This document shows, one piece after another, positions 1-64,000 of a DNA stretch of 64,000 nt. Numbering within the stretch: the stretch's first letter is position 1; each line of letters begins with the position of its first letter. A program made the position numbers and the translations under genes. This DNA is from Mycoemilia scoparia (taxonomy: Eukaryota; Kickxellomycota; Kickxellomycetes; Kickxellales; Kickxellaceae), in assembly GCA_027575805.1 (NCBI GenBank), contig JANBPU010000080.1:1-64000 (forward strand). The letters are read 5' to 3'. The notes beneath the pieces are model-generated. The model did no database searches. It saw only the letters and a list, made by a program, of their open reading frames with translations, and was not told the DNA's origin.

Positions 1-417
1 TTAAAAATTATGGGTAAATTCTATAGGGACCACACCCATACTAATTTGGTCTGCCAAAAAATGAAAAGTGGCCATATACAGAAAAAAATCTGACCTAATT
101 TATTCAGATGGGTTTATTGGTCACTAAAGCATCTTACCCTATAACTGCATCAAAGACTTAATTCTAAAGCTTTCAACATCTTTGCTGTTACATAAGCTGT
201 TGTGTCACTGAGTTAAAAGCAGGACCATCTCAAGGCTGAAACTAGAAATGGTTTGGTTAGAATTTTACAGTATGATCTGTTTACCATAATTTTTAAACAC
301 GGCGATTCCACACAAATCAGATCAGATGCAGATCATTAATAATTTTTTTGTAAACAAAAGGTAGTTAGTTGTTGTATCACGAAACGATTTATAATATAAA
401 GCATTTCATAAAATGAC

Positions 418-520
418 AAGACTTCACTTGGGATCAAGCATATTGTAGGCAGAAATGGGCCCTCGTATTTTGGCAGAATCGTCAGCCATTTTGTCTTAAG
501 GCCTTGTGAAGTATGACCAA
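418..520 (-). mobile_element. MITE family 2 copy
   Basis: On the minus strand this reads TTCACAAGGCCTTAAGAC, then an ATGGCTGACGATT block, then GGGCCCATTTCTGCCTAC, then TTGATCCCAAGTGAAGT. The same ordered blocks recur near 12.7, 22.3, 42.4, 47.1 and 63.4 kb. It has no coding capacity. The call rests on visual comparison of the copies in this window. Confidence 0.65.
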
Positions 521-1200
521 ATGGTTTGAATATATTAAAAGATTATTGCTGTTTTAACTCGGATCCTGTCATTTCACCCAACACCCGCAGTACTATTTTG
601 CCATCTAAATCTATTAAATACCTCGACCCCATATTATTTATCAATAATTTATTCATACCATACATAATGAACTGTATTATTGATGGCTTTCAAATTTTAG
701 CACAATATTAAATAAATATTAATGATCATTGTACCTGATCAGGACATATAGCATGTAGTATAACATATGTCATGATAACGTACAATTGGTCTTTACCTAC
801 TATTATATAATGGACGGCTAACATTAGTCCATAGAGTGTGCCTTATTTTATAAAGGTGTCTAGAATGTACCATTATGAGTAATACTTGTTGCTATTCTTT
901 TTTAGAAAGTCTCCAGCTTTATTACCCAAATAAAGTCCCTTTTATAGGTTGTCGAGTACGACAAAGTTGTTTATTTGTTTTTAGCCACATTTCGGTGCAA
1001 TAATTATTGTTGATTTGAACCATAAATATTTATAGATCATGGGTTTTCGGCATCTCGGACTGAGTGCTCAAAGAGGATCGAGACAAGTATCTCTGGCTCT
1101 TTTTAAAGGCGTTCTGGATGCACTACAGCATATGTTGCTTCGTACATATCAAACACTGTGTGGATAGATATGCGATAAGTCCTGTATTTCTAAACTTTTG

Positions 1201-1231
<31 letters not shown>
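1201..1231. repeat. (TA)n/(TG)n microsatellite
   Basis: Eleven TA units run directly into TG units. Comparable TA or TG/CA tracts occur near 5571-5589, 8497-8523, 11195-11217, 25350-25366, 26878-26892 and 38771-38809. Confidence 0.9.
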
Positions 1232-2370
1232 TTGTGTTGTGGACTCCATGTGGTGCTGCATTTTACTTGGTCACAAGTACAAACCCGCCATACGGTTGCA
1301 ACTCCATGTGACAGTTACACAGAGAGCTCTTGATAAGGCTTTATCTCTCTCACTAGAACCGCATGACGTTTGTTCCAACGCATGGTACTAAGGCAAATGA
1401 CAGATACTAGATCTACTGCCTACCACGTACAAGTTATAAACCAAATAGGAAAAAGGCACACTGCGCTTAGAGTATTGTTATCAGGATCCTCCGAACACAG
1501 CCACATGCTGCTCATGACAATGGGTGTGTGCGTAGCATCTCTATTCGACTTGTGGACTCGCGCTTCTAACATATCAAAAAGGGAGAAATATTCCTTACAT
1601 CACAATGGCAACGAAAAGAAATGCTGGTAAACTTGTGAGTCGTGAATGTGCTATTTTTCAGCCATGCTTGGCAAGTCGTCATATTAGTATTCAATATGAA
1701 AATCGTAGATCCGTTGTTAGAGACACTGTAACACAGAAATGGCAAAATCGGAATTCTCCCAGTACTTGCCTCATTGGTATTTTATTTGGCATCGAATATT
1801 ATACACTCAAAATGTGCATGATGCTGTGATTGAAGAAATTCTATACCCGAGAAAGTGACCGCGTTGGGCCTGTAAAATGAACGTGATTGGCCTATGCATT
1901 TTCCAAAAGTATGCAGCACCAGTGGTGATTGTTGAGGGGGATTAATGGCAAGTGCGATTGTTAAATGGATTTGCCAGCCCCAAGATCAACATCCAGCGAA
2001 AAGACACTTTATGTGAAAGGAAACCTGAATGGTCTATAAAGAATGATGCTTTTACCCAATAGGGGCAGGAAATATCGGCTTGAGGCGGTTATGCGGATTG
2101 TTATAGGAGCAGGCGTGTGGGCGTAGATAACCCCCTATGATGGTCGTAAGCGAGGGAGGGACGATTAAAAGAGAGTAGCCTATGGAGTATCCCGAGTGTA
2201 CGGCCAAGAACAAGAAAAGGAGGGGATATATAGAGTTGCAATACAGAGCCGAACTTTCTGTTTGTTTGCGAAGGATCGAAGCAGCGGATGGTTGGGCGTA
2301 GGAGTGAAGAAATTGCCGGGCCAAAAAAGCTATTAGTAATGCTTATGGAATAAGTTCTTGCTACTATCAT

Positions 2371-2820
2371 TGGATTTGGCTGATGGGTATATCTAAAGTT
2401 ATGGCCAGGGATAGGCGGCTGCTGGATCGAGGAGACAAAGGCATGGACTTTGGCAAGTAGGTTGATTGGGCTGTCAAGATGGCTCGATTCAAACAGGCAT
2501 GGCACGTTCGCTGCTTTGGGCATTGGCCATCCAATGACAGCCTGAACTCCCATGCTGTTTACGGAACAAGTCCTAGCCGATGTATCTGTGGTAGCAAGAG
2601 TGCGGCTGCTGAGCATTCATCCTAACTTCGCTCGTAAAGGGATTGCTTGGTGCAAGACGCAAGCTGTTCACTTACATCCCGGGGGTACGTGGATGCATTG
2701 CCAATGTGCGTAACAGCAAAAAGATCTTTGAAATAATGTCAGTGGCCAGCTACTGCAAACTATGGGGGGAAATCTTGAGACAATGGTTTACTGTGTCAGA
2801 GCATTTAAACATACAATAAA
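2371..2820 (+). pseudogene. Decayed GNAT acetyltransferase-like remnant
   Basis: Plus-strand frame 2384-2711 encodes ARVRLLSIHPNFARKGIA, which resembles the acetyl-CoA-binding segment of GNAT N-acetyltransferases (valine strand, then HP and R-K-G-I). A second piece in the next frame (2694-2820) reads GCIANVRNSKKIFE, like the strand and helix that follow in that fold. Joining them needs a frame change near 2685-2695. The first frame also has TGA codons at 2381-2383 and 2543-2545. No intact start or full domain is visible. The family assignment comes from motif resemblance only and could be wrong. Confidence 0.3.
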
Positions 2821-3493
2821 TGTTTAGACATTGCACAACGCACAGTATGCAATGCAACACAAATAACCTGCGTCCGTTCGCTCCCGCCCCATCTGTCGCT
2901 GTTCTCTGTGTGTTTGTGTCTAGCCGGCAGGCAGCAATAACAACAAAAGTTAAGAGGAAGAGATAGCAACATGGCCACAGAGAGCCATACATTCCCGGCC
3001 TTGCAGAAAAAGCGTATTCCAATAGCCGTAACGTTAAAATGCCGAAGCACATCATGGGTCTAATATAAACCCAGGCTTTTCCTGGCTGACCCACACCACC
3101 GCCTTCTCTGCTCCTCATCCACATCTCACAATTTCCCCCCTCCCTTCGTAACACACAGACACCACACTCTGTCTTTCCTTGTCTTTGTTTCTATTCTGGA
3201 TTTTACTTTAACCAACTCCTAGATTATCTATCTTGAATATTCATATATATCTTTGTATTGGTACTTTTATATTGCTCCCTTCCAAATCATCGGATTTGTT
3301 ATCAACCCGATTCATACATAAAATCACTGCAATTGTCCAAAAAAAAGTTATCCTGTACTTTTCCTTATCTAATAATACTGAAAAGAGTTTTACAAAACAC
3401 AATAATTATTCCCACGATATCCAAGTTGTCGTTCCACAATCATCACATCTCTTTTACTGATATACTACTCGTCGTGATCCGACTTCTTTGAAG

Positions 3494-5053
3494 ATGTTTT
3501 CGTATTACAGCTCGAGGACACAAATAGTCATTCTTGGCTTTGTGTGCTTCTTCTGTCCGGGAATGTTCAATGCACTCAACGGGATGGGAGGCGGCGGCCA
3601 GAAGGACCAGACCATCGGCAACAATGCCAACACTGCTCTATACGCCTGCTTCACTGTGTTTGGACTTACTGGCGGGATGTTTGTCAACATGTTTGGTGTT
3701 CGCTTGTGCATGTTCGTGACTGGCCTATTCTATGCTCTATACTCTGGCTCCTACATCTACCTCAACAATACCGGGAAAGGCGGATTCACAATTGCTGCCG
3801 GTGCTCTGCTTGGCCTGGCATGTGGTATCTTCTGGGCTGCGCAGGGTATGATCATGATGTCCTATCCACGCGAACAAGAAAAAGGCCTATTCATTACTAT
3901 CTTTTGGATCATTTTCAACTTTGGCGGTGTGATTGGCGGCATCCTTCCATTTGCCATCAACTTCAACAACGACACTTCACTCTCGAATGGCGCGTATGCT
4001 GGTTTCATTGCTCTCGAGTGTGTTGGTTCGTGCTTGGCCTGGGCCCTGGCACCTCCCAGCAAGGTTAGAAAGACCGATGGCACTCTTGTTCAGATCAAGA
4101 CCAACCCCGAAGAAGTCAATATTCGTAACCAGGTTGTTGGTATTCTCAAGACATTCAGGTACCCGCTTACTGCTGCACTTATTCCACTCAGCTTATCATC
4201 CAATTTCTACTACTCATACGAGTTCTCCGTGTATAATGGCGAGCTGTTTACTACGCGTACTCGCGGCTTCAACAACATCTTCTACTGGGCTGCTGAGATG
4301 GTTGCGTCGATTGGATTCAGCAGAATTCTGGATAACAAGAACATGACTCGTCGCAAGCGTGGTCTCATTGCTCTTATTCTTGTGACTGTGCTCCTTAACA
4401 TCTGCTGGGGCGGCGCCTTGGCTGTTCAGCTCCAGTACTCGAAGACCAAGCAGTATCCTGGCGGTATCATCGATTTCTTGGACGGAGGAAGAGCCGTTGG
4501 CCCCATCATTCTTTATGTCTACATGGGTGCCTGTGATGCACTTTGGCAAAACATGGCCTACTGGCTTCTGGGCGCTTTGACCAACGATGCTGACACATCC
4601 GCTCACTACGCTGGGTTCTACAAAGGCATGCAGTCACTTGGCGCTGTTGTTGCTTGGCAGCTGGCTGCTCAGAAGGTTTCGTTTATTGCCCAGCTTGTTG
4701 TTAACTGGGTTCTAATCGACCTTTCGCTTCCAACAATGTACTATGTTGTTCTAAGGATCCAGGATAGTAGCTATGATAAGGAGACTGCTGATGGTGATGA
4801 CAATGTGCAGGAGGGACAGCATGTTTTGGGTGAAAGTTCTGACAACAGTACTGTTGCTGGTGGTTCTGGCTATAAAAATGTTGCTACTGGTCCTGATGAC
4901 ATTAATGATATGGAAAAGGGATTTGATGGCCAAGTCAATACCTATACCAGTTCTCCTGCTCCTCCTGTATACTCTAATGAAAAGGACGGGGCTTTTACCC
5001 CAACTGGTTCTTATTCTATTGCTAACTCTACTGCCAAACAAGGTAGTCCATAG
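3494..5053 (+). CDS. UNC93-like major facilitator transporter, copy 1
   Basis: A 519-residue, single-exon integral membrane protein of the UNC-93/DUF895 branch of the major facilitator superfamily. Roughly eleven to twelve hydrophobic segments span residues 10-430. Family-like features are the N-terminal FFCPGMFNALNGMGGGG stretch, NANTALY, and FWAAQGMIMMSYP followed by a charged E/D-K loop. The tail (about residues 435-519) is hydrophilic and Ser/Asp/Gly-rich, probably cytosolic. Fungal relatives are largely uncharacterised, with proposed roles in transport or channel regulation, so the substrate is unknown. Start: the frame is open from a TTG at 3488, but the first ATG (3494) begins MFSYYSSRTQ, which aligns with the start of the second copy. 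A close tandem paralogue follows at 6279. Confidence 0.88.
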   Translation: MFSYYSSRTQIVILGFVCFFCPGMFNALNGMGGGGQKDQTIGNNANTALYACFTVFGLTGGMFVNMFGVRLCMFVTGLFYALYSGSYIYLNNTGKGGFTIAAGALLGLACGIFWAAQGMIMMSYPREQEKGLFITIFWIIFNFGGVIGGILPFAINFNNDTSLSNGAYAGFIALECVGSCLAWALAPPSKVRKTDGTLVQIKTNPEEVNIRNQVVGILKTFRYPLTAALIPLSLSSNFYYSYEFSVYNGELFTTRTRGFNNIFYWAAEMVASIGFSRILDNKNMTRRKRGLIALILVTVLLNICWGGALAVQLQYSKTKQYPGGIIDFLDGGRAVGPIILYVYMGACDALWQNMAYWLLGALTNDADTSAHYAGFYKGMQSLGAVVAWQLAAQKVSFIAQLVVNWVLIDLSLPTMYYVVLRIQDSSYDKETADGDDNVQEGQHVLGESSDNSTVAGGSGYKNVATGPDDINDMEKGFDGQVNTYTSSPAPPVYSNEKDGAFTPTGSYSIANSTAKQGSP

Positions 5054-6278
5054 ATATTTTTCAAATTTTCGTATTCACATATCTATCCATCCGTCCTTTT
5101 TATATCTCTGATTTGATGATTTTGTTTTTATAATAATACAAGTAATATAAGTAGTATATGATGATACTAGTATTCTTGGTAGTTAAAGAAATACAACAAG
5201 CCAATACAAACAATATTGACATTTTTAAATGCATTTTTTTTTCATACAAAGTAATAGTTGATATCATCACTAGATTCATGTTTAATTTGGTTACAAGTTA
5301 CTATAAACATAAATCAAACTCCTCCACATTATCATTGTTATTGTTATTGTTGTTATTGCCAATTTAGTAGGGAAAAATATAAAATAACCATTACGCCCAG
5401 TAACACAATCTCAGTAAATAATCGAACTATTGGACATGCTAAAAGGCAGTAGTAAAAGAGCATACATATATTCTCTGTACTATAAACTAGGAGTCATTGT
5501 CTTTAAAAAGGATACATTATCACTTTTGCCCATCAACCCTGAAACCACAAATCAATCTGAATCTTTGGTATGTGTGTGTGTGTGTGTGTAGAACCTGCGG
5601 AGAGGTTTTACAGGAACATCATATTTGTTGTATAGTCCACACATTTAGAACAAACAGTAGGTCCTATCAATGTACTCGAGCTTTATTGGCCATGATGATA
5701 AACTCCAAATTCTGGGGTTATTTCAACAGTAATTCCAGTTTCAACCGATCCAAGATGTAAAGACTGGCAAGAAATTATTTTATATCTATAAATGCTATTT
5801 GCTTTATATTAATTTATATTCAAAAGGGGATTATTTTATTGAAGTAACTTGGGACCTTAGTTCCGGAGTTTGGGTTACCAGAAGCATCATCATCAGCGAT
5901 AGTAGTAATGATATTACCAATACTGAGAAGTGATTATATGAAAAAAAATATAAAGCTCAAGGTTTAATGTAATGCTGATATGTTGTCAAGTAACAAAAGA
6001 GAAAGAGAGAGAGAGATAAGGAGAAATAAAAGTTTACATCTTGGTTTTTCTTATTTCTGTAAATCTTTTGAAATATACGTATATTTTTGAACGACTTTTG
6101 TCGTTTTTATTCATAACATCTTGCAACTTCATTCTATACCTTAGTTTTTGACCTCTACTAACATACGTGCATCCACAGATAAACAAACACACATATATTT
6201 AAATCTTTGAAAATAAAGTGCTCATACGAATAATTAAACAACTAATAGCACAGACACATACACGCGTGCGCACACAAA
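5054..6278. other. Intergenic region between the UNC93-like paralogues
   Basis: AT-rich spacer of 1.2 kb with no supported gene. It contains a TTATTG-type tract near 5334-5360, a TG microsatellite at 5571-5589 and a GA tract near 6000-6017. The last 200 bp before the second transporter are the presumed promoter and leader. Confidence 0.6.
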
Positions 6279-7742
6279 ATGGGCTACTATAGCGCTAAGG
6301 TGCAGATATACATTCTGGGCCTGGTATGTTTTTTTGGTCCCGGAATGTTCAATGCCCTGAACGGTATGGGCGGGGGCGGTCAACTTAACCAAAAGAACGG
6401 AAACAATGCAAACACAGCCCTATATTCGACGTTTACTTTGTTCGGTCTTGTTGGTGGAGCAATCGTCAATTTATTTGGCATCCGACCATGTATGTTTATA
6501 GCAGGCTTGACCTACGCTTTATACTCTGGATCGTATATCCTTGTCAATTCTACGGGAAACGGATCGCTGACAGTAGCCTGTGGAGCGCTGCTGGGTGCTG
6601 GTGCTGGAGTGTTTTGGGCGGCACAGGGAATGATCATGATGTCGTATCCCAGAGACGACGAAAAAGGAGCATTTATCACGATATTTTGGGTCATATTCAA
6701 CCTCGGTGGCGTACTTGGCGGAATAGTTCCATTTGTTATCAACTACCATAATACTGGGGCGCTATCGAATGCCGCGTACATTGCCTTTGTTGTGCTGGAA
6801 TCGCTTGGCGCATTCATGTCTTGGGCATTGGTACCGCCAAGAAAGGTTGTTAGGGCCGATGGGTCTCATATAAAAATAGACCCGCATCCAAGTATAAAAT
6901 CCCAACTCCAAGGAATGGGCCGCATAATGACCAATCCTCTGATTTTTGCGCTTATTCCTCTATCCTTTTCATCAAACTTTTACTACTCTTACCAATTCTC
7001 TGTATACAACGGCAAGCTGTTTACCACCCGCACCCGTGGCTTCAACAATATGTGGTACTGGTGTTCCGAAATCATTGCATCTCTGTGTTTTGGTGCCCTT
7101 CTGGATACTAAGTCAATGTCACGAAAAAAGCGCGGGATCGTTTCTCTTTCGATCGTCGCTGTGCTTTGGAATCTATGTTGGATTTTGACATACCGTATAC
7201 AGAGACATTATTCTGCCGACAAGGAGTATCCTGGTGGCCAGATCGACTTTTTGGAACCCCACAGATCGGCTTTGCCCATTGCTCTGTACGCGTTCATGGG
7301 GGTTTGCGATGCGCTTTGGCAAAATATGGCGTACTGGTTGCTTGGCACTCTGGCCACGGACCCGTCAACATCTGCCCATTATGCAGGAGTTTACAAAAGC
7401 ATGCAATCCCTGGGCGCGGCTGTTGCTTGGCAGTTGGCAGCCAAGGAGGTCAATTATATGGTACAAATGGCTACCAACTGGGCACTGATTAACTTGTCAA
7501 TTCCAACGATGCTCTTTGTAACAATGAGAATTAAAGATAGCGATAAAGGGATGGATGGTGAACAGGACATAACAGCTGCAACGACTACAACATATTCCAG
7601 ATATGATGGAAACACCGAGGCTGATACTGGAAGCTATTCGTGGAACAAAGAAAAGGCCGACCAAAGCACTATCGCTGAAGACACTACGGGGTTGGGTAGA
7701 AATGATGCGACTCTAACTTCAAGTAATCCAAACTATGCATAA
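6279..7742 (+). CDS. UNC93-like major facilitator transporter, copy 2
   Basis: A 487-residue membrane protein of the same UNC-93/DUF895 MFS family as the gene at 3494, in the same orientation 1.2 kb downstream. The two align over nearly their whole membrane core, sharing PGMFNALNGMGGGG, NNANTALY, WAAQGMIMMSYPR and KLFTTRTRGFNN-type stretches, but differ in the hydrophilic C-terminal tails. This pattern indicates an old tandem duplication: amino acids are conserved while synonymous positions differ widely. The start ATG at 6279 is followed by GYYSAKVQIYILG. The transported substrate cannot be told from sequence. Confidence 0.88.
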   Translation: MGYYSAKVQIYILGLVCFFGPGMFNALNGMGGGGQLNQKNGNNANTALYSTFTLFGLVGGAIVNLFGIRPCMFIAGLTYALYSGSYILVNSTGNGSLTVACGALLGAGAGVFWAAQGMIMMSYPRDDEKGAFITIFWVIFNLGGVLGGIVPFVINYHNTGALSNAAYIAFVVLESLGAFMSWALVPPRKVVRADGSHIKIDPHPSIKSQLQGMGRIMTNPLIFALIPLSFSSNFYYSYQFSVYNGKLFTTRTRGFNNMWYWCSEIIASLCFGALLDTKSMSRKKRGIVSLSIVAVLWNLCWILTYRIQRHYSADKEYPGGQIDFLEPHRSALPIALYAFMGVCDALWQNMAYWLLGTLATDPSTSAHYAGVYKSMQSLGAAVAWQLAAKEVNYMVQMATNWALINLSIPTMLFVTMRIKDSDKGMDGEQDITAATTTTYSRYDGNTEADTGSYSWNKEKADQSTIAEDTTGLGRNDATLTSSNPNYA

Positions 7743-8603
7743 ACAGCTATACAATTTCGATTGCTTCTGCCGATTTGTTTAGGTGTATATGTGTGTCTTT
7801 AAAAAAAGACAAGAATATTTCCCATAAAGTCTACATTGCATTTTATTTAACACTAGTTAAACAATATTTTTTGACATTTATATATATGTACCTATTAGAA
7901 CTAAAAAATAAATTTAAATAGTTTTCTGAATTTTCTAATGAATTAAATGAGTGGTTTGGGGTCTATACACCGCAATTCTACTATTGCACAAACATAGCCC
8001 AAATGTACCACAACATTTATTTTGTATGCTTTAGTAAACCAATGCTTCAAACCACTGTGTGCAAGTAACTGAGAAGGCTTTTTGCAGCCATGTGGATGTG
8101 ATGATTACATGTCACCTGACTTTATGGACATAATATTTATGAGGCATCACTGCAAATCATTGCTGGCTTATCATAACTACTAAAGAGAACAACAGCAACA
8201 GAAACACACATTAGTCAAATAGCCCAACAATTGTAATGGCTTTAGCACTGAAGACGAGCTGTTGAAGTTATTATTGTTTGTGGACATGGACTTGGGTTTA
8301 GGGGACACTGTGATTTATGATGGTTGTAGGCGTGGGAAACTAAAGGACAAGGTGCTGCTTGATGGTATATATAAGCATCGAAGATTCCACATACGCCATG
8401 TTATCTCACTTTTCTTTGTATTTTTCCAGAATTTCAACTGTAACTACCAATAATGTAAAGTATCACCGATACAACATAGCCACACCTATGTTTTTTGTGT
8501 GTGTATATATATATATATATATAATGTTTGAGATTAACCATGGAGCTGGCAATCTTTCTGCCAATATATGTACCTATAATAGACAACTCCAGAAACACCA
8601 AGA
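7743..8603. other. Intergenic region
   Basis: AT-rich spacer of 860 bp without a supported gene. It has a TG/TA microsatellite at 8497-8523 just upstream of the next start codon. Small open frames at 8262-8740 are the extension or shadow of the downstream gene and carry no domain. Confidence 0.6.
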
Positions 8604-9347
8604 ATGGCATCTACTACCACAGACTCAAATCCCCTTCCAATCCTTTATGGATACTTTCGCTCCTCATGCTCATTCAGAGTCCGCATAGTAATGAATTGGA
8701 AAGGCATTCCTTACGAGACCCAAATTGTCAATTTGCTTAAAAGCGAACAACACTCTGAAGAGTACAAGAAAGTCAATCCATCAGAAAGGGTTCCTTCTCT
8801 CAAAATTGTTAGTGGCAAGGATAATCAGAAAGTCACGCTGATTCAGTCAACTGCGATCATCGAATATCTGGACGAAGTGTATCCGCAGAACCCGCTGTTG
8901 CCCAGAGATAATGATGGTAGTAGTAGTAGTAGTACTGCTGGTCCGCTTGAGAGGTCAAAAATCAGAGCCATCGTAAGTTTGATCTCAAACGATATCCAGC
9001 CACTTCAGAATGTAGGCGTTCTCAACAGGATGTCTGAAGAAGAAAGAAAAACCGCGCCCAGAGATATTATCACCAACGGATTCAAGACTCTGGAGGAGTA
9101 TCTGGTTAGGTTTGGCTGTGGCCAGTATAGCGTTGGAGACAATGTTACTATGGCTGATGCATATCTCCTGCCCCAAGTTTATAATGGCCTCAGATATGGC
9201 GTGGATATGAGCCAGTTCCCTCTGATCTCCAGAGTTGCAAAGAATCTGCTTGAACTTGAAGCATTTGCTAATGCATGCCCGGAGAATCAGGCCGACTGTC
9301 CAGATAACCTAAAGGACGAGATTTCTGCAAGTTGGTCGAAGCTATAG
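8604..9347 (+). CDS. Maleylacetoacetate isomerase (zeta-class glutathione transferase)
   Basis: A 247-residue enzyme that isomerises maleylacetoacetate to fumarylacetoacetate with glutathione, in tyrosine/phenylalanine breakdown. The N-terminal thioredoxin-like half carries SSCSFRVRI (residues 20-28), the zeta-class active-site motif usually seen as SSCSxRVRI. It is followed by VPSL and the QSTAIIEYLDE glutathione-binding turn. The C-terminal helical half includes the VGDNVTMADAYLLPQVYN block. Length is slightly above the usual 210-230 residues because of a Ser-rich insert (about 105-112) encoded by a short AGT repeat. It is a single exon. Family identity is firm; the exact substrate is inferred from family. 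Confidence 0.92.
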   Translation: MASTTTDSNPLPILYGYFRSSCSFRVRIVMNWKGIPYETQIVNLLKSEQHSEEYKKVNPSERVPSLKIVSGKDNQKVTLIQSTAIIEYLDEVYPQNPLLPRDNDGSSSSSTAGPLERSKIRAIVSLISNDIQPLQNVGVLNRMSEEERKTAPRDIITNGFKTLEEYLVRFGCGQYSVGDNVTMADAYLLPQVYNGLRYGVDMSQFPLISRVAKNLLELEAFANACPENQADCPDNLKDEISASWSKL

Positions 9348-9631
9348 TCCCCAATGGGTTGCTTACCAACAATAGTAGTAGCAGGGGTTAGGCTATACAC
9401 GACAAGGTACCACAGTGCAAGTGTGTTATCATCATATATCCATCCTAACTTAACTTTACACTTTACAGCAACACATTCCATTTATACTCTACACTTATCC
9501 ACATTATACGAAAAGAGATGTTTCAAATAAATAAATTTTTACAAAAGAAATAATATTTTTGACAATGTTATTTTTCAAAAATCAGTAAAGTAAATATATG
9601 AAAAAGACTAGTTTTTGCAACAATACATCAT

Positions 9632-10625
9632 CTAGAGCTTGTTGAAAGCCTCAACGTCCATGGACTGAACGTAGTCTTCGAAATCGAGGATCTTGGCCTC
9701 GAGGTCATCAGTAGAGACCTTAGCATCCTCAACAACACAGGTGATGCGGAGCTTCTTGATACCGTAGCCAATGGCAACGAGCTCGGCCTTACCCCAGACG
9801 AGACCGTCCATGGTAATAGATCTGACAGATTCCTCCATAGCCTTGAGGTCAGTCTCGTCATCCCATGGCTTGACATCAAGGATGATCATAGACTTGGCGG
9901 CGGGACCGGGACCCTTAGCGGCCTTCTTGGCTCTGTACTCTTCGAGGCGCTGCTGCTTAAGCTTCTCGGCCTCCTCATCAACTTCATCGTCAGAACCGAA
10001 GAGATCAATGTCGTCATCATCATCTTCTTCAGCAGCGGCAGCAGCAGCAGCGGGAGCGGCGGCAGCGTTGGAAGGACCAACCTTAGATTCGACGTGCTTG
10101 AACCAGCGGGCGAGGTGAGGAAGATCGCTACCGGGGGCCTGGACAAGGGCCTTGAAAACAGTGGTATCGGCGTCAGAGAACTCGACACTTTAAGGACACA
10201 TAAACGAATGGAGAAGAAGAGTTTTAGAGGTTAGCACAGATGTAGTAGTTTAAACAAAATATTTGAACAACAAGACAATCTTGGGGGAAAAAAAGATTTG
10301 ACTGAAGTAGGAATGAGATCAGATGGTTTAGAAATTTTGTGTCTTCAAGCTGCGGGGTCTTAAACCGCTCAGAAACACGGACCAAACATAGTTCATCACG
10401 TTTGAATATGCTACGACAGTATTTGTATATATATATGGGGACTTCTTGTATATGTAGTAGAGTACAACACACTGGAGACCGGCCATCCACCAGCAGGTAC
10501 ATACATATACGAGGAAGAGGATACAAATTGATATGGTAGAGTTCTTACCCAGAAACAAAGGAGTTGTCTTCGAAGAAACCGTTAAGGATCTTGTTAGTCA
10601 ATTCGGAAGGAAGAGTGACAGACAT
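9632..10625 (-). CDS. EFB1: Translation elongation factor 1-beta (eEF1B alpha)
   Basis: Guanine-nucleotide exchange factor that reloads eEF1A with GTP during translation elongation. Two exons: 10625-10549 and 10187-9632, giving 210 residues. The intron 10548-10188 (361 bp) has a GTAAGAAC donor and an AAG acceptor and splits a Gly codon. Exon 1 encodes [18 protein letters not shown]; exon 2 continues with [14 protein letters not shown]. The centre carries the Ala-rich linker and acidic [16 protein letters not shown] block typical of the family. The C-terminal exchange domain contains [15 protein letters not shown] and ends with FNKL. Length and order match eEF1B-alpha throughout. Confidence 0.95.
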
Positions 10626-12432
10626 TATGTATGAAGATATGTATAATTAATAGAGAGGAAGACTTTGGAAAAGAAAAGTAAAGAAAACAAGATAAAGGGC
10701 CAAAACAAATTTTGTTCCCTAAATAGTTGGGAGACCCCATCACATCGTATTTGCGGTGGTTGTACGTACTCGCACCCGCCCATTTGTGCGTATGTATGTA
10801 GAGTCCTTTTTTCACTGTAGCAGCATCGTCATGTCCCCATATCTTTCTGGTGTTGCTAGCCTTTATATAGGCTCAAATATGTCAACCTTTGTAGTAGTAG
10901 TAGTAGTAACAGCACTAATAGTGGTTCGCTTAGGGATTTGCTCTTGCTCTATGAGGGTGTGTGTGCTATTATAATACAGTCTAGTGTCTCTAGCTTGAAC
11001 CATGGGATAGCTCAAGCCATACTCATCTGGTTAATTTGAGAGAGTCGGATATCGCCATGCTACTATATCGCAAGGCTTCAAAGTTGATCTCACCAATTGC
11101 TGGAGATGTGTGCACTCTGACTGGCTGTGGCCAAAGCCTCATCATGGGCCCCTTCTCGCTCTCATTCTCACTCTGCCTTCAAACAGGCCAAACCATACAC
11201 ACACACACACACACACAAAAGCAACAAAGAAATGGTTTGGTTTTGTGGAAGATGCTATTTTTGCCTCTGATATATAATAAATGTAGCAAAAGCGACTCCT
11301 GTCCACAACAAATACATGGACACATACGCCCATAAATTCCATTTGATGACAACAAAGAAAAATTTTTTCGCAGCCAATTTGGGTGACCTCTTTGGTCAGC
11401 TGTTGTAGCAGAGCGAACTTTTCCACTGCACTTTACTACTGACTACTGTGGAGGATGCCTGTGTGTGGTTTACTTACTCGCTCGTTCCCACTCTCACTGA
11501 CTTTAGTTCTTTGCCCCAACACAATTGCTTTTGGTTGTTGTAGCCACGATAGAGAGACCAATAAAACGTGCCCTTTGTATGTGCAGGCATCACAAAGAAT
11601 GCCAATTAGCGAGCTGTTTATAGGGATATTCTATGCTGGCTTGAATAACTATCATGTTCTTAAGCCTTCCTTTTGACCTTCTCAGTTGTGTGTGTGTTGG
11701 GTTTATTATAGCTGTAGCAGCAGCAGAAGTTGTTTGTCAAAAGGACCAAAATTCAATGATCAATTAATCATCGCATACATACCTTGGAAATCGGGTTCCA
11801 AAAAAAATCAACAGAGCTCAAATAGATTTTTGCTTTAAGCTATAAAGATTATGAGTGGCATGGTTTGATAGCTTTATTCCCCTTGCTATTATTGCTTTCT
11901 TATTGACTATTCATACTATTTCTTCTACCTGCCACCGCCTACTCCAAGCTAGCCACTATTTGCTTTGCATTTATATATATGTTTACAATGCTGTTGGAAT
12001 ATTGAGTCGCTGCCATTTACATGAATATTTTGTCACAACAATTGGTGCCATATCATCTATGTTCCTGTAAATCTGTAGCTAATTAATAAAAAAAACCAAA
12101 GCAGAGTCTGCTGTATATATTTATGTCTTCAAAGCAATAGTAGCAATAATGGAAGCTGAGATAGAGTTGAGTTGAATGGTAGTAATATTGGAGGTTGAAT
12201 GAATAGAGATCTGTAAGAATGTCATAACACACCGCCCTTTCGCTAGCAACATAATGTTCTTTTCCATAACTATGTCTGTTAGATTTGGGCGAATAATAAT
12301 CAATTATTCTGAGGTATAATTATAAACTACCATCTCTTGTTTTGCATATATATTATGTAAAAAATCGTTAGATGGATCTTATAATTGTTCCGACATTTAG
12401 TATGTTGTTTTTATACATTGTTATCGATATAT

Positions 12433-12554
12433 ATATGGGTAGCTATTTTTGAAGGGTAGCCATTTGCTAACAGGCTGTGATCACTCATTTGGCTGTGTTT
12501 TCCCCTATAATCGTTGGCCACCAAAAGTCACACTTCGAAAATTATGATCCATAT
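12433..12554. mobile_element. MITE family 1 copy (left unit of pair)
   Basis: Bounded by inverted termini: ATATGGGTAGCTATTTTTG at the left and CGAAAATTATGATCCATAT at the right. The interior carries CATTTGGCTGTG and GTTGGCCACCAAAAGTCAC. It is non-coding and about 120 bp. The right end abuts the next unit, sharing the ATAT. Related copies lie at 46736, 51865 and 63513. Confidence 0.75.
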
Positions 12555-12676
12555 GGGTAATAATTTTTGAGTGGTAAATTTTGGTGGCCAACAATTTTAT
12601 AGGGGCAACAATCACAGCCAAATGGATTTCTGGTTTTACTAGTGAACATTCACCCTCCAAAAATTATCTCCCATAT
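12551..12676. mobile_element. MITE family 1 copy (inverted right unit of pair)
   Basis: Begins ATATGGGTAATAATTTTTG and ends CAAAAATTATCTCCCATAT. The interior reads TTGGTGGCCAAC and CACAGCCAAATGG, the reverse complement of the left unit's interior. The two units together therefore form a large imperfect palindrome at about 12486-12625 with arms of roughly 65 bp. Confidence 0.72.
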
Positions 12677-12830
12677 AGTCAAAGCTCACAACATCACCTT
12701 AGGCAAAATGGGCTCTCCCATAAGTTGCATATATATATATATATAAAATAGCTGATGATTGGGCCACAAAGCACAAGGGCCTTTTTCTGCCTACAATGTG
12801 CTTGATTCCAAGTGAAATCTTGCCATACAT
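12671..12830 (+). mobile_element. MITE family 2 copy
   Basis: Starts at the CCATATAGTC junction with the preceding element. It carries TCACCTTAGGCAAAATGGG, then a TA microsatellite, GCTGATGATTGGGCC, a CTGCCTAC block, and GATTCCAAGTGAAATCTTG close to its end. Same block order as the other family 2 copies. Confidence 0.7.
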
Positions 12831-13176
12831 ACAACATTCATGGAAAACAAGAACTCATACTTGATACTTCTTGGTACAAGTAAGTCAGATAAATTACTGA
12901 AAAGTATGTATGTTATCGGATATTTTATCTGGACAAATAAAAGCAAGAAATTATAAAAAAGTTGGTGAATTTAAGTTATATAAAATGTACCAGGAAGTAT
13001 AAACAATATAAATAATAGTAATAAGCTGGTATATGTGACTATTGGTTATAAAGGTAAAATGTAAACAGGGCTGCTACTATGTGGTGGCCACACAGCAGTA
13101 TCAATGACATTATTGGATTCCAAGTAAGCAGCATAGAAGGTAAGTTGTTTTTGAAATTAACGACGAGAAGAGAAAG

Positions 13177-14688
13177 TTATGCCCAGTTGAGACTCCTCTC
13201 AACAGCCTTATTCCAGCCACTGAATTGCTCTTCGCGCTGGTGGGGAGTGGTCTTTGGCCAGAATACCTGGACATCTGATGAAGACAGCTTACGAAGAGCC
13301 TCAACACTTTCCCATATACCAACAGCCAAGCCAGCAGCAAATGCAGCGCCCAGAGCTGTTGTTTCTGTCATTGCAGGGCGGACAACCTTGATTCCAAGGA
13401 TGTCAGCTTGGATCTGCATGCACTGGTCGGAGTTGGTCATCCCACCATCAACTTTGAGGAGGTTGAGGTTTTGGTTTCCATCCTTGTGCATTGCTTCAAG
13501 AATAGCCTTGGTTTGGAAACAAACAGATTCGAGACAAGCACGAGCAATGTGTCCACGCTCAGTGAACTGGGTCAATCCAACTATGCAGCCACGGGCATCA
13601 TCACGCCAGTATGGGGCAAAGAGCCCAGAGAATGCAGTGACAAAGTATACGCCGCCATTATCCTCAACCTGATCAGTGAGGAGTCCAATCTCAGGGGCGG
13701 ATTGGATAAGCCCGATACGATCACGCAGCCACTGGATGGCTGATCCGGCCACAGCAATGGATCCCTCAAGAGCATAGGCGGGCTTAGCATTGGGGCCAAG
13801 CTGGTAACAGACTGTGGTTAGAAGCCCCCTGTCAGAGAAAACAACCTCTTCGCCAGTATTGAAGAGCATAAAGCAGCCAGTTCCATAGGTGTTTTTTGCT
13901 TGGCCAACCTCGAAGCAGCTCTGGCCAACGGTTGCTGCTTGCTGATCACCAAGAGCACCAGCAATGGGGATGTCCTTCAGAAGGCCGTCACGGAAGTGCC
14001 CATAGATTTCAGACGAGGAGCGGATTTCTGGTAGCGATGTGCGGCTGATCTGGAAGAAGTCGAGGGCAGTCTCATCCCACTTGAAGTCCCGGATGTTCAT
14101 AAGCATGGTGCGGCTAGCATTGGTCACGTCGGTAACATACTCGCCAGTGAATGTGTAGATAAGCCATGTATCAACAGTGCCAAAGCGAAGGGTTCCTTTC
14201 TTTTGCGCTTCCATGACCTCAGGAACGTTCTCAATGAGCCACTTCATCTTGACTGCGCTGAAGTAGGTGGTGATGGGCAAACCACAGATCTTGTGAAGAT
14301 AGTCTTTTCCATTGGCTGGGGCCTCGTCGCATAGACGGTGGACAAGATCCTTGGTTCTTGTGTCGCTCCAGATAATGGCCGGGCACAAGGGTGCGCCAGT
14401 TTCAGAGTCCCAGGCAATAGTGGTCTCGCGCTGGTTGGTGATACCGACAGACTTGATTTGTTCGATTCTGTGGCCCTTGCGCACAAACTTGTCTACGGCG
14501 CCAGCGATGGCCTGCTCTACAGAGTCGACGATCTCGGCGGGGTCTTTCTCAACCCATCCGGCCTTAGGAAAGTTGTTTGAGTACTCGACCTGATGGGAGC
14601 AGACAACCTGGGCCTGGTCATCAAAGATCAGAAAGCGAGAGGACGAAGTGCCTTGATCGATGGCACCGATGAATGAAGCAGAGGACAT
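13177..14688 (-). CDS. GUT1: Glycerol kinase
   Basis: A 503-residue FGGY-family kinase that phosphorylates glycerol to glycerol 3-phosphate with ATP, the first step of cytosolic glycerol use. The N-terminal phosphate-binding segment is GAIDQGTSSSRFLIFD (residues 8-23). It is followed by AGWVEKDPAEI, the TNQRETTIAWD block and IIWSDTRT. FGGY signatures include GDQQAATVGQ, KNTYGTGCFML and FSGLFAPYWRDDARG, and the last is diagnostic of glycerol kinases. Length is normal and it is a single exon. The start ATG at 14688 is followed by SSASFIGAIDQG. The upstream 150 bp contain trinucleotide (AGC/AGT) repeats and a TTTTATACCC element near 14874. Gene symbol by family equivalence to yeast GUT1. Confidence 0.95.
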   Translation of the reverse strand: MSSASFIGAIDQGTSSSRFLIFDDQAQVVCSHQVEYSNNFPKAGWVEKDPAEIVDSVEQAIAGAVDKFVRKGHRIEQIKSVGITNQRETTIAWDSETGAPLCPAIIWSDTRTKDLVHRLCDEAPANGKDYLHKICGLPITTYFSAVKMKWLIENVPEVMEAQKKGTLRFGTVDTWLIYTFTGEYVTDVTNASRTMLMNIRDFKWDETALDFFQISRTSLPEIRSSSEIYGHFRDGLLKDIPIAGALGDQQAATVGQSCFEVGQAKNTYGTGCFMLFNTGEEVVFSDRGLLTTVCYQLGPNAKPAYALEGSIAVAGSAIQWLRDRIGLIQSAPEIGLLTDQVEDNGGVYFVTAFSGLFAPYWRDDARGCIVGLTQFTERGHIARACLESVCFQTKAILEAMHKDGNQNLNLLKVDGGMTNSDQCMQIQADILGIKVVRPAMTETTALGAAFAAGLAVGIWESVEALRKLSSSDVQVFWPKTTPHQREEQFSGWNKAVERSLNWA

Positions 14689-16363
14689 GGTTTAGAGACG
14701 ATGTTGTACACAAAAGAATACAAATAGATAAAAAGAGAGAGAGATAGAGAGTAAGCAAACTTGGTAATAGTACACAGGTGGAGGAGTAGTGAAGGGACGG
14801 AGCAGCAGTAGTAGTTGTAGTAGTAATAGTAGCAAAAAAAGCTGGGAAAGATTGTTAGGAGCGCATGACGAGGGTTTTTATACCCATTTGGATTTCAAAC
14901 CATATGATCCATGGTGGTGTATGCGCACAATGCACACTTGCTATCAAATCGATATGGGAGGCTGATCAGCCAGAAACAGAGCTGTTTTCATAGTCCGCCT
15001 TGCTCTGTACCAGGCCCATGCTGCTGCTTATAGGATGGTACATCTTGTCTGGTGCCTCCATTGCACGCACGCAGAGGATGGGATTTACGCCTGGCACACG
15101 CAGCTGGATCTACACATTTTGGCTTGCGGGCTCACAAGCGGGTCCGCGGGGTGATCAAAACGCACCTAATAGAAACCGAAAAGCCTTAGTTTGTGTACAA
15201 AAGAGAATACAGCTACAATTAGCCTAATCCTAACCAACAGGTCATTGGCCGTGCGTCAAGCCAATCGATTGTCTTGTGGGTTTTATGGGATTGGCAAATT
15301 GGTACCCCCAGGCGGTCATAGACTTTTATGCTACCAGTAGCAGTGTTCCAAGGGACTGATGATGGGAGGAGGAGAGCTGCTCTTCTATCCCAGTGCACTT
15401 TTCCATTTGCTATCAGGCTAGCCGGCTCATGCTTGGTATTCTCCAATTTATCCGTGTTTATGGAGCCGAGTGCTTCCAAGAATAGGGACCCATTATTTGA
15501 TTGAGACAAGCAACGGGCGCGTTTCATGTTTTTTTGCGAAATAAATCATTGGAAAGCAGCAGCAGAGGTCCGAGCTCGTTTCCCTGAGCGGACAGCAAAC
15601 ACCGCTACACACCTAAAGAAGTTCTGCTTAATTTCAATACGCCTGATCTCATACGTATGCAGGTGCTGTGGCAATCATGTCAGCAGGTGCCTATTATTCC
15701 AGCCACTCTGATTCATAAATGTCAGGTTTTGGTGGCCGCTAAAGCCTGATAAATCCCAGAGAATCCGCCATGCTGTGACTATAAATGTATGATGACTTGC
15801 TTTCGGCCAATATTTGCCATTGAACTGTAAAGGCGTATTTGTGGCCTAACCAATTCTCCAGTCTGTGTTTGCACATGCTTTAGATTATCATTGATATAAA
15901 GCAACCATAGTTCCAAGCTTGTTTCCACACAATCAATGTACAAGGGAAAGTCATGTGAAAAACCGTTGTTGTTCATATACAAGGTCGTTCTTTATGGTGG
16001 AATAGGTTTCCAACTTTTTGGCTGGTCAGAGATAAAATATAACCGCACATGTGGCAGAGTATCCCGTAAATTGGTACCATTTGGCCCCCTTTTGATATAA
16101 ACACTCACATACATTTAGCTCATGTGTCTGATAATATATATGTGTGTCTGGGGGGGGGGAGGGAGAAAGAATTCCCAGTTTTATAAAGATAAATATAGTG
16201 GTTTTTTCCAAAAATCATTGCCAACTAGAACATAGAATTCCATTTATTTGGTATGGAATGTAGTGGTATTTGGTTACATATATTTATATATAGATGAGTA
16301 TGGAAAATCGAGCTATAAAGTATAATAAACTTGTTTCTCAAACAAAGTTGGTTAGTTTAGTCG
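14689..16363. other. Intergenic region
   Basis: 1.7 kb between glycerol kinase and POL1. The first 200 bp next to glycerol kinase look like promoter DNA (repeat-rich, TATA-like). Open frames at 15000-15227, 15219-15527 and 15526-15711 show no recognisable domain. A short G tract lies near 16150-16160. No gene is supported. Confidence 0.55.
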
Positions 16364-19300
16364 TCATATCTTGCAAAACTGAAACAAGTTGGAGAGGTTG
16401 ACGTATCGTCTGGCTGAGAGTTGCAGATACTGCTCTATAATTTCGTACATGGCATTGTGAACATCCTGATGCTGTTCATACAATCTCTTTACAAGCAACG
16501 GTTCGATATTGCTAGGTTTGGTTCTTCGAATAGACTTTTCCAGTTGGAAGAGGCTGCTGTAATAGAGCAGCTGGTTGTATAATGCCTTGTCCGTGTATTT
16601 TTGCCGAACAGTACCCGTGCATCCCTGTTGGGTGCATCGGCGGGCCAAGGGGTGGAGTCTCTGGGTTTCATGTTCACAGCTTGCTTCGTCACATATAGTC
16701 CAGCCCTGATAGAACTTGTTAATGTGACTGCGAATCTGTAGGGACAGGATTGATGCCAATTGACCCTTGGTTGAATATGATTGGCATTTTGGACATTGGA
16801 TTCCTGAAGAGATCTGTGGTTTGGTTGAGTTGGCACTGCCGTCATTTTTCTTATTGTCCTCCTCATCCATGTTGAGTCTTACTATGCCATCTACAGAATA
16901 CTCGCATTGGCATCCCCGACATTTAACCTGTAATGGATCAGCAAACCTGAATCTCTCGGCATCAGAGATTTGGGAATCCAAAGTCTTGAGCTCATCTCCA
17001 TTCCCAGAAGAGCCATCATTATGGCTTCCACTACTGCTGCTGTAATGTCTAAATTTGGCAGGATCAAGACCTAAGTTTTGGGCAAGTAGTGCCATATTGG
17101 TTCCCTCTATGGGGTCACACAGTCTGTCAAGCGGTGGAAGGACCTGCTGATTAAGATACCAATCTTTATCCACCACCAGCTTTCCTTCAGAATTACGAAT
17201 CTCGTCTGGGTGACAGGCTCTTTCAGCAAACGATCCGCCGCCACCACCACTGCCATTTCCTGTTACTCCAGAATTATTATCGGTTGGCGGTGCAGTGATT
17301 ATATAAGGAACAGTATCTCCGGCACGGAAATATATACCCTTCTTTTTCAACCTCAAAGCAACCTGGACATGTGGTTGGGACTTTGCATCTGGATACTGCT
17401 CAGGATTTTTTGTCAGGCCCTTGTTGATCAGGTACTTTTCTAACGGGACTCGGTCATTTCGAATTTCCTCTCCTACCTGACCCAGGTAGTTGTGAATTCG
17501 GTTGATGACATCCTCACGGTCATCGCCTGATAGAATGGCCTTGAGTGCATAGTTGGAAACATCATGAGAAAGCTCACACCAGTCACGACGGACCAAATCC
17601 AGACCCTTGGTTTCTATTTCGGTTATCAATTTTGGCTCTCCACCACCACCACCACCACCACTGCTGCTGCTGCTATTGTTCTTTCCTTTGTAATTTGACG
17701 ATGCGGACGACTTGACTTCACCCTTAACTAGAAGGGCAGCATACTTCTTTTTCTTCAACAGCAACATTCTCTGGAACACACCATCAATATCAAGCTCGAG
17801 CAGACGATACCTCTCATTGGCCTTTCTTTTAAACGCGTGGCCGATTTCGTACGCCATTTTGAGGTCATCGGAATTTGTATGAATCATAATGGAATCAGTA
17901 TCACCATAAATGACTTCGAGATGCTCCGATTCAGCAAGAGATTTGGTTGACTGAAGGACTTCGCGGCCCTTGGAAGTAATCAGCATAGCCAAAGGACGGG
18001 CATAGAATCTGGAGTGGGTGAATCCCAAGCATCCATACATCGAGTTTGCGGTCAATTTCAGGGCCTTTTGGCGAATATCGAGTTGCTGCTGTTTCTCTGA
18101 ATCTAGGTTGGGGGCTTTTAGCAACTGCTTGACTTGGCGTCTTCTATCAACCAGCGTTTTCAGGAGTTTTGGAAGGATGCCTGTGGGAAGGCTTGGATCG
18201 GGAGGGTCTGGGATCGATTCCGGATCATCAGGTCTTATAACCGTGGTGAAGCATATGTTGAATTCCTGGATAATTGATGGGTACAGCGAGTTGAAATCGA
18301 GCAGCAGAACGTAGTGGTCATAAAAGCCCTTTTTGGGATCCAGGACCAGACCACCGACATAGGCTGGCTTGCGTCTTCCTCTGCTGGCACCTGATGATGC
18401 TGATGCATTTGCAGAGGGACCAGAGCCACTTGCAGATGCTGTTGAACTGGACTCACCATCGCCATTAGCCAGCATCTGGGCAATGGCTTCATCATCGATT
18501 TCATTATCCTGGGCTGAATCCATGACTGCACTAGCATCTGCTGAAGAAGAACTAGCAACTGTAGTAGTAGTAGCAACACCACCACCACCACCACCACCAG
18601 CAGCTTTCTTTTTATTATTGTTATTGTTTCCAGATGCATCTTTTTGGTTATTCCTCTGGTTGGCAAACAGTTTATCTGGACGAATATACTTGTTTCGATA
18701 AAACTCATGCAACAGCAAATACTCATTTCTTTCTGCTCTAGCACCTGTCAAGGTTCTGGTCCACAGATTACCAGCCAAATGGGTCAATTGTTTAGTCAAA
18801 GGAAGTGCCTGAATCTTGTGCATAAGGGCACAGCACAAAAACGCATCAAACCCAGTATGCTGGACGAAATGGAACAGCTGTTGGGCAGATCCAAAGTATT
18901 CGGGGATTCTTTCAAATGGCAAATCTTCGCGCACAATTTTGAGTTCGCCGAGGGCCAGTTGGGTTAGGCTGTAGCTTTTAGACTTGATGAGGTCCTTGGA
19001 GACCAGGTAGGTATCGCATATAATACGACCAGCCATGATTTGTCTCTCACTAAATGTCGAGTCCCCCATTCCACCAGCACCGGCCTGTAGTTTTGGCCAG
19101 ACTGTCCGGCGTAGTCTTCCTATCTTGGACCATCCCTCAACTCGGCATGCTTTCATTCGATGTAGTAGAACGTCTAGGTCGAAGCCCAGGAAATTATGCC
19201 CAACCACAACGTCTGGGTCGAACTTATACAAAAGCGCCAAGATGTAACTAAGCAAACTGCGTTCATTCTTGTGGATCTCTATCTTTGCTCCGCCGGCTTT

Positions 19301-21586
19301 TTGTTGTTGCTGGTTGCTTTTATTGTTGCACATGGTTTGGAAACCGGGTGGGAATGGAATGCCCTCCAGCTGCCTGATTGCTGTATAATGTTCAACAATA
19401 CCTCTTCTTTTTTGCTGCTGCTGTTGAATTGGAGTCAAGTCATCTAGTTTATATTCATTATGCACCATTAAACTGGCAGCCACGATCTCATTGCTATTTT
19501 CCTTATGATTCAGCACGGTCTTGACACTGCATGTCATTACACTGAATGGAGGCACAGGACATGGAGCATACTTATCCACATCATCGTCAGAAAGCACAAA
19601 AATGTTTTTGGGATTCTCAACAACATATTCCTGACGACACCATGAAATCTGCGGCGAGCTTGTCGATATGTTTTGGATTCTGAGCCAGCAGGGTCCCATG
19701 ATTCTTCGTTTTAGCAAAAGAAGTTCGAGAGCAGAGTATGTGGTTCCAAATACATGGCTGAATGAGGTGCCATTGAGATCATGAGGTAGCTGCTCAGTGC
19801 CTTGGAAGGGGTATGATATTTTAAGGTACTGGGTTTCGCTGGGTATACCAGGGATTTCGAAATTGTATTTCCTGGCCACAGATTTTGATTTATATTTGGT
19901 TATACCATGGCGACGCAAAATCATTTTGGTCTCGGCTTCAACATTGTCCATATCGGCGGGCTGTTGCTGCTGCTGCTGCTTTTGAGAGCTGGGCGTTGAG
20001 GATGAAGATGATATTTGGCGGGGCAGAAGGAAGACATTGCGTTCAATGTTGCGTACAACCAGACAGCAGCTTTGGAATTTCTTTTGAGTTGGTATGTAGG
20101 TCTTTCCGATTAGATATACTATGCCATTGCGTTCAAATGCATCGATCCAATACAAGAGCAATGATGATTTGTCGCTAGTATCCGCAGCTGTGGCTGTGGG
20201 AACACTGATCGAGTCGGTCTGGCTTTCTGTGGTCATTTCACTATCATCGCCATTATCGTAGTTGGCCGACATGTTATTGGCAAATGATAGCCAGTCTGTT
20301 GCATCGGTGTTGTCGACTTTGAATAATTTTGAAGTTGGCTTTGAAGTATCGTCTGTGCCCACATTCGACGGCGGTTTCTTTGGATCAGATGTCTCAGCGC
20401 TGTCCTCTGGGAGGAATGTTTCATCCAGGCCTGTTGTTGTGCTGGCTTCAATTTCGGCAATATCAGCGTCCATTAAATCGTCGATATCCATGAACCCATC
20501 ATCATCATCATCATCCACGTCGTCGTTCTTGTCATTACTAGCGTTACTGCCACCTGCTTTAGTTGTCGAAGGTTTTGTTTCTGCTTCTGCTTCCGTTGTT
20601 GGTTTGGATACTGATGGTGCAGATTCAGAAAACCCTTGCTTGATGCTTTCAATTCCAGAGAGGCCTGCTGTGGTATCGCGATCTACCAAATGGGCAGGAG
20701 TTGTGGCAGCATAAGATCTAGACTTTTTCTGAGGTCCCTTTGAATAAGGATTATTTGGAAAGGATGTTAGCGGCGATGTAGGAATATAAGGGTTGGTAGC
20801 TGCTAATTTTCTTCTTTTTGCTGAGAGTGCTGCTTTGGAGCCGCTGCCAATGCCAGGAGACAAAGGATTCAAAGATGGAGAGTTCTTGGCTTCACTATCA
20901 AGACCACTGAAAAGGCTTTTCATGAAATCCTCTTCAGATTCATCTGTTTGTCTTTTTCTAGAGGGTGTGCTGCTGGGTAGCCGGTGCTTAGACATGGGAG
21001 TTCCAGGGCCTGACTTTGCAGCAGTAGTGGTGCTATCAGAAACAGCACTTTTGTTGCGAGCCTTGTCAAACAAATCTCTGATATTTTTGCTCTTATTGTC
21101 ATGGATTCTAGAAGAGGCATTTTTACCACGACCACCACCTCTGGATGAGCCTTTTCTATTGCTGGGTTCCTCGTCATCTTCATCAGAATACAGCCCACCA
21201 TCGCCAATGTCGTCTCCAACGTGGCCTGCTTCTCCTTCATCGTTGACCACAAAGTCTTGCAATTCCTCGCGTTCTCTTTGGATGGTCTGGTATTCCTTTT
21301 CGGTCACTTCGTCATAGATATCTACATCCCTTTCGTCCTAGAAAACAAAGCAGTATAAATGCAATGTGTAAAGGTGGTGTCAATACTTGTTCATAAAACT
21401 GCTGTATTCCTCGACTACTGCTATCACTACTAACTAATTTGGGCTTCCTCTAAAATGACTTACATCAGATTCAAACAATTCATTTCTTTGTCCTCCCTCA
21501 CGGATTCGTCGCAATTTATCAAACTTGTTGCGACTTTTTTCAGATACATTCTTGTTTCGTCGCGGTGTCCTTGAAGACGAATCCAT
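16364..21586 (-). CDS. POL1: DNA polymerase alpha catalytic subunit
   Basis: Family B polymerase that extends primase RNA primers at replication origins and Okazaki fragments. Two exons: 21586-21464 (41 codons, starting MDSSSRTPRRNK) and 21337-16364; intron 21338-21463 has a GTAAGT donor and a CTAG acceptor. The predicted product is 1698 residues, longer than the usual 1400-1500. The N terminus has the family's charged LRRIREGG and VYDEV-like (DIYDEV) block. Catalytic motifs: A, DFNSLYPSIIQEFN (about 1053); B, KLTANSMYGCLGF (about 1130); C, YGDTDSIM (about 1183). The C terminus has CxxC-type zinc sites (CRGCQC, CPKC, CTQQGC) that bind the B subunit. Extra length comes from low-complexity Ser, Gln, Asn and Gly tracts, encoded by trinucleotide repeats. 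Confidence 0.96.
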
Positions 21587-22199
21587 CACTTGTCTCTCTA
21601 CCTTATTTAGTTGTAGTTGTTGAACAAAGTATTTCTGTTATTTATAAATGTATATATTATTGGTTGACACCAAAAAAGTAGAGAATTGTGGATAAGAAAG
21701 GCTCTATTTACTACTCCGATTCTATTCAAGCTATTATTTTGTCTATATAGGCGGTTGCTATTGTTGTTGATCGCCAGACCTTATTAAAGTAAACAATAAT
21801 CTACCCACTAATCAAAACAAAAAACAATACACTCATGAATGATGAACGCTTGAAGTTTTAATCTGTGCTCGCGAGTACTAATTTTGGTCTCAATTATTAA
21901 ATTTGTTCTCTAAACAGTTGCTTCTGCTGTTGCTCTGAGTAAGAGTTACTCAAGTCCTGGGAATTCTTAATATAATCCGACTCTTGGGTATGAGAAGATT
22001 ACATATACAAGCAATACTCTGAACATTTTGCATGGAAGTCAACCTAGAAGGATATGCTATCGCACATATTATTTAAACTGATTTGCAAGAAATATAGCTA
22101 TTTAAATTCAGATTTATGCTGGCTCAAGATTTGCACTAATAAGAATCCAATGCTGAAATAACTAATTAAAAGAAATTCGGCCAGTCTCCTTAATATGAG
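21587..22199. other. Intergenic region
   Basis: About 600 bp of AT-rich DNA between the start of POL1 and the MITE that overlaps the 3' end of the F-box gene. No gene, RNA or clear regulatory site is visible. Confidence 0.6.
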
Positions 22200-22340
22200 G
22201 GGAAATTTCATTAGTGATCGAATCCAAGATAGGCAGCAATGGTGTGGACCCTCATCAGATTTTGGTCCAATCCTCAGCCATTTGATATACAATTCCCACG
22301 GACCTATTCTCCTAAAGCCCTGTCAGTTTCAACTATATAG
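22200..22340 (-). mobile_element. MITE family 2 copy overlapping a gene 3' end
   Basis: Minus-strand order: TATATAGTTGAAACTGACAG, GGCTTTAGGAGAATAGG, AATGGCTGAGGATTGG, then a GGGTCCACACC block, GATTCGATCACTAATGAAAT. It matches the other family 2 copies block by block. Its first 37 bp are translated as the C-terminal end of the F-box-like protein and contain that gene's TAG stop. Confidence 0.68.
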
Positions 22341-23185
22341 TCAACCTGACGCTTGACTTCCTCAGTTATATCCTTCCAACCAGAAAAATCGAAATGGTTG
22401 CTTGATGGGAATACTACGAAAAGCTTGTTCCAAGCCCAGTCACCACGATAAATTGCAAGGTCTGTTTGTATGCACATGGAAGTGTCATCGGACCAACAAA
22501 TCAAGCAAATCAAATTTCTTGTAAGGTTGTTGCGATTGCAATAGACGTATTCTTTTCTAGTCTCGCAACAGACCATAAATTCTCTGTCATCCTTATTCAA
22601 GTCAAAATAATCCTTGCCTAACGCAATTTTTGCTATACATATCATATTTTGTAATTGGTAATAGTTTATTTCTTCAGAGTTTTTGTTGACATCATCATAG
22701 AAGCTTCCGCCCCTTACACGACGATCAGAAGCGGTCGCTCTTTCGTCCGATTCATGGATATCTTGGAGTTGAGGCGGAACTGTGTAAGAATAGTCTCCAA
22801 ATAGTGCAATTCTCTTCCCTGCCCAGCCGTACTTTGTAGCCAGATAATAGTATATCTTTTTTGCAATGTCTGGGCTTGTCTGTGCGAATTTTATCTTATC
22901 CTTATCATTGGATATCTTTTCGAACATCTGGCAAATGATCTCAACAGGAAGATGATCTAGCTTTGAGTTTTCTAGCTGTGTATCATCATCATCATCATTG
23001 CTGGAGTTAGTACTAATACTATCGTCATGAGGTGGGCAAGGGGCGGAGGAGGTATATCTTTGAAGCGACAGTAGGAAAACCATGTAATAGAAGGCAGATT
23101 TCTCGAAAAGGATCTCACCAAGCTTGCCCATAGACCCAAATGTTTGCTTTTTCTCATAGCAAGCTATCTGCCAATATTGACCCAT
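22304..23185 (-). CDS. F-box-like protein with MGQYWQI N terminus
   Basis: A 293-residue, single-exon protein. The N terminus begins MGQYWQIACYEKKQTFG and MGKLGEILFE, a motif that I associate with uncharacterised fungal proteins. An F-box-like segment follows a poly-Asp run (residues about 75-115): LDHLPVEIICQMFEKIS, then a TSPDIAKK stretch. F-box proteins usually recruit substrates to SCF ubiquitin ligases; that role is inferred here, not shown. The C-terminal half has no recognised domain. The last 11 or so residues and the stop codon come from a family 2 MITE. The start ATG at 23185 is followed downstream in frame without interruption; just upstream is a run of GTT/TTG repeats (23186-23208). 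Confidence 0.7.
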   Translation of the reverse strand: MGQYWQIACYEKKQTFGSMGKLGEILFEKSAFYYMVFLLSLQRYTSSAPCPPHDDSISTNSSNDDDDDTQLENSKLDHLPVEIICQMFEKISNDKDKIKFAQTSPDIAKKIYYYLATKYGWAGKRIALFGDYSYTVPPQLQDIHESDERATASDRRVRGGSFYDDVNKNSEEINYYQLQNMICIAKIALGKDYFDLNKDDREFMVCCETRKEYVYCNRNNLTRNLICLICWSDDTSMCIQTDLAIYRGDWAWNKLFVVFPSSNHFDFSGWKDITEEVKRQVDYIVETDRALGE

Positions 23186-23674
23186 CGTTGTTGTTGTTGT
23201 TGTTGTTCTTTCGTTTTGGTTCTACAAAAGGGAATTGGTCTAAGTAGAAGTAGAAGTAGTAGTAGAACGCTGACTTGATAATAAGGATAAATACGTATGG
23301 AGTGAAAAGCAGAAGACAAGTTGTTTTCAACCCTCTTCTATGAAAAGCACGAATTTAAATAGCTTCAGGAGTGAGGAGCAAGAGGCTTTCTTGAAAATTT
23401 ATCAATAGCATTGACTCAAAGTTCACAAGGCTTTGGCCCCATATACAGAGTGAGAGTGATGTCATTGTGGATTTGAGTGATTGCTATTCAAAAGTATTTA
23501 ATCACAGGACACCAAAGCATCGACTATGGTATAAGAAACCTCAATAAATAATAATTCTATCACTATTATTATTATTATTGTTATTTTATCAATAAAATTG
23601 TTTGAAACCTCAGTAGCAAACCAACAAATAATTTACAAAACTACCAAACGAGATTAACTATTCTAATGTGATAT
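23186..23674. other. Intergenic region
   Basis: About 490 bp. It contains GTT and AGT trinucleotide runs close to the F-box gene start, and a fragment AGTTCACAAGGCTTTGGCC at 23420-23440 that resembles the left end of the family 2 MITE. An ATT/ATA-rich run lies near 23560-23590. No gene is supported. Confidence 0.55.
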
Positions 23675-26034
23675 TTATGACTCCCCTTGTGGGGTACTCA
23701 TTTGTGCTAGATATTTTCGAGTCATTGGGCTTAAATCTGTTGACATTGAATCATACTCATTAGGATTCGATAACTGTGATGGTGATGATGATTGTGTTGG
23801 TCTTCTAGCAAATCTTGATTTAAGATTTGTTGAATGGTGATGATGTTGTAAGTTGGTACTAGGAATTCGGGCGATGGGATGGCTGTTAGATGTTAGCGAA
23901 GTAGATGAAACTCTAGAATATCTTTGGCTATGTTGGGGTTTAGCACCAACACCGTTACTACTACTGGTACTGCTGTAATTGCTGTGACTGCTAGTTGGTC
24001 TAGATAGTGGCCGAGAATATTGTTGCTTGTCACTTATGAATTTTCCCTGCATCTGGTTAACCAAATCTCCTATGCTGGTTGTAGATGATGGGCGTCTACG
24101 TATAACTTCTGATCTTGGCTTTTGATGGGGTATTGCTGGTCTATTATTTATGAGATTGTTGTTATTATTAGGCTTGTAAGATTCTATTTTCGGGGGTTCT
24201 CTATTAATATTTCCAAGCCTTAGCGTATAATCTGGTAATGGCGGTGGCAATGGTTTTTTGGGTATTGATGTATTATATGGATTGTGATGTAATGTTTCTT
24301 CATACCCTTCAATAATACGTTGGTAGTGGTTTAAAGATGGTGGTATTTCATCGAAGCTCCCTGAAATAGCTCTTCTGGTGTTGTTGTTATTCTGTGATAC
24401 ATTATCTTTAATATTGGGAAACACGTTGCTAGTTTCGGTAACTCTGCCATATCTCCTTGTAATGAATGGTTGTGATGATGATGATGATAATGCATTTTTG
24501 GCTTTTTCTCGCTCTAACTGTAGAAGCTCATTGTTTTGAGCAACATGTACCCGAAGCAGATCTCTCTGTTCTTCAAGTAGTTTTGATACCGATTTTTGGT
24601 ACAAATCAAGTTTATCCAGTATCTCTCTATTATTGCATCCGATAGCTACATTGTCCATTGATAGAGAACGATTTCGTATAATTGTTCCCGGTGACATAAC
24701 GTCTTGGTTCCCCTTTTCAACACCTAACGTCTTGAGCTGCAATTCTTTTGGATCACTATAATCGGTGCTTGAAGGAGGCTTGGGCTCACCACTGATTGGT
24801 TTTAGTTTTACGATGATATCCGATGAATTTGTTTCGTCGAATGCCTCGTCACCGGGTAACAAATTCTGGCGTTTGTGTAAATTTTTGGGTAACTGGATGG
24901 TTTTTGATCCAAAGGAAACACAGTCTTCATCGTAAATTTGAACCTCGGAATTTATTTGGTAGTACTTTAGGACCATTGATGCCGTGTTTTCGCCGTCAGA
25001 TATGTGTATCAGTCTAATTGATTTTTTGGGTGGGTGGTGCTGAAGTGCCTGTTCCAGTATATCTTTGGTTACGACTTTTGAATAAATCCATATTCCTGCT
25101 ACTCCATTATCATCTAGTATAACGGTTGGTAACGCTATGAGCTCGAGTTCAGAGTCTCTCTTTTTCAGGATCCCAAATTTATATTTGGTCTCCGAACTAT
25201 TAGCTTGAAGTCTTTTTAGATTTTTTGGGAGGTTTGTAATTGAAAATGGGGAGACTGATTTTACTGATATCTTTTTTATCAACTTGGTTGACCAAACTAC
25301 ATTGTTACAAAGTATATTTAGAAAAGCTAGCACATGGCAAGAATAAGCTGATATATATATATATAAGCAAGTGAGTGAGCATATAAATGTAACTTACATT
25401 CCAAAGAAAATGTGTTCCTATTACTAGCCAACCGTATAGATAGGATCACGCAATGGTTGCATGACTTTTTGACCGTGTCAATAAACTTATTTGTATCGAA
25501 TGCTTCATTGTACACTGGAATGCAAACATCCCCAGGCAACAAACCGGCTGGAGACTGCTGTTGTGGACCATTGGCAGCATCCAGTGGTAATACTCGATCA
25601 ATGTAAACAATATTGTTGGACCTTACAGCGCTGGAAATGGAGCCAATGCACCATGCAATTTTTGGCTCAGATACCGATGTATTTGTAAGCTCGATAACTT
25701 TGTCAATTGTAGCCTTGGACACTGATATCATGATATCAGAATATCCATGTTCTATCTTGTAGTCCAAAATGGTGTCAAAGTGGTATCTGGAGGAGTTTGA
25801 AATATCATTGTTTATAGCTCTATGGTCCCTGTGTTTTTTGGATTCAGTTTCTATCTTTTGGGTATAACTGCAAGGGTCATGCCCTGAGAAATGACTGTTT
25901 CTTTCTGGAACTACACCACGAATATCGTAGGGAGACCGAGGCCGGCTAAATGACTCTCCCAGATTATAACTATTCGGGGTCCTGCGGGGTTTTGGTACGT
26001 ATCTTGTAAACGACTCGTCCATACAGGTATACAT
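23675..26034 (-). CDS. STIL/Ana2/SAS-5-like protein (STIL N-terminal domain)
   Basis: Predicted 769-residue protein from two exons, 26034-25398 and about 25347-23675. The donor is GTAAGT; the acceptor could instead lie 21 bp later at 25326, in the same frame. An ATG at 26022 is an alternative start. Residues about 83-390 resemble the animal STIL N-terminal domain in block order: GSIS then YIDRVLPL (131-151), LLPGD.CIPV (165-175), VILSIRLASNR, ITNLPKNL, TKYKFGIL and GVAGIWIYS (about 296-302). A coiled-coil candidate at 455-497 (YQKSVSKLLEEQRDLL) lies where STIL has its Plk4-binding coil. The protein ends with DLSPMTRKYL near its C terminus. STIL/SAS-5 proteins scaffold the centriole cartwheel with SAS-6. 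The family call is from remembered conserved blocks, without a database search. Confidence 0.68.
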
Positions 26035-26626
26035 ATGCACACGCTACAAAGACTTGAACTACCTTAGGAATAAGTTTGAGCTTTTTCTACTAATACAAAC
26101 ATGCTGTATGCCTTCGGTCTTTGAGCAAGGCTAAAAGTAAACAAATATTTGGGAGACTGCAAGCGTTATGGGAAAGTGAGGACAGTATCTCTAGCAGCCA
26201 ATACAAATTAGGAATGGAGTAATGCTTCACAGAGTACAGAAGAAGGGGCAGTTAGGAGCAATCAGGTGCAGCAATCGAATGATGAGGTCACATTGGACAA
26301 CACACGTTGGTCAATTTGGCAGCCACCTGGCGTACTTTAAGTTTGTATGTTGCTTCCTCAACGCCTCTCCTCAGTTATAGATACATCACTCATCATAAGG
26401 ACTGCTTTGGCTACAGTGTACACCCAATGCCATAGCCATTTTTTCTTTTAACTCCTTCCATTAACTCAATAATATATTCAATTATTTTGTTTTCATTATA
26501 TATACCACAGCACAATATAGCATACACGCACATTTATATATTCGCATATATCTGAGCAAACCTCCTTCCCCCACTTTATTACATACTTGATCGGTTAAGC
26601 TCTATTTTTCATTACTACATTATATA
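26035..26626. promoter_or_regulatory. Divergent promoter region of the STIL-like gene and ATG2
   Basis: 590 bp separating two divergently transcribed genes. The right half is pyrimidine- and AT-rich (TATATACC-like at about 26500). No specific factor site is identified. Confidence 0.45.
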
Positions 26627-29600
26627 ATGTGGCCAAGTGGCTGGGCTTTTCCGAACTTCAGTGGGTCTAATTCCTTACAGAAACGTCTAGTCAAGTTTCT
26701 ATTGCGACGAACAGTCGGCCAATTTCTCAAAGAGAATGAGATAAACCTTGAAGACCTTGATGTACAGCTTGGAAATGGGCACTTTGAGCTTCGTAATGTG
26801 GCCTTAAATGAGGATGTAAGTGGCCATTTCAAATGCATATAAGCCATTTATAAATGCAAATTCCAAACTAGCATCATTATATATATATATATACATATAT
26901 CTTGGCTTATGATATTTTAGGCATTGACTGATCTGATGTCAGATATCCCTATTGTGATTCATGGCGGTCGTATTGGAAAGATACACATCAAAATTCCCTG
27001 GAGCAAGCTGTGGACTGGGCACTGTGAAGTCGTCGCTGAGGACATTTCGATAACTGCCTCGCTTGTTGGGCCAATTGGCAGTAATAGTGCCGGCGGAATA
27101 GCCGAATCAATAGTGACTGATGGTGCAGCATCCTTGCTTGCTTCGTCAGTATATATCGCCGATGACTTTTTACGAAGAGAATCCTTGGGCTATGGCCGGC
27201 GGGATGATGTGCTTCTGAGCAAAGACGTTGAAAGGATGGTTGCTGACATAAATGAAGAAAGATATAAACGGAAAATGGGAAGTAAGGTTCGTGGTAATAG
27301 TGGTAGCAAGTCGCCTAGGCGTCCAAGCTCTCCAGAAAGCAATGTGAGCTCCGAGGGAGGCGGCGTAATCTATCCACGACCAGATGCTGATGGCAAAATA
27401 GCTGGACTACAGGTTGTCAGTGAGATGGTGGACCGTATCCTTTCAGGCATCAATTTTCGCGTCAGCAAAGTAAATCTCTGGCTCAGATTGGAGACCGAAA
27501 ACGACTCAACCACCACAAGTCCTAATGATTTAGCACCATCATCATCATGCATATTTGATGGTCCTCGCTTAAAGCTACAAGTAAACGAAATAGCATACGA
27601 AGATGATCCAGGCGAAAGACGCTCGCTGGAGCCAAATAGGTCATCTATGGATTCTCCAGGTGTATCAATGGAAACCAAATACCAGACCATTAATTTCAAG
27701 ACCCTTCATAAAAAATTCAGGGTGCGTGGCGTGGGATTGCGGTACTATAAGCAGATACCAAACAGCGACGATGAAAATGAGCTCGATGGCGGAGAGCTAC
27801 TATTTAGCACTTTTGACGCCCCTATTACAACCAAAATTCAAATCCATAGACAACAGCCGTTTACAGAAGTTGCCGCGTATCAAAAGATATCTAGAAGCAA
27901 TGAAGGCGGGGATTCAATATATGTTGGCGCAATGCCAGGCGAGTTTCGTGATAGAAACTCAAAGGGTCCTGAAAACGACCAGTTTGCTTCAGACTCTGCT
28001 TTAAATGAGAAAGGGATTGGGTCAATTGTCAGTGATGAGCCAAGTGCCAACGGGTGGGATGTCAAAATTGCTATTTCGGAATGCGCCCTGGTAATAAACC
28101 AGAAGTACGTCCAAGCCCTGTCCAAAGTCATTGGAGATTTCCAGGAATTTTATAAGGAAAAAGCAGAAACTGCTCAGATTAAAACAAATTACAGAGCAAA
28201 TTTATATAGAAATATTTCGCAGAAGGGGCGCTGGAGTGGTGCTGTTGATAGCAACCTTTTCAGACAAACCATATCTATGGATGTTGAGTCGGTTTTTGTG
28301 GCCATTATTGCACCCAACCAAATACCAGTAGATCAGGACAGCCACTCTCGTATTGATTACTGGGAAAACGCGTCATCTATAGCAGATCTGAAGTCAGGTT
28401 TGGATTCTATCAAGTTTCTATATGCACACTTGGGCGAACTCAAGCTAAAAACCACTTCCAAATCTAGAGCTTTAGAATCAAGAAGCAATAATAGGGAGTT
28501 AGATGATGATATATCGAATGTGCGAGATTCTTCGAATATTATTTTCATAATTGGAAGTATATCTTTAAGGGAACATGATCCGAATGTTGACAAAGATATC
28601 GAGATTGAATTGATTACCTTTGATCCCCTGCTAAGTGACGGTGAAGCTAGTCCCAAGTCTACTAGTGGCTACCAATTCCACTATAGTGTAGACCCAAAGG
28701 GACAGTCTTCTAAAGTCAAAATATCTCCACTGTCTATGAGTCTGGATATGGAATTGATTCAAAGGATTTCTGTATATGGTGAATACTTTGGCATGCTTAG
28801 AAAGCAGCAGGAAGCTGGGGAACAACAAGACCCGAGCCAGAGTATGAGTATAGGAGAGGCAACTCTTGCTAAACGGGTAATACCCTTTGTAGTGGAATCG
28901 TCGCTTGCACGTATCTGGATTACTTTGCCTGGAATACAAACCACAGGCGACAGTAATAGCCAAATAGCTGGCGAACAAAGAGATAGCCTACCTAGTGATA
29001 CAAAGCAACTCTGTTTGGATATACACCGCTTGGCACTGACAAATATTGTTAATGGCACTCCTGGTAGCAGTGAAAATTCATTCGGATTTCCATTTGAGCA
29101 GACAAGAACACCCCGTATCCAAGATCTTCTTGGGTCTCGTGACAACTCATTCTGCAAAGGATTCCGTATTGAGTATGATGTGGCTGACTTGTACCTCCAA
29201 GTACTGCATCCAAAGGAAAAGCTCATCCGTATTGCTACGATTTGTGAACAAACTGGTAGTCCAAGTTGTGATGAGGTCCCTAAGGCATTTATTATGAAAC
29301 CGCATCTTGAAATTACTACCACTCCAAATAATGGTAGAAAAATTTCTTCAAGAGAGAACGTAAGAGGAGAAGAAGAATCTCCTGGAAACACACACATGCC
29401 CAAACTGGAGATAGGCACAAGGCCCCCAGCATTTGATGTGTTTGATTATATTGACGATGATGCAAGAATTAGACGTACATATGAAATGGATGCAACACTG
29501 GCCACTGAATTCGAACAAAATTCGATATGCAAGTCCAACCTTATGTTGTCATGTCATTTTCCTGAGGTTGTTGTACAGATAACCAAGCAATCATTCAATC

Positions 29601-32600
29601 GAGCACAATATATCCTCAATCAGTTGTTTTTGTGGCAGGCTGCTCAACCAAATGACAGTGAATCTAGCTCAAAGCAGGACTCTAATGGTAACAATGCATC
29701 ACTTTTTGCTTCCATCTTGGTCGACATATCTCAGATCACCGTCACTCTAAGCAATGAGGAGCTTTCAGGGGCGCTGTATCAATGCAACGAACACGTCTTG
29801 TCACTTAATGACTCAAGACTATTCATCACAAACTCTGGTGTGGATAAGGGCTGGGCCTATATATCCTTTGAGGCTGAAGAAGCTCAGCTGCAAAACCCAT
29901 GGGTCGCTGGGGATTATGTTCCTGGTACAGTATTTTCGAGCACTCTCAACAACTTTTCTGCTGAAGACTCACGTCCCTCGAATACACCACAGGTATCAGT
30001 ACATTTCCTGTCCGCGCCAACTCTTCAGGATGTGTCAGACATGGTTGTTCAATTGGCATGGACGACATTTGATTTGGAGAATGCATCAAAATGGGCCAAA
30101 GCAATGAGCAAATTCTTTACTTCCTCGGCTGAATCTGACTTACTACCATCGCCACCACCCAAGCAGCTCAAGATCTGTGTAAATATGCGGAACACATCAG
30201 CAGTTTACAGACCATCAAAGCCAAGCCTTCCTGAAACTGCGTTGGTTATTGATACATTTTTGTTTATGACAAAGATCAATGTTCCAGATGAGGAAAAAGC
30301 TGATCCACTGCGGTACTCATTCGAGCAGATTTCGGTAATGGGACGTGGTATACAGGCCAATTCTTCACTGAATAGTGCTAGAATGCACTGGGATACGACC
30401 ACTAGAAAGTTTTGGGAAAGCAAAGGATTCGTGTCGCTATTGCATACCGATATATTGGATATTACCACTAGTATCTATGAATCTGAGAATGGCCTATCAT
30501 TGGATTTGCATCTGAATTGCGAAAAGTCGGCTGTTGATATGTGTGCAGATTCACGAGAGACTTTGGTGCAAGTCTTGCAGACCATGAGCCATGAATTGGG
30601 AACTCGTACACCTTTTAGTCGAGGATCGAATCCAAGTTTGCAAGAGAGTGAATCAGACGGATCAGTTAGGATGCCAAACAGAAATGATAACATGCATAAC
30701 ATATTGGACGATATTGAGGAAGATGCATTTGGTGCATCTCCAATAGTGTCAAGCCATGGTGATTCATACTCAAGAAGAGGAAGCTCTTTGACACGCAAGA
30801 GACGCGGTAGTCGTCATAGCTATAGAGCAGGATCAAACCCAGACCTCAATGATGATAGCGGTGGCCTGACGTTTGTTGACGATTACATATCTGCCAATGT
30901 ACCCGACATTGCTACAGAGTATGAAGTAGTGAGTAACCCAAATGACCCGATTCCCAAGATCACAAGCCCTTCATACTCATCAGATAGAGCAAAGAAATCC
31001 AAAAATCCAAAAGGGCATTCCAAAACTTCCAGTCAAACCATCAAGTCTAACCTGACTTTGCAGGTTGGTTCTGATGATTTCCTTGACACCGAAATATCAT
31101 TGCAAAGGGAGAAGAAATTACATACACAGATTATTCCTTCTTCGGCTTCACCGAACGAGCCTCTTTTGAAGGCTGGTATGGATGCCAAGAGCCCTGACTC
31201 CAACCATGATAATAGTCATGATTCTGCGGGAGCTTTGCCCAATTTGATTGAAGATTATTTTGAATCAGACAATGGTAACATTGATGGCTCTCCATCTGGA
31301 GATCACGATCGCATACTTCGAGTCATCCTGAATGTACGGAAGCTTGTGTTGAATCTATATGGTGGTAGCGATTGGGGTCTGTCAAGCTCTAATGCTGTGC
31401 CCCAGCCGCCAAAATCATATATGACACCTTCTAACAGACACAGAAGTTCAGACAGCATTGCTCAAAGTCTTCGTTCTCGAAGAAGCTTCCATGGAAGACG
31501 AAACGATTCAACCACTGATATATTTGACATAAGTGATGGTGAAGATAACGACTCGGTATTTATTCAATACGGAAGTCATGACTATGCAGCTAGTAAACGA
31601 CACTCACGCACACACTCCCACAAAGCACATGTAAATTATTATGAAAATGACGGTGGAAGCACTCGTTCAAGAGAATCCCAAATAATTTGTCAAGCTCAGT
31701 ATGTTAGTGTAGTCTTAGAGCTTTTTTCTGAAAGTTCTCCGGTGGCATTTAGCTCCTTGGTTGAGGTTGGTACATTCGAGATTATTGACAATCTTGAGAG
31801 CTCCGAGTGGAACAAATTCCTGACTAGACAGAAGCCATCAAAAGAGCGTGGCGTAGTTGGAATACCTGCGTTTACCAGAGCAACACAGTATTCGCCCAAA
31901 TCTTCTGGAAAGCAGTGGTCTGATCAGTCTGAGGATAGTTTTGCTGTAATTAGAGTCGAGTCTGTGCGCCCATACCCTTCATTTGCAACCACAGAACTCC
32001 GTGCTGATCTAGGGATAGCACCCATTAGGTGCTATATTGATCAAGATGCGCTTGAATTTGTCATATCGTTCTTTTCTATACTTGATCCCCTATCTCAACC
32101 ACCAACTCCAACAGGACCATCAAATAAGAGAAATGTATCTTGGAAAGAGCCGATTACATATTTCCAAGCAGTTCATATATCTCCTCTTGAGCTTCGATTT
32201 GACTACAAGCCCAAGTCACTCAATTTCAGCAAAGTTCGCGAAGGAAATATGGCAGAGCTGATCAACATGTTCCCAATTGAAGATGCAGATATGACACTCA
32301 ATGCTGCCTATATTCGTGGCGCAGAAGGGCCCCAGAAACTAGTTCGTAAGCTGATAGATCTATGGCTTCCTCATATTACTAGAACACAAGTTCCTGGTCT
32401 TGTATCGGGGCTTGCCCCTCTTCGTTCATTAGTCAATATGGGCAGTGGGATGGCAGATTTGGTATTCCTTCCTATAAATCAGTACAAAAAGGATGGAAGA
32501 CTAATCAAGGGCATTCAGCGGGGAGCAAAATCATTTGCCAGGTCAGCTGCCCTAGGAGTGTTGGACATAGGGTCCAGGGTGGCTATCAATGCCCAAAATA

Positions 32601-33304
32601 TATTGGAGCAGGCGGGTGATATAATTGACGCAGATATTAGTGGCGATGGTGGCGACATGTTGCCAGGCTATGATCGTTATAGAGGAGGGGCAGGACTGGT
32701 CGAAAATATGGAGCACCTAAATATTCATGGGTGGAGGAGTGGTCCTGAAGGTACTCTGGACTATTATGACACCAACGAATGGCCCGAGGATGTTGCGGTT
32801 GACCTTATAGACTTCCCAGATACAGTGTCGGTTCTATCATCAGGACCAAGCGTAGATAATGGAAAGGGTATCAGCATATCAAGATCAAGCAGAGTTGGTG
32901 GAGGCAGTATTAGTGGAGTCACTGACAAAACAGGAGTTGCTGGTGGTTCTAGTGCACCAGGATTCCTTTCTAGCAAGTATGCACGACAACCACTTACTGC
33001 CAACCAGGGAGTAAAGCAAGCATACCAGACCCTTTCTAGCCGATTCAATCGCACGAGACAAACCATCCTGGCCATTCCCGTGGAGATCCGTCAGAATATG
33101 AACCAGCAGCGTAGTGGAGGAACTGCGGGGCGATCAGCAGCTCACAGTTCAGTACGGGCAGTGGTGCGCGCGATTCCTGTTGCTATACTCAACCCTGCAA
33201 TTGGCGCAGCGGAAGCTACCTCCAAGACCCTGTTGGGCATTCGCAACTCACTTGACAATACCCATCGTGAACAATTGCAAGATAAATATAAACGTCGTCA
33301 TTGA
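26627..33304 (+). CDS. ATG2: Autophagy-related lipid transfer protein ATG2
   Basis: A 2190-residue bridge-like lipid transfer protein that moves phospholipids from ER to the growing autophagosome. Two exons: 26627-26815 and 26921-33304; intron 26816-26920 (105 bp, TA-rich) has a GTAAGT donor and a TTTTAG acceptor. The N-terminal chorein motif reads LQKRLVKFLLRRTVGQFLK, then DVQLGNGHFELRNVALNED, joined across the intron to ALTDLMSDIPIVIHGGRIGK. The C-terminal ATG2 block includes LINMFPIEDADMTL, VPGLVSGLAPLRSLVNMGSG and the INQYKKDGRLIKG segment, followed by amphipathic-looking helices and a Ser/Arg-rich tail. The middle has long disordered Ser-rich inserts (about residues 1280-1590). Length is typical of ATG2. 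Confidence 0.95.
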
Positions 33305-33799
33305 GGTGATATGTGAAAGCATCGTACCTGTTTTTTATTTCATAGTCTTAGAGTTTTCTCTGTCATTCCTTTTCTTTTTGTTGGTTTTTGTAATTATATC
33401 TATGTCTCAGAATATAATGTTAACACCATTTCTTGGTATTTTTATTATTTTCCACTTTCAAATTGCTAGGTGATGATGTTATGAGATTTCACTTGTGATT
33501 AAGAAGCAAATGTGTAAGATCTCAGTGTTCTGGCTTTGAATCGATCATGTCTCATTTAAAATATAGACCATGGTCTTTTGCTCTGATTTCAATATTTTCT
33601 TCTTTCAATAAATAATAGAGTTTATACAGCATGGATAAGGTGTTACCTTTCTCTATCAAGTGGGACATATGTGATTACATTAGTATTTATTAATTGTCAA
33701 AGGACTTATTTAATCTAGGGGTTTCTTTATTTATAATAAAGCTATAATTAAGCATATATATATGTGTGTTTCAAAAGCATGAATTACCGTTTTTGACTA
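33305..33799. other. Convergent intergenic region
   Basis: About 500 bp between the convergent 3' ends of ATG2 and MOG1. It is AT-rich with several AATAAA-like sites (for example near 33607 and 33737) that could serve as poly(A) signals. No gene is seen. Confidence 0.55.
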
Positions 33800-34634
33800 C
33801 TAGAGAATTTTTTGCCAGTCTAAAACCTCAAAGCTCTCAATACTTTTAAGCAAGTTTAGGAGTGTTCTTTCTGACTTTGTAGTTGGTGTGGTTTGCTTGA
33901 TCTTTGAGTTCCACTCAATATGAGGCGCATCATCTTCCACAGCAACAGTTGAAGTTATCACAATATCAAGATGAACTTCATAGACTCTAAAGACAACCAT
34001 AAATGTGTCTGATCTGTCCCGTTTTATTTGATGGGTCTTTAAGCCTTCAGCTTCATCTATCAGCCATTGCTCCCCAGAAGCATAAAATGCTTGTGCAGTA
34101 CTTCTATAGTTATGACAGCAATCAGAATAATGCTTTATAATTCAGAAAAGATTATCACTATGTATATAAAAGACCCAGATTGTCAGAAAGTTACAACTTA
34201 CGGAAGGTTTGGTATCAATTCATCATTTACGATCTTTCCAATAGAATTGATTCGAAATGGGACTGCGTTGTTAAAGTCGGCAAGCTCTTCAAAGTGAAAC
34301 CTATAAGGATTCCACTGTTAGTTAGTGGAATTTGTTGTAGTATTAATAAGAGGAGCACCACTTGCCTTATTATTTCCTCATCTTCAACATGATTTGAGGC
34401 AGTGAATACTGTTATAGTCATGGTCTCTTCCGTTTCGACATTTGTAAATGATGCCTCATTATTTTCAGTCTTGTTGAAATAGCTATTTATAATCAGGTTA
34501 TAGAGCTATTAACAAGCAGTTATTGCCGAATGATTTAAGCATGCCATTTGATCCCCATGGACTTACTCTGCATCCTCATAATCATCTGGTATGGATATTA
34601 CCATACTATTATTAAACAGTCGCTTTTGATACAT
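33800..34634 (-). CDS. MOG1: Ran-binding nuclear import factor MOG1
   Basis: A 195-residue protein rebuilt from four exons: 34634-34567, 34482-34366, 34300-34202 and 34103-33800. MOG1 binds Ran GTPase and promotes nucleotide release in nuclear import. The N terminus RLFNNSMVISIPDDYEDA corresponds to the family's LFGG-A-...-P-...-D-S-D segment. It is followed by a TVFTASNHVEDEE stretch and RFHFEELADFNNA, like the conserved ARYHFE block. The C terminus has the last strand pair (FMVVFRVYEVHLDIVITS). Introns 1 and 3 have GTAAGT donors; intron 2 starts with GCAAGT after AAG, a GC-AG intron. All phases agree. Sequence is divergent, so identity rests on domain order and length. Confidence 0.8.
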
Positions 34635-34785
34635 TTTATAGTACTAGATTTGGTTATGATATTTACAGTTAAAGTATTTGCACTTGACTCTGCTATTAAA
34701 TGATAAATACTTATCGAAACCAACTGCGTTTAAATGCTAATATGGGACAATAATTTAATGGGATTGTGGTTTAAACAAGTCAGTA

Positions 34786-37582
34786 TTATTCACCATTAAC
34801 TTCTCTGAGGAGAAAGGATGTAGTAAATGCCCCTTCCTTGTGCCGTTCAAAGGGATTTCTGGAATCCTGGTGTTGCTGCTGATGCTGGCTAAAATGTCCA
34901 GATTCAAAATCCATGTTCAAAAGCAGCTTTGGGAAAGAGACAGAATTAAACATGTCAAGTTTCATTGAATCTTTTCCATAAATGTGGCTGTTGACTTGCC
35001 TCCACTTTGCTACCCATTTTGCTTGTTGCCAAGGCAGAACTCTCTGATCTTTCCAACCACCAGTTATCAAAATGGATGGAAGACTGGCGATATCTGGTTC
35101 TGAGGAAGACACATTTAGCTGTGGAATTTGATCATATGGTGCATATTTTTCAAGTATGCTGTAGATTTTTGGATCGTTAGAAATGTCGCCCCACTCGGAT
35201 TTTTCGACATTAGTAAGTGGGAGAGAAGTGTCTAACATGGAAGAAATTGGGTCAAGGAAAGGCACCTTCATAACCAGAGCCCTAAACCAATCTGGTTGCT
35301 TATTTAGAGCCGTGCCTAGGACAAACCCACCAGCCGACTCTGTTATGGCTGACATTTTCGATGGACTGCTCCATTTTTCATCAAACATATACTGAACACA
35401 ATCCATAAAGTCCAGTACAGAGTTGGGCTTTAAATGACTTTTGCCAGTAGTATACCAACTCGGCCCCAATTCATTACCACCACGTATGTGTGCTAAAGCG
35501 ATAATCCAATTCCTTTTTAAAAGGGGTATATCGGTAACGCGAAACTCTGGTTCTAATGGCACTCCATATGCACCATATAGTCTGAACAGTACTGGATTGA
35601 AGCTATCTTTTTCAAGGTGTCTATGATGTATCAATGTTACCGGGATCTGTACGCTCTTATCCCTGCTAGGTACTTTTTCTCGGTAACACACAAAATCAGA
35701 GGGGTTAAAGCCTACAAGACCAAAATAAAATGAGCCAGTCATATAAATAAAAATGTCTAGAGTGCTTGTTGTTAAAAAAGTAACGATATTGGGTTATATA
35801 TACCTATATGAGTTGATTGCCATTTTTTAGATATCTTGTTGGTCTCCAAGTTATAATCAGCAACTATGTCCAGATGCGTTGGCGAGTGGTAACTGAAACG
35901 GATACATGGTGATTCAAACTAAACAAATTTGGATCATTGCAGGGTTAATTAGGTGCCGCTATATTGGTAAATATGTATGGAATATGCCTGGGGTCAATTA
36001 CTTACTGTGTTTGCATTTGGCTTAACAGAGCAAACTTCATTGCCAGCTGGTAAAGGCACTTGTTTCCAAGCCTTTTTAGCTATGTCCCAAGCAATTATCT
36101 CAGGTAAACCTTGCCTTTTTATAAACACTACTATAAAGTCCTATAAGAAATAATAACCTCTGATTAGAGCCGTTATATTTCACCTTAGCCAATTTTGAGT
36201 AGTAACTGTATGTCTTCTTGAACAAACCTTGAGTAGCTCTACATCCTGGATCTGTTGTTCTTCATTAAGCACAAGCCATTGCTCCCACTCTTCTGCTGTG
36301 GGCAGGGTCTTGTCGTTGCATTTGTAAAGAGAAAACTTTCTCGCTTCAGTAGGCTCATTGGAACTGCTAGTATCATTTGGCTGGTAGTTAGAGAGAACAA
36401 CGAATTCGTCCTATGGAAAATAGAAACTTAATATCTATGGCGAATAGGTATTACTTTCACTGTATATTTTATTCTTACGTTTATGTGGTCAACGAAGCTC
36501 TCAACGCCACGGATTCTTGGTGAAATGGGCGTTAGTTTGCCTTTTGAGCCATTCTTGATATCCTTAAAGCTGGCACCTGTTGGTATTAGATATACTTGGT
36601 TGGAATCGAGAGTGCTGCTGTAGATTGATATGTATTCTCCATCCTTTGTTTTGGTGACATCTAGGAAAGCCTCTTCATCATGTTCCTCAAATATTAAATA
36701 TGGACTAGTTTCTTTGCTGGGTGAATTAAGGTCATGTAAATAAACCTTGTCGGATCTTAGTTTGTCATTCAGAGATGTGAAATAGATTGCATCATTAGTA
36801 GACCAAACGAAATTTAACACATCTTTGACACATCCAACCATCTCAAGGTTTGCTTTTTTGAAACTTTTGTTCAATGAGGATGAGGATGAGGCTGAAGATA
36901 TGATCTTATATATCCGTAGTTGGCCAAGTTCCTGACTGGCAATGTCATGCTCATCATTACCAGTCCTATTCTTGTATGAACTCAAATCTGTCAGAAGACA
37001 CCCAATTAATGAATTATCCGGAGATACCAAGATGCTGTTGATCGAACAACCCTCTTTGTTCAAGAATTCTACCGAATCAACCAATAGTTCCTCAGGTGCG
37101 TTTTTGTCATTAATAGCACGACGATAATACAGGGTACTTCCATTATCAGATCTTATTTTGGTATAATATGTAAACGGGCCATTCACGGTTTCTATAGGAG
37201 GTGGTGTTTGTTCAACATATAGCGCCTCTTCCATTTCTTTTGCCAATCTTTTCTGCAGACTTCGTGTAGACTTCATGATCTTGTTGGTGTAGCTGGTTTC
37301 TTTTTGTAAATAGTTATACAAGTCGTTCTTTGATTCTTTGTTTTGTAGCCACGAGAACGGATCTGCGCGTCTCGTTTTTCCATTATGTAATTCTACTATG
37401 CGATCTTCTCTTGGCTCTAAGGCCGGAGGCGGCGGCGGTAAGGCTGATGTAAGAGACTTCCTAAATGCTTTTGTAAATCTTGATAGTCTATTCCATCCAA
37501 AACATCTTTGAAAAGTGGTATTTCTGATATTGCTGAAAATGGCATGTCGTGGAAATCTAAGCTGTTTTGTTAGATATTTCAT
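34786..37582 (-). CDS. Prolyl oligopeptidase-family serine peptidase (oligopeptidase B/PREPL-like), probably mitochondrial
   Basis: 820 residues from five exons: 37582-36479, 36410-36228, 36140-36006, 35918-35804 and 35711-34786, all GT-AG with consistent phases. The N-terminal 50 residues are rich in Arg/Lys and lack acidic residues, as in a mitochondrial presequence. The segment EDRIVELHNGKTRRADPFSWLQ opens the S9A domain, followed by a beta-propeller region. The C-terminal hydrolase domain holds the probable triad: Ser638 in TESAGG, Asp734 in GGWKDQRV and His785 in ESGHF. LYGAYG and IRGGNELG are typical S9A blocks. The nucleophile motif is TESAGG where GxSxGG is usual, so activity is likely but altered. 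Substrates would be short peptides. Confidence 0.87.
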
Positions 37583-38049
37583 ACTGGAATTTTCAGGATA
37601 TGAATCATTGCTTTCCGTCTTGTCTTGCTTTAACTATGCAGTCAACATAAATCTATATATATATATATCTAGTATTGTTGTTTAGATCCAAACACCAAAA
37701 ACTTTAGTCTGAATTTTACTTTATGGGTTGAACAAGGCCCAGTATCTTTTTAAATGCAAATTGAACGTGGTCCACCCCTAGGAGTAATAAACAGCTTAAT
37801 CATCATTAAATGCAAATTGATCGTGGGTTGCACATTTACATTGTGGCATGGCTCTCCACATCAGTCCCCAGGGTCTTAATTCAAATACAACAAAAATGCT
37901 GCATCAGATTCCTAGTTATAAAGATGGCTTCAGAAACAAGGTTTTGTTTTTTGGAATATTCCAAGCAGACATTGTTTCTCAAAATGGTTATATTACAACA
38001 ATTATATTTGGCAACTAAGAGTTAACCGCAAAGCAATCATGATTAGAAT
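37583..38049. other. Intergenic region
   Basis: 467 bp of AT-rich DNA between the peptidase gene start and the ERG28 3' end, with a short TA tract near 37655-37670. A direct near-repeat TTTAAATGCAAATTGA/C occurs at about 37750 and 37805. No gene is supported. Confidence 0.5.
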
Positions 38050-38561
38050 CTATTCGAATTTAGGCTGTTCGATCCACATCCATACAATCGAAGTGCCTAA
38101 ATATACAAGCAAAACAGCCCCCCCCCGCCAACATACACACACACACAGAGAGAGAGATTAGATAATGATATTTATAAAACACATCCATCATGATCAAAAT
38201 AAAGCGATGACTTACAAGCAACAACAAAGGTACTCATAACAGGCCCAGGAATCTTGCTTGTCTTGAAAATAAAGATCTCGGCCAAGAAATGGAAAAGAGC
38301 AATACCATACGAAGCCCATGTAATATCATAAAGAACTTTATTGTCCATATTATAGGCACATTGGTAACGCAAAATTGCAGAAAGCAAGGTCCATGCACCG
38401 AAAATGTGTGAGGATAGCGGAGAGACCTGGTTGGGCTGTTGATTATAGATGCGCCTGGTTAACCCAAGTGGCTGCAAATAACATTGAACAGTATTGAATA
38501 CCGAGAACACGGCGGAAAGTAAAATGAACTTTGGCAATCCTCCAACCGGTAGAGTCAACAT
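38050..38561 (-). CDS. ERG28: ERG28-like ergosterol biosynthesis scaffold protein
   Basis: A 130-residue membrane protein that tethers the C-4 demethylation enzymes of ergosterol synthesis in the ER. Two exons: 38561-38216 and 38096-38050, with intron 38097-38215. The donor is GTAAGT and the acceptor ATTTAG. Four hydrophobic segments are visible. Family-like features are FSVFNTVQCY (about residue 20), SSHIFGAWTLLSAILRYQCAY (40-62 region), LYDITWASYGIALFHFLAEIF and a short C-terminal SIVWMW. Exon 2 adds only 15 codons but supplies the conserved T-S-x-x-W-M ending. The intron holds CA/GA microsatellites and a C tract of about nine. Confidence 0.9.
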
Positions 38562-38991
38562 CTTGATACAATAGCTTGCTATAATTATTGGATCAGAAAA
38601 AGGTTTAAAGACGTAGAAGTGGTTAATGTGGGGCTGTTGTGATGATTTCTTTATCTGATTAGTACTGGTATTTTATGGGTTGCAAGGAATTTCAATGTGC
38701 AAGCACGATCCAATGTTGGGTTATCTTGAACATTTTATGTGGTTAAAAGTTGATATACATTGAAAATATATACACACACACATATTATATATATATATAT
38801 ATATATATAGCAAAAAGTCATGAAAAGCAAATAATGAAATAGAATAAAAAACATTATAAACATAAAGCGTATAAATAATAGAAAAATGAATAAAGATCAT
38901 CTCATCTATACAGAATTGTAGTCGTTAAACTCTCTCGCAAGCCATTGTTAAGGGCGGCTATTGCTACCAACACTATGGTTATGGAAGCCGC
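38562..38991. other. Intergenic region
   Basis: 430 bp containing a CA/TA microsatellite at 38771-38809 and no supported gene. Confidence 0.55.
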
Positions 38992-39444
38992 TTATATATA
39001 CACGCTGGTCTCCAGAAAAGATTTACTCCTCACTCTGATGTCCACATCAGATACCCTCTTATTATTTTTCTTTGATGAAAATAGACCTTTGAATATATCC
39101 TTTATCGATTTTCTTGGCTTATTATTCTTGGGTGATTTCCCTGGATCAAGAAAGCTCATATAATCATTGGTGTCGTCAATATCGACAACAGTTCCAGTTT
39201 GAGATAATGTGCCGCTAATACTATCTGTGCTGCTGTTACTTGATCTATCTCTCTGATTATCGACCCTATCTTTCCAAGAGTGTGGACTATTTGGGATCCT
39301 TGGACGCTGGTAACCCTGGTTATAATAACGATGGTCGTTACTATAGTTAATGCTGTGCATTCTATTTCTATGGCTTTCCAGGCTCTTGATTGAACTGAAG
39401 CGAAACCCGCAGGCGCTGCAGTGATAATAACTGTTTGAACCCAT
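38992..39444 (-). CDS. Small C2H2 zinc-finger protein
   Basis: A 150-residue protein with one classical zinc finger near its N terminus: Cys9-X2-Cys12-X12-His25-X4-His30 (CSACGFRFSSIKSLESHRNRMH is the region; key residues are C9, C12, H25, H30). The rest is Ser/Asn/Asp-rich and basic near the end (KSIKDIFKGLFSSKK). The frame is open further upstream to 39612, but the ATG at 39444 gives MGSNSYYHC, a sensible start before the finger; the upstream part is hydrophobic and AT-driven. A single finger may bind DNA, RNA or protein. No family name is recognised. Confidence 0.6.
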   Translation of the reverse strand: MGSNSYYHCSACGFRFSSIKSLESHRNRMHSINYSNDHRYYNQGYQRPRIPNSPHSWKDRVDNQRDRSSNSSTDSISGTLSQTGTVVDIDDTNDYMSFLDPGKSPKNNKPRKSIKDIFKGLFSSKKNNKRVSDVDIRVRSKSFLETSVYI

Positions 39445-40300
39445 TTCGATGTTTATAAATAAAAGTAAAATGAAACAATAATATATACAAATGTTTGTAT
39501 TGGTTGAAAAGATTGGGGAGTGGAATAGAACAAAATGTCTATGATTTGATGATATTTGGAATAAGATGGAGAGGAAGTGGTCAAGATATTTATACTGATT
39601 TGGAAAAGCCATTCACTCTGCTTGAAACTAATTGTGTTTCAATCCTCAAGTATTACTTGGCCTAACAGCATTATGTAGTAATAGGCGTATAGCAAAACTG
39701 GGTGGCTTAATTACTTGGGCTTTGAACTGTAAAACACTTCTCATCTTTATGTTTTTTGGGCCTCTAAAGTTTAAAGAGCGCCACGTTATCACCATCATAC
39801 TTATATTATGAGGATTAGGATTGTCCTGTAGTGTTTGGGTTCAGAGTCATGAAATGGCATATTCTACATGCTCTCACATGCACTTTGCTTTAACTTCATC
39901 TCTTGTAAATATGAAAGAAGGCTTTGAGTTCTAAGAAGAGTGTGAGAACAAGTGTGAATGTCTTTGGCTCATAATTATTAGAAACTTCTAAACAGATTTT
40001 CCAGGCTATTTCATATTTAGCTAATTGATAACAAAGAAAGGCTCATACTTCTCAAAGTCATTGTAGTAATTTCGTGGCTTTAAAAAACAAAGCAGCAAGG
40101 AAGAGTTCTGGAAACCCATTAGAACATAGCCACACACAGAAAACCGTGTTTATAACTATTTTGCTTATGCAGAAGAAATTGTGATTGGTAATGTCTTTGT
40201 TAAAGCAAGAGAACATGGGATCAAAGGACAAACAAAAGAAACACATCATGCAAAGCTCTGAATGCAAGTGGATAGTTACTATTTCAAAATAGTTGCTGAG
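39445..40300. other. Intergenic region
   Basis: About 860 bp. The 40058-40267 minus-strand frame has no start context or domain and is not called. Nothing else recognisable. Confidence 0.5.
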
Positions 40301-41857
40301 TTACTGGGCTAACCACCAAGAATGGAAAAAGGAAGTTCCATTATTAGGAGCAGGGTTGAGGCCGAGGATCTTGCAAATAAGCCCATATACTTCGACGTTG
40401 CGGAAATGGGGATGACGCGAATGGCTCAAGTCATCATCTCCATCGACACCACTATTACTTGGAGTCGCTTGGCCTCCTCTTTTGTTTGGGACTTTGGTAT
40501 ACCCACGCCCAGGATTCCAGTATTTATCATGAGCCCCAATGTTGCCACTTTGGGCTTCCAAATATCTCTTTACATTTTCAGACAATTGTGGTTTAACAGC
40601 CTTTTGTCTGAATGAAGGGCCATTTGCCACAAATATTGCCCTCATCGATGGATCCAAATTATCATAGCCATGCAATCCCACCAGGATATCTTTCCCTAAA
40701 TTCTTGTCCTCTAGTCGAGGATCTGCTGGATTGCCTTGCATAAATACATATGGTTTTGGTGGAATTACAACAATATCCCCTATTCGTTCGTTTTTGGAAA
40801 AGTGAAGGCGCTCAGGAACCTCATCCCTTAGGTACACGGCGATGTTTGCGTTCTTCAGAGTTTGTGATGCCTTGAGCTTGTTATAGATATCAGGAACATT
40901 CTGGTGCTTTGGTTCCTTTACTGAAATTGATCCAATTGGGGCGCCTTGAATGCTATGGATTTTGGCATCAGTTTCGGCTTGGCCGATGATGGATTCAACA
41001 GTGATGTAATATTTCGATGGGTTTGACCATGTCATTCCGTGGTCACTGAGAACCAGGACATCAACTATGTTGGTCAGATTGCGTCTGCTGAGCTCGTCAA
41101 ATAGATAACCTAGAGCACTGTCAACCGTCCTTATGTTATTATTGACTTGGGCTGAATCAGGACCATACTGGTGGCCCGCCGAGTCAATTTCGGGGATATA
41201 GGTAAGCAATAGGGATGGCCGCTTTTCAAACGGCAAGTCTATCCACTCCAAAACTTGCTGGAATTTGGATGCAGGTGTAATCCCACTCTTGTATTCCTTG
41301 ACATGAGTTGGAAGAATTCCTTTGATTGGAGCAGTTGATCCTGGCCACATGTTAACTCCAGATCTATGGCCCTGCTTCTCGGCAGTTGCCCAAATAGGCT
41401 CGCCGCCCCACCACTTAGCGTTGGCGCTAATGACCCTGTCTTTATAATAGAACGTGTCGTTGAGGATTGGATCAAAGAACGAGTTTCCAACAATACCGTT
41501 TGATTCAGCATAAAGGCCGGTGGCTATTGCGTAATGGTTTGGGAAAGTGGCAGATGGGAAAACAGGGGTCATGTAGTCAGCTCGTAGTCCTTGCTGGCCA
41601 AATTTTAGGATGTTTGGTGAATATCCACGCTCAAGATACTGGGCATGGAATCCGTCAAGCGAAATCATCAAGACTGTGGGCTGGAACTGGTGTGTTCCAT
41701 TGCTTCTCAATACAGACGGTGTCGGTGGATTTAGTGTTTTGTCATGCTTGCCATCTGCTGTCAGTACTCGCTCAACAATGTTGGCAAAGGTTGGGTAAAG
41801 CGCCGTAGCCAAAAGGAAGGGTAGAAACAAACTTAAAGCAGTCGCATCCCAACGCAT
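40301..41857 (-). CDS. ENPP-type nucleotide pyrophosphatase/phosphodiesterase
   Basis: A 518-residue secreted or membrane-anchored enzyme of the alkaline phosphatase superfamily that hydrolyses phosphodiester or pyrophosphate bonds in extracellular nucleotides. Residues about 8-25 (LSLFLPFLLATALYPTFA) form a signal peptide or anchor. The two-zinc site and nucleophile are present: Asp68 in SLDGF, Thr104 in SATFPNHYAI, then GLYAESNGIVGN, IDSAGHQYGP, SDHGM and GLHGYDN. Length is close to the catalytic domain plus tail; the C-terminal GTSFFHSWW is hydrophobic but short. Single exon; start ATG at 41857. Fungal homologues are usually vacuolar or secreted and help scavenge phosphate. Exact substrate unknown. 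Confidence 0.92.
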   Translation of the reverse strand: MRWDATALSLFLPFLLATALYPTFANIVERVLTADGKHDKTLNPPTPSVLRSNGTHQFQPTVLMISLDGFHAQYLERGYSPNILKFGQQGLRADYMTPVFPSATFPNHYAIATGLYAESNGIVGNSFFDPILNDTFYYKDRVISANAKWWGGEPIWATAEKQGHRSGVNMWPGSTAPIKGILPTHVKEYKSGITPASKFQQVLEWIDLPFEKRPSLLLTYIPEIDSAGHQYGPDSAQVNNNIRTVDSALGYLFDELSRRNLTNIVDVLVLSDHGMTWSNPSKYYITVESIIGQAETDAKIHSIQGAPIGSISVKEPKHQNVPDIYNKLKASQTLKNANIAVYLRDEVPERLHFSKNERIGDIVVIPPKPYVFMQGNPADPRLEDKNLGKDILVGLHGYDNLDPSMRAIFVANGPSFRQKAVKPQLSENVKRYLEAQSGNIGAHDKYWNPGRGYTKVPNKRGGQATPSNSGVDGDDDLSHSRHPHFRNVEVYGLICKILGLNPAPNNGTSFFHSWWLAQ

Positions 41858-42949
41858 TATCTAGACAAGGAAAAGAAAGAAAAGAGCAAAGATGGGGCAC
41901 AAAATTAAGTGTATTATAAAAAGAAAAGAAAATAATAAGTAAGAAATGAAGGTGCAATTATTGTATGCTTCCTAGCCTTTTAGATTATATGGGCACTTTC
42001 CTACTTCAGACGCTAATAAATACTGCAGCTCAACTCACCCTAAATTACTGCCAAGTGGCTGCTTCTATCAGCCATTGTAAAATCAAATGGTCATTAGGCA
42101 TTGTGTGTGGAAGTCTGTGTGGTGGATTGCTTAGTTTCTCTATGTAAAAGTTGGCTGTAGATGTTAGGATGCTAAGTGTACACTATCTTGGTACTGCGTG
42201 GCGTGTATGTTTTTTTGGATTGGCAAGTTGAAATATGCATGTGGTTAAACTATTTGGGTTAATTGGTGTTTGGATGTAATGAATAAAAGCTTAGTTATGA
42301 GAATTTATCAGTTCATATTTTCAATGATCCTCGCTTTAACAAGGTCTTTAAAATGGTGAGATTTCACAAGGCCTTAGACAAAAATGATGGATCCCAGGAA
42401 TTGCATACAAGTTGGTCTGTAATTGAACCAAAATTTAAATATTCATTCTTGTCTATCATACACATAATCACTAGTAAAATTTCATGAAATAAATTAAATG
42501 ATTCTATGCTGCTTACAGGTTTAAACAAAGTAAAATGTGAAGTTTATCTCATATTTTTGAGGTTAGTTCAAATAGTCCATGTAAGATAGTCAAAACAAAA
42601 AAGTGTGATCAGATCAGCTAATTTGCGCGGGCGTGTATGCGCGCGTACGTTTAGACAGGCATACGTTGTTGTGTGATCAAAGAGCAAAAAGGCATAGGTT
42701 AAAAGGTACACAAACATTCCAAACAGACAGACAGACAAACAATAAGTCAAAAACCATCTTTACAGCACCAATCTCACTGGCTGCTCTTTTTGTCTTTATT
42801 ATTTGGTTCTCTCCCTGCTTTATCATTACTCTCATTATTATATAATCCAATACATACATACATACATACATACATTCTATTTCTTCACCATTCTTCTTTA
42901 TTTCCTTTATTTTTATAATTACTAATTTAAATGACTTTAAAAAGCAGCA
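41858..42949. promoter_or_regulatory. Divergent upstream region of the phosphodiesterase and SET1 genes
   Basis: 1.1 kb between divergent genes. It contains a family 2 MITE at 42352-42487 and a CATA repeat at 42851-42875 close to the SET1 start. A direct run of ACAG/ACAA units lies near 42723-42740. No specific regulatory site is assigned. Confidence 0.5.
42352..42487 (+). mobile_element. MITE family 2 copy
   Basis: Contains TTCACAAGGCCTTAGAC, GGATCCCAGGAATTGCATA, a degraded middle (GAACCAAAATTT), then CTATCATACACATAATCACT and AGTAAAATTTCATG. The block order is as in the other copies; it is more diverged in the centre. Confidence 0.62.
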
Positions 42950-45900
42950 ATGCAAAAAGACTTGTACAGCAACAAAAACTCTCCTTCTAAATACCATGCA
43001 TCAACATCATCACCACGTAATATAGCTTCAAGCGGTAAGCTATAGTTTGCAATATTATATACTTTCTAAATCGCTGGCAACTATATGACTGACTTGCTTG
43101 GTCTTCTTTGCTAATTCAACTTTATTTATGTTTATTCTTATATGGTCATTGGAAAAGATATAAAAATTCAGAATGACAGTTTTAGGAATTTACATCATAA
43201 TACAAGCGGCATACAGGAAAAACGACGGTTAAATGCGGATCCAAGGCTTGCTCCAAGCGGGCAACAAATGATAGAAAAGATAAAAAGAAAAAGGATGCTC
43301 AAGGCCACATTTTTTCAGGTACATACAGTCGCATGTATATTTCTTATATATAAGGATATTGGCATATTTTAGTACAACTGCTCGCATTCTAACATGCGAT
43401 ATTGTATATATGATTGATAATGTAGCATGACTCAAACTGCATCGAGCCCCCTAGGCCATTTTCTATTACTATCCAAGGGATGAACCAGCTGATCACTGAA
43501 GGTCAAATTCGCTCACATTTGGAAAGGTTCGGCTATGTAGGCGTCATTCGTTTGGCTCGTGATCCTGGAACTGGTGTCAGCTTGGGATTGGCCAGCGCCG
43601 AATTCAAACCCGCCCCGGGCGCCCCACATCCACGAGTCGCTGCGAGCAATGCTATAAAGGATGGGCGCAATATGGTGTTTTGCGATTCACCATTGAAAAT
43701 TGAAATTAATACAAAAGACCGGTATACTCGATTATTTAAGCAAAGTACTGATGAGCTTGAAAAATCACGGCGGAAAAAAGAATCAGGATCAACCCCTACT
43801 AGTGATGCTATTGGCACCATTGGTTCCGATCCTGTTAAAGAGGTCATCAAAAGAGAAAGACGCCAACCTGATGAATACAAGAGCCGCTACGCTGGTGAGT
43901 CCTCCAGATCACCAAGCAGAAGGCCAAGAGAGCATTTTGCCATCAAGATATCTCGATATTCGCTACCATTTAGCCTAGTTTCGAGATTTGATATCAAAAC
44001 CCATTTCGAACGATACAGACCACACCGAATCGTACGTGATTCGCATAATTGGTATGTAACATTCAGATCAGAGAGAGATGCGCATCGATGCCAAGCATTG
44101 ATGGATCGCAGGTCCCTAAAAGGAAGAAGCGTGGATATCGATCTATGTGCAACCCAAGACTATCCAGCTCTTGATGAATTGCTGGGACCAAGGCCACCAA
44201 GTGACAAGCAGCAGCCTCCACCACCACCATCATCTGTCCCACCTCCCCATCCGCCCTTACCCCCTACATCATCCAGTGGTCATTATAGCCGCGATCGAAC
44301 ACCTACTCCACAATACAATTCACAGGCTAACTACACACACAAAACCGAAAACCACAAAACAAGCAGTTCTACTAGTGCTGATAGAGCTACTAGTACTTCA
44401 AAAAATGATATAAAGTCCAGAAACCACGAAAGTAGAGTAGAAACAGACAAATACAAAAAACCCGCTACAAACAGCGAAGAACTATATAAATTGTCTCAAG
44501 AATTGTTACTCAAAGAACTATGCCAAGCTGTAATGACTGATATCAAAAAGCGAGTCATCAAGCCAAATGTTGGATCATTTATAAGGCAAAGAAGATCTAT
44601 CCAAGAACAAATTAACCTTGAACAATCTGAGCAAGGCGAGATTAAGGACGATGAGCCTGGCGCTAGCATTAGTGGAGGTGTTGCATCTTTAAATGCCAAT
44701 AATTTAAAGAAAGCGGTCCCAGGAAGCATTTTCGTACCATCGACATCCAAGTCTTCAGCTAACCACCGTTATAATGAAAAGACAGCTCCCACTGGACATC
44801 ACAAAAGTAATGAGGAGGAAACCGAGACCACCAATATGGACATTCATGCTCTTCTGGCATCTCTTCCTAGCTTTAGACGTAAAAGAAGGCCAGGGTTGCA
44901 TGGCTCATCAACATCTGCGACTGAAAGAAGGCCCCGAAGGTTTGATAGCGATGTTCGACAAAGATTGCTGGGTGCCCAGAGCGCTGATAGCCCCACCGCT
45001 ATATCTAGCCGTAGCATCAGGGGTCAACCAGGTTTGGCTACTGGTGGAGTCACTCTAGAAACTGGCGAAGCCAAAAACGTCGATCATCAACGAGGGCAAC
45101 GTGGAAGTTTAACTAAGCAAAAAAGGACTTTGCGTAGAGTTGAATGGAGCGATACTAGCTCATCTGATACAGACGTTACAATGGAGGATGCATTTAGTGA
45201 AAGTGGCGAGGAAGACCAAAATGACGAACGAATGGACCTGGAAAGTCAACAAAGTCCTGATGATGATGACGATGAATATGTCCAAGTGGCTGTACCACAA
45301 AAGAGATCCAAGAAACCAAAGAAGCCATCATTACCACGCAAGTTATTAAAGAAATACCAATCAAGTGAGGACGAAGAAATTACCATTGATGATGCAGCAT
45401 TAAAACAATGGAACAAGATCAAAAAGGCCGTCAAATCTGGATGCCCGATCACCAGTGCCATCACAACAAGTTCATCACCGGCACCATCACCATCTGCATC
45501 AGTTTCAGAAGCACGGGTTGTTTCTAGCCAAATCAAAGCCGCTGCTGCTTCTGCAAAGAAATTGAAGGAAATCGTACAGATAGTTTCTAAGCCCAAGGAG
45601 CCAGAACTCCGTGTCCATGTAACCGGGAGTGCACGAACAGAAGGGTATTACAAAATACCGCCTGAAGAAAAAATCAAATATCTTCCACAGCTTCATTCAC
45701 AGCTGCACTGGACTGCTAGTTATTTCCCTGGGCTGGGGATGGCCAATACATCTAAATATGGCTTTAGCATGAATAACCTTAACAATGACTCAAGATATCG
45801 CGGTCGTAATGGCGGTAGCAGCGTTGGCCAAGGTCATAGCGATGATATAGACAACAACATATCAAGAGGAAGCAGTGCCCCTCCGCCACCAGTACCACCG

Positions 45901-46476
45901 GCTTTGTCAGGAATATCCAGTTCCAGAATGCAAAGAGCAGCTAATCGGAAACTACGCGCCGATGTCAGTTTCACATCTGGTTCGTCAATGAACGGTGCTT
46001 ACTCATCTATCGGCTCAGATGTCCTCAAATTCAATCAACTAGATTCGCGTACAAAACGCCTAGTGTTCAGCAAAAGCGCAATTCACGATTGGGGATTGTT
46101 TGCTGCTGAGCATATATATCCTGGCGACTTCGTCATTGAGTACATTGGCGAACGAATCCGAGAAAGATTGGCAGATATACGGGAACAAAAGTATGAGGAG
46201 GAGGGAATTGGCAGTAGTTATCTATTTAGAGTTGATGATGAAATTGTAGTGGATGCAACAAAGTGTGGAAATGTAGCTAGATTTATCAATCATTGCTGTG
46301 AACCTAATTGCATTGCCAAAACTATTGTTGCAGATGGAACTAAGCGAATTGTAATTTATGCTAAAGATGAGATTGCTGTCGGCGAAGAAGTTACATACGA
46401 TTACAAGTTTCCACCAGAGGACATTAAGATTCCTTGTCTTTGTGGGGCTGTTAATTGCCGTGGGTATCTCAACTAG
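42950..46476 (+). CDS. SET1: SET1 histone H3 lysine 4 methyltransferase (COMPASS catalytic subunit)
   Basis: Methylates H3K4 in the COMPASS complex. Proposed exons: 42950-43034, 43158-43318, 43426-46476 (1098 residues). The second intron (GTACAT donor, TGTAG acceptor) is well supported because the joined frame reads EPPRPFSITIQGMNQLITEG, the start of the RRM-like domain. The first exon is less certain: its acceptor at 43157 is weak, and an ATG at 43142 would give 1075 residues. A second RNA-binding segment follows (about 250-330). The n-SET motif is VHVTGSARTEGYYKIP. The C-terminal SET domain has HDWGLFA, YIGERIRERLADIRE, RFINHCCEPNC and EVTYDYKF, and a post-SET CLCGAVNCRGYLN end. Confidence 0.92.
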
Positions 46477-46659
46477 TTGTTGCAGCAGATTATATATGCT
46501 TTTTTTGTATCATAGCATACTTATCACCATCATCTTTGCCCATTTATATTATAGTAGATGCATGTCATTTATTTATGTTTTATTTTTGTGTTTGTATTAA
46601 ATGCATTATTGGATAAATTATACTCAACACATTGATGGAAAATAGAATCAAAAACCTGG

Positions 46660-46735
46660 TCAAAGTTCACAACGCCTTAGGCAAAATGGTGAGTCCCAAG
46701 GGGTTGCATATAAAATATTTGATGATTGGGTTAAA
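46660..46735 (+). mobile_element. MITE family 2 copy, left half
   Basis: Carries GTCAAAGTTCACAACGCC, TTAGGCAAAATGG, GGGGTTGCATA and GATGATTGGGTTAAAAT, then stops exactly where the family 1 element begins. The right half of family 2 is not seen on the other side. Confidence 0.62.
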
Positions 46736-46857
46736 ATATGGATCATTATTTTTGAAGGACTAATTTTTCCTGGTAGGCTAGTTTCAACTTACATACTGGC
46801 CAGCCTATATTATCATTGATAGTACTAATTTAACCCTTCAAAAATAATCGCCCATAT
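46736..46857. mobile_element. MITE family 1 copy inserted in family 2
   Basis: Inverted termini ATATGGATCATTATTTTTG and CAAAAATAATCGCCCATAT; 122 bp; the interior has diverged from the other copies. It lies at the AAAT|ATATG position of a family 2 element. Confidence 0.7.
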
Positions 46858-47007
46858 GTCAGAATCTTCTTTGAAGGTGTATCAGAAGAATATCCTAGAT
46901 AAAGGCCAATGATCTGCAAAATTTCAGCCAAAGCGTATGGGTTATGGACCGACTTGCAGGGAATGTATGAGAATACCTATCTGCTTCCTTTTAGTGGAGA
47001 GCTTGCC

Positions 47008-47155
47008 ATATGGTCAGAGTTCACAAGGCCTCACAAGCAAAATAGGTCCCCAGGAGTAGTTGTATAGCAAATGGCTGGCGATTGGCCCAAAATATGATGA
47101 GAGTCCATTTCTGCATACTACCATAGATTCGATTCCAAGTGAAATCTTGCCATAT
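47008..47155 (+). mobile_element. MITE family 2 copy, complete
   Basis: The most complete copy. It starts ATATGGTCAGAGTTCACAAGG and ends GTGAAATCTTGCCATAT, so the ends form imperfect inverted repeats. The interior includes AAATGGCTGGCGATTGGCCC, AAAATATG, GAGTCCATTTCTGC and ATAGATTCGATTCC. 148 bp, non-coding. Confidence 0.75.
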
Positions 47156-47396
47156 AGACCAGTTTTTCATAAATACGAATCCATGTAAGGTGGATGCTAG
47201 TTTTACCTTTGATGATAAAAAAGACATGGCTATGTGTACTCCAAAAAAAATAAATGGCATAATATTATAATTATCCATATGATTGGGTTGGAATTTTATA
47301 CAACATATATGAATTTCAATTTAGAATAATGCAATATAGCGAGCAAAATAAAAATGATAAAAATGATAAAAAAATACTTATGAGTTAGCCAAACGA

Positions 47397-50300
47397 TCAA
47401 CGCTTGATCTTTTTCTTTTTCTTGGGCTTGAGTTTGTGACTACTGGGACCACCACTACGACCACCAACAGTGTTGGATCTGGATTGATTTTCTTTATTGT
47501 TGGCTTCCTGGTCTTGTTCTGACAATTCCATATTCTCCATATTTCCATCCGAAGCAACAGTAGCAGCAGCAGCAGTCTCATTTTGGAATGATTTCCTTTT
47601 TCTGGTAGAAGACTGGCTGGACTCGTTCGCAGAAAAATCCATTTCATCAATAATATCTTTTTGTTACTTTGATAGTGGCGATTTGATGAACTCCAATTTT
47701 TTGAATGGTTCAGGGCTGTTGAGCTTAAGCGGGGCATTGCTATCATTGCCATTTCCTTCTTCTATAGTTAGTCATTCACACAAGTTTATTTGCAAATAGC
47801 AGAGAAGTGCACATCCAAAGCATGTCGCAAACCATGAAATGTTCAAATAATATACTACCATACCTTGGCTATCCTTTTCATAATGTTCAGTGAATCTCGC
47901 TGCCCTCATTAGCTCTATCATAAATGAATGAACAGTGTATAGTTTAGAATGTCTGGTATTTGAATAGTGTTACTGGATCAGCAATGATAAATACACAATA
48001 CCTTTGTTGGTTTTGAAGCAGTTATGGTCCTTGACAGTGCTTTCATGGGCTGCAAGAAAATATCACAATTGGCAATTAGAATTGGTTTAGGATCTCAAAC
48101 ACCAACATAAATAATGGATATTTGGTATGTACTTACTACTTGTCAGCTTTGGTGTCATTTTGAGGCTCTCCAGGTTATCAATTTGGACACCAAACTTTGT
48201 TTGGAGCTTTTCCAACATTGATCCAAACTTTTCAACTCGGGGATCATTTGCACCAGTTAGGTCACCATCATATCCTGTGAAAAGAATGTCATAAAATTCC
48301 CTCAGAACAGCATCAACCTTTTCAGGGACATACACATTAGGCCCAAAAGCTGCTTTTTTCACATTTTTATAATCGGCCATAACAAATGATCGTAGCCCTC
48401 CAAGCAAATCCATTGCATTAGTATTCCAGAATATCATTTCATCAACTGGCTTATTTGTTTTAAGCACCAATGCAACACAGAATAGAAGCACATAAAAGAG
48501 CGACTCAAGATCATCAATGACTGTGCGGTTGGAACATTTGTGGAGCACACGGATGCTCATGAAAGGCAGTGTGCCAGTAATTGGATCTTGGCAGTTCTCA
48601 TTACCATCTCCCAACCCTTTGACTATTTTTGAATAGCCCCAATCAATCAATGTTGCTTCTCCTTTACCATTAATTATAATATTGCCAGGCGAAATGTCTC
48701 AGTGCAGAACTCCACAATATGCTGCAGTAATTAAGCATTTTGCAATGTCTCGAACAATGGTACTTATATCGATTTGTTCAATACAGCTCATATTTTCTTC
48801 AAAGTATTCATTGATCCTCTTGCCATGATCTTCAAATACCATATATTCAATAAAATGTTTTGTGGCTTCACAATCTTCTTTGCTGCTTGCCTTCAGGGCT
48901 GGCACAAATAGTACTGACTTTTGTTTGATTTCTTTTAGAGCAGCAATTTCAGACTGACGACTATACTTGTGGACATTTATCTTTAAATATCCTTTCCTTC
49001 TTTCATTGCCAACAAGCACATTATAAATCCATGCCACTCGACCAGTAAAATGTGTAGGAGAGTATGCCCTTTTCTCCTGGATAACACAAGTATAGGAGGC
49101 CAACACAGAAGCTGGTGGTTTGAGGGCTGTTACTTTACTCCCATCATCTTTTATATAAACCATTTTTGTAATCTTGGTAATACCAGGAAATGCAAGCCCA
49201 AGATCAACCTCACTGAGAGTGAGAAGAAACATAACAAGCTTGATGGAACTATTGTTGATAGTAAGGGTTAAGCCTGTAAAAGAAACCCATAAGCTTAACA
49301 GGAATAATATTACATATTGATTTAGCTGCCTATATACTTTCATAGAACCTTTGGTTCTTATTCATTATATATATATATTTATTTATTATTTAAATATATT
49401 TTGCTTTTATTGTCACTTCCCTCTAATAACTATCAATGCTTTTAATATCATCTGTATCCTTGGGTATGACTGTTCCAATTTCAAATGTTTTGATAATGTC
49501 ATCTCTGGTAGAGAGATAAAAATACAGCTGACTTTGTTTGATTAGCCCAGCCAAAAGAAACTTCCATAGTTGTGCCTTCTACTACTCTAACATATATTCC
49601 ATAACCTGGCCAACTTCTTCATTTCCTGGATCATTTATATTTGCCTTGAATTCAATGTTTAGGAGCATCTTCTCAAATGATCTTTGCTTTATTGAGTCCA
49701 AATAAAGGTTAGCATCAACCCTTTTCCTTGTGTTGAGCAATGCAGCATTGCCACCAATAAGAAAGTTGTTTATATTTTCCAAGTGAGTTGGCTTAGGTTT
49801 GTTCATTTCTTTGATTGCTGCATTTATAATTTCCTTGAATTTGTACTCTATTGCTTTCTCTGGTTTCATATTGGCTGTCATGCTGTCCCATCTAGCCACT
49901 GTCTTCCTTAAAGATGCCCTGACCCTTTTTGCCACACTATTGATCCTGTCATGCTTATCAGAAAACAATTCAAACAGCCCAGTATACTCCAAAAGATCAT
50001 CCAGATGTCCTGCCTTTTCAAATTTTGCATTATTGTAGTGCTGCAAAAACCTCTCCTTACAGTCTTTTGATAAGACAAGCTTTTCTTGTTTTTTTGTGCC
50101 AGTTTGAGCTTTATAAAATAATATACATGTGATATTACAATTTAGTAACATTTAAAAGGCTCAAAGTATTTGGAAATACTCACTGCAATTTTAGAGTACT
50201 TACAGTTTGCACCTGTAATTCTTCTATTCAGGGTAGGCATAGTATTTTCAATTGGTTGTGGGGTTGTCTAAACACATACATTAATACAGGTAGGCTTTAG

Positions 50301-50417
50301 CAATTGCCTGCTTATACATATCCATCAGTATGAATTATCCAACTAACTACTTTGACTTACACTAGGTAAGTTGTCTCCTAGCAAACCTATGATCATATTT
50401 TTTGTTGCATTATTCAT
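47397..50417 (-). pseudogene. FunK1-family protein kinase gene interrupted by in-frame stop codons
   Basis: FunK1 is a fungal-specific kinase family of unknown role. Seven exons can be joined in phase: 50417-50361, 50267-50204, 50108 to about 49426, 49273-48137, 48049-48002, 47914-47864 and 47761-47397. Kinase features: a Lys in GYLKINVHK, a catalytic loop DISPGNIIINGKG, LIDWGYSK and a GTLPFMS activation-end segment; then a basic KPKKKKKIKR tail. The frame is broken by TAG TAG at 49579-49584, TGA at 48699-48701 (where the HRD Arg should be), and TAA at 47664-47666. No frameshift was found. The join between 49425 and 49273 is unresolved, with an AT-rich insert. Each stop is one C-to-T change away from a Gln or Arg codon. 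Confidence 0.8.
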
Positions 50418-50803
50418 GTGAAGGTTTATGGGTTCCCTTCACATACTTTATCTATAATATCCACACTCTGAAGCCAATGTTGGCTTCAGAATAGCCTTTT
50501 AGTGTGATAGTCAAAGGGTGTGGACTTAGACTTGTCACAATTCAATTTACTATCAATCATTGATAGCAACAATATGAGGCTTTTTGCAATATGGTTATCT
50601 TCAAGCATAGCAAGTTCTACTTTTGGGTGCATAGATGCTAATTCCATTCTATTTGACAATACTTGTAATACTTTCTTAATACTCTTTGAATTCACATTAA
50701 CCAACTTTTCTATGATAGAGTGGAACCAGGGATCAAATGTTGCCTTAACTATGATGTTAAACAAACGAAGATTTAATATGTAGGTATATTGCCATTATTA
50801 GTG
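50418..50803 (-). other. Unassigned open frame upstream of the FunK1 gene
   Basis: A minus-strand frame, about 50486-50780, encodes a helical-looking segment (ATFDPWFHSIIEKLVNVNS, then MELASMHPKVELAMLEDN) with no ATG before it and a TGA at its end. It could be an exon of a gene whose other parts are lost, or part of the FunK1 pseudogene. I do not recognise it. Confidence 0.3.
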
Positions 50804-51640
50804 TCAATCCGTAGGATTGGCTATAATAAACTGACAAGTTAAAACCTTTAAGACAAGAATAAATTCTATTATAAATATATCTCTGTAACCAAATCCTTTC
50901 AACCTAAAGTTTATTAGAAAACAATTAGTAAAAAGAATAGTATTAGATATAAAAGATAAAGATAAACTATATATTGTTCCTAATGTTCCTGACAGACCAG
51001 GGTTATCCGGGACGAGCCTCAACTGTTCTGGAAAAGTTGTCACTGAAAGACTTTTGTTCTGAATGGTTGAGAATCATTCAGAACGGTAAGGGAGGGAAAA
51101 GCACAAGGGTGCGTGGACACCAGAATGAAATATCGTTCAGGATGAATCTGAATGGGGAAAGTAATGTGAATAAAAGATAACAATAGGGAGTCGTCCTGAA
51201 TGGGAACAATAAGGTTTAACTTTAATACTTCAAATCCTTTCAACCACAACTTTATTTCTAAATAAATAAAAGTATGATTATATAAAAGGTAATGAAGATA
51301 GTGAAACTCTTCATTGAACTAACTAAACTAATAAAAGGAAATGACATTATGATTTTGAAACGGAATCCTGAATGATCCAAAATCACGCCAATTAACTGAA
51401 AGTTAATCTGAATGGTTTTGGATCGTCCAGAACAAATTTGAATCATTCAAACTTGATTGTAGCGAACCATGTAGGCCACGGCCTAACAGTTCCAAACATA
51501 TACCCTCAGGGTCCATTATTCGGAACATTTGGAAACCCTGGAATATTCCGAAGATTCAGAATGATCCAAATTAAATAATTATTAGGCTGGTGATTATATC
51601 ACAGCCTATCAGAGGTTCTATAAAACAGGAGAAAGGTAGG
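50804..51640. repeat. AT-rich repeat block with recurring CTGAATGATCC-like units
   Basis: Units related to CTGAATG(G/A)T, in both orientations, recur near 51056, 51138, 51198, 51366, 51408, 51440 and 51566. At 51056-51084 two form a perfect 10-bp inverted repeat (GTTCTGAATG ... CATTCAGAAC). GTTCCTAATGTTCC and GGAACATTTGGAA units also occur. No coding capacity was seen. It may be a decayed transposon or long terminal repeat. Confidence 0.5.
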
Positions 51641-51864
51641 CTAAGAAAATGTATTTATATTTTTAATTTATTCAGTGAAGGACCATCATACTTTAATAAT
51701 ATTATGGGGTAGCAAAAATCTATTGGCTTGATTTGTTTATCACAAAACACACAGAGCCAATTATTGAATCAAGCCTTTAGTTGTATTTCCCAAAAATTGG
51801 ATGTGGGGTATGAGCAATAGCAAATCCTTCATAGAAACACTCAATTTGTCCCTTCTAATTGAGC

Positions 51865-51969
51865 CATTTGGGTAATAATTTTTGAAGGGTGAATGTTTGG
51901 TAATCAACTGTGATTGCGCTTATAATTGTTGGCCACCAAAAGTCACCCTTTAAAAATTGTTGCTGATAT
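51865..51969. mobile_element. MITE family 1 copy
   Basis: Left end ATTTGGGTAATAATTTTTG with GAAGGGTGA; right end GTCACCCTTTAAAAATTG and a degraded terminus CTGATAT. The interior has CAACTGTGATTGCG and GTTGGCCACCAAAAG. 105 bp. Confidence 0.68.
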
Positions 51970-52025
51970 GAGGACCTATTTCTGCCCACCATAGACTTAA
52001 TCACTAGTGAAAAATTCCCACCTAG
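51970..52025 (+). mobile_element. MITE family 2 copy, right half
   Basis: GAGGACCTATTTCTGCCCACC, shown here only in part, is followed by ATAGACTTAATCACTAGTG and AAAAATTCCCACCTAG. It is the half of family 2 missing at 46736-46857, joined to family 1 at the same internal position. Confidence 0.62.
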
Positions 52026-52358
52026 AAAACCATTTTGAACTGCAATTCAATAGAAATAAAATTGAACCCGGTTTATTAATAACAAGATTACTGGTTGTAA
52101 TAAAAGGCTACACAGAATAAAATAATAGACCGTTTGGTTGTGCATTTTTAAATAAGGAAAAAACATTGAACAGTTGCTGTTGTTGTTATAGTCATGGAAG
52201 ATAGCAGACTTTGAAAAAGTAAATGACAATCTGGGAAAATGAGACAATAGTAATGGTAGTAGTAGTAATAATAAAAGTGTGTATCTGTATAAAATATCCG
52301 TATATTTATATGCTTGGAATTATAATGCTAGAGATAATAATAGAGGCTTGTAACTTTT

Positions 52359-55300
52359 TTATAATTGTCCGTTAAGTATAAGCTCAATAGCATCACCGAT
52401 AAATTCCTTGCGGTGGGTGAGATCAACTCCATATTGAGCCGAGAGCTGTTCACGGACCTTCTTTTTAGTGATAGTCTGAAGATCAGAGTTGTTGAGGATT
52501 ACACGGATGGCTTCAGTGAGCTCCTCATCGTTGGGAAGAAGGCCAGACTGCATCATTCCTGGAGTTCCGCCACCTTGGAGGTTGCTGTTGTAGGGGATGG
52601 GAGTAGAGACAGTAGGCGGTATGTACATGGACGATGTACTGGGTGGCATTGAATATCCAACTGGTGGGATACCTGGCTGGCCATATATTTGAGGTGGCAT
52701 TGAACCCTGTGGGGTCATTGGTGGTATGCCGTCGGTGACTCCCATAGCACGGGATAGACGAGGGTCGTAGTTTGGAGTTGGCATCATTGGCTGGTTGAAG
52801 CCCATACTGCTGCCCATAGCCGCGGACAATCTGGGATCCATTGGCATAGGAACAGGGGTTGCGGAAGCTGAACCAGGGACTCCCATCATCTGGTTGGGTG
52901 GAATGGTCGACATCGGACGAGAAAGATGTGAGCTGGCAGACATGCGTTCATCGTGGCTGGCGTTCTCATTCATATTTGGGGGTGGAGCATTGAGAAGACC
53001 GTACATGACCAACTCTTGCTCATACTCGGTCCAACGACGTTGTGGAATGCTGTTGGGATCGAAGGCTCTGTCGTCAGAAATGAGAAGCTTGCGCTTACCT
53101 TCGCCAACAACAACACGAGTGTTACCCCATGAGAAGTCATCAAAGTGCCAGAACGAGTAGATGGGAAGAACAAAGGACCACAGCGGGTAAGCAAGTAGGT
53201 ATATAATCATCCAACCAATGTGCTGCCATTCACGACGCAAGATGAAGATGACGGCCTGCAAACCATAGATAGCACCGATAAGAATCAATGAAATGTACGA
53301 GAAAGATGTAATGTCCGCCACAGTAAGATAAATCAAAATAGCAAAGTATATCAATGTGGTTGGCATAGTAAGGGTACTGAACAAATCGATAAAGACAACG
53401 AAACGCATGGAGAAGCAGCAGAAACCGCACATATCAGGCAAGTAAAGGAGCTCGACCAAGTTGTGGATGGTAGAGTTAATCCAACGACGACGCTGAGACA
53501 AAAGGATGGACCATTTCTCTGGAGCAATAGTCTGACATTTGGCATCACGGATGAACTTGTACTTGCTGGTTGGGAAGTGCTTCATCATCAGGGTAGTCAA
53601 GTAACGATCCTCACCAAGAGAAAGCAAATTCTTCTTATGCAGAGTATCTACGTGTAATTCAGAATATCCTTCGACAACTGGGTTGGAGATGAGGAGCGGC
53701 TTTCCTTGCTTGGTACGGATACGATACATACAGAAACAACCGGGCAAACAAGTGACAGATCCAAACAATGACTCGAAGGCCTTGGCCATGTGATGAGAGA
53801 TGAAGTATTCGTAGACTTGGATCATAGTGGTGAACGAGCGGTTCTCGTTACCCAACATGGTTTCACCGCAAATACCTGCGATGCGAGAGTCAGAGGTACA
53901 GGCAGAAACGAGGCGGGTAAGGGAGTCTTCCATAACATGGGTATCAGCATCAATCTGGAGAATGTATTCGAATGCGTCAGGAGGAATACCAATGATGTGT
54001 TTCATCTGGTGATACATCTCAAGCTCCAAGGGAGTCATGGGCAAGTCAAAGTGAACCTTGTTAAGGAACTGCATCAAAATGATCTGGGAGTCACGTTTAC
54101 CACGGTTACCAGCACGGGAGGTTTCTTCTGGAGTACCAACCTTGGCTACAACCATGTAAGGGACAACATGGCCTTCATATTCGTACAAACCAGAGTAAAC
54201 CTTGGCGCGGTTATGGCGACGAGATCCTTCAGCAATGGCAAGGTAGTCACGAGCAGGTGGATCATACTCGGGGTCAACACCGAGAATGTCCAAGACAATG
54301 CGAGGTGTTGGGCGATCGTTTCCATGACCAACAATGTTACCGTCGCAGATAACGAAAATCAGCTTGGACTTGTCGTTATAATCGAGGGCTGCCAAAGAGC
54401 TCAAGGTAATCTCCAAACTGTCTTCATTTTCAGTATAGCAAGGAACTTGGCAGAGAACGTGCTTCATTGGTGGGAGGGGACGCTTCTTGGTACCAAACTG
54501 CATAGCTGCCAAGAACTTGGACAAAATGACAAACATAAGGACACACGCGAATGCGAGAAGCATATAGTTTGCAAAGAGACACTTGACGCTGTGGCGCTTA
54601 TCGACCTTGCCAACATAGAATGCGTTGTTGATACAGTTGTTTACCCTATTGAACTCAGCATTTGAGAGTCTGAGGTGGCTAGCGGTCCAGAGCTCGGTAA
54701 TATCAGTATCATAACCACCACCATCGTTTAGTAGGTCAGTGATAGTGCTACTTAAGAAGTTGAACTGCTTGTTATCCTTGTAGTAGTCAGCACGGTTGAT
54801 TGTTGAAAAGTAGTCATCGAAGTTGTAGACGCTGTCATTGATGATTCTCCAGTATTTACCAACTTTTTTGTGCATATGATCCACATACTTCTTCTCCCAG
54901 ACCAGGTCACCCTTTCTGAACAATTTTAGTTTTGGCAAAGCCGTTTTGGGATAAAAGAATGGGTCATCGGTTTCGGTGCTTCTGATTCCACCTCTCTTGC
55001 TGTGGGCAAGCGCAAGAGTTGGATCTTTGTCATCTTCACTGACGGTAAAGAAGTTGTCGTAGTTCTTGTCATCATTGACCTCACCTAGTCCCGGGCAAGC
55101 AACACGGATAGGGATAGGGAATGTCTGGTTGACGTCCTTTCCAACATAATCTCTCATCTGGCTCCAGCCTGTGGGATACTTTGACCCACCATGGTTCATC
55201 TTAATGAACGAGGTGATATCGTAAACGCTTCCACGAAGATAAACCCAAGCCTTGTCCTGAGTGCTGTAGCCTTGTACTTCCATGTTGCCCCAAACCTTGA

Positions 55301-55859
55301 CAGGGGGACATAGTGCAAAACCAAGACCAACAATGATGAAGAGCAAGAGAAGCCATAGGAAAAGAATAATGATACAAATGGCAACCTTTTCACGCCAGGC
55401 CATACGAACATCAGGACGTTTCATTTTACCAAGACTGGTAAGTAGGGGAGTAGGAATCCACCATGTCAAGAACCAAGTGATACCCTCCCAGATACGGCGC
55501 TTGAAGGTGATGTTTACTTCTTCGACCGACTCGTGCTTTGGTTTTTCATCACCTGTGGGTGTAGTGCCATCATCAAGAATCTGATGTTTCTCTGGCTCTC
55601 CCTTCTTCATCCATCCGAAAAAGCCACCGTTGCCTGGACCGCCAGTACCTGGGCTGCCTTGCATTGTGTTACCACTTGGGTGCATTGGTGGTGAATGAGT
55701 GTCAGAAGGAGCGCCAAGCCGTTGGTTTTCGTCGCCAGCATGAAAAACGCTCATTGTTGGTGCGGATGTATTGTCATTTGTACTGTAGGCTTGGCCCCAA
55801 TTTTGGCCACCGCCCATACCGCCACCGCCGTTCATATTATAAGGAGGCGAGTTGGGCAT
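52359..55859 (-). CDS. Chitin synthase with cytochrome b5-like segment and DEK C-terminal domain, no myosin motor
   Basis: A 1166-residue plasma-membrane enzyme polymerising GlcNAc from UDP-GlcNAc into chitin. Order: Gly/Asn-rich N terminus (1-100), membrane segment (about 160-185), a cytochrome b5-like segment (YLRGSVYDITSFIKMNHGG, about 210-228), a second membrane segment (about 430-450), then the family 2 glycosyltransferase core. Catalytic signatures: PCYTENEDSLE, QIDADTHVMED (about 631), EGYSELHV, GEDRYLT (about 747) and QRRRWINST (about 788). Five or so C-terminal membrane helices follow. The last 60 residues (EELTEAIRVILNNSDLQT, then YGVDLTHRKEFI) form a DEK_C domain, as in class V and VII chitin synthases, but there is no myosin head. 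Single exon; start ATG at 55859. Confidence 0.93.
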   Translation of the reverse strand: MPNSPPYNMNGGGGMGGGQNWGQAYSTNDNTSAPTMSVFHAGDENQRLGAPSDTHSPPMHPSGNTMQGSPGTGGPGNGGFFGWMKKGEPEKHQILDDGTTPTGDEKPKHESVEEVNITFKRRIWEGITWFLTWWIPTPLLTSLGKMKRPDVRMAWREKVAICIIILFLWLLLLFIIVGLGFALCPPVKVWGNMEVQGYSTQDKAWVYLRGSVYDITSFIKMNHGGSKYPTGWSQMRDYVGKDVNQTFPIPIRVACPGLGEVNDDKNYDNFFTVSEDDKDPTLALAHSKRGGIRSTETDDPFFYPKTALPKLKLFRKGDLVWEKKYVDHMHKKVGKYWRIINDSVYNFDDYFSTINRADYYKDNKQFNFLSSTITDLLNDGGGYDTDITELWTASHLRLSNAEFNRVNNCINNAFYVGKVDKRHSVKCLFANYMLLAFACVLMFVILSKFLAAMQFGTKKRPLPPMKHVLCQVPCYTENEDSLEITLSSLAALDYNDKSKLIFVICDGNIVGHGNDRPTPRIVLDILGVDPEYDPPARDYLAIAEGSRRHNRAKVYSGLYEYEGHVVPYMVVAKVGTPEETSRAGNRGKRDSQIILMQFLNKVHFDLPMTPLELEMYHQMKHIIGIPPDAFEYILQIDADTHVMEDSLTRLVSACTSDSRIAGICGETMLGNENRSFTTMIQVYEYFISHHMAKAFESLFGSVTCLPGCFCMYRIRTKQGKPLLISNPVVEGYSELHVDTLHKKNLLSLGEDRYLTTLMMKHFPTSKYKFIRDAKCQTIAPEKWSILLSQRRRWINSTIHNLVELLYLPDMCGFCCFSMRFVVFIDLFSTLTMPTTLIYFAILIYLTVADITSFSYISLILIGAIYGLQAVIFILRREWQHIGWMIIYLLAYPLWSFVLPIYSFWHFDDFSWGNTRVVVGEGKRKLLISDDRAFDPNSIPQRRWTEYEQELVMYGLLNAPPPNMNENASHDERMSASSHLSRPMSTIPPNQMMGVPGSASATPVPMPMDPRLSAAMGSSMGFNQPMMPTPNYDPRLSRAMGVTDGIPPMTPQGSMPPQIYGQPGIPPVGYSMPPSTSSMYIPPTVSTPIPYNSNLQGGGTPGMMQSGLLPNDEELTEAIRVILNNSDLQTITKKKVREQLSAQYGVDLTHRKEFIGDAIELILNGQL

Positions 55860-58427
55860 TATACGCTAATAAAACAATGCAACTTTGCAAAACGCGCTGC
55901 CGTTGTTAACTATATATGTTTGTATACGCGTTCACGAGCAAGTGTTTGTAGTTGTTTATATCGCCTGGTTTTTGTTGATAAAAACTGAAGTCTCAAGCAC
56001 AGCTACGAGTAAAGTTCAGGACGAATAGTTCTAGATAACGGTGATAAAGAAAAATGCAGATAGGAAAAGAGTGAGAAAAATCAAGTTAGTATACCAAACA
56101 CTTATGCGAAAGGGGCGGTGTAAATATGATGGTGAATGGGCTGGTGGTGGATGATGGGCAGATTGCTGCAAAGAAAGGGCAATCCTTTGTGAAAATGAAG
56201 GTATGAGCAAGGGGTTTGTGTCAAAAAAATGAGGGCGATTTTGTGCAAGACAGAGATTTTAACGACACATACAGGCACAAAAAACCCAAACAGAAAACGA
56301 GGATATACAAGGTCGATATTTTGGAAAGTATCCAAGCAAGTTAAATATTCGAAGATCAAGAATATACAAATAAACAGAGTAACAACAATAACAATAATAA
56401 CAAGAGTGGGACAGTAATAGAACGAGAAAAGAAACAAATGAAAGATAGAAAGAAAGAAAAGGAGCAAGGAAAAAATAGAGATATTGGTCTGGGAAGTCCA
56501 AGCTGCTGCTGCTGCTGCTGCTTTAATACTAATCTATGCAATGCAAAGAGTGAATAAGGGTGAAAGCCTATAAATAGGACAACAATTTTGCATGGCAGAT
56601 TTTTTTAAATAGCAGCAGCATCACCAGCAAGGGGGATTAGGATAAGGAGGAGCAACGACATAAACGGAAAACTGAGTCATGTCAAACAAGGCAAGAGAAA
56701 AAACAAAAAAATCAAACACGCGTGTGTGTGGTGTGCGTGTGAGTTGTGTGAAGTAGCAGCGGCAGCAGCGACAAAAAAAGCAGGAATAAAGTTGTATGAT
56801 ATAAAAGTCATAACAAACCCTTACCTATAATGAGCTAATATAGAAATAGCTAAACAATAAATAGATGCAACTTATGTATGTATGATAATAAAGGTTGAAA
56901 AACAAAGCGATTGAGATAGCTATGGTGTTCTACTATTTACGATAATAACGAAAATAAAGAAACAGAGAGATGTTGAAGAATATACAGAGAAATTTATGGA
57001 AAGAAAAGTATGTAGGTGATGATAATGATGGTTTGTTTAAACCGTAAGAGGGAAAGGGTAAGGGATAACCACACAATAGATTATGTGCAAAAATGCAAGA
57101 ACAGGTTGAAAATGGTTAAATGGGCAAAGACAAGACTGTATCCTTACACAGTAAATTACATGAACAGAGGGAACATGAGGTAATGAAAGTGAGATAGAGA
57201 GGTGGAAAGAAAGAAAGAAAGAAAGAGGTGTTATAGACTTACAGAGATTATGGTGATAGTAACGGAGTTAGATAGAGCTAGAGCTATGGTATTTAAATGG
57301 AGGAAAATCGTCAGTTTATATAATATATGTTGAAAGCCACTGACCAAAGCAGCAGCCACGCTAGCAGTAAGTAACAGTAAGATTAGAGAAAGAAAGAACA
57401 AATGAAAGAGAGTAAGAGCGTAATATAATGGTCCACAGCGCAGCACAAGCAAGAGCAAAGCGGGCTTGAACAAAAAACACAAAAGGAAAAGCAAACAAAG
57501 GTAAGGCTAAGAGAGAGAGCCTTTGGCAAAGATAGCTTGAGTTGTGTATGTGTAGAGCCCAACAGCAAAGCAAGCGAAAAAAGGAGGGTACAGGAAAAAA
57601 AGCTTGAAAGCGTAAAAGAGACCCCTTCAACAGGGACCAAGGCAGTTAATAAATAGTCCAGAGCAATGGAAATGCCAACAGCAACAAGAGCAGAGGCAGG
57701 CAAAATACCACAAAACAGAACCAGAGAGCGAGAGTGAGAAGGCAATAATTGAATGTCGCTGTATAGTCACTGCTCTGTATCTTGTTAATAATGCTAGTGA
57801 AGAGTCCAGCACTGCAATGCATATATATATAAAGGGCCTGTGTGCGTATACAGAATGTACAAATGCTAGGTAAGATTTCCTAGAGATTGCCCAAGTCTCT
57901 TGGAAAGAAATGGCAGGGGACTATAAAAATATCGCCGACCCGGGGGTAAATATTAGCACCATATCTCGGTTTAGATACACAAGTGACGGCCAACAAATGC
58001 TTTGTTTATTTGTGTTGGAATTCCCAACTATTCCTGCTACTGGCCCCAGCATTATACAGATACACAACTACATACATAGAATGCACACACACGGCATAGC
58101 ATAGCATCAAAGTTTTCTGGCAAACTTCAGTATTCTTGGTAGCTGGAAACGTTAGTACAAAAGGCCTTTGACTAAAAGTTTGTGAACCGCTATGGACTTT
58201 TGCACATGGTGATGTGAGATAGACATGCGATTCAGACCCTGACACTGCTGACTGAGAGAAAAGAAGGTACACATAAAACAATGATCCTGACGTATTTTAA
58301 CGCATACATGAAAAATGGGGTGAAAAGGACTGACTGCTATTAGTAGACAAGTGAAATCTAAAAATGGAAACACTAAGGCTTACACACTCAAAATTCAACC
58401 CGGTGTTGGGCCTTCGCACCAATCAGC
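55860..58427. promoter_or_regulatory. Long upstream region of chitin synthase
   Basis: 2.6 kb without a supported gene between the chitin synthase start and the 3' end of COX10. From about 56200 to 57750 the + strand is strongly purine-rich (GAAAGA, AGAGCAAG runs), so the chitin synthase sense strand is pyrimidine-rich. It contains CTG repeats at 56502-56522 and an AAAG tetranucleotide run at 57205-57226. On the minus strand there is a good splice donor (CT|GTAAGTC, cut at 57243/57242) and a strong acceptor (CTTTCTTTGCAG, exon from 56165), which could mark a leader intron. Open frames here are low-complexity shadows. Confidence 0.45.
56502..56522. repeat. (CTG)n trinucleotide repeat
   Basis: Seven CTG units in the upstream region of the chitin synthase gene, outside any supported coding sequence. 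Confidence 0.85.
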
Positions 58428-59855
58428 CTATGGGGTTGTGGCGATTTGCTGCTGCTGAGATTCTGCTTTTGTGATAATTGACTGTGGCTGTTTCTGATCC
58501 AGGCCCTTTACTTGCGGTTGTGGCTGCTGTTGCTGCTGAGCTAGTCTTCGCTTATGGACTAGCATAAGAATGATAATTAAAGGCAGATGCACAATGCTAG
58601 CAAAAAACAAAGGTCTTGAAGTCTTGTCACTAGAGTGCTTCCAAAACTTGTATGCATAGTACAGCAAGTATCCATTCACAGCCGACGAATCAATCAAAAA
58701 CCACTGGTCTGTTATATCCAAATAAGTAAGAGCCGCGCACAACGGGAACATCAGCAGCGAATACCGTAGCGATACACGGGCATTAAGTCGCGGATTGGTA
58801 ACCGAGGCCATCATATATCCAGCCTTTGAGTAGTCAGCACGCAAAGTCCATGCCAATGAATTAAAGTGGGGAAACTGCCAGGCAAAAAGAATACCAGCCA
58901 ACACCCATGCGCCAAGATCTTGTGGGCCACCGAAAACACTGCCTGTGGCGGCTGCCCAGCCCATTAGTGGCGGGATTGCACCTACAACCGCGCCGATCCA
59001 TGTATTTACAATCGACATTCTTTTGGAGGGCGTATACACCATGGTATACAGAAGGATGTTTGAAAGGCCCAGATATCCAGTGATTGGATTTACGAGGGTA
59101 CATAGTGTCGTCACACCAAGCACGCCTGTTGATGTGCCAAAGACCATTGCGTTGGTTGGACTTAATGCGTGGCGGACCAACGGCCGATTCCTGGTACGAC
59201 TCATTTGGGCGTCATAAGGGATTTCGATCCACTGGTTTATAGAGTTGGCCGATGCGGCGCATAGGGTTGTTCCAACTGTTGTCCAAAACAGAGTCGTCAG
59301 ATCTGCGCCTACGCCCGGTGCGGCTGCATACCCAGCCATTGCTGTCAAGACCACAAATGCGCTGAGCTTTCCTTTCATTAGATCTTGATATACCTTGATT
59401 TGCTTTTTCAAGGGCTGTACTGGCCGTATTTTCCATAGCTCTGGCATTGACGTTATTGTATTATCATCGTTTGCTGTCAATGACCGTTGTGTGTGGCTAC
59501 TGATATTGATTCCAGCGCTGTGGTTATGAGTAAGCTTTTTTGGATTCATATCTATTTTTGTGCGATCATTAACATTAACATTATCAGATTTTGGTTTAGC
59601 TTGCTGATGTTGGTTCAAATATGGGGATGCTCCCGCATGTCTTATCATCGAGTCTGTATTGAAAACTCTTTGCTGTCTACCCAAGCACAGCTGTAGCGGT
59701 AATATGGTTTGTATGCTGTTGGTATTGTTTCTATCATGCTGTTTTGGGCATAAATATAGTAATGCTGTCCGGCATGGCCGAAGTTTTGTTTGAATCTGAA
59801 ATCTGTGTAAAATTAATGTAGTAGTGACTCTTTGGCCCCCTCCCGTTAAAATCAT
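58428..59855 (-). CDS. COX10: Protoheme IX farnesyltransferase, mitochondrial
   Basis: A 475-residue inner-membrane prenyltransferase that converts heme B to heme O, the first step of heme A synthesis for cytochrome c oxidase. The first 150 residues are a long, basic, poorly conserved mitochondrial presequence region. The UbiA-type core starts near KKQIKVYQDLMKGKLS. The Asp-rich catalytic site is NSINQWIEIPYDAQMSRTRNR (Asn204, Asp215, Arg220/222). The second conserved loop is DLGAWVLAGILFAWQFPHF with ADYSKAGY following. About seven to nine hydrophobic segments are visible. The C-terminal 40 residues are Gln-rich and variable. Single exon; start ATG at 59855. Confidence 0.95.
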   Translation of the reverse strand: MILTGGGQRVTTTLILHRFQIQTKLRPCRTALLYLCPKQHDRNNTNSIQTILPLQLCLGRQQRVFNTDSMIRHAGASPYLNQHQQAKPKSDNVNVNDRTKIDMNPKKLTHNHSAGINISSHTQRSLTANDDNTITSMPELWKIRPVQPLKKQIKVYQDLMKGKLSAFVVLTAMAGYAAAPGVGADLTTLFWTTVGTTLCAASANSINQWIEIPYDAQMSRTRNRPLVRHALSPTNAMVFGTSTGVLGVTTLCTLVNPITGYLGLSNILLYTMVYTPSKRMSIVNTWIGAVVGAIPPLMGWAAATGSVFGGPQDLGAWVLAGILFAWQFPHFNSLAWTLRADYSKAGYMMASVTNPRLNARVSLRYSLLMFPLCAALTYLDITDQWFLIDSSAVNGYLLYYAYKFWKHSSDKTSRPLFFASIVHLPLIIILMLVHKRRLAQQQQQPQPQVKGLDQKQPQSIITKAESQQQQIATTP

Positions 59856-60256
59856 TATAGTAGGAAAATTATTATTGTTATTGTTATTGGTGTAAAGGTA
59901 GTTAATTGAAAAGGGGAAAACAGTATTATCTACAGCTCCCCCTTCTTTCTTAGGTTTAGTAGTATCGTCTGAATGTTTTTACTAGTCCGCAAAAAAATAG
60001 CCTTGATTGTGTTGATGATGATGATGATGATGGAGTGAGTGACAAAGTTTCAGAGATAATCTAATCACACACAAACCAATAATCCCAAAATTTTCAATAA
60101 AAAGTCAGCGACCATAATAACTTTGGAGCGCAGCAAAATATAATATTGATTCGCGACCTTTCTTTATTCGTCCCTATTCAACCAAATTTCTTTTATTCTT
60201 CCATACCATACAAATATTTGGTTTATTCCAAATCACTATCTCTTCTTTTTGTTAAA
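59856..60256. promoter_or_regulatory. Divergent promoter region of COX10 and CWC21
   Basis: 401 bp between two divergent start codons, containing ATT/TTG and GATGAT triplet runs (about 59866-59890 and 60015-60032). The shared space implies a bidirectional promoter; no factor site is identified. Confidence 0.5.
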
Positions 60257-61537
60257 ATGTATAACGGAATTGGTCTAGTCACAGCTCGTGGGTCCGGAAC
60301 AAATGGCTATGTAACCCGCAATTTATCCGCCCTGAACTCCAAACAGCAGCAAGGCAAACCCAGGGACAGAAATGCATACGAACCACCAAAACCAAAGAAA
60401 ATCGACCAAGATATTTTGTTACATGAAAATAAACGCAAAGTCGAAATTGAATGTATAAAGCTTCAGGATGAACTCGAAGAAAAGGGGCTTCCTGAAGAAG
60501 AGGTTGAACAAAAAGTTCAAGTGCTACGCGAAAAGCTATTAAAAGATCTTGATTCTTTTGTTGCTACTATTGAAGATCCAAAGCTGATAAAGGTTCATGA
60601 GACTCATAAAGCAGCTGATGCTAAGAATAGAGAAAATGATGCAATGGCAAAAGCATTGGGAATTAGAGATGATTATGTTGAAGGTGCGGCGTTTGACCGT
60701 GAGCTTCAGGAACTTAGGCGACTTGAACGTCAACAAGAGCGTGAACAACGTGAAATGGAGCTGAGGGAAAAAGAACGCGAGAGAGAAAGAGAAAGGCAAA
60801 GAAGACATAAAAGTAGGAGCCACAGAGGTCGCAGGCATAGGCGCAGATATAGTTCTGAGAGTGAAAGTGGCGCTGAAAGTAGTGATAGAAGCGGATATTC
60901 AAGCTATGAGTCTTCTAGAGAAAGAAAAAGTAGTAGCAGAAGGAGTCATAGATCTTCAGGGTCAAGAAGAGGAGGCAATAGTTATGGTAGAAGGAGATAC
61001 GTTGATAGCTATGTTCCTGGAAGAGATAGTTCAAGAAGCAGAAGTCCTAGCTATGATCGCCATAGACACAGAAGAAGTCGTCATCGCCACAGAAGCAGGT
61101 CTGCATCTGTTTCAAGGTCACCATCACCCTCTAGAACCAAACCCAGATCTAAATCAGTAGAATCTGAAGGACTATCTAGAGATTCAAGAAGTGCATCACC
61201 ATTATCAAGAGCTTCCGCACCTTCCCCTTCTCCATCAAACTCTGAAAGCGAATCAAATAGCTCAACTCATCCCAGTGATCCTGAGTTTGATGCCCGTCAT
61301 CGTCATCGTCATCGTCATCATCGTTCGCGCTCCCGATCAAACTCTACAAGCAGTCCAGAGCCTGAACCAAGGGATTCTGCATCTGGTGATTATCATCGTC
61401 GTCGTCGAGATCGTGGTCATTCTCCATCCTCAAAAAAGAGCAGTCAACAAAGTCGTAGCCGTAGCCGTAGCTTTGAGCCAGAGAGAGAAAGTCATAGATC
61501 TCGGTCAAGATCCACCTCAAGCTCACCCCATCACTAG
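60257..61537 (+). CDS. CWC21: Cwf21-domain splicing factor with long RS domain (CWC21/SRRM2-like)
   Basis: A 426-residue spliceosomal protein. The N terminus MYNGIGLVTARGSGTNGYV and RNLSAL is the hallmark of CWC21/SRRM2, which contacts Prp8 in the activated spliceosome. The cwf21 domain lies at about residues 45-100 (LLHENKRKVEIECIKLQDEL, EEKGLPEEEVEQKV). Residues 165-426 are Arg/Ser-, Glu/Arg- and His/Arg-rich. Yeast Cwc21 lacks this tail, whereas animal SRRM2 has a very long RS region, so this protein is intermediate. The frame is open upstream to 60146, but the ATG at 60257 begins the conserved MYNGIGL sequence. Single exon. Confidence 0.93.
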   Translation: MYNGIGLVTARGSGTNGYVTRNLSALNSKQQQGKPRDRNAYEPPKPKKIDQDILLHENKRKVEIECIKLQDELEEKGLPEEEVEQKVQVLREKLLKDLDSFVATIEDPKLIKVHETHKAADAKNRENDAMAKALGIRDDYVEGAAFDRELQELRRLERQQEREQREMELREKERERERERQRRHKSRSHRGRRHRRRYSSESESGAESSDRSGYSSYESSRERKSSSRRSHRSSGSRRGGNSYGRRRYVDSYVPGRDSSRSRSPSYDRHRHRRSRHRHRSRSASVSRSPSPSRTKPRSKSVESEGLSRDSRSASPLSRASAPSPSPSNSESESNSSTHPSDPEFDARHRHRHRHHRSRSRSNSTSSPEPEPRDSASGDYHRRRRDRGHSPSSKKSSQQSRSRSRSFEPERESHRSRSRSTSSSPHH

Positions 61538-61738
61538 CCCACTTTATTCTGTTTTCTTGAACTAAACACCTCACCTTTACCAAATAAAATCTATTGATAT
61601 ATTTGTATTTTTCAAAATAAATTGAATGCGTGTTTGTACACCGGTGATATGTGATAGAAGCATGTGTATTGCGTAATGAGTGAATAGAAAAAAAGATGTA
61701 TATAAAAGTTAAGATTCCAAGAATCATGGGCAACAGAT

Positions 61739-62928
61739 TTAAACAATACGTTCCAATTCTTGGGCATACAGCAGATTGTTTTCGATGATTTCGTCTGTTG
61801 GGAAGGAGCTTGCTTCTTCTTTTGTGGTCTTGAACACCAAAACATTACCAACCAAACAATCCTTTAAGCCACACTATATACATAAAATTACATACCAATG
61901 ATTATTAATAACAATATTCAGATATATAATATATCTATGTACTGGTCAAATGTGCTGAGATGAAAATGTTACCTCGTTAAGGAACTTTTCAAAGTTTAGA
62001 CGGTTATCCCAAAGCAATATCCTCTTGGCATCTGCAACTGGAAGGGTATCGTAACTCTTTTGAAGGCAATCCAAGATTTCTTTACTACAATCACAACAAG
62101 ACGCTCTAAACATTAGTATTGACCCAATTGACATCAATTATTGCACATGGTATTATTTACTTGTTTATTCCGCTTACCGATTGCGGCTTCTAAGCTTAGT
62201 GAACAAAAACTTGAATCTCTTGTCATGCAATGCCTCTTCTTCCTGCTTGATCTTCTTGTATGTTCCTTCCATCAAATGTTGTTCTATCCGTATGGGCAAT
62301 GCGACATTGACATCATTATGATACTTTGTATCTATGCGTTCAAGAGCTACATGGAAATCGGCAACCCTGTCCTGAACCAATAGTCTCATCAGGTTGAATC
62401 CAAAGAACAGACTCATATTTTCTGATTCTCCCAATCTGTCGTTAATATCGAAATAGAATGATTCCAGTTGGTTAAAGTGCTTTTCGAATTCATCAATATC
62501 TTGTACTTTGATTGCCCATTCAGCTGCAAGCTCAAGGATACTCCCTATGTATAATTTGAAAGCATTCGTGTTAGACATTTATAGGGTTAATAACGATTGT
62601 TGTTATTTGTATATGTTTACATATCTACATATTATACCGGTAATACTTGCTTGTAAATAAAAGTTGATCTTTTCTTTGTCCTTTCTGAGGAGATACAAGG
62701 CTTAGTTGGAACAATTTGACCTACAGTGGAATGGAATTTATCAATACCCACAACAAGCGTACATTTTAGTGTTATATCCCATTGAATTCATTGATATTTT
62801 CTGACAAAAATAATGATACTGGTGCTTGCCTTGAGTGATGCAATTGCTTCCTTAATGGCCTCATTGGATTGTGTGCCATTAGCCATGGCTTCCTTGATTT
62901 CTTCATAAAACTGAGTTACTTCTGACAT
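61739..62928 (-). CDS. RPN12: 26S proteasome regulatory subunit RPN12 (PSMD8)
   Basis: A 267-residue lid subunit of the 19S regulatory particle, reconstructed from five exons: 62928-62830, 62720-62651, 62544-62178, 62105-61973, 61873-61739. All phases agree. The joined protein follows PSMD8 throughout: ASLKVKLFQLSLVSP, then QLLFTRSILELAAEWAI, FEKHFNQLESFYFDI, FFGFNLMRLLVQDRVADFH, and near the C terminus SYDTLPVADAKRILLW, ending NNLLYAQELERIV. Introns 1 (AAG|GCAAGC) and 2 (ACAA|GCAAGT) begin with GC instead of GT; introns 3 and 4 begin GTAAGC and GTAACA. GT alternatives nearby destroy the match, so the GC donors are well supported. Confidence 0.93.
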
Positions 62929-63337
62929 TCTCAAACAATGGCAATTTGGTTACGTTTTAAGCGGACGGTGTGGACAAATGAAAAATTGTAAATGTAATTA
63001 AAACGATAAAGGTATAGAGTATGATATTTTGGATTGGGATAAAAGTATAAACACACACTATTGCAGCTTTTGTAACTGACTTTGTTGTCTACCTTATGTG
63101 CTTGAAATTTAACCTAACACACTTTTGAACGCCAAAGGATGACGTACTCTGTGATGGCTGTTGGAGGTAGTTAAAATAGATTCTAAGCAATGATTGATAT
63201 TGCGTCAGTCAATCAGATTTAATTACAACTAGGTGATTTCTGTTTAATAAATAAGCAAAGACAGAGGGACTATGATTCCTCTTTTTTCGACTTTAAACAA
63301 GAAGTTGGATAAATCACTTCAAATCACAGCAATATTT

Positions 63338-63478
63338 GGTGAGATTTGAATAGTGATCGAATGTATGTTAGGCAGAGATGGACCCTTGTGCTTTGGCCCA
63401 ATCACTAGCTATTTTATATGCAATTCCTGGGGACCCATCATATTTGCCTAAAGCCTTGTGAACTTTGGTCATTATATC
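63338..63478 (-). mobile_element. MITE family 2 copy
   Basis: Minus-strand blocks: ACCAAAGTTCACAAGGC, TTTAGGCAAATATGATGGG, CCAGGAATTGCATATAAAA, AGCTAGTGATTGGGCC, GGGTCCATCTCTGCC, TCGATCACTATTCAAAT. It shows the same order and spacing as the complete copy at 47008. Confidence 0.72.
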
Positions 63479-63512
63479 AATGGGCGTATAAAGTGATGCT
63501 AAAAAGGCGAGC

Positions 63513-63620
63513 ATATGGGTAGTTATTTTTGAAGGGCTATAGAGAGTCACTCATTTGGCTGTGATTTCCCCTTTAATCGGTGGTCACCAAAAGTCACCCT
63601 TCAAAAATTATAATCCATAT
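63513..63620. mobile_element. MITE family 1 copy
   Basis: Clear inverted termini: ATATGGGTAGTTATTTTTG with AAGGG, and CCCTTC with AAAAATTATAATCCATAT. The interior has CATTTGGCTGTGATTTCCCC and a GGTGGTCACCAAAAGTCAC block. 108 bp. Confidence 0.78.
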
Positions 63621-63773
63621 AATCCACAAGATCTATTTATAAATAATATTCATTTAAATGGATCCAGGAGTCAAAATAGCCCTATCTTGGATAACTACAA
63701 GCGGGTATACCAATACATCAGGAAACAGTCGGGAAAGAGTTGAAAAAATCAAACACAGATACAATAGCCGAAT

Positions 63774-64000
63774 CTAATACTTTAGAGTTCTTTTAATGGC
63801 CTCATAGCAACGTACAACATCAGGAACAAAGAATCTCTCATGAGCAAGTGGGAATGGCGAATCAACACCACAAACACGCTCAACCGGACTTTCAAGACGC
63901 AAGAAGCAGCGCTCCGTAATTGCAGCAGCTACTTCAGCAGCAAACCCCTGGGTCTTCGGGGCTTCATGCGAAATAACCAGTCTTCCAGTTCTGTTTACAG
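63774..64000 (-). CDS. Branched-chain 2-oxoacid dehydrogenase E1 beta subunit, C-terminal part (cut by window edge)
   Basis: The last 75 or so codons of a gene that continues beyond the window. The sequence RTGRLVISHEAPKTQGFAAE, then ITERCFLRLESPVERVCG, DSPFPLAHERFFVPD and CYEAIKRTLKY matches the C-terminal domain of the mitochondrial E1-beta subunit (BCKDHB) better than pyruvate dehydrogenase E1-beta. This domain binds the E2 core and completes the thiamin diphosphate site. The enzyme decarboxylates the oxoacids from Val, Leu and Ile. The stop TAG is at 63774-63776. Whether an exon boundary lies at the extreme edge (a CAG near 63991) cannot be told. Confidence 0.87.
   Translation of the reverse strand, partial: VNRTGRLVISHEAPKTQGFAAEVAAAITERCFLRLESPVERVCGVDSPFPLAHERFFVPDVVRCYEAIKRTLKY

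Follow-up and report, generated by a model that had tools for sequence, protein, structure and literature searches.

In animals, the TCP domain of SAS-4/CPAP-type proteins binds STIL, and the consensus for peptides bound by the CPAP TCP domain is PRxxPxP; P11A and R12A are among the mutants of fly Ana2 that were tested, the zebrafish exchange P423A carries a 2.4-fold cost, and eight STIL-touching residues of zebrafish CPAP are named in the sections of that work cited here (PMC3776556). The same sections describe STIL as a fast-diverging protein, with about 13% identity between fly and zebrafish (PMC3776556). In human STIL, serine S1116 is described as a PLK4 site in the STAN motif that is needed for efficient SAS6 binding (PMC6570480). 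As for fungi, the passages of two articles that deal with genome surveys state that animal centriole-biogenesis proteins have been identified in no fungal genomes but those of chytrids (PMC6559791, PMC6070874). One of the two also describes fission yeast poles to which fly SAS-6, Bld10 and SAS-4 are recruited (PMC6559791). The spindle pole body of Coemansia reversa contains a cylinder of nine microtubules that was called "reminiscent of a centriole" (PMC6070874, citing McLaughlin 2015), and the passage in question adds that this cylinder might be a degenerated centriole and that its molecular composition was not known in 2018. Sanchytrids provide a fungal precedent, being described as having centrioles of nine singlets and as having lost delta and epsilon tubulin (PMC8371127). 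Among the titles and abstract openings listed in a literature search that covered few subscription journals and no supplements, none mentioned STIL or SAS-4 in Kickxellomycotina.

Judging from its sequence, a two-exon gene on the minus strand of Mycoemilia scoparia (Kickxellales, Kickxellaceae) very probably encodes a divergent homologue of STIL/Ana2. The gene lies in a contig stretch of 64,000 nucleotides, which was analysed as a whole and is called the window below, and its product, of 748 aa, stands in the protein database under the name "hypothetical protein H4219_003383 [Mycoemilia scoparia]". The Kickxellales are a group of fungi without flagella, and the host is non-flagellated. An earlier note, made from the letters of the window alone, had proposed here a two-exon gene for a STIL/Ana2-type protein, and both open frames (25393-23675 and 26043-25327, minus strand) are present with the sequence blocks that it quoted. 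The length of 769 residues given there has to be replaced by the 748 aa of the deposited protein, with its longer intron and its ATG at 26022 (Table 1); the 769 aa are obtained with a 50-bp intron that ends at 25348, a nearer acceptor, and with an upstream start at 26034, where a second in-frame ATG is found. No relative other than the protein itself was found at E<=1 in a protein database (8000 + 1371 candidates scored), and neither the NCBIfam profiles nor a PDB sequence search gave a match. Related Kickxellales have sequenced genomes.

Table 1. Features of the STIL-like gene H4219_003383, with positions counted from the first letter of the window
Feature	Residues	Position	Strand	Basis or remark
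Whole gene, 748 aa	1-748	23675..26022	-	Spliced translation 100% identical over 100% of the deposited protein
Exon 1	1-209	25398..26022	-	
Intron, 101 bp, GTAAGT...ATGTAG		25297..25397	-	Agrees with the deposited protein
Exon 2, including the stop codon		23675..25296	-	
PRRTPNS, candidate SAS-4-binding motif (PRxxPxP, with S in place of the last P)	12-18	25969..25989	-	
STIL N-terminal-domain-like region (spans the intron)	72-345	24887..25809	-	Alignments, shuffles, hhalign
GSIS...IDR...LPGD.CIP block, best-conserved part	123-169	25516..25656	-	Sub-cut-off Pfam STIL_N match
TKYKFGIL	245-252	25166..25189	-	Aligned to TYKYGYL of human STIL
GIWI	276-279	25085..25096	-	Aligned to GIWL (human) and GIWV (Trichoplax) of STIL
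Proline-free region with likely coiled coil; core 449-470, LEEQRDLLRVHVAQNNELLQLE	426-480	24482..24646	-	Alignment, heptad count
LSPMTRKYL, STAN-like motif	730-738	23708..23734	-	Pattern search, alignment

The similarity of the N-terminal region to STIL exceeds chance in shuffle tests made with human STIL, with Trichoplax STIL and with hhalign. BLASTP places residues 123-279 colinear with residues 78-264 of human STIL, with 22% identity and E=0.002 as a single comparison. The local alignment of residues 72-330 with human STIL scores 62 with BLOSUM62, a value reached by 3 of 2000 shuffles, and 155 with BLOSUM45, reached by none of 2000; that of residues 72-345 with Trichoplax STIL, for which the N-terminal domain structure is 5OI9, scores 169 with BLOSUM45 (0/2000 shuffles). 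With seven mammal STILs plus Trichoplax, hhalign gives 32.9 (300 shuffles: 14.5 +/- 2.6, maximum 28.5) at a probability of only 30% and with a confident part of 50 columns, and the result with 18 mammal STILs without Trichoplax is weak (probability 4-9%). Moreover, 33 residues are common to the fungal, human and Trichoplax proteins (300 shuffles: 18.2 +/- 4.9, maximum 31), and human-identical residues are somewhat enriched at Trichoplax-conserved positions (33 of 93 vs 33 of 140). The domain borders, like the STAN pattern described below, were picked after the match had been seen, so the shuffle figures are only indicative. With the Pfam profile STIL_N, the exon-1 frame gives E=0.019, and two pieces of 251 and 163 aa give 0.012 and 0.005, respectively, that is 14.4-16.2 bits against a curated cut-off of 27 bits, which is a detection threshold; the spliced 748-aa protein has no STIL_N line in the Pfam search. 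As this cut-off is not reached, the protein is regarded as a probable divergent homologue and not as a curated member of the family, and the fast divergence of STIL may be behind the weak profile scores. The ordered STIL N-terminal blocks that had been recognized by eye are thus upheld, being colinear with human STIL and beating shuffles with BLOSUM45. The profile comparisons, of which the earlier note had suggested the one with STIL_N, have a more mixed outcome, as STIL_N matches are obtained but all of them below the cut-off, and the hhalign score lies above all 300 shuffles but at a probability of only 4-30%.

Further along the protein, residues 449-470 and the human STIL coiled coil 726-747 give an ungapped score of 29, which is reached by 20 of 5000 shuffles, and this core is the best of 86 window frames when compared with the human coiled coil. 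The Pfam profile CC_STIL has no match in the fungal protein and does match human STIL in the same library. The central coiled-coil candidate proposed from the letters remains a likely coiled coil, similar to the human one but with no CC_STIL match.

Near the C-terminus, LSPMTRKYL resembles the STAN core NMSFATKKYM. A pattern derived from both has its sole match here among 325,410 six-frame positions (the window and further loci, some overlapping), arises in 13 of 200,000 shuffles of the fungal protein, and is present in 112 of the best 120 of 622 STIL proteins, the named ones being mammals, so that the STAN-like motif claimed for this gene is borne out. The YGL that follows the pattern in those listed STILs is absent from the fungal protein. 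S731 of the latter aligns with serine 1117 of a 1288-aa monkey STIL; human STIL is 1287 aa long, so we take the monkey serine to correspond, by length, to human S1116.

The peptide PRRTPNS is the only PRxxP of the protein, in which a strict PRxxPxP is absent; in 20,000 shuffles, PRxxP arises anywhere in 21% and within the first 40 residues in 1.1%. The proline motif of human STIL comes after the N-terminal domain and before the coiled coil, and therefore only the fly protein offers the same N-terminal position as PRRTPNS.

The strongest new evidence comes from beyond the window and concerns a partner that the earlier note had not named, since the genome is predicted to encode a TCP domain of the SAS-4/CPAP type that keeps part of the STIL-binding groove. 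A whole-genome search with the Pfam profile Tcp10_C picked up a pair of adjacent exons on contig C54, with E=3e-5 and 0.015, of which neither reaches the cut-off when taken alone, a kind of match also given by 1 of 14 control genomes; once joined, the two exons reach 46.6-46.8 bits against a cut-off of 36 bits. In the PDB, the best 5 of 13 matches of the fungal TCP domain are TCP chains of CPAP/SAS-4 (E=3.9e-10 to 6.5e-9), the next match having E=0.016, and MORN_2 matches the joined piece weakly (E=0.0015, below cut-off). TCP10 proteins also carry a TCP domain. Four of the eight named STIL contacts of zebrafish CPAP are identical in the fungal TCP (F978, Y994, Y996 and H1003), F1015 is replaced by Y, and the changed ones are T1005 (to E), Q1019 (to E) and E1021 (to A); these residues were placed on the 4BXP chain by adding 932, which yields the right amino acid at seven positions, position 1021 lying just past the printed 4BXP alignment. 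The modelled fungal part has 94 residues, and the zebrafish construct 188. At the end of the TCP exon, which it interrupts, lies a repeat of 106 bp that has matching inverted ends, 10-bp flanking direct duplications and an in-frame stop at its start, and the last TCP residues may therefore be lost. A dispersed short repeat family is represented on C54 (L010 3710-3826), in the window (12435-12674, 51856-51958 and 63552-63620) and on two tubulin contigs, and these shared repeats place C54 in the same genome.

The genes around the STIL-like gene look fungal. Contamination is rejected because genes for ATG2, DNA polymerase alpha, SET1 and chitin synthase are present in the window and because the TCP contig shares the dispersed repeats. 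Some other frames of the window can be described as well. A 305-aa frame at 22304-23221, just downstream of the STIL-like gene and on the same strand, has no Pfam match at E<=0.001. Two neighbouring frames of UNC-93/MFS-type transporters (3461-5053 and 6249-7742) lie on the same strand and are perhaps a tandem duplicate, and a prolyl oligopeptidase extends over two frames of one strand (34786-35742 and 36428-37582), first the propeller and then the peptidase part, which probably form one gene with introns. The chitin synthase is found in one 1168-aa frame (52359-55865) together with cytochrome b5-like and DEK_C domains, and this frame has no myosin motor match at E<=0.001.

The remainder of the genome was searched for flagellar genes and for other centriole genes. 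One dynein heavy chain C-terminus was found (counts here being lower bounds, so at least one), and the tubulins found comprise alpha, two beta, gamma and a Misato-like gene, with types judged by eye except for one beta tubulin (L006, PDB match). There is no delta or epsilon tubulin among the tubulins found; a divergent tubulin on C112 was considered for this role and discarded, its frames reading by eye like Misato. A single dynein heavy chain and the lack of delta and epsilon tubulin among those found fit a fungus without flagella, and a flagellated host is ruled against by the taxonomy of the Kickxellales together with the single dynein heavy chain found. PACRG has one match, which lies in a frame of 2872 aa and has 18 bits, less than the cut-off of 22.

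Two core partners named for this search in the earlier note did not appear in the genome. SAS-6 gave no match with Pfam SAS-6_N or with zebrafish SAS-6, and a degenerate PISA pattern gave 19 matches vs 24 in the reversed control, all 19 being rejected since none was SAS-6-like in context by eye. The Plk4_PB1 profile had no match in the genome, and the only Polo-box gene detected carries a pair of POLO_box domains, like Plk1/Cdc5. These two negatives are weak, because the same genome search returned nothing for STIL_N in its own genome either. In the search for POC1, none of 94 WD40 matches stood out (best long match 32% identity), and two short pieces of 54-55% identity were found on C456. Additionally, C135 (L047 3-5525) encodes a coiled-coil protein of great length, in which PACT matches weakly (E=0.0057, below cut-off) near the end of the part read; near this end stands RWRRVLWIVRFKSR, which by eye resembles the calmodulin-binding end of pericentrin/Pcp1.

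Taken together, an N-terminal domain, a coiled coil and a STAN motif that follow one another as in STIL are predicted in one non-flagellate genome that also appears to hold a TCP domain. The explanation that probably fits this combination best is that a centriole-assembly module has been retained, in reduced form, at the spindle pole body. As STIL_N remains below its cut-off, CC_STIL has no match, and insensitive searches did not find SAS-6 and Plk4, this retained module is regarded as likely and not as proven. A STIL/Ana2-type protein in a non-flagellated fungus, as first proposed, is well supported, and the spindle-pole module, retained or repurposed, that had been proposed with it gains a TCP domain in the same genome and is left without a SAS-6 or a Plk4 among the genes found. 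The STIL-like protein would be a fast-evolving STIL/Ana2 homologue, kept after the flagellum was lost, that most likely helps in building or duplicating a reduced spindle-pole-body core that descends from a centriole. Its coiled coil would oligomerise it, and its N-terminal domain would dock it at the pole. The genome's own SAS-4-type TCP protein may receive the N-terminal PRRTP peptide in its aromatic groove and would itself provide the connection to microtubules. A Polo-family kinase would phosphorylate the STAN-like motif near S731, after which this motif would recruit a SAS-6-like scaffold; we infer in this way the binding, the phosphorylation, the location and the existence of a SAS-6 in Mycoemilia.

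The loss of SAS-6 and Plk4 could be real, and STIL and SAS-4 would then be true homologues that were repurposed for the duplication of the pole or for nucleation, with neither a cartwheel nor a nine-fold cylinder. This reading is unlikely, although it accommodates the finding of STIL-like and TCP genes alongside the negative searches for SAS-6 and Plk4, and the long coiled-coil protein with the sub-cut-off PACT match would suit it; moreover, pericentrin of fission yeast is described as recruiting fly SAS-6 to an acentriolar pole (PMC6559791, in the part cited). The insensitivity of the searches, which missed STIL_N itself, speaks against it, as do the nine-microtubule cylinder described in Coemansia (PMC6070874, in the passage cited) and the conservation of a STAN-like motif whose known role is SAS-6 binding. 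An improbable alternative is a chance or remote resemblance, in which an unrelated, lineage-specific protein would have a coiled coil, a disordered tail and a domain that belongs to some other family. The sub-threshold profile score, the lack of a database relative at E<=1 and the low identity to human STIL would be expected of such a protein, and the motifs had first been chosen by eye and were tested only afterwards; the shuffle results for three regions that lie apart in the protein and in STIL order nevertheless make a chance match unlikely, and a SAS-4-type TCP domain in the same genome would be unexpected in a fungus without centrioles. Slightly less probable still is a decaying relic, in which the STIL and SAS-4 genes came under relaxed selection after the loss of the centriole, as the high divergence of the STIL-like protein and the repeat with its in-frame stop at the end of the TCP exon might suggest, but the frame is uninterrupted over its 748 aa, its one intron is clean, and the enrichment of human-shared residues at Trichoplax-conserved positions (p=0.034) argues against it. 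The chances given to these readings are not exclusive, since the relic overlaps with the repurposed homologues.

Within the preferred reading of a retained, reduced module, a bolder version can be put forward tentatively, with chances that fall somewhat short of even, namely that the spindle pole body of the Kickxellales still houses a genuine though reduced centriole, built of nine singlets and of STIL and SAS-4 with a hidden SAS-6, and used in mitosis only. If this were true, the loss of centrioles in terrestrial fungi would be separate from, and later than, the loss of flagella, and a reduced centriole would have outlasted flagella, axonemal dyneins and delta and epsilon tubulin. The pair of STIL-like and SAS-4-like genes also allows one to ask whether a centriole can survive for mitosis alone and how the spindle pole body arose.

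Compared with animal STIL (human and Trichoplax), the fungal protein has the same colinear N-terminal blocks, a likely central coiled coil and a C-terminal STAN-like motif. It differs from them in being only 22% identical over the aligned N-terminal part, in its length of 748 aa vs about 1290, and in having neither a Pfam threshold match nor a strict PRxxPxP; of the CEP85 interface of STIL, R67 is kept in neither human alignment and L64 only in the one made with BLOSUM62. A large N-terminal domain is a STIL trait that fly Ana2 is not known to have. On the other hand, Drosophila Ana2, for which a Sas4 site, a coiled coil and a STAN motif have been described, shares with the fungal protein a PRxxP-type peptide at the extreme N-terminus (P11/R12 in the fly, as far as the mutants described extend), as well as the coiled coil and the C-terminal STAN. 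The gene on C54 shares the repeated PDG-type hairpins of the TCP/G-box of SAS-4/CPAP (4BXP, 4MPZ). Coemansia reversa, in which the nine-microtubule cylinder was described, belongs to the same family as Mycoemilia, Kickxellaceae, and the pair of STIL-like and SAS-4-like proteins would give a Coemansia-type cylinder named candidate components, to our knowledge the first.
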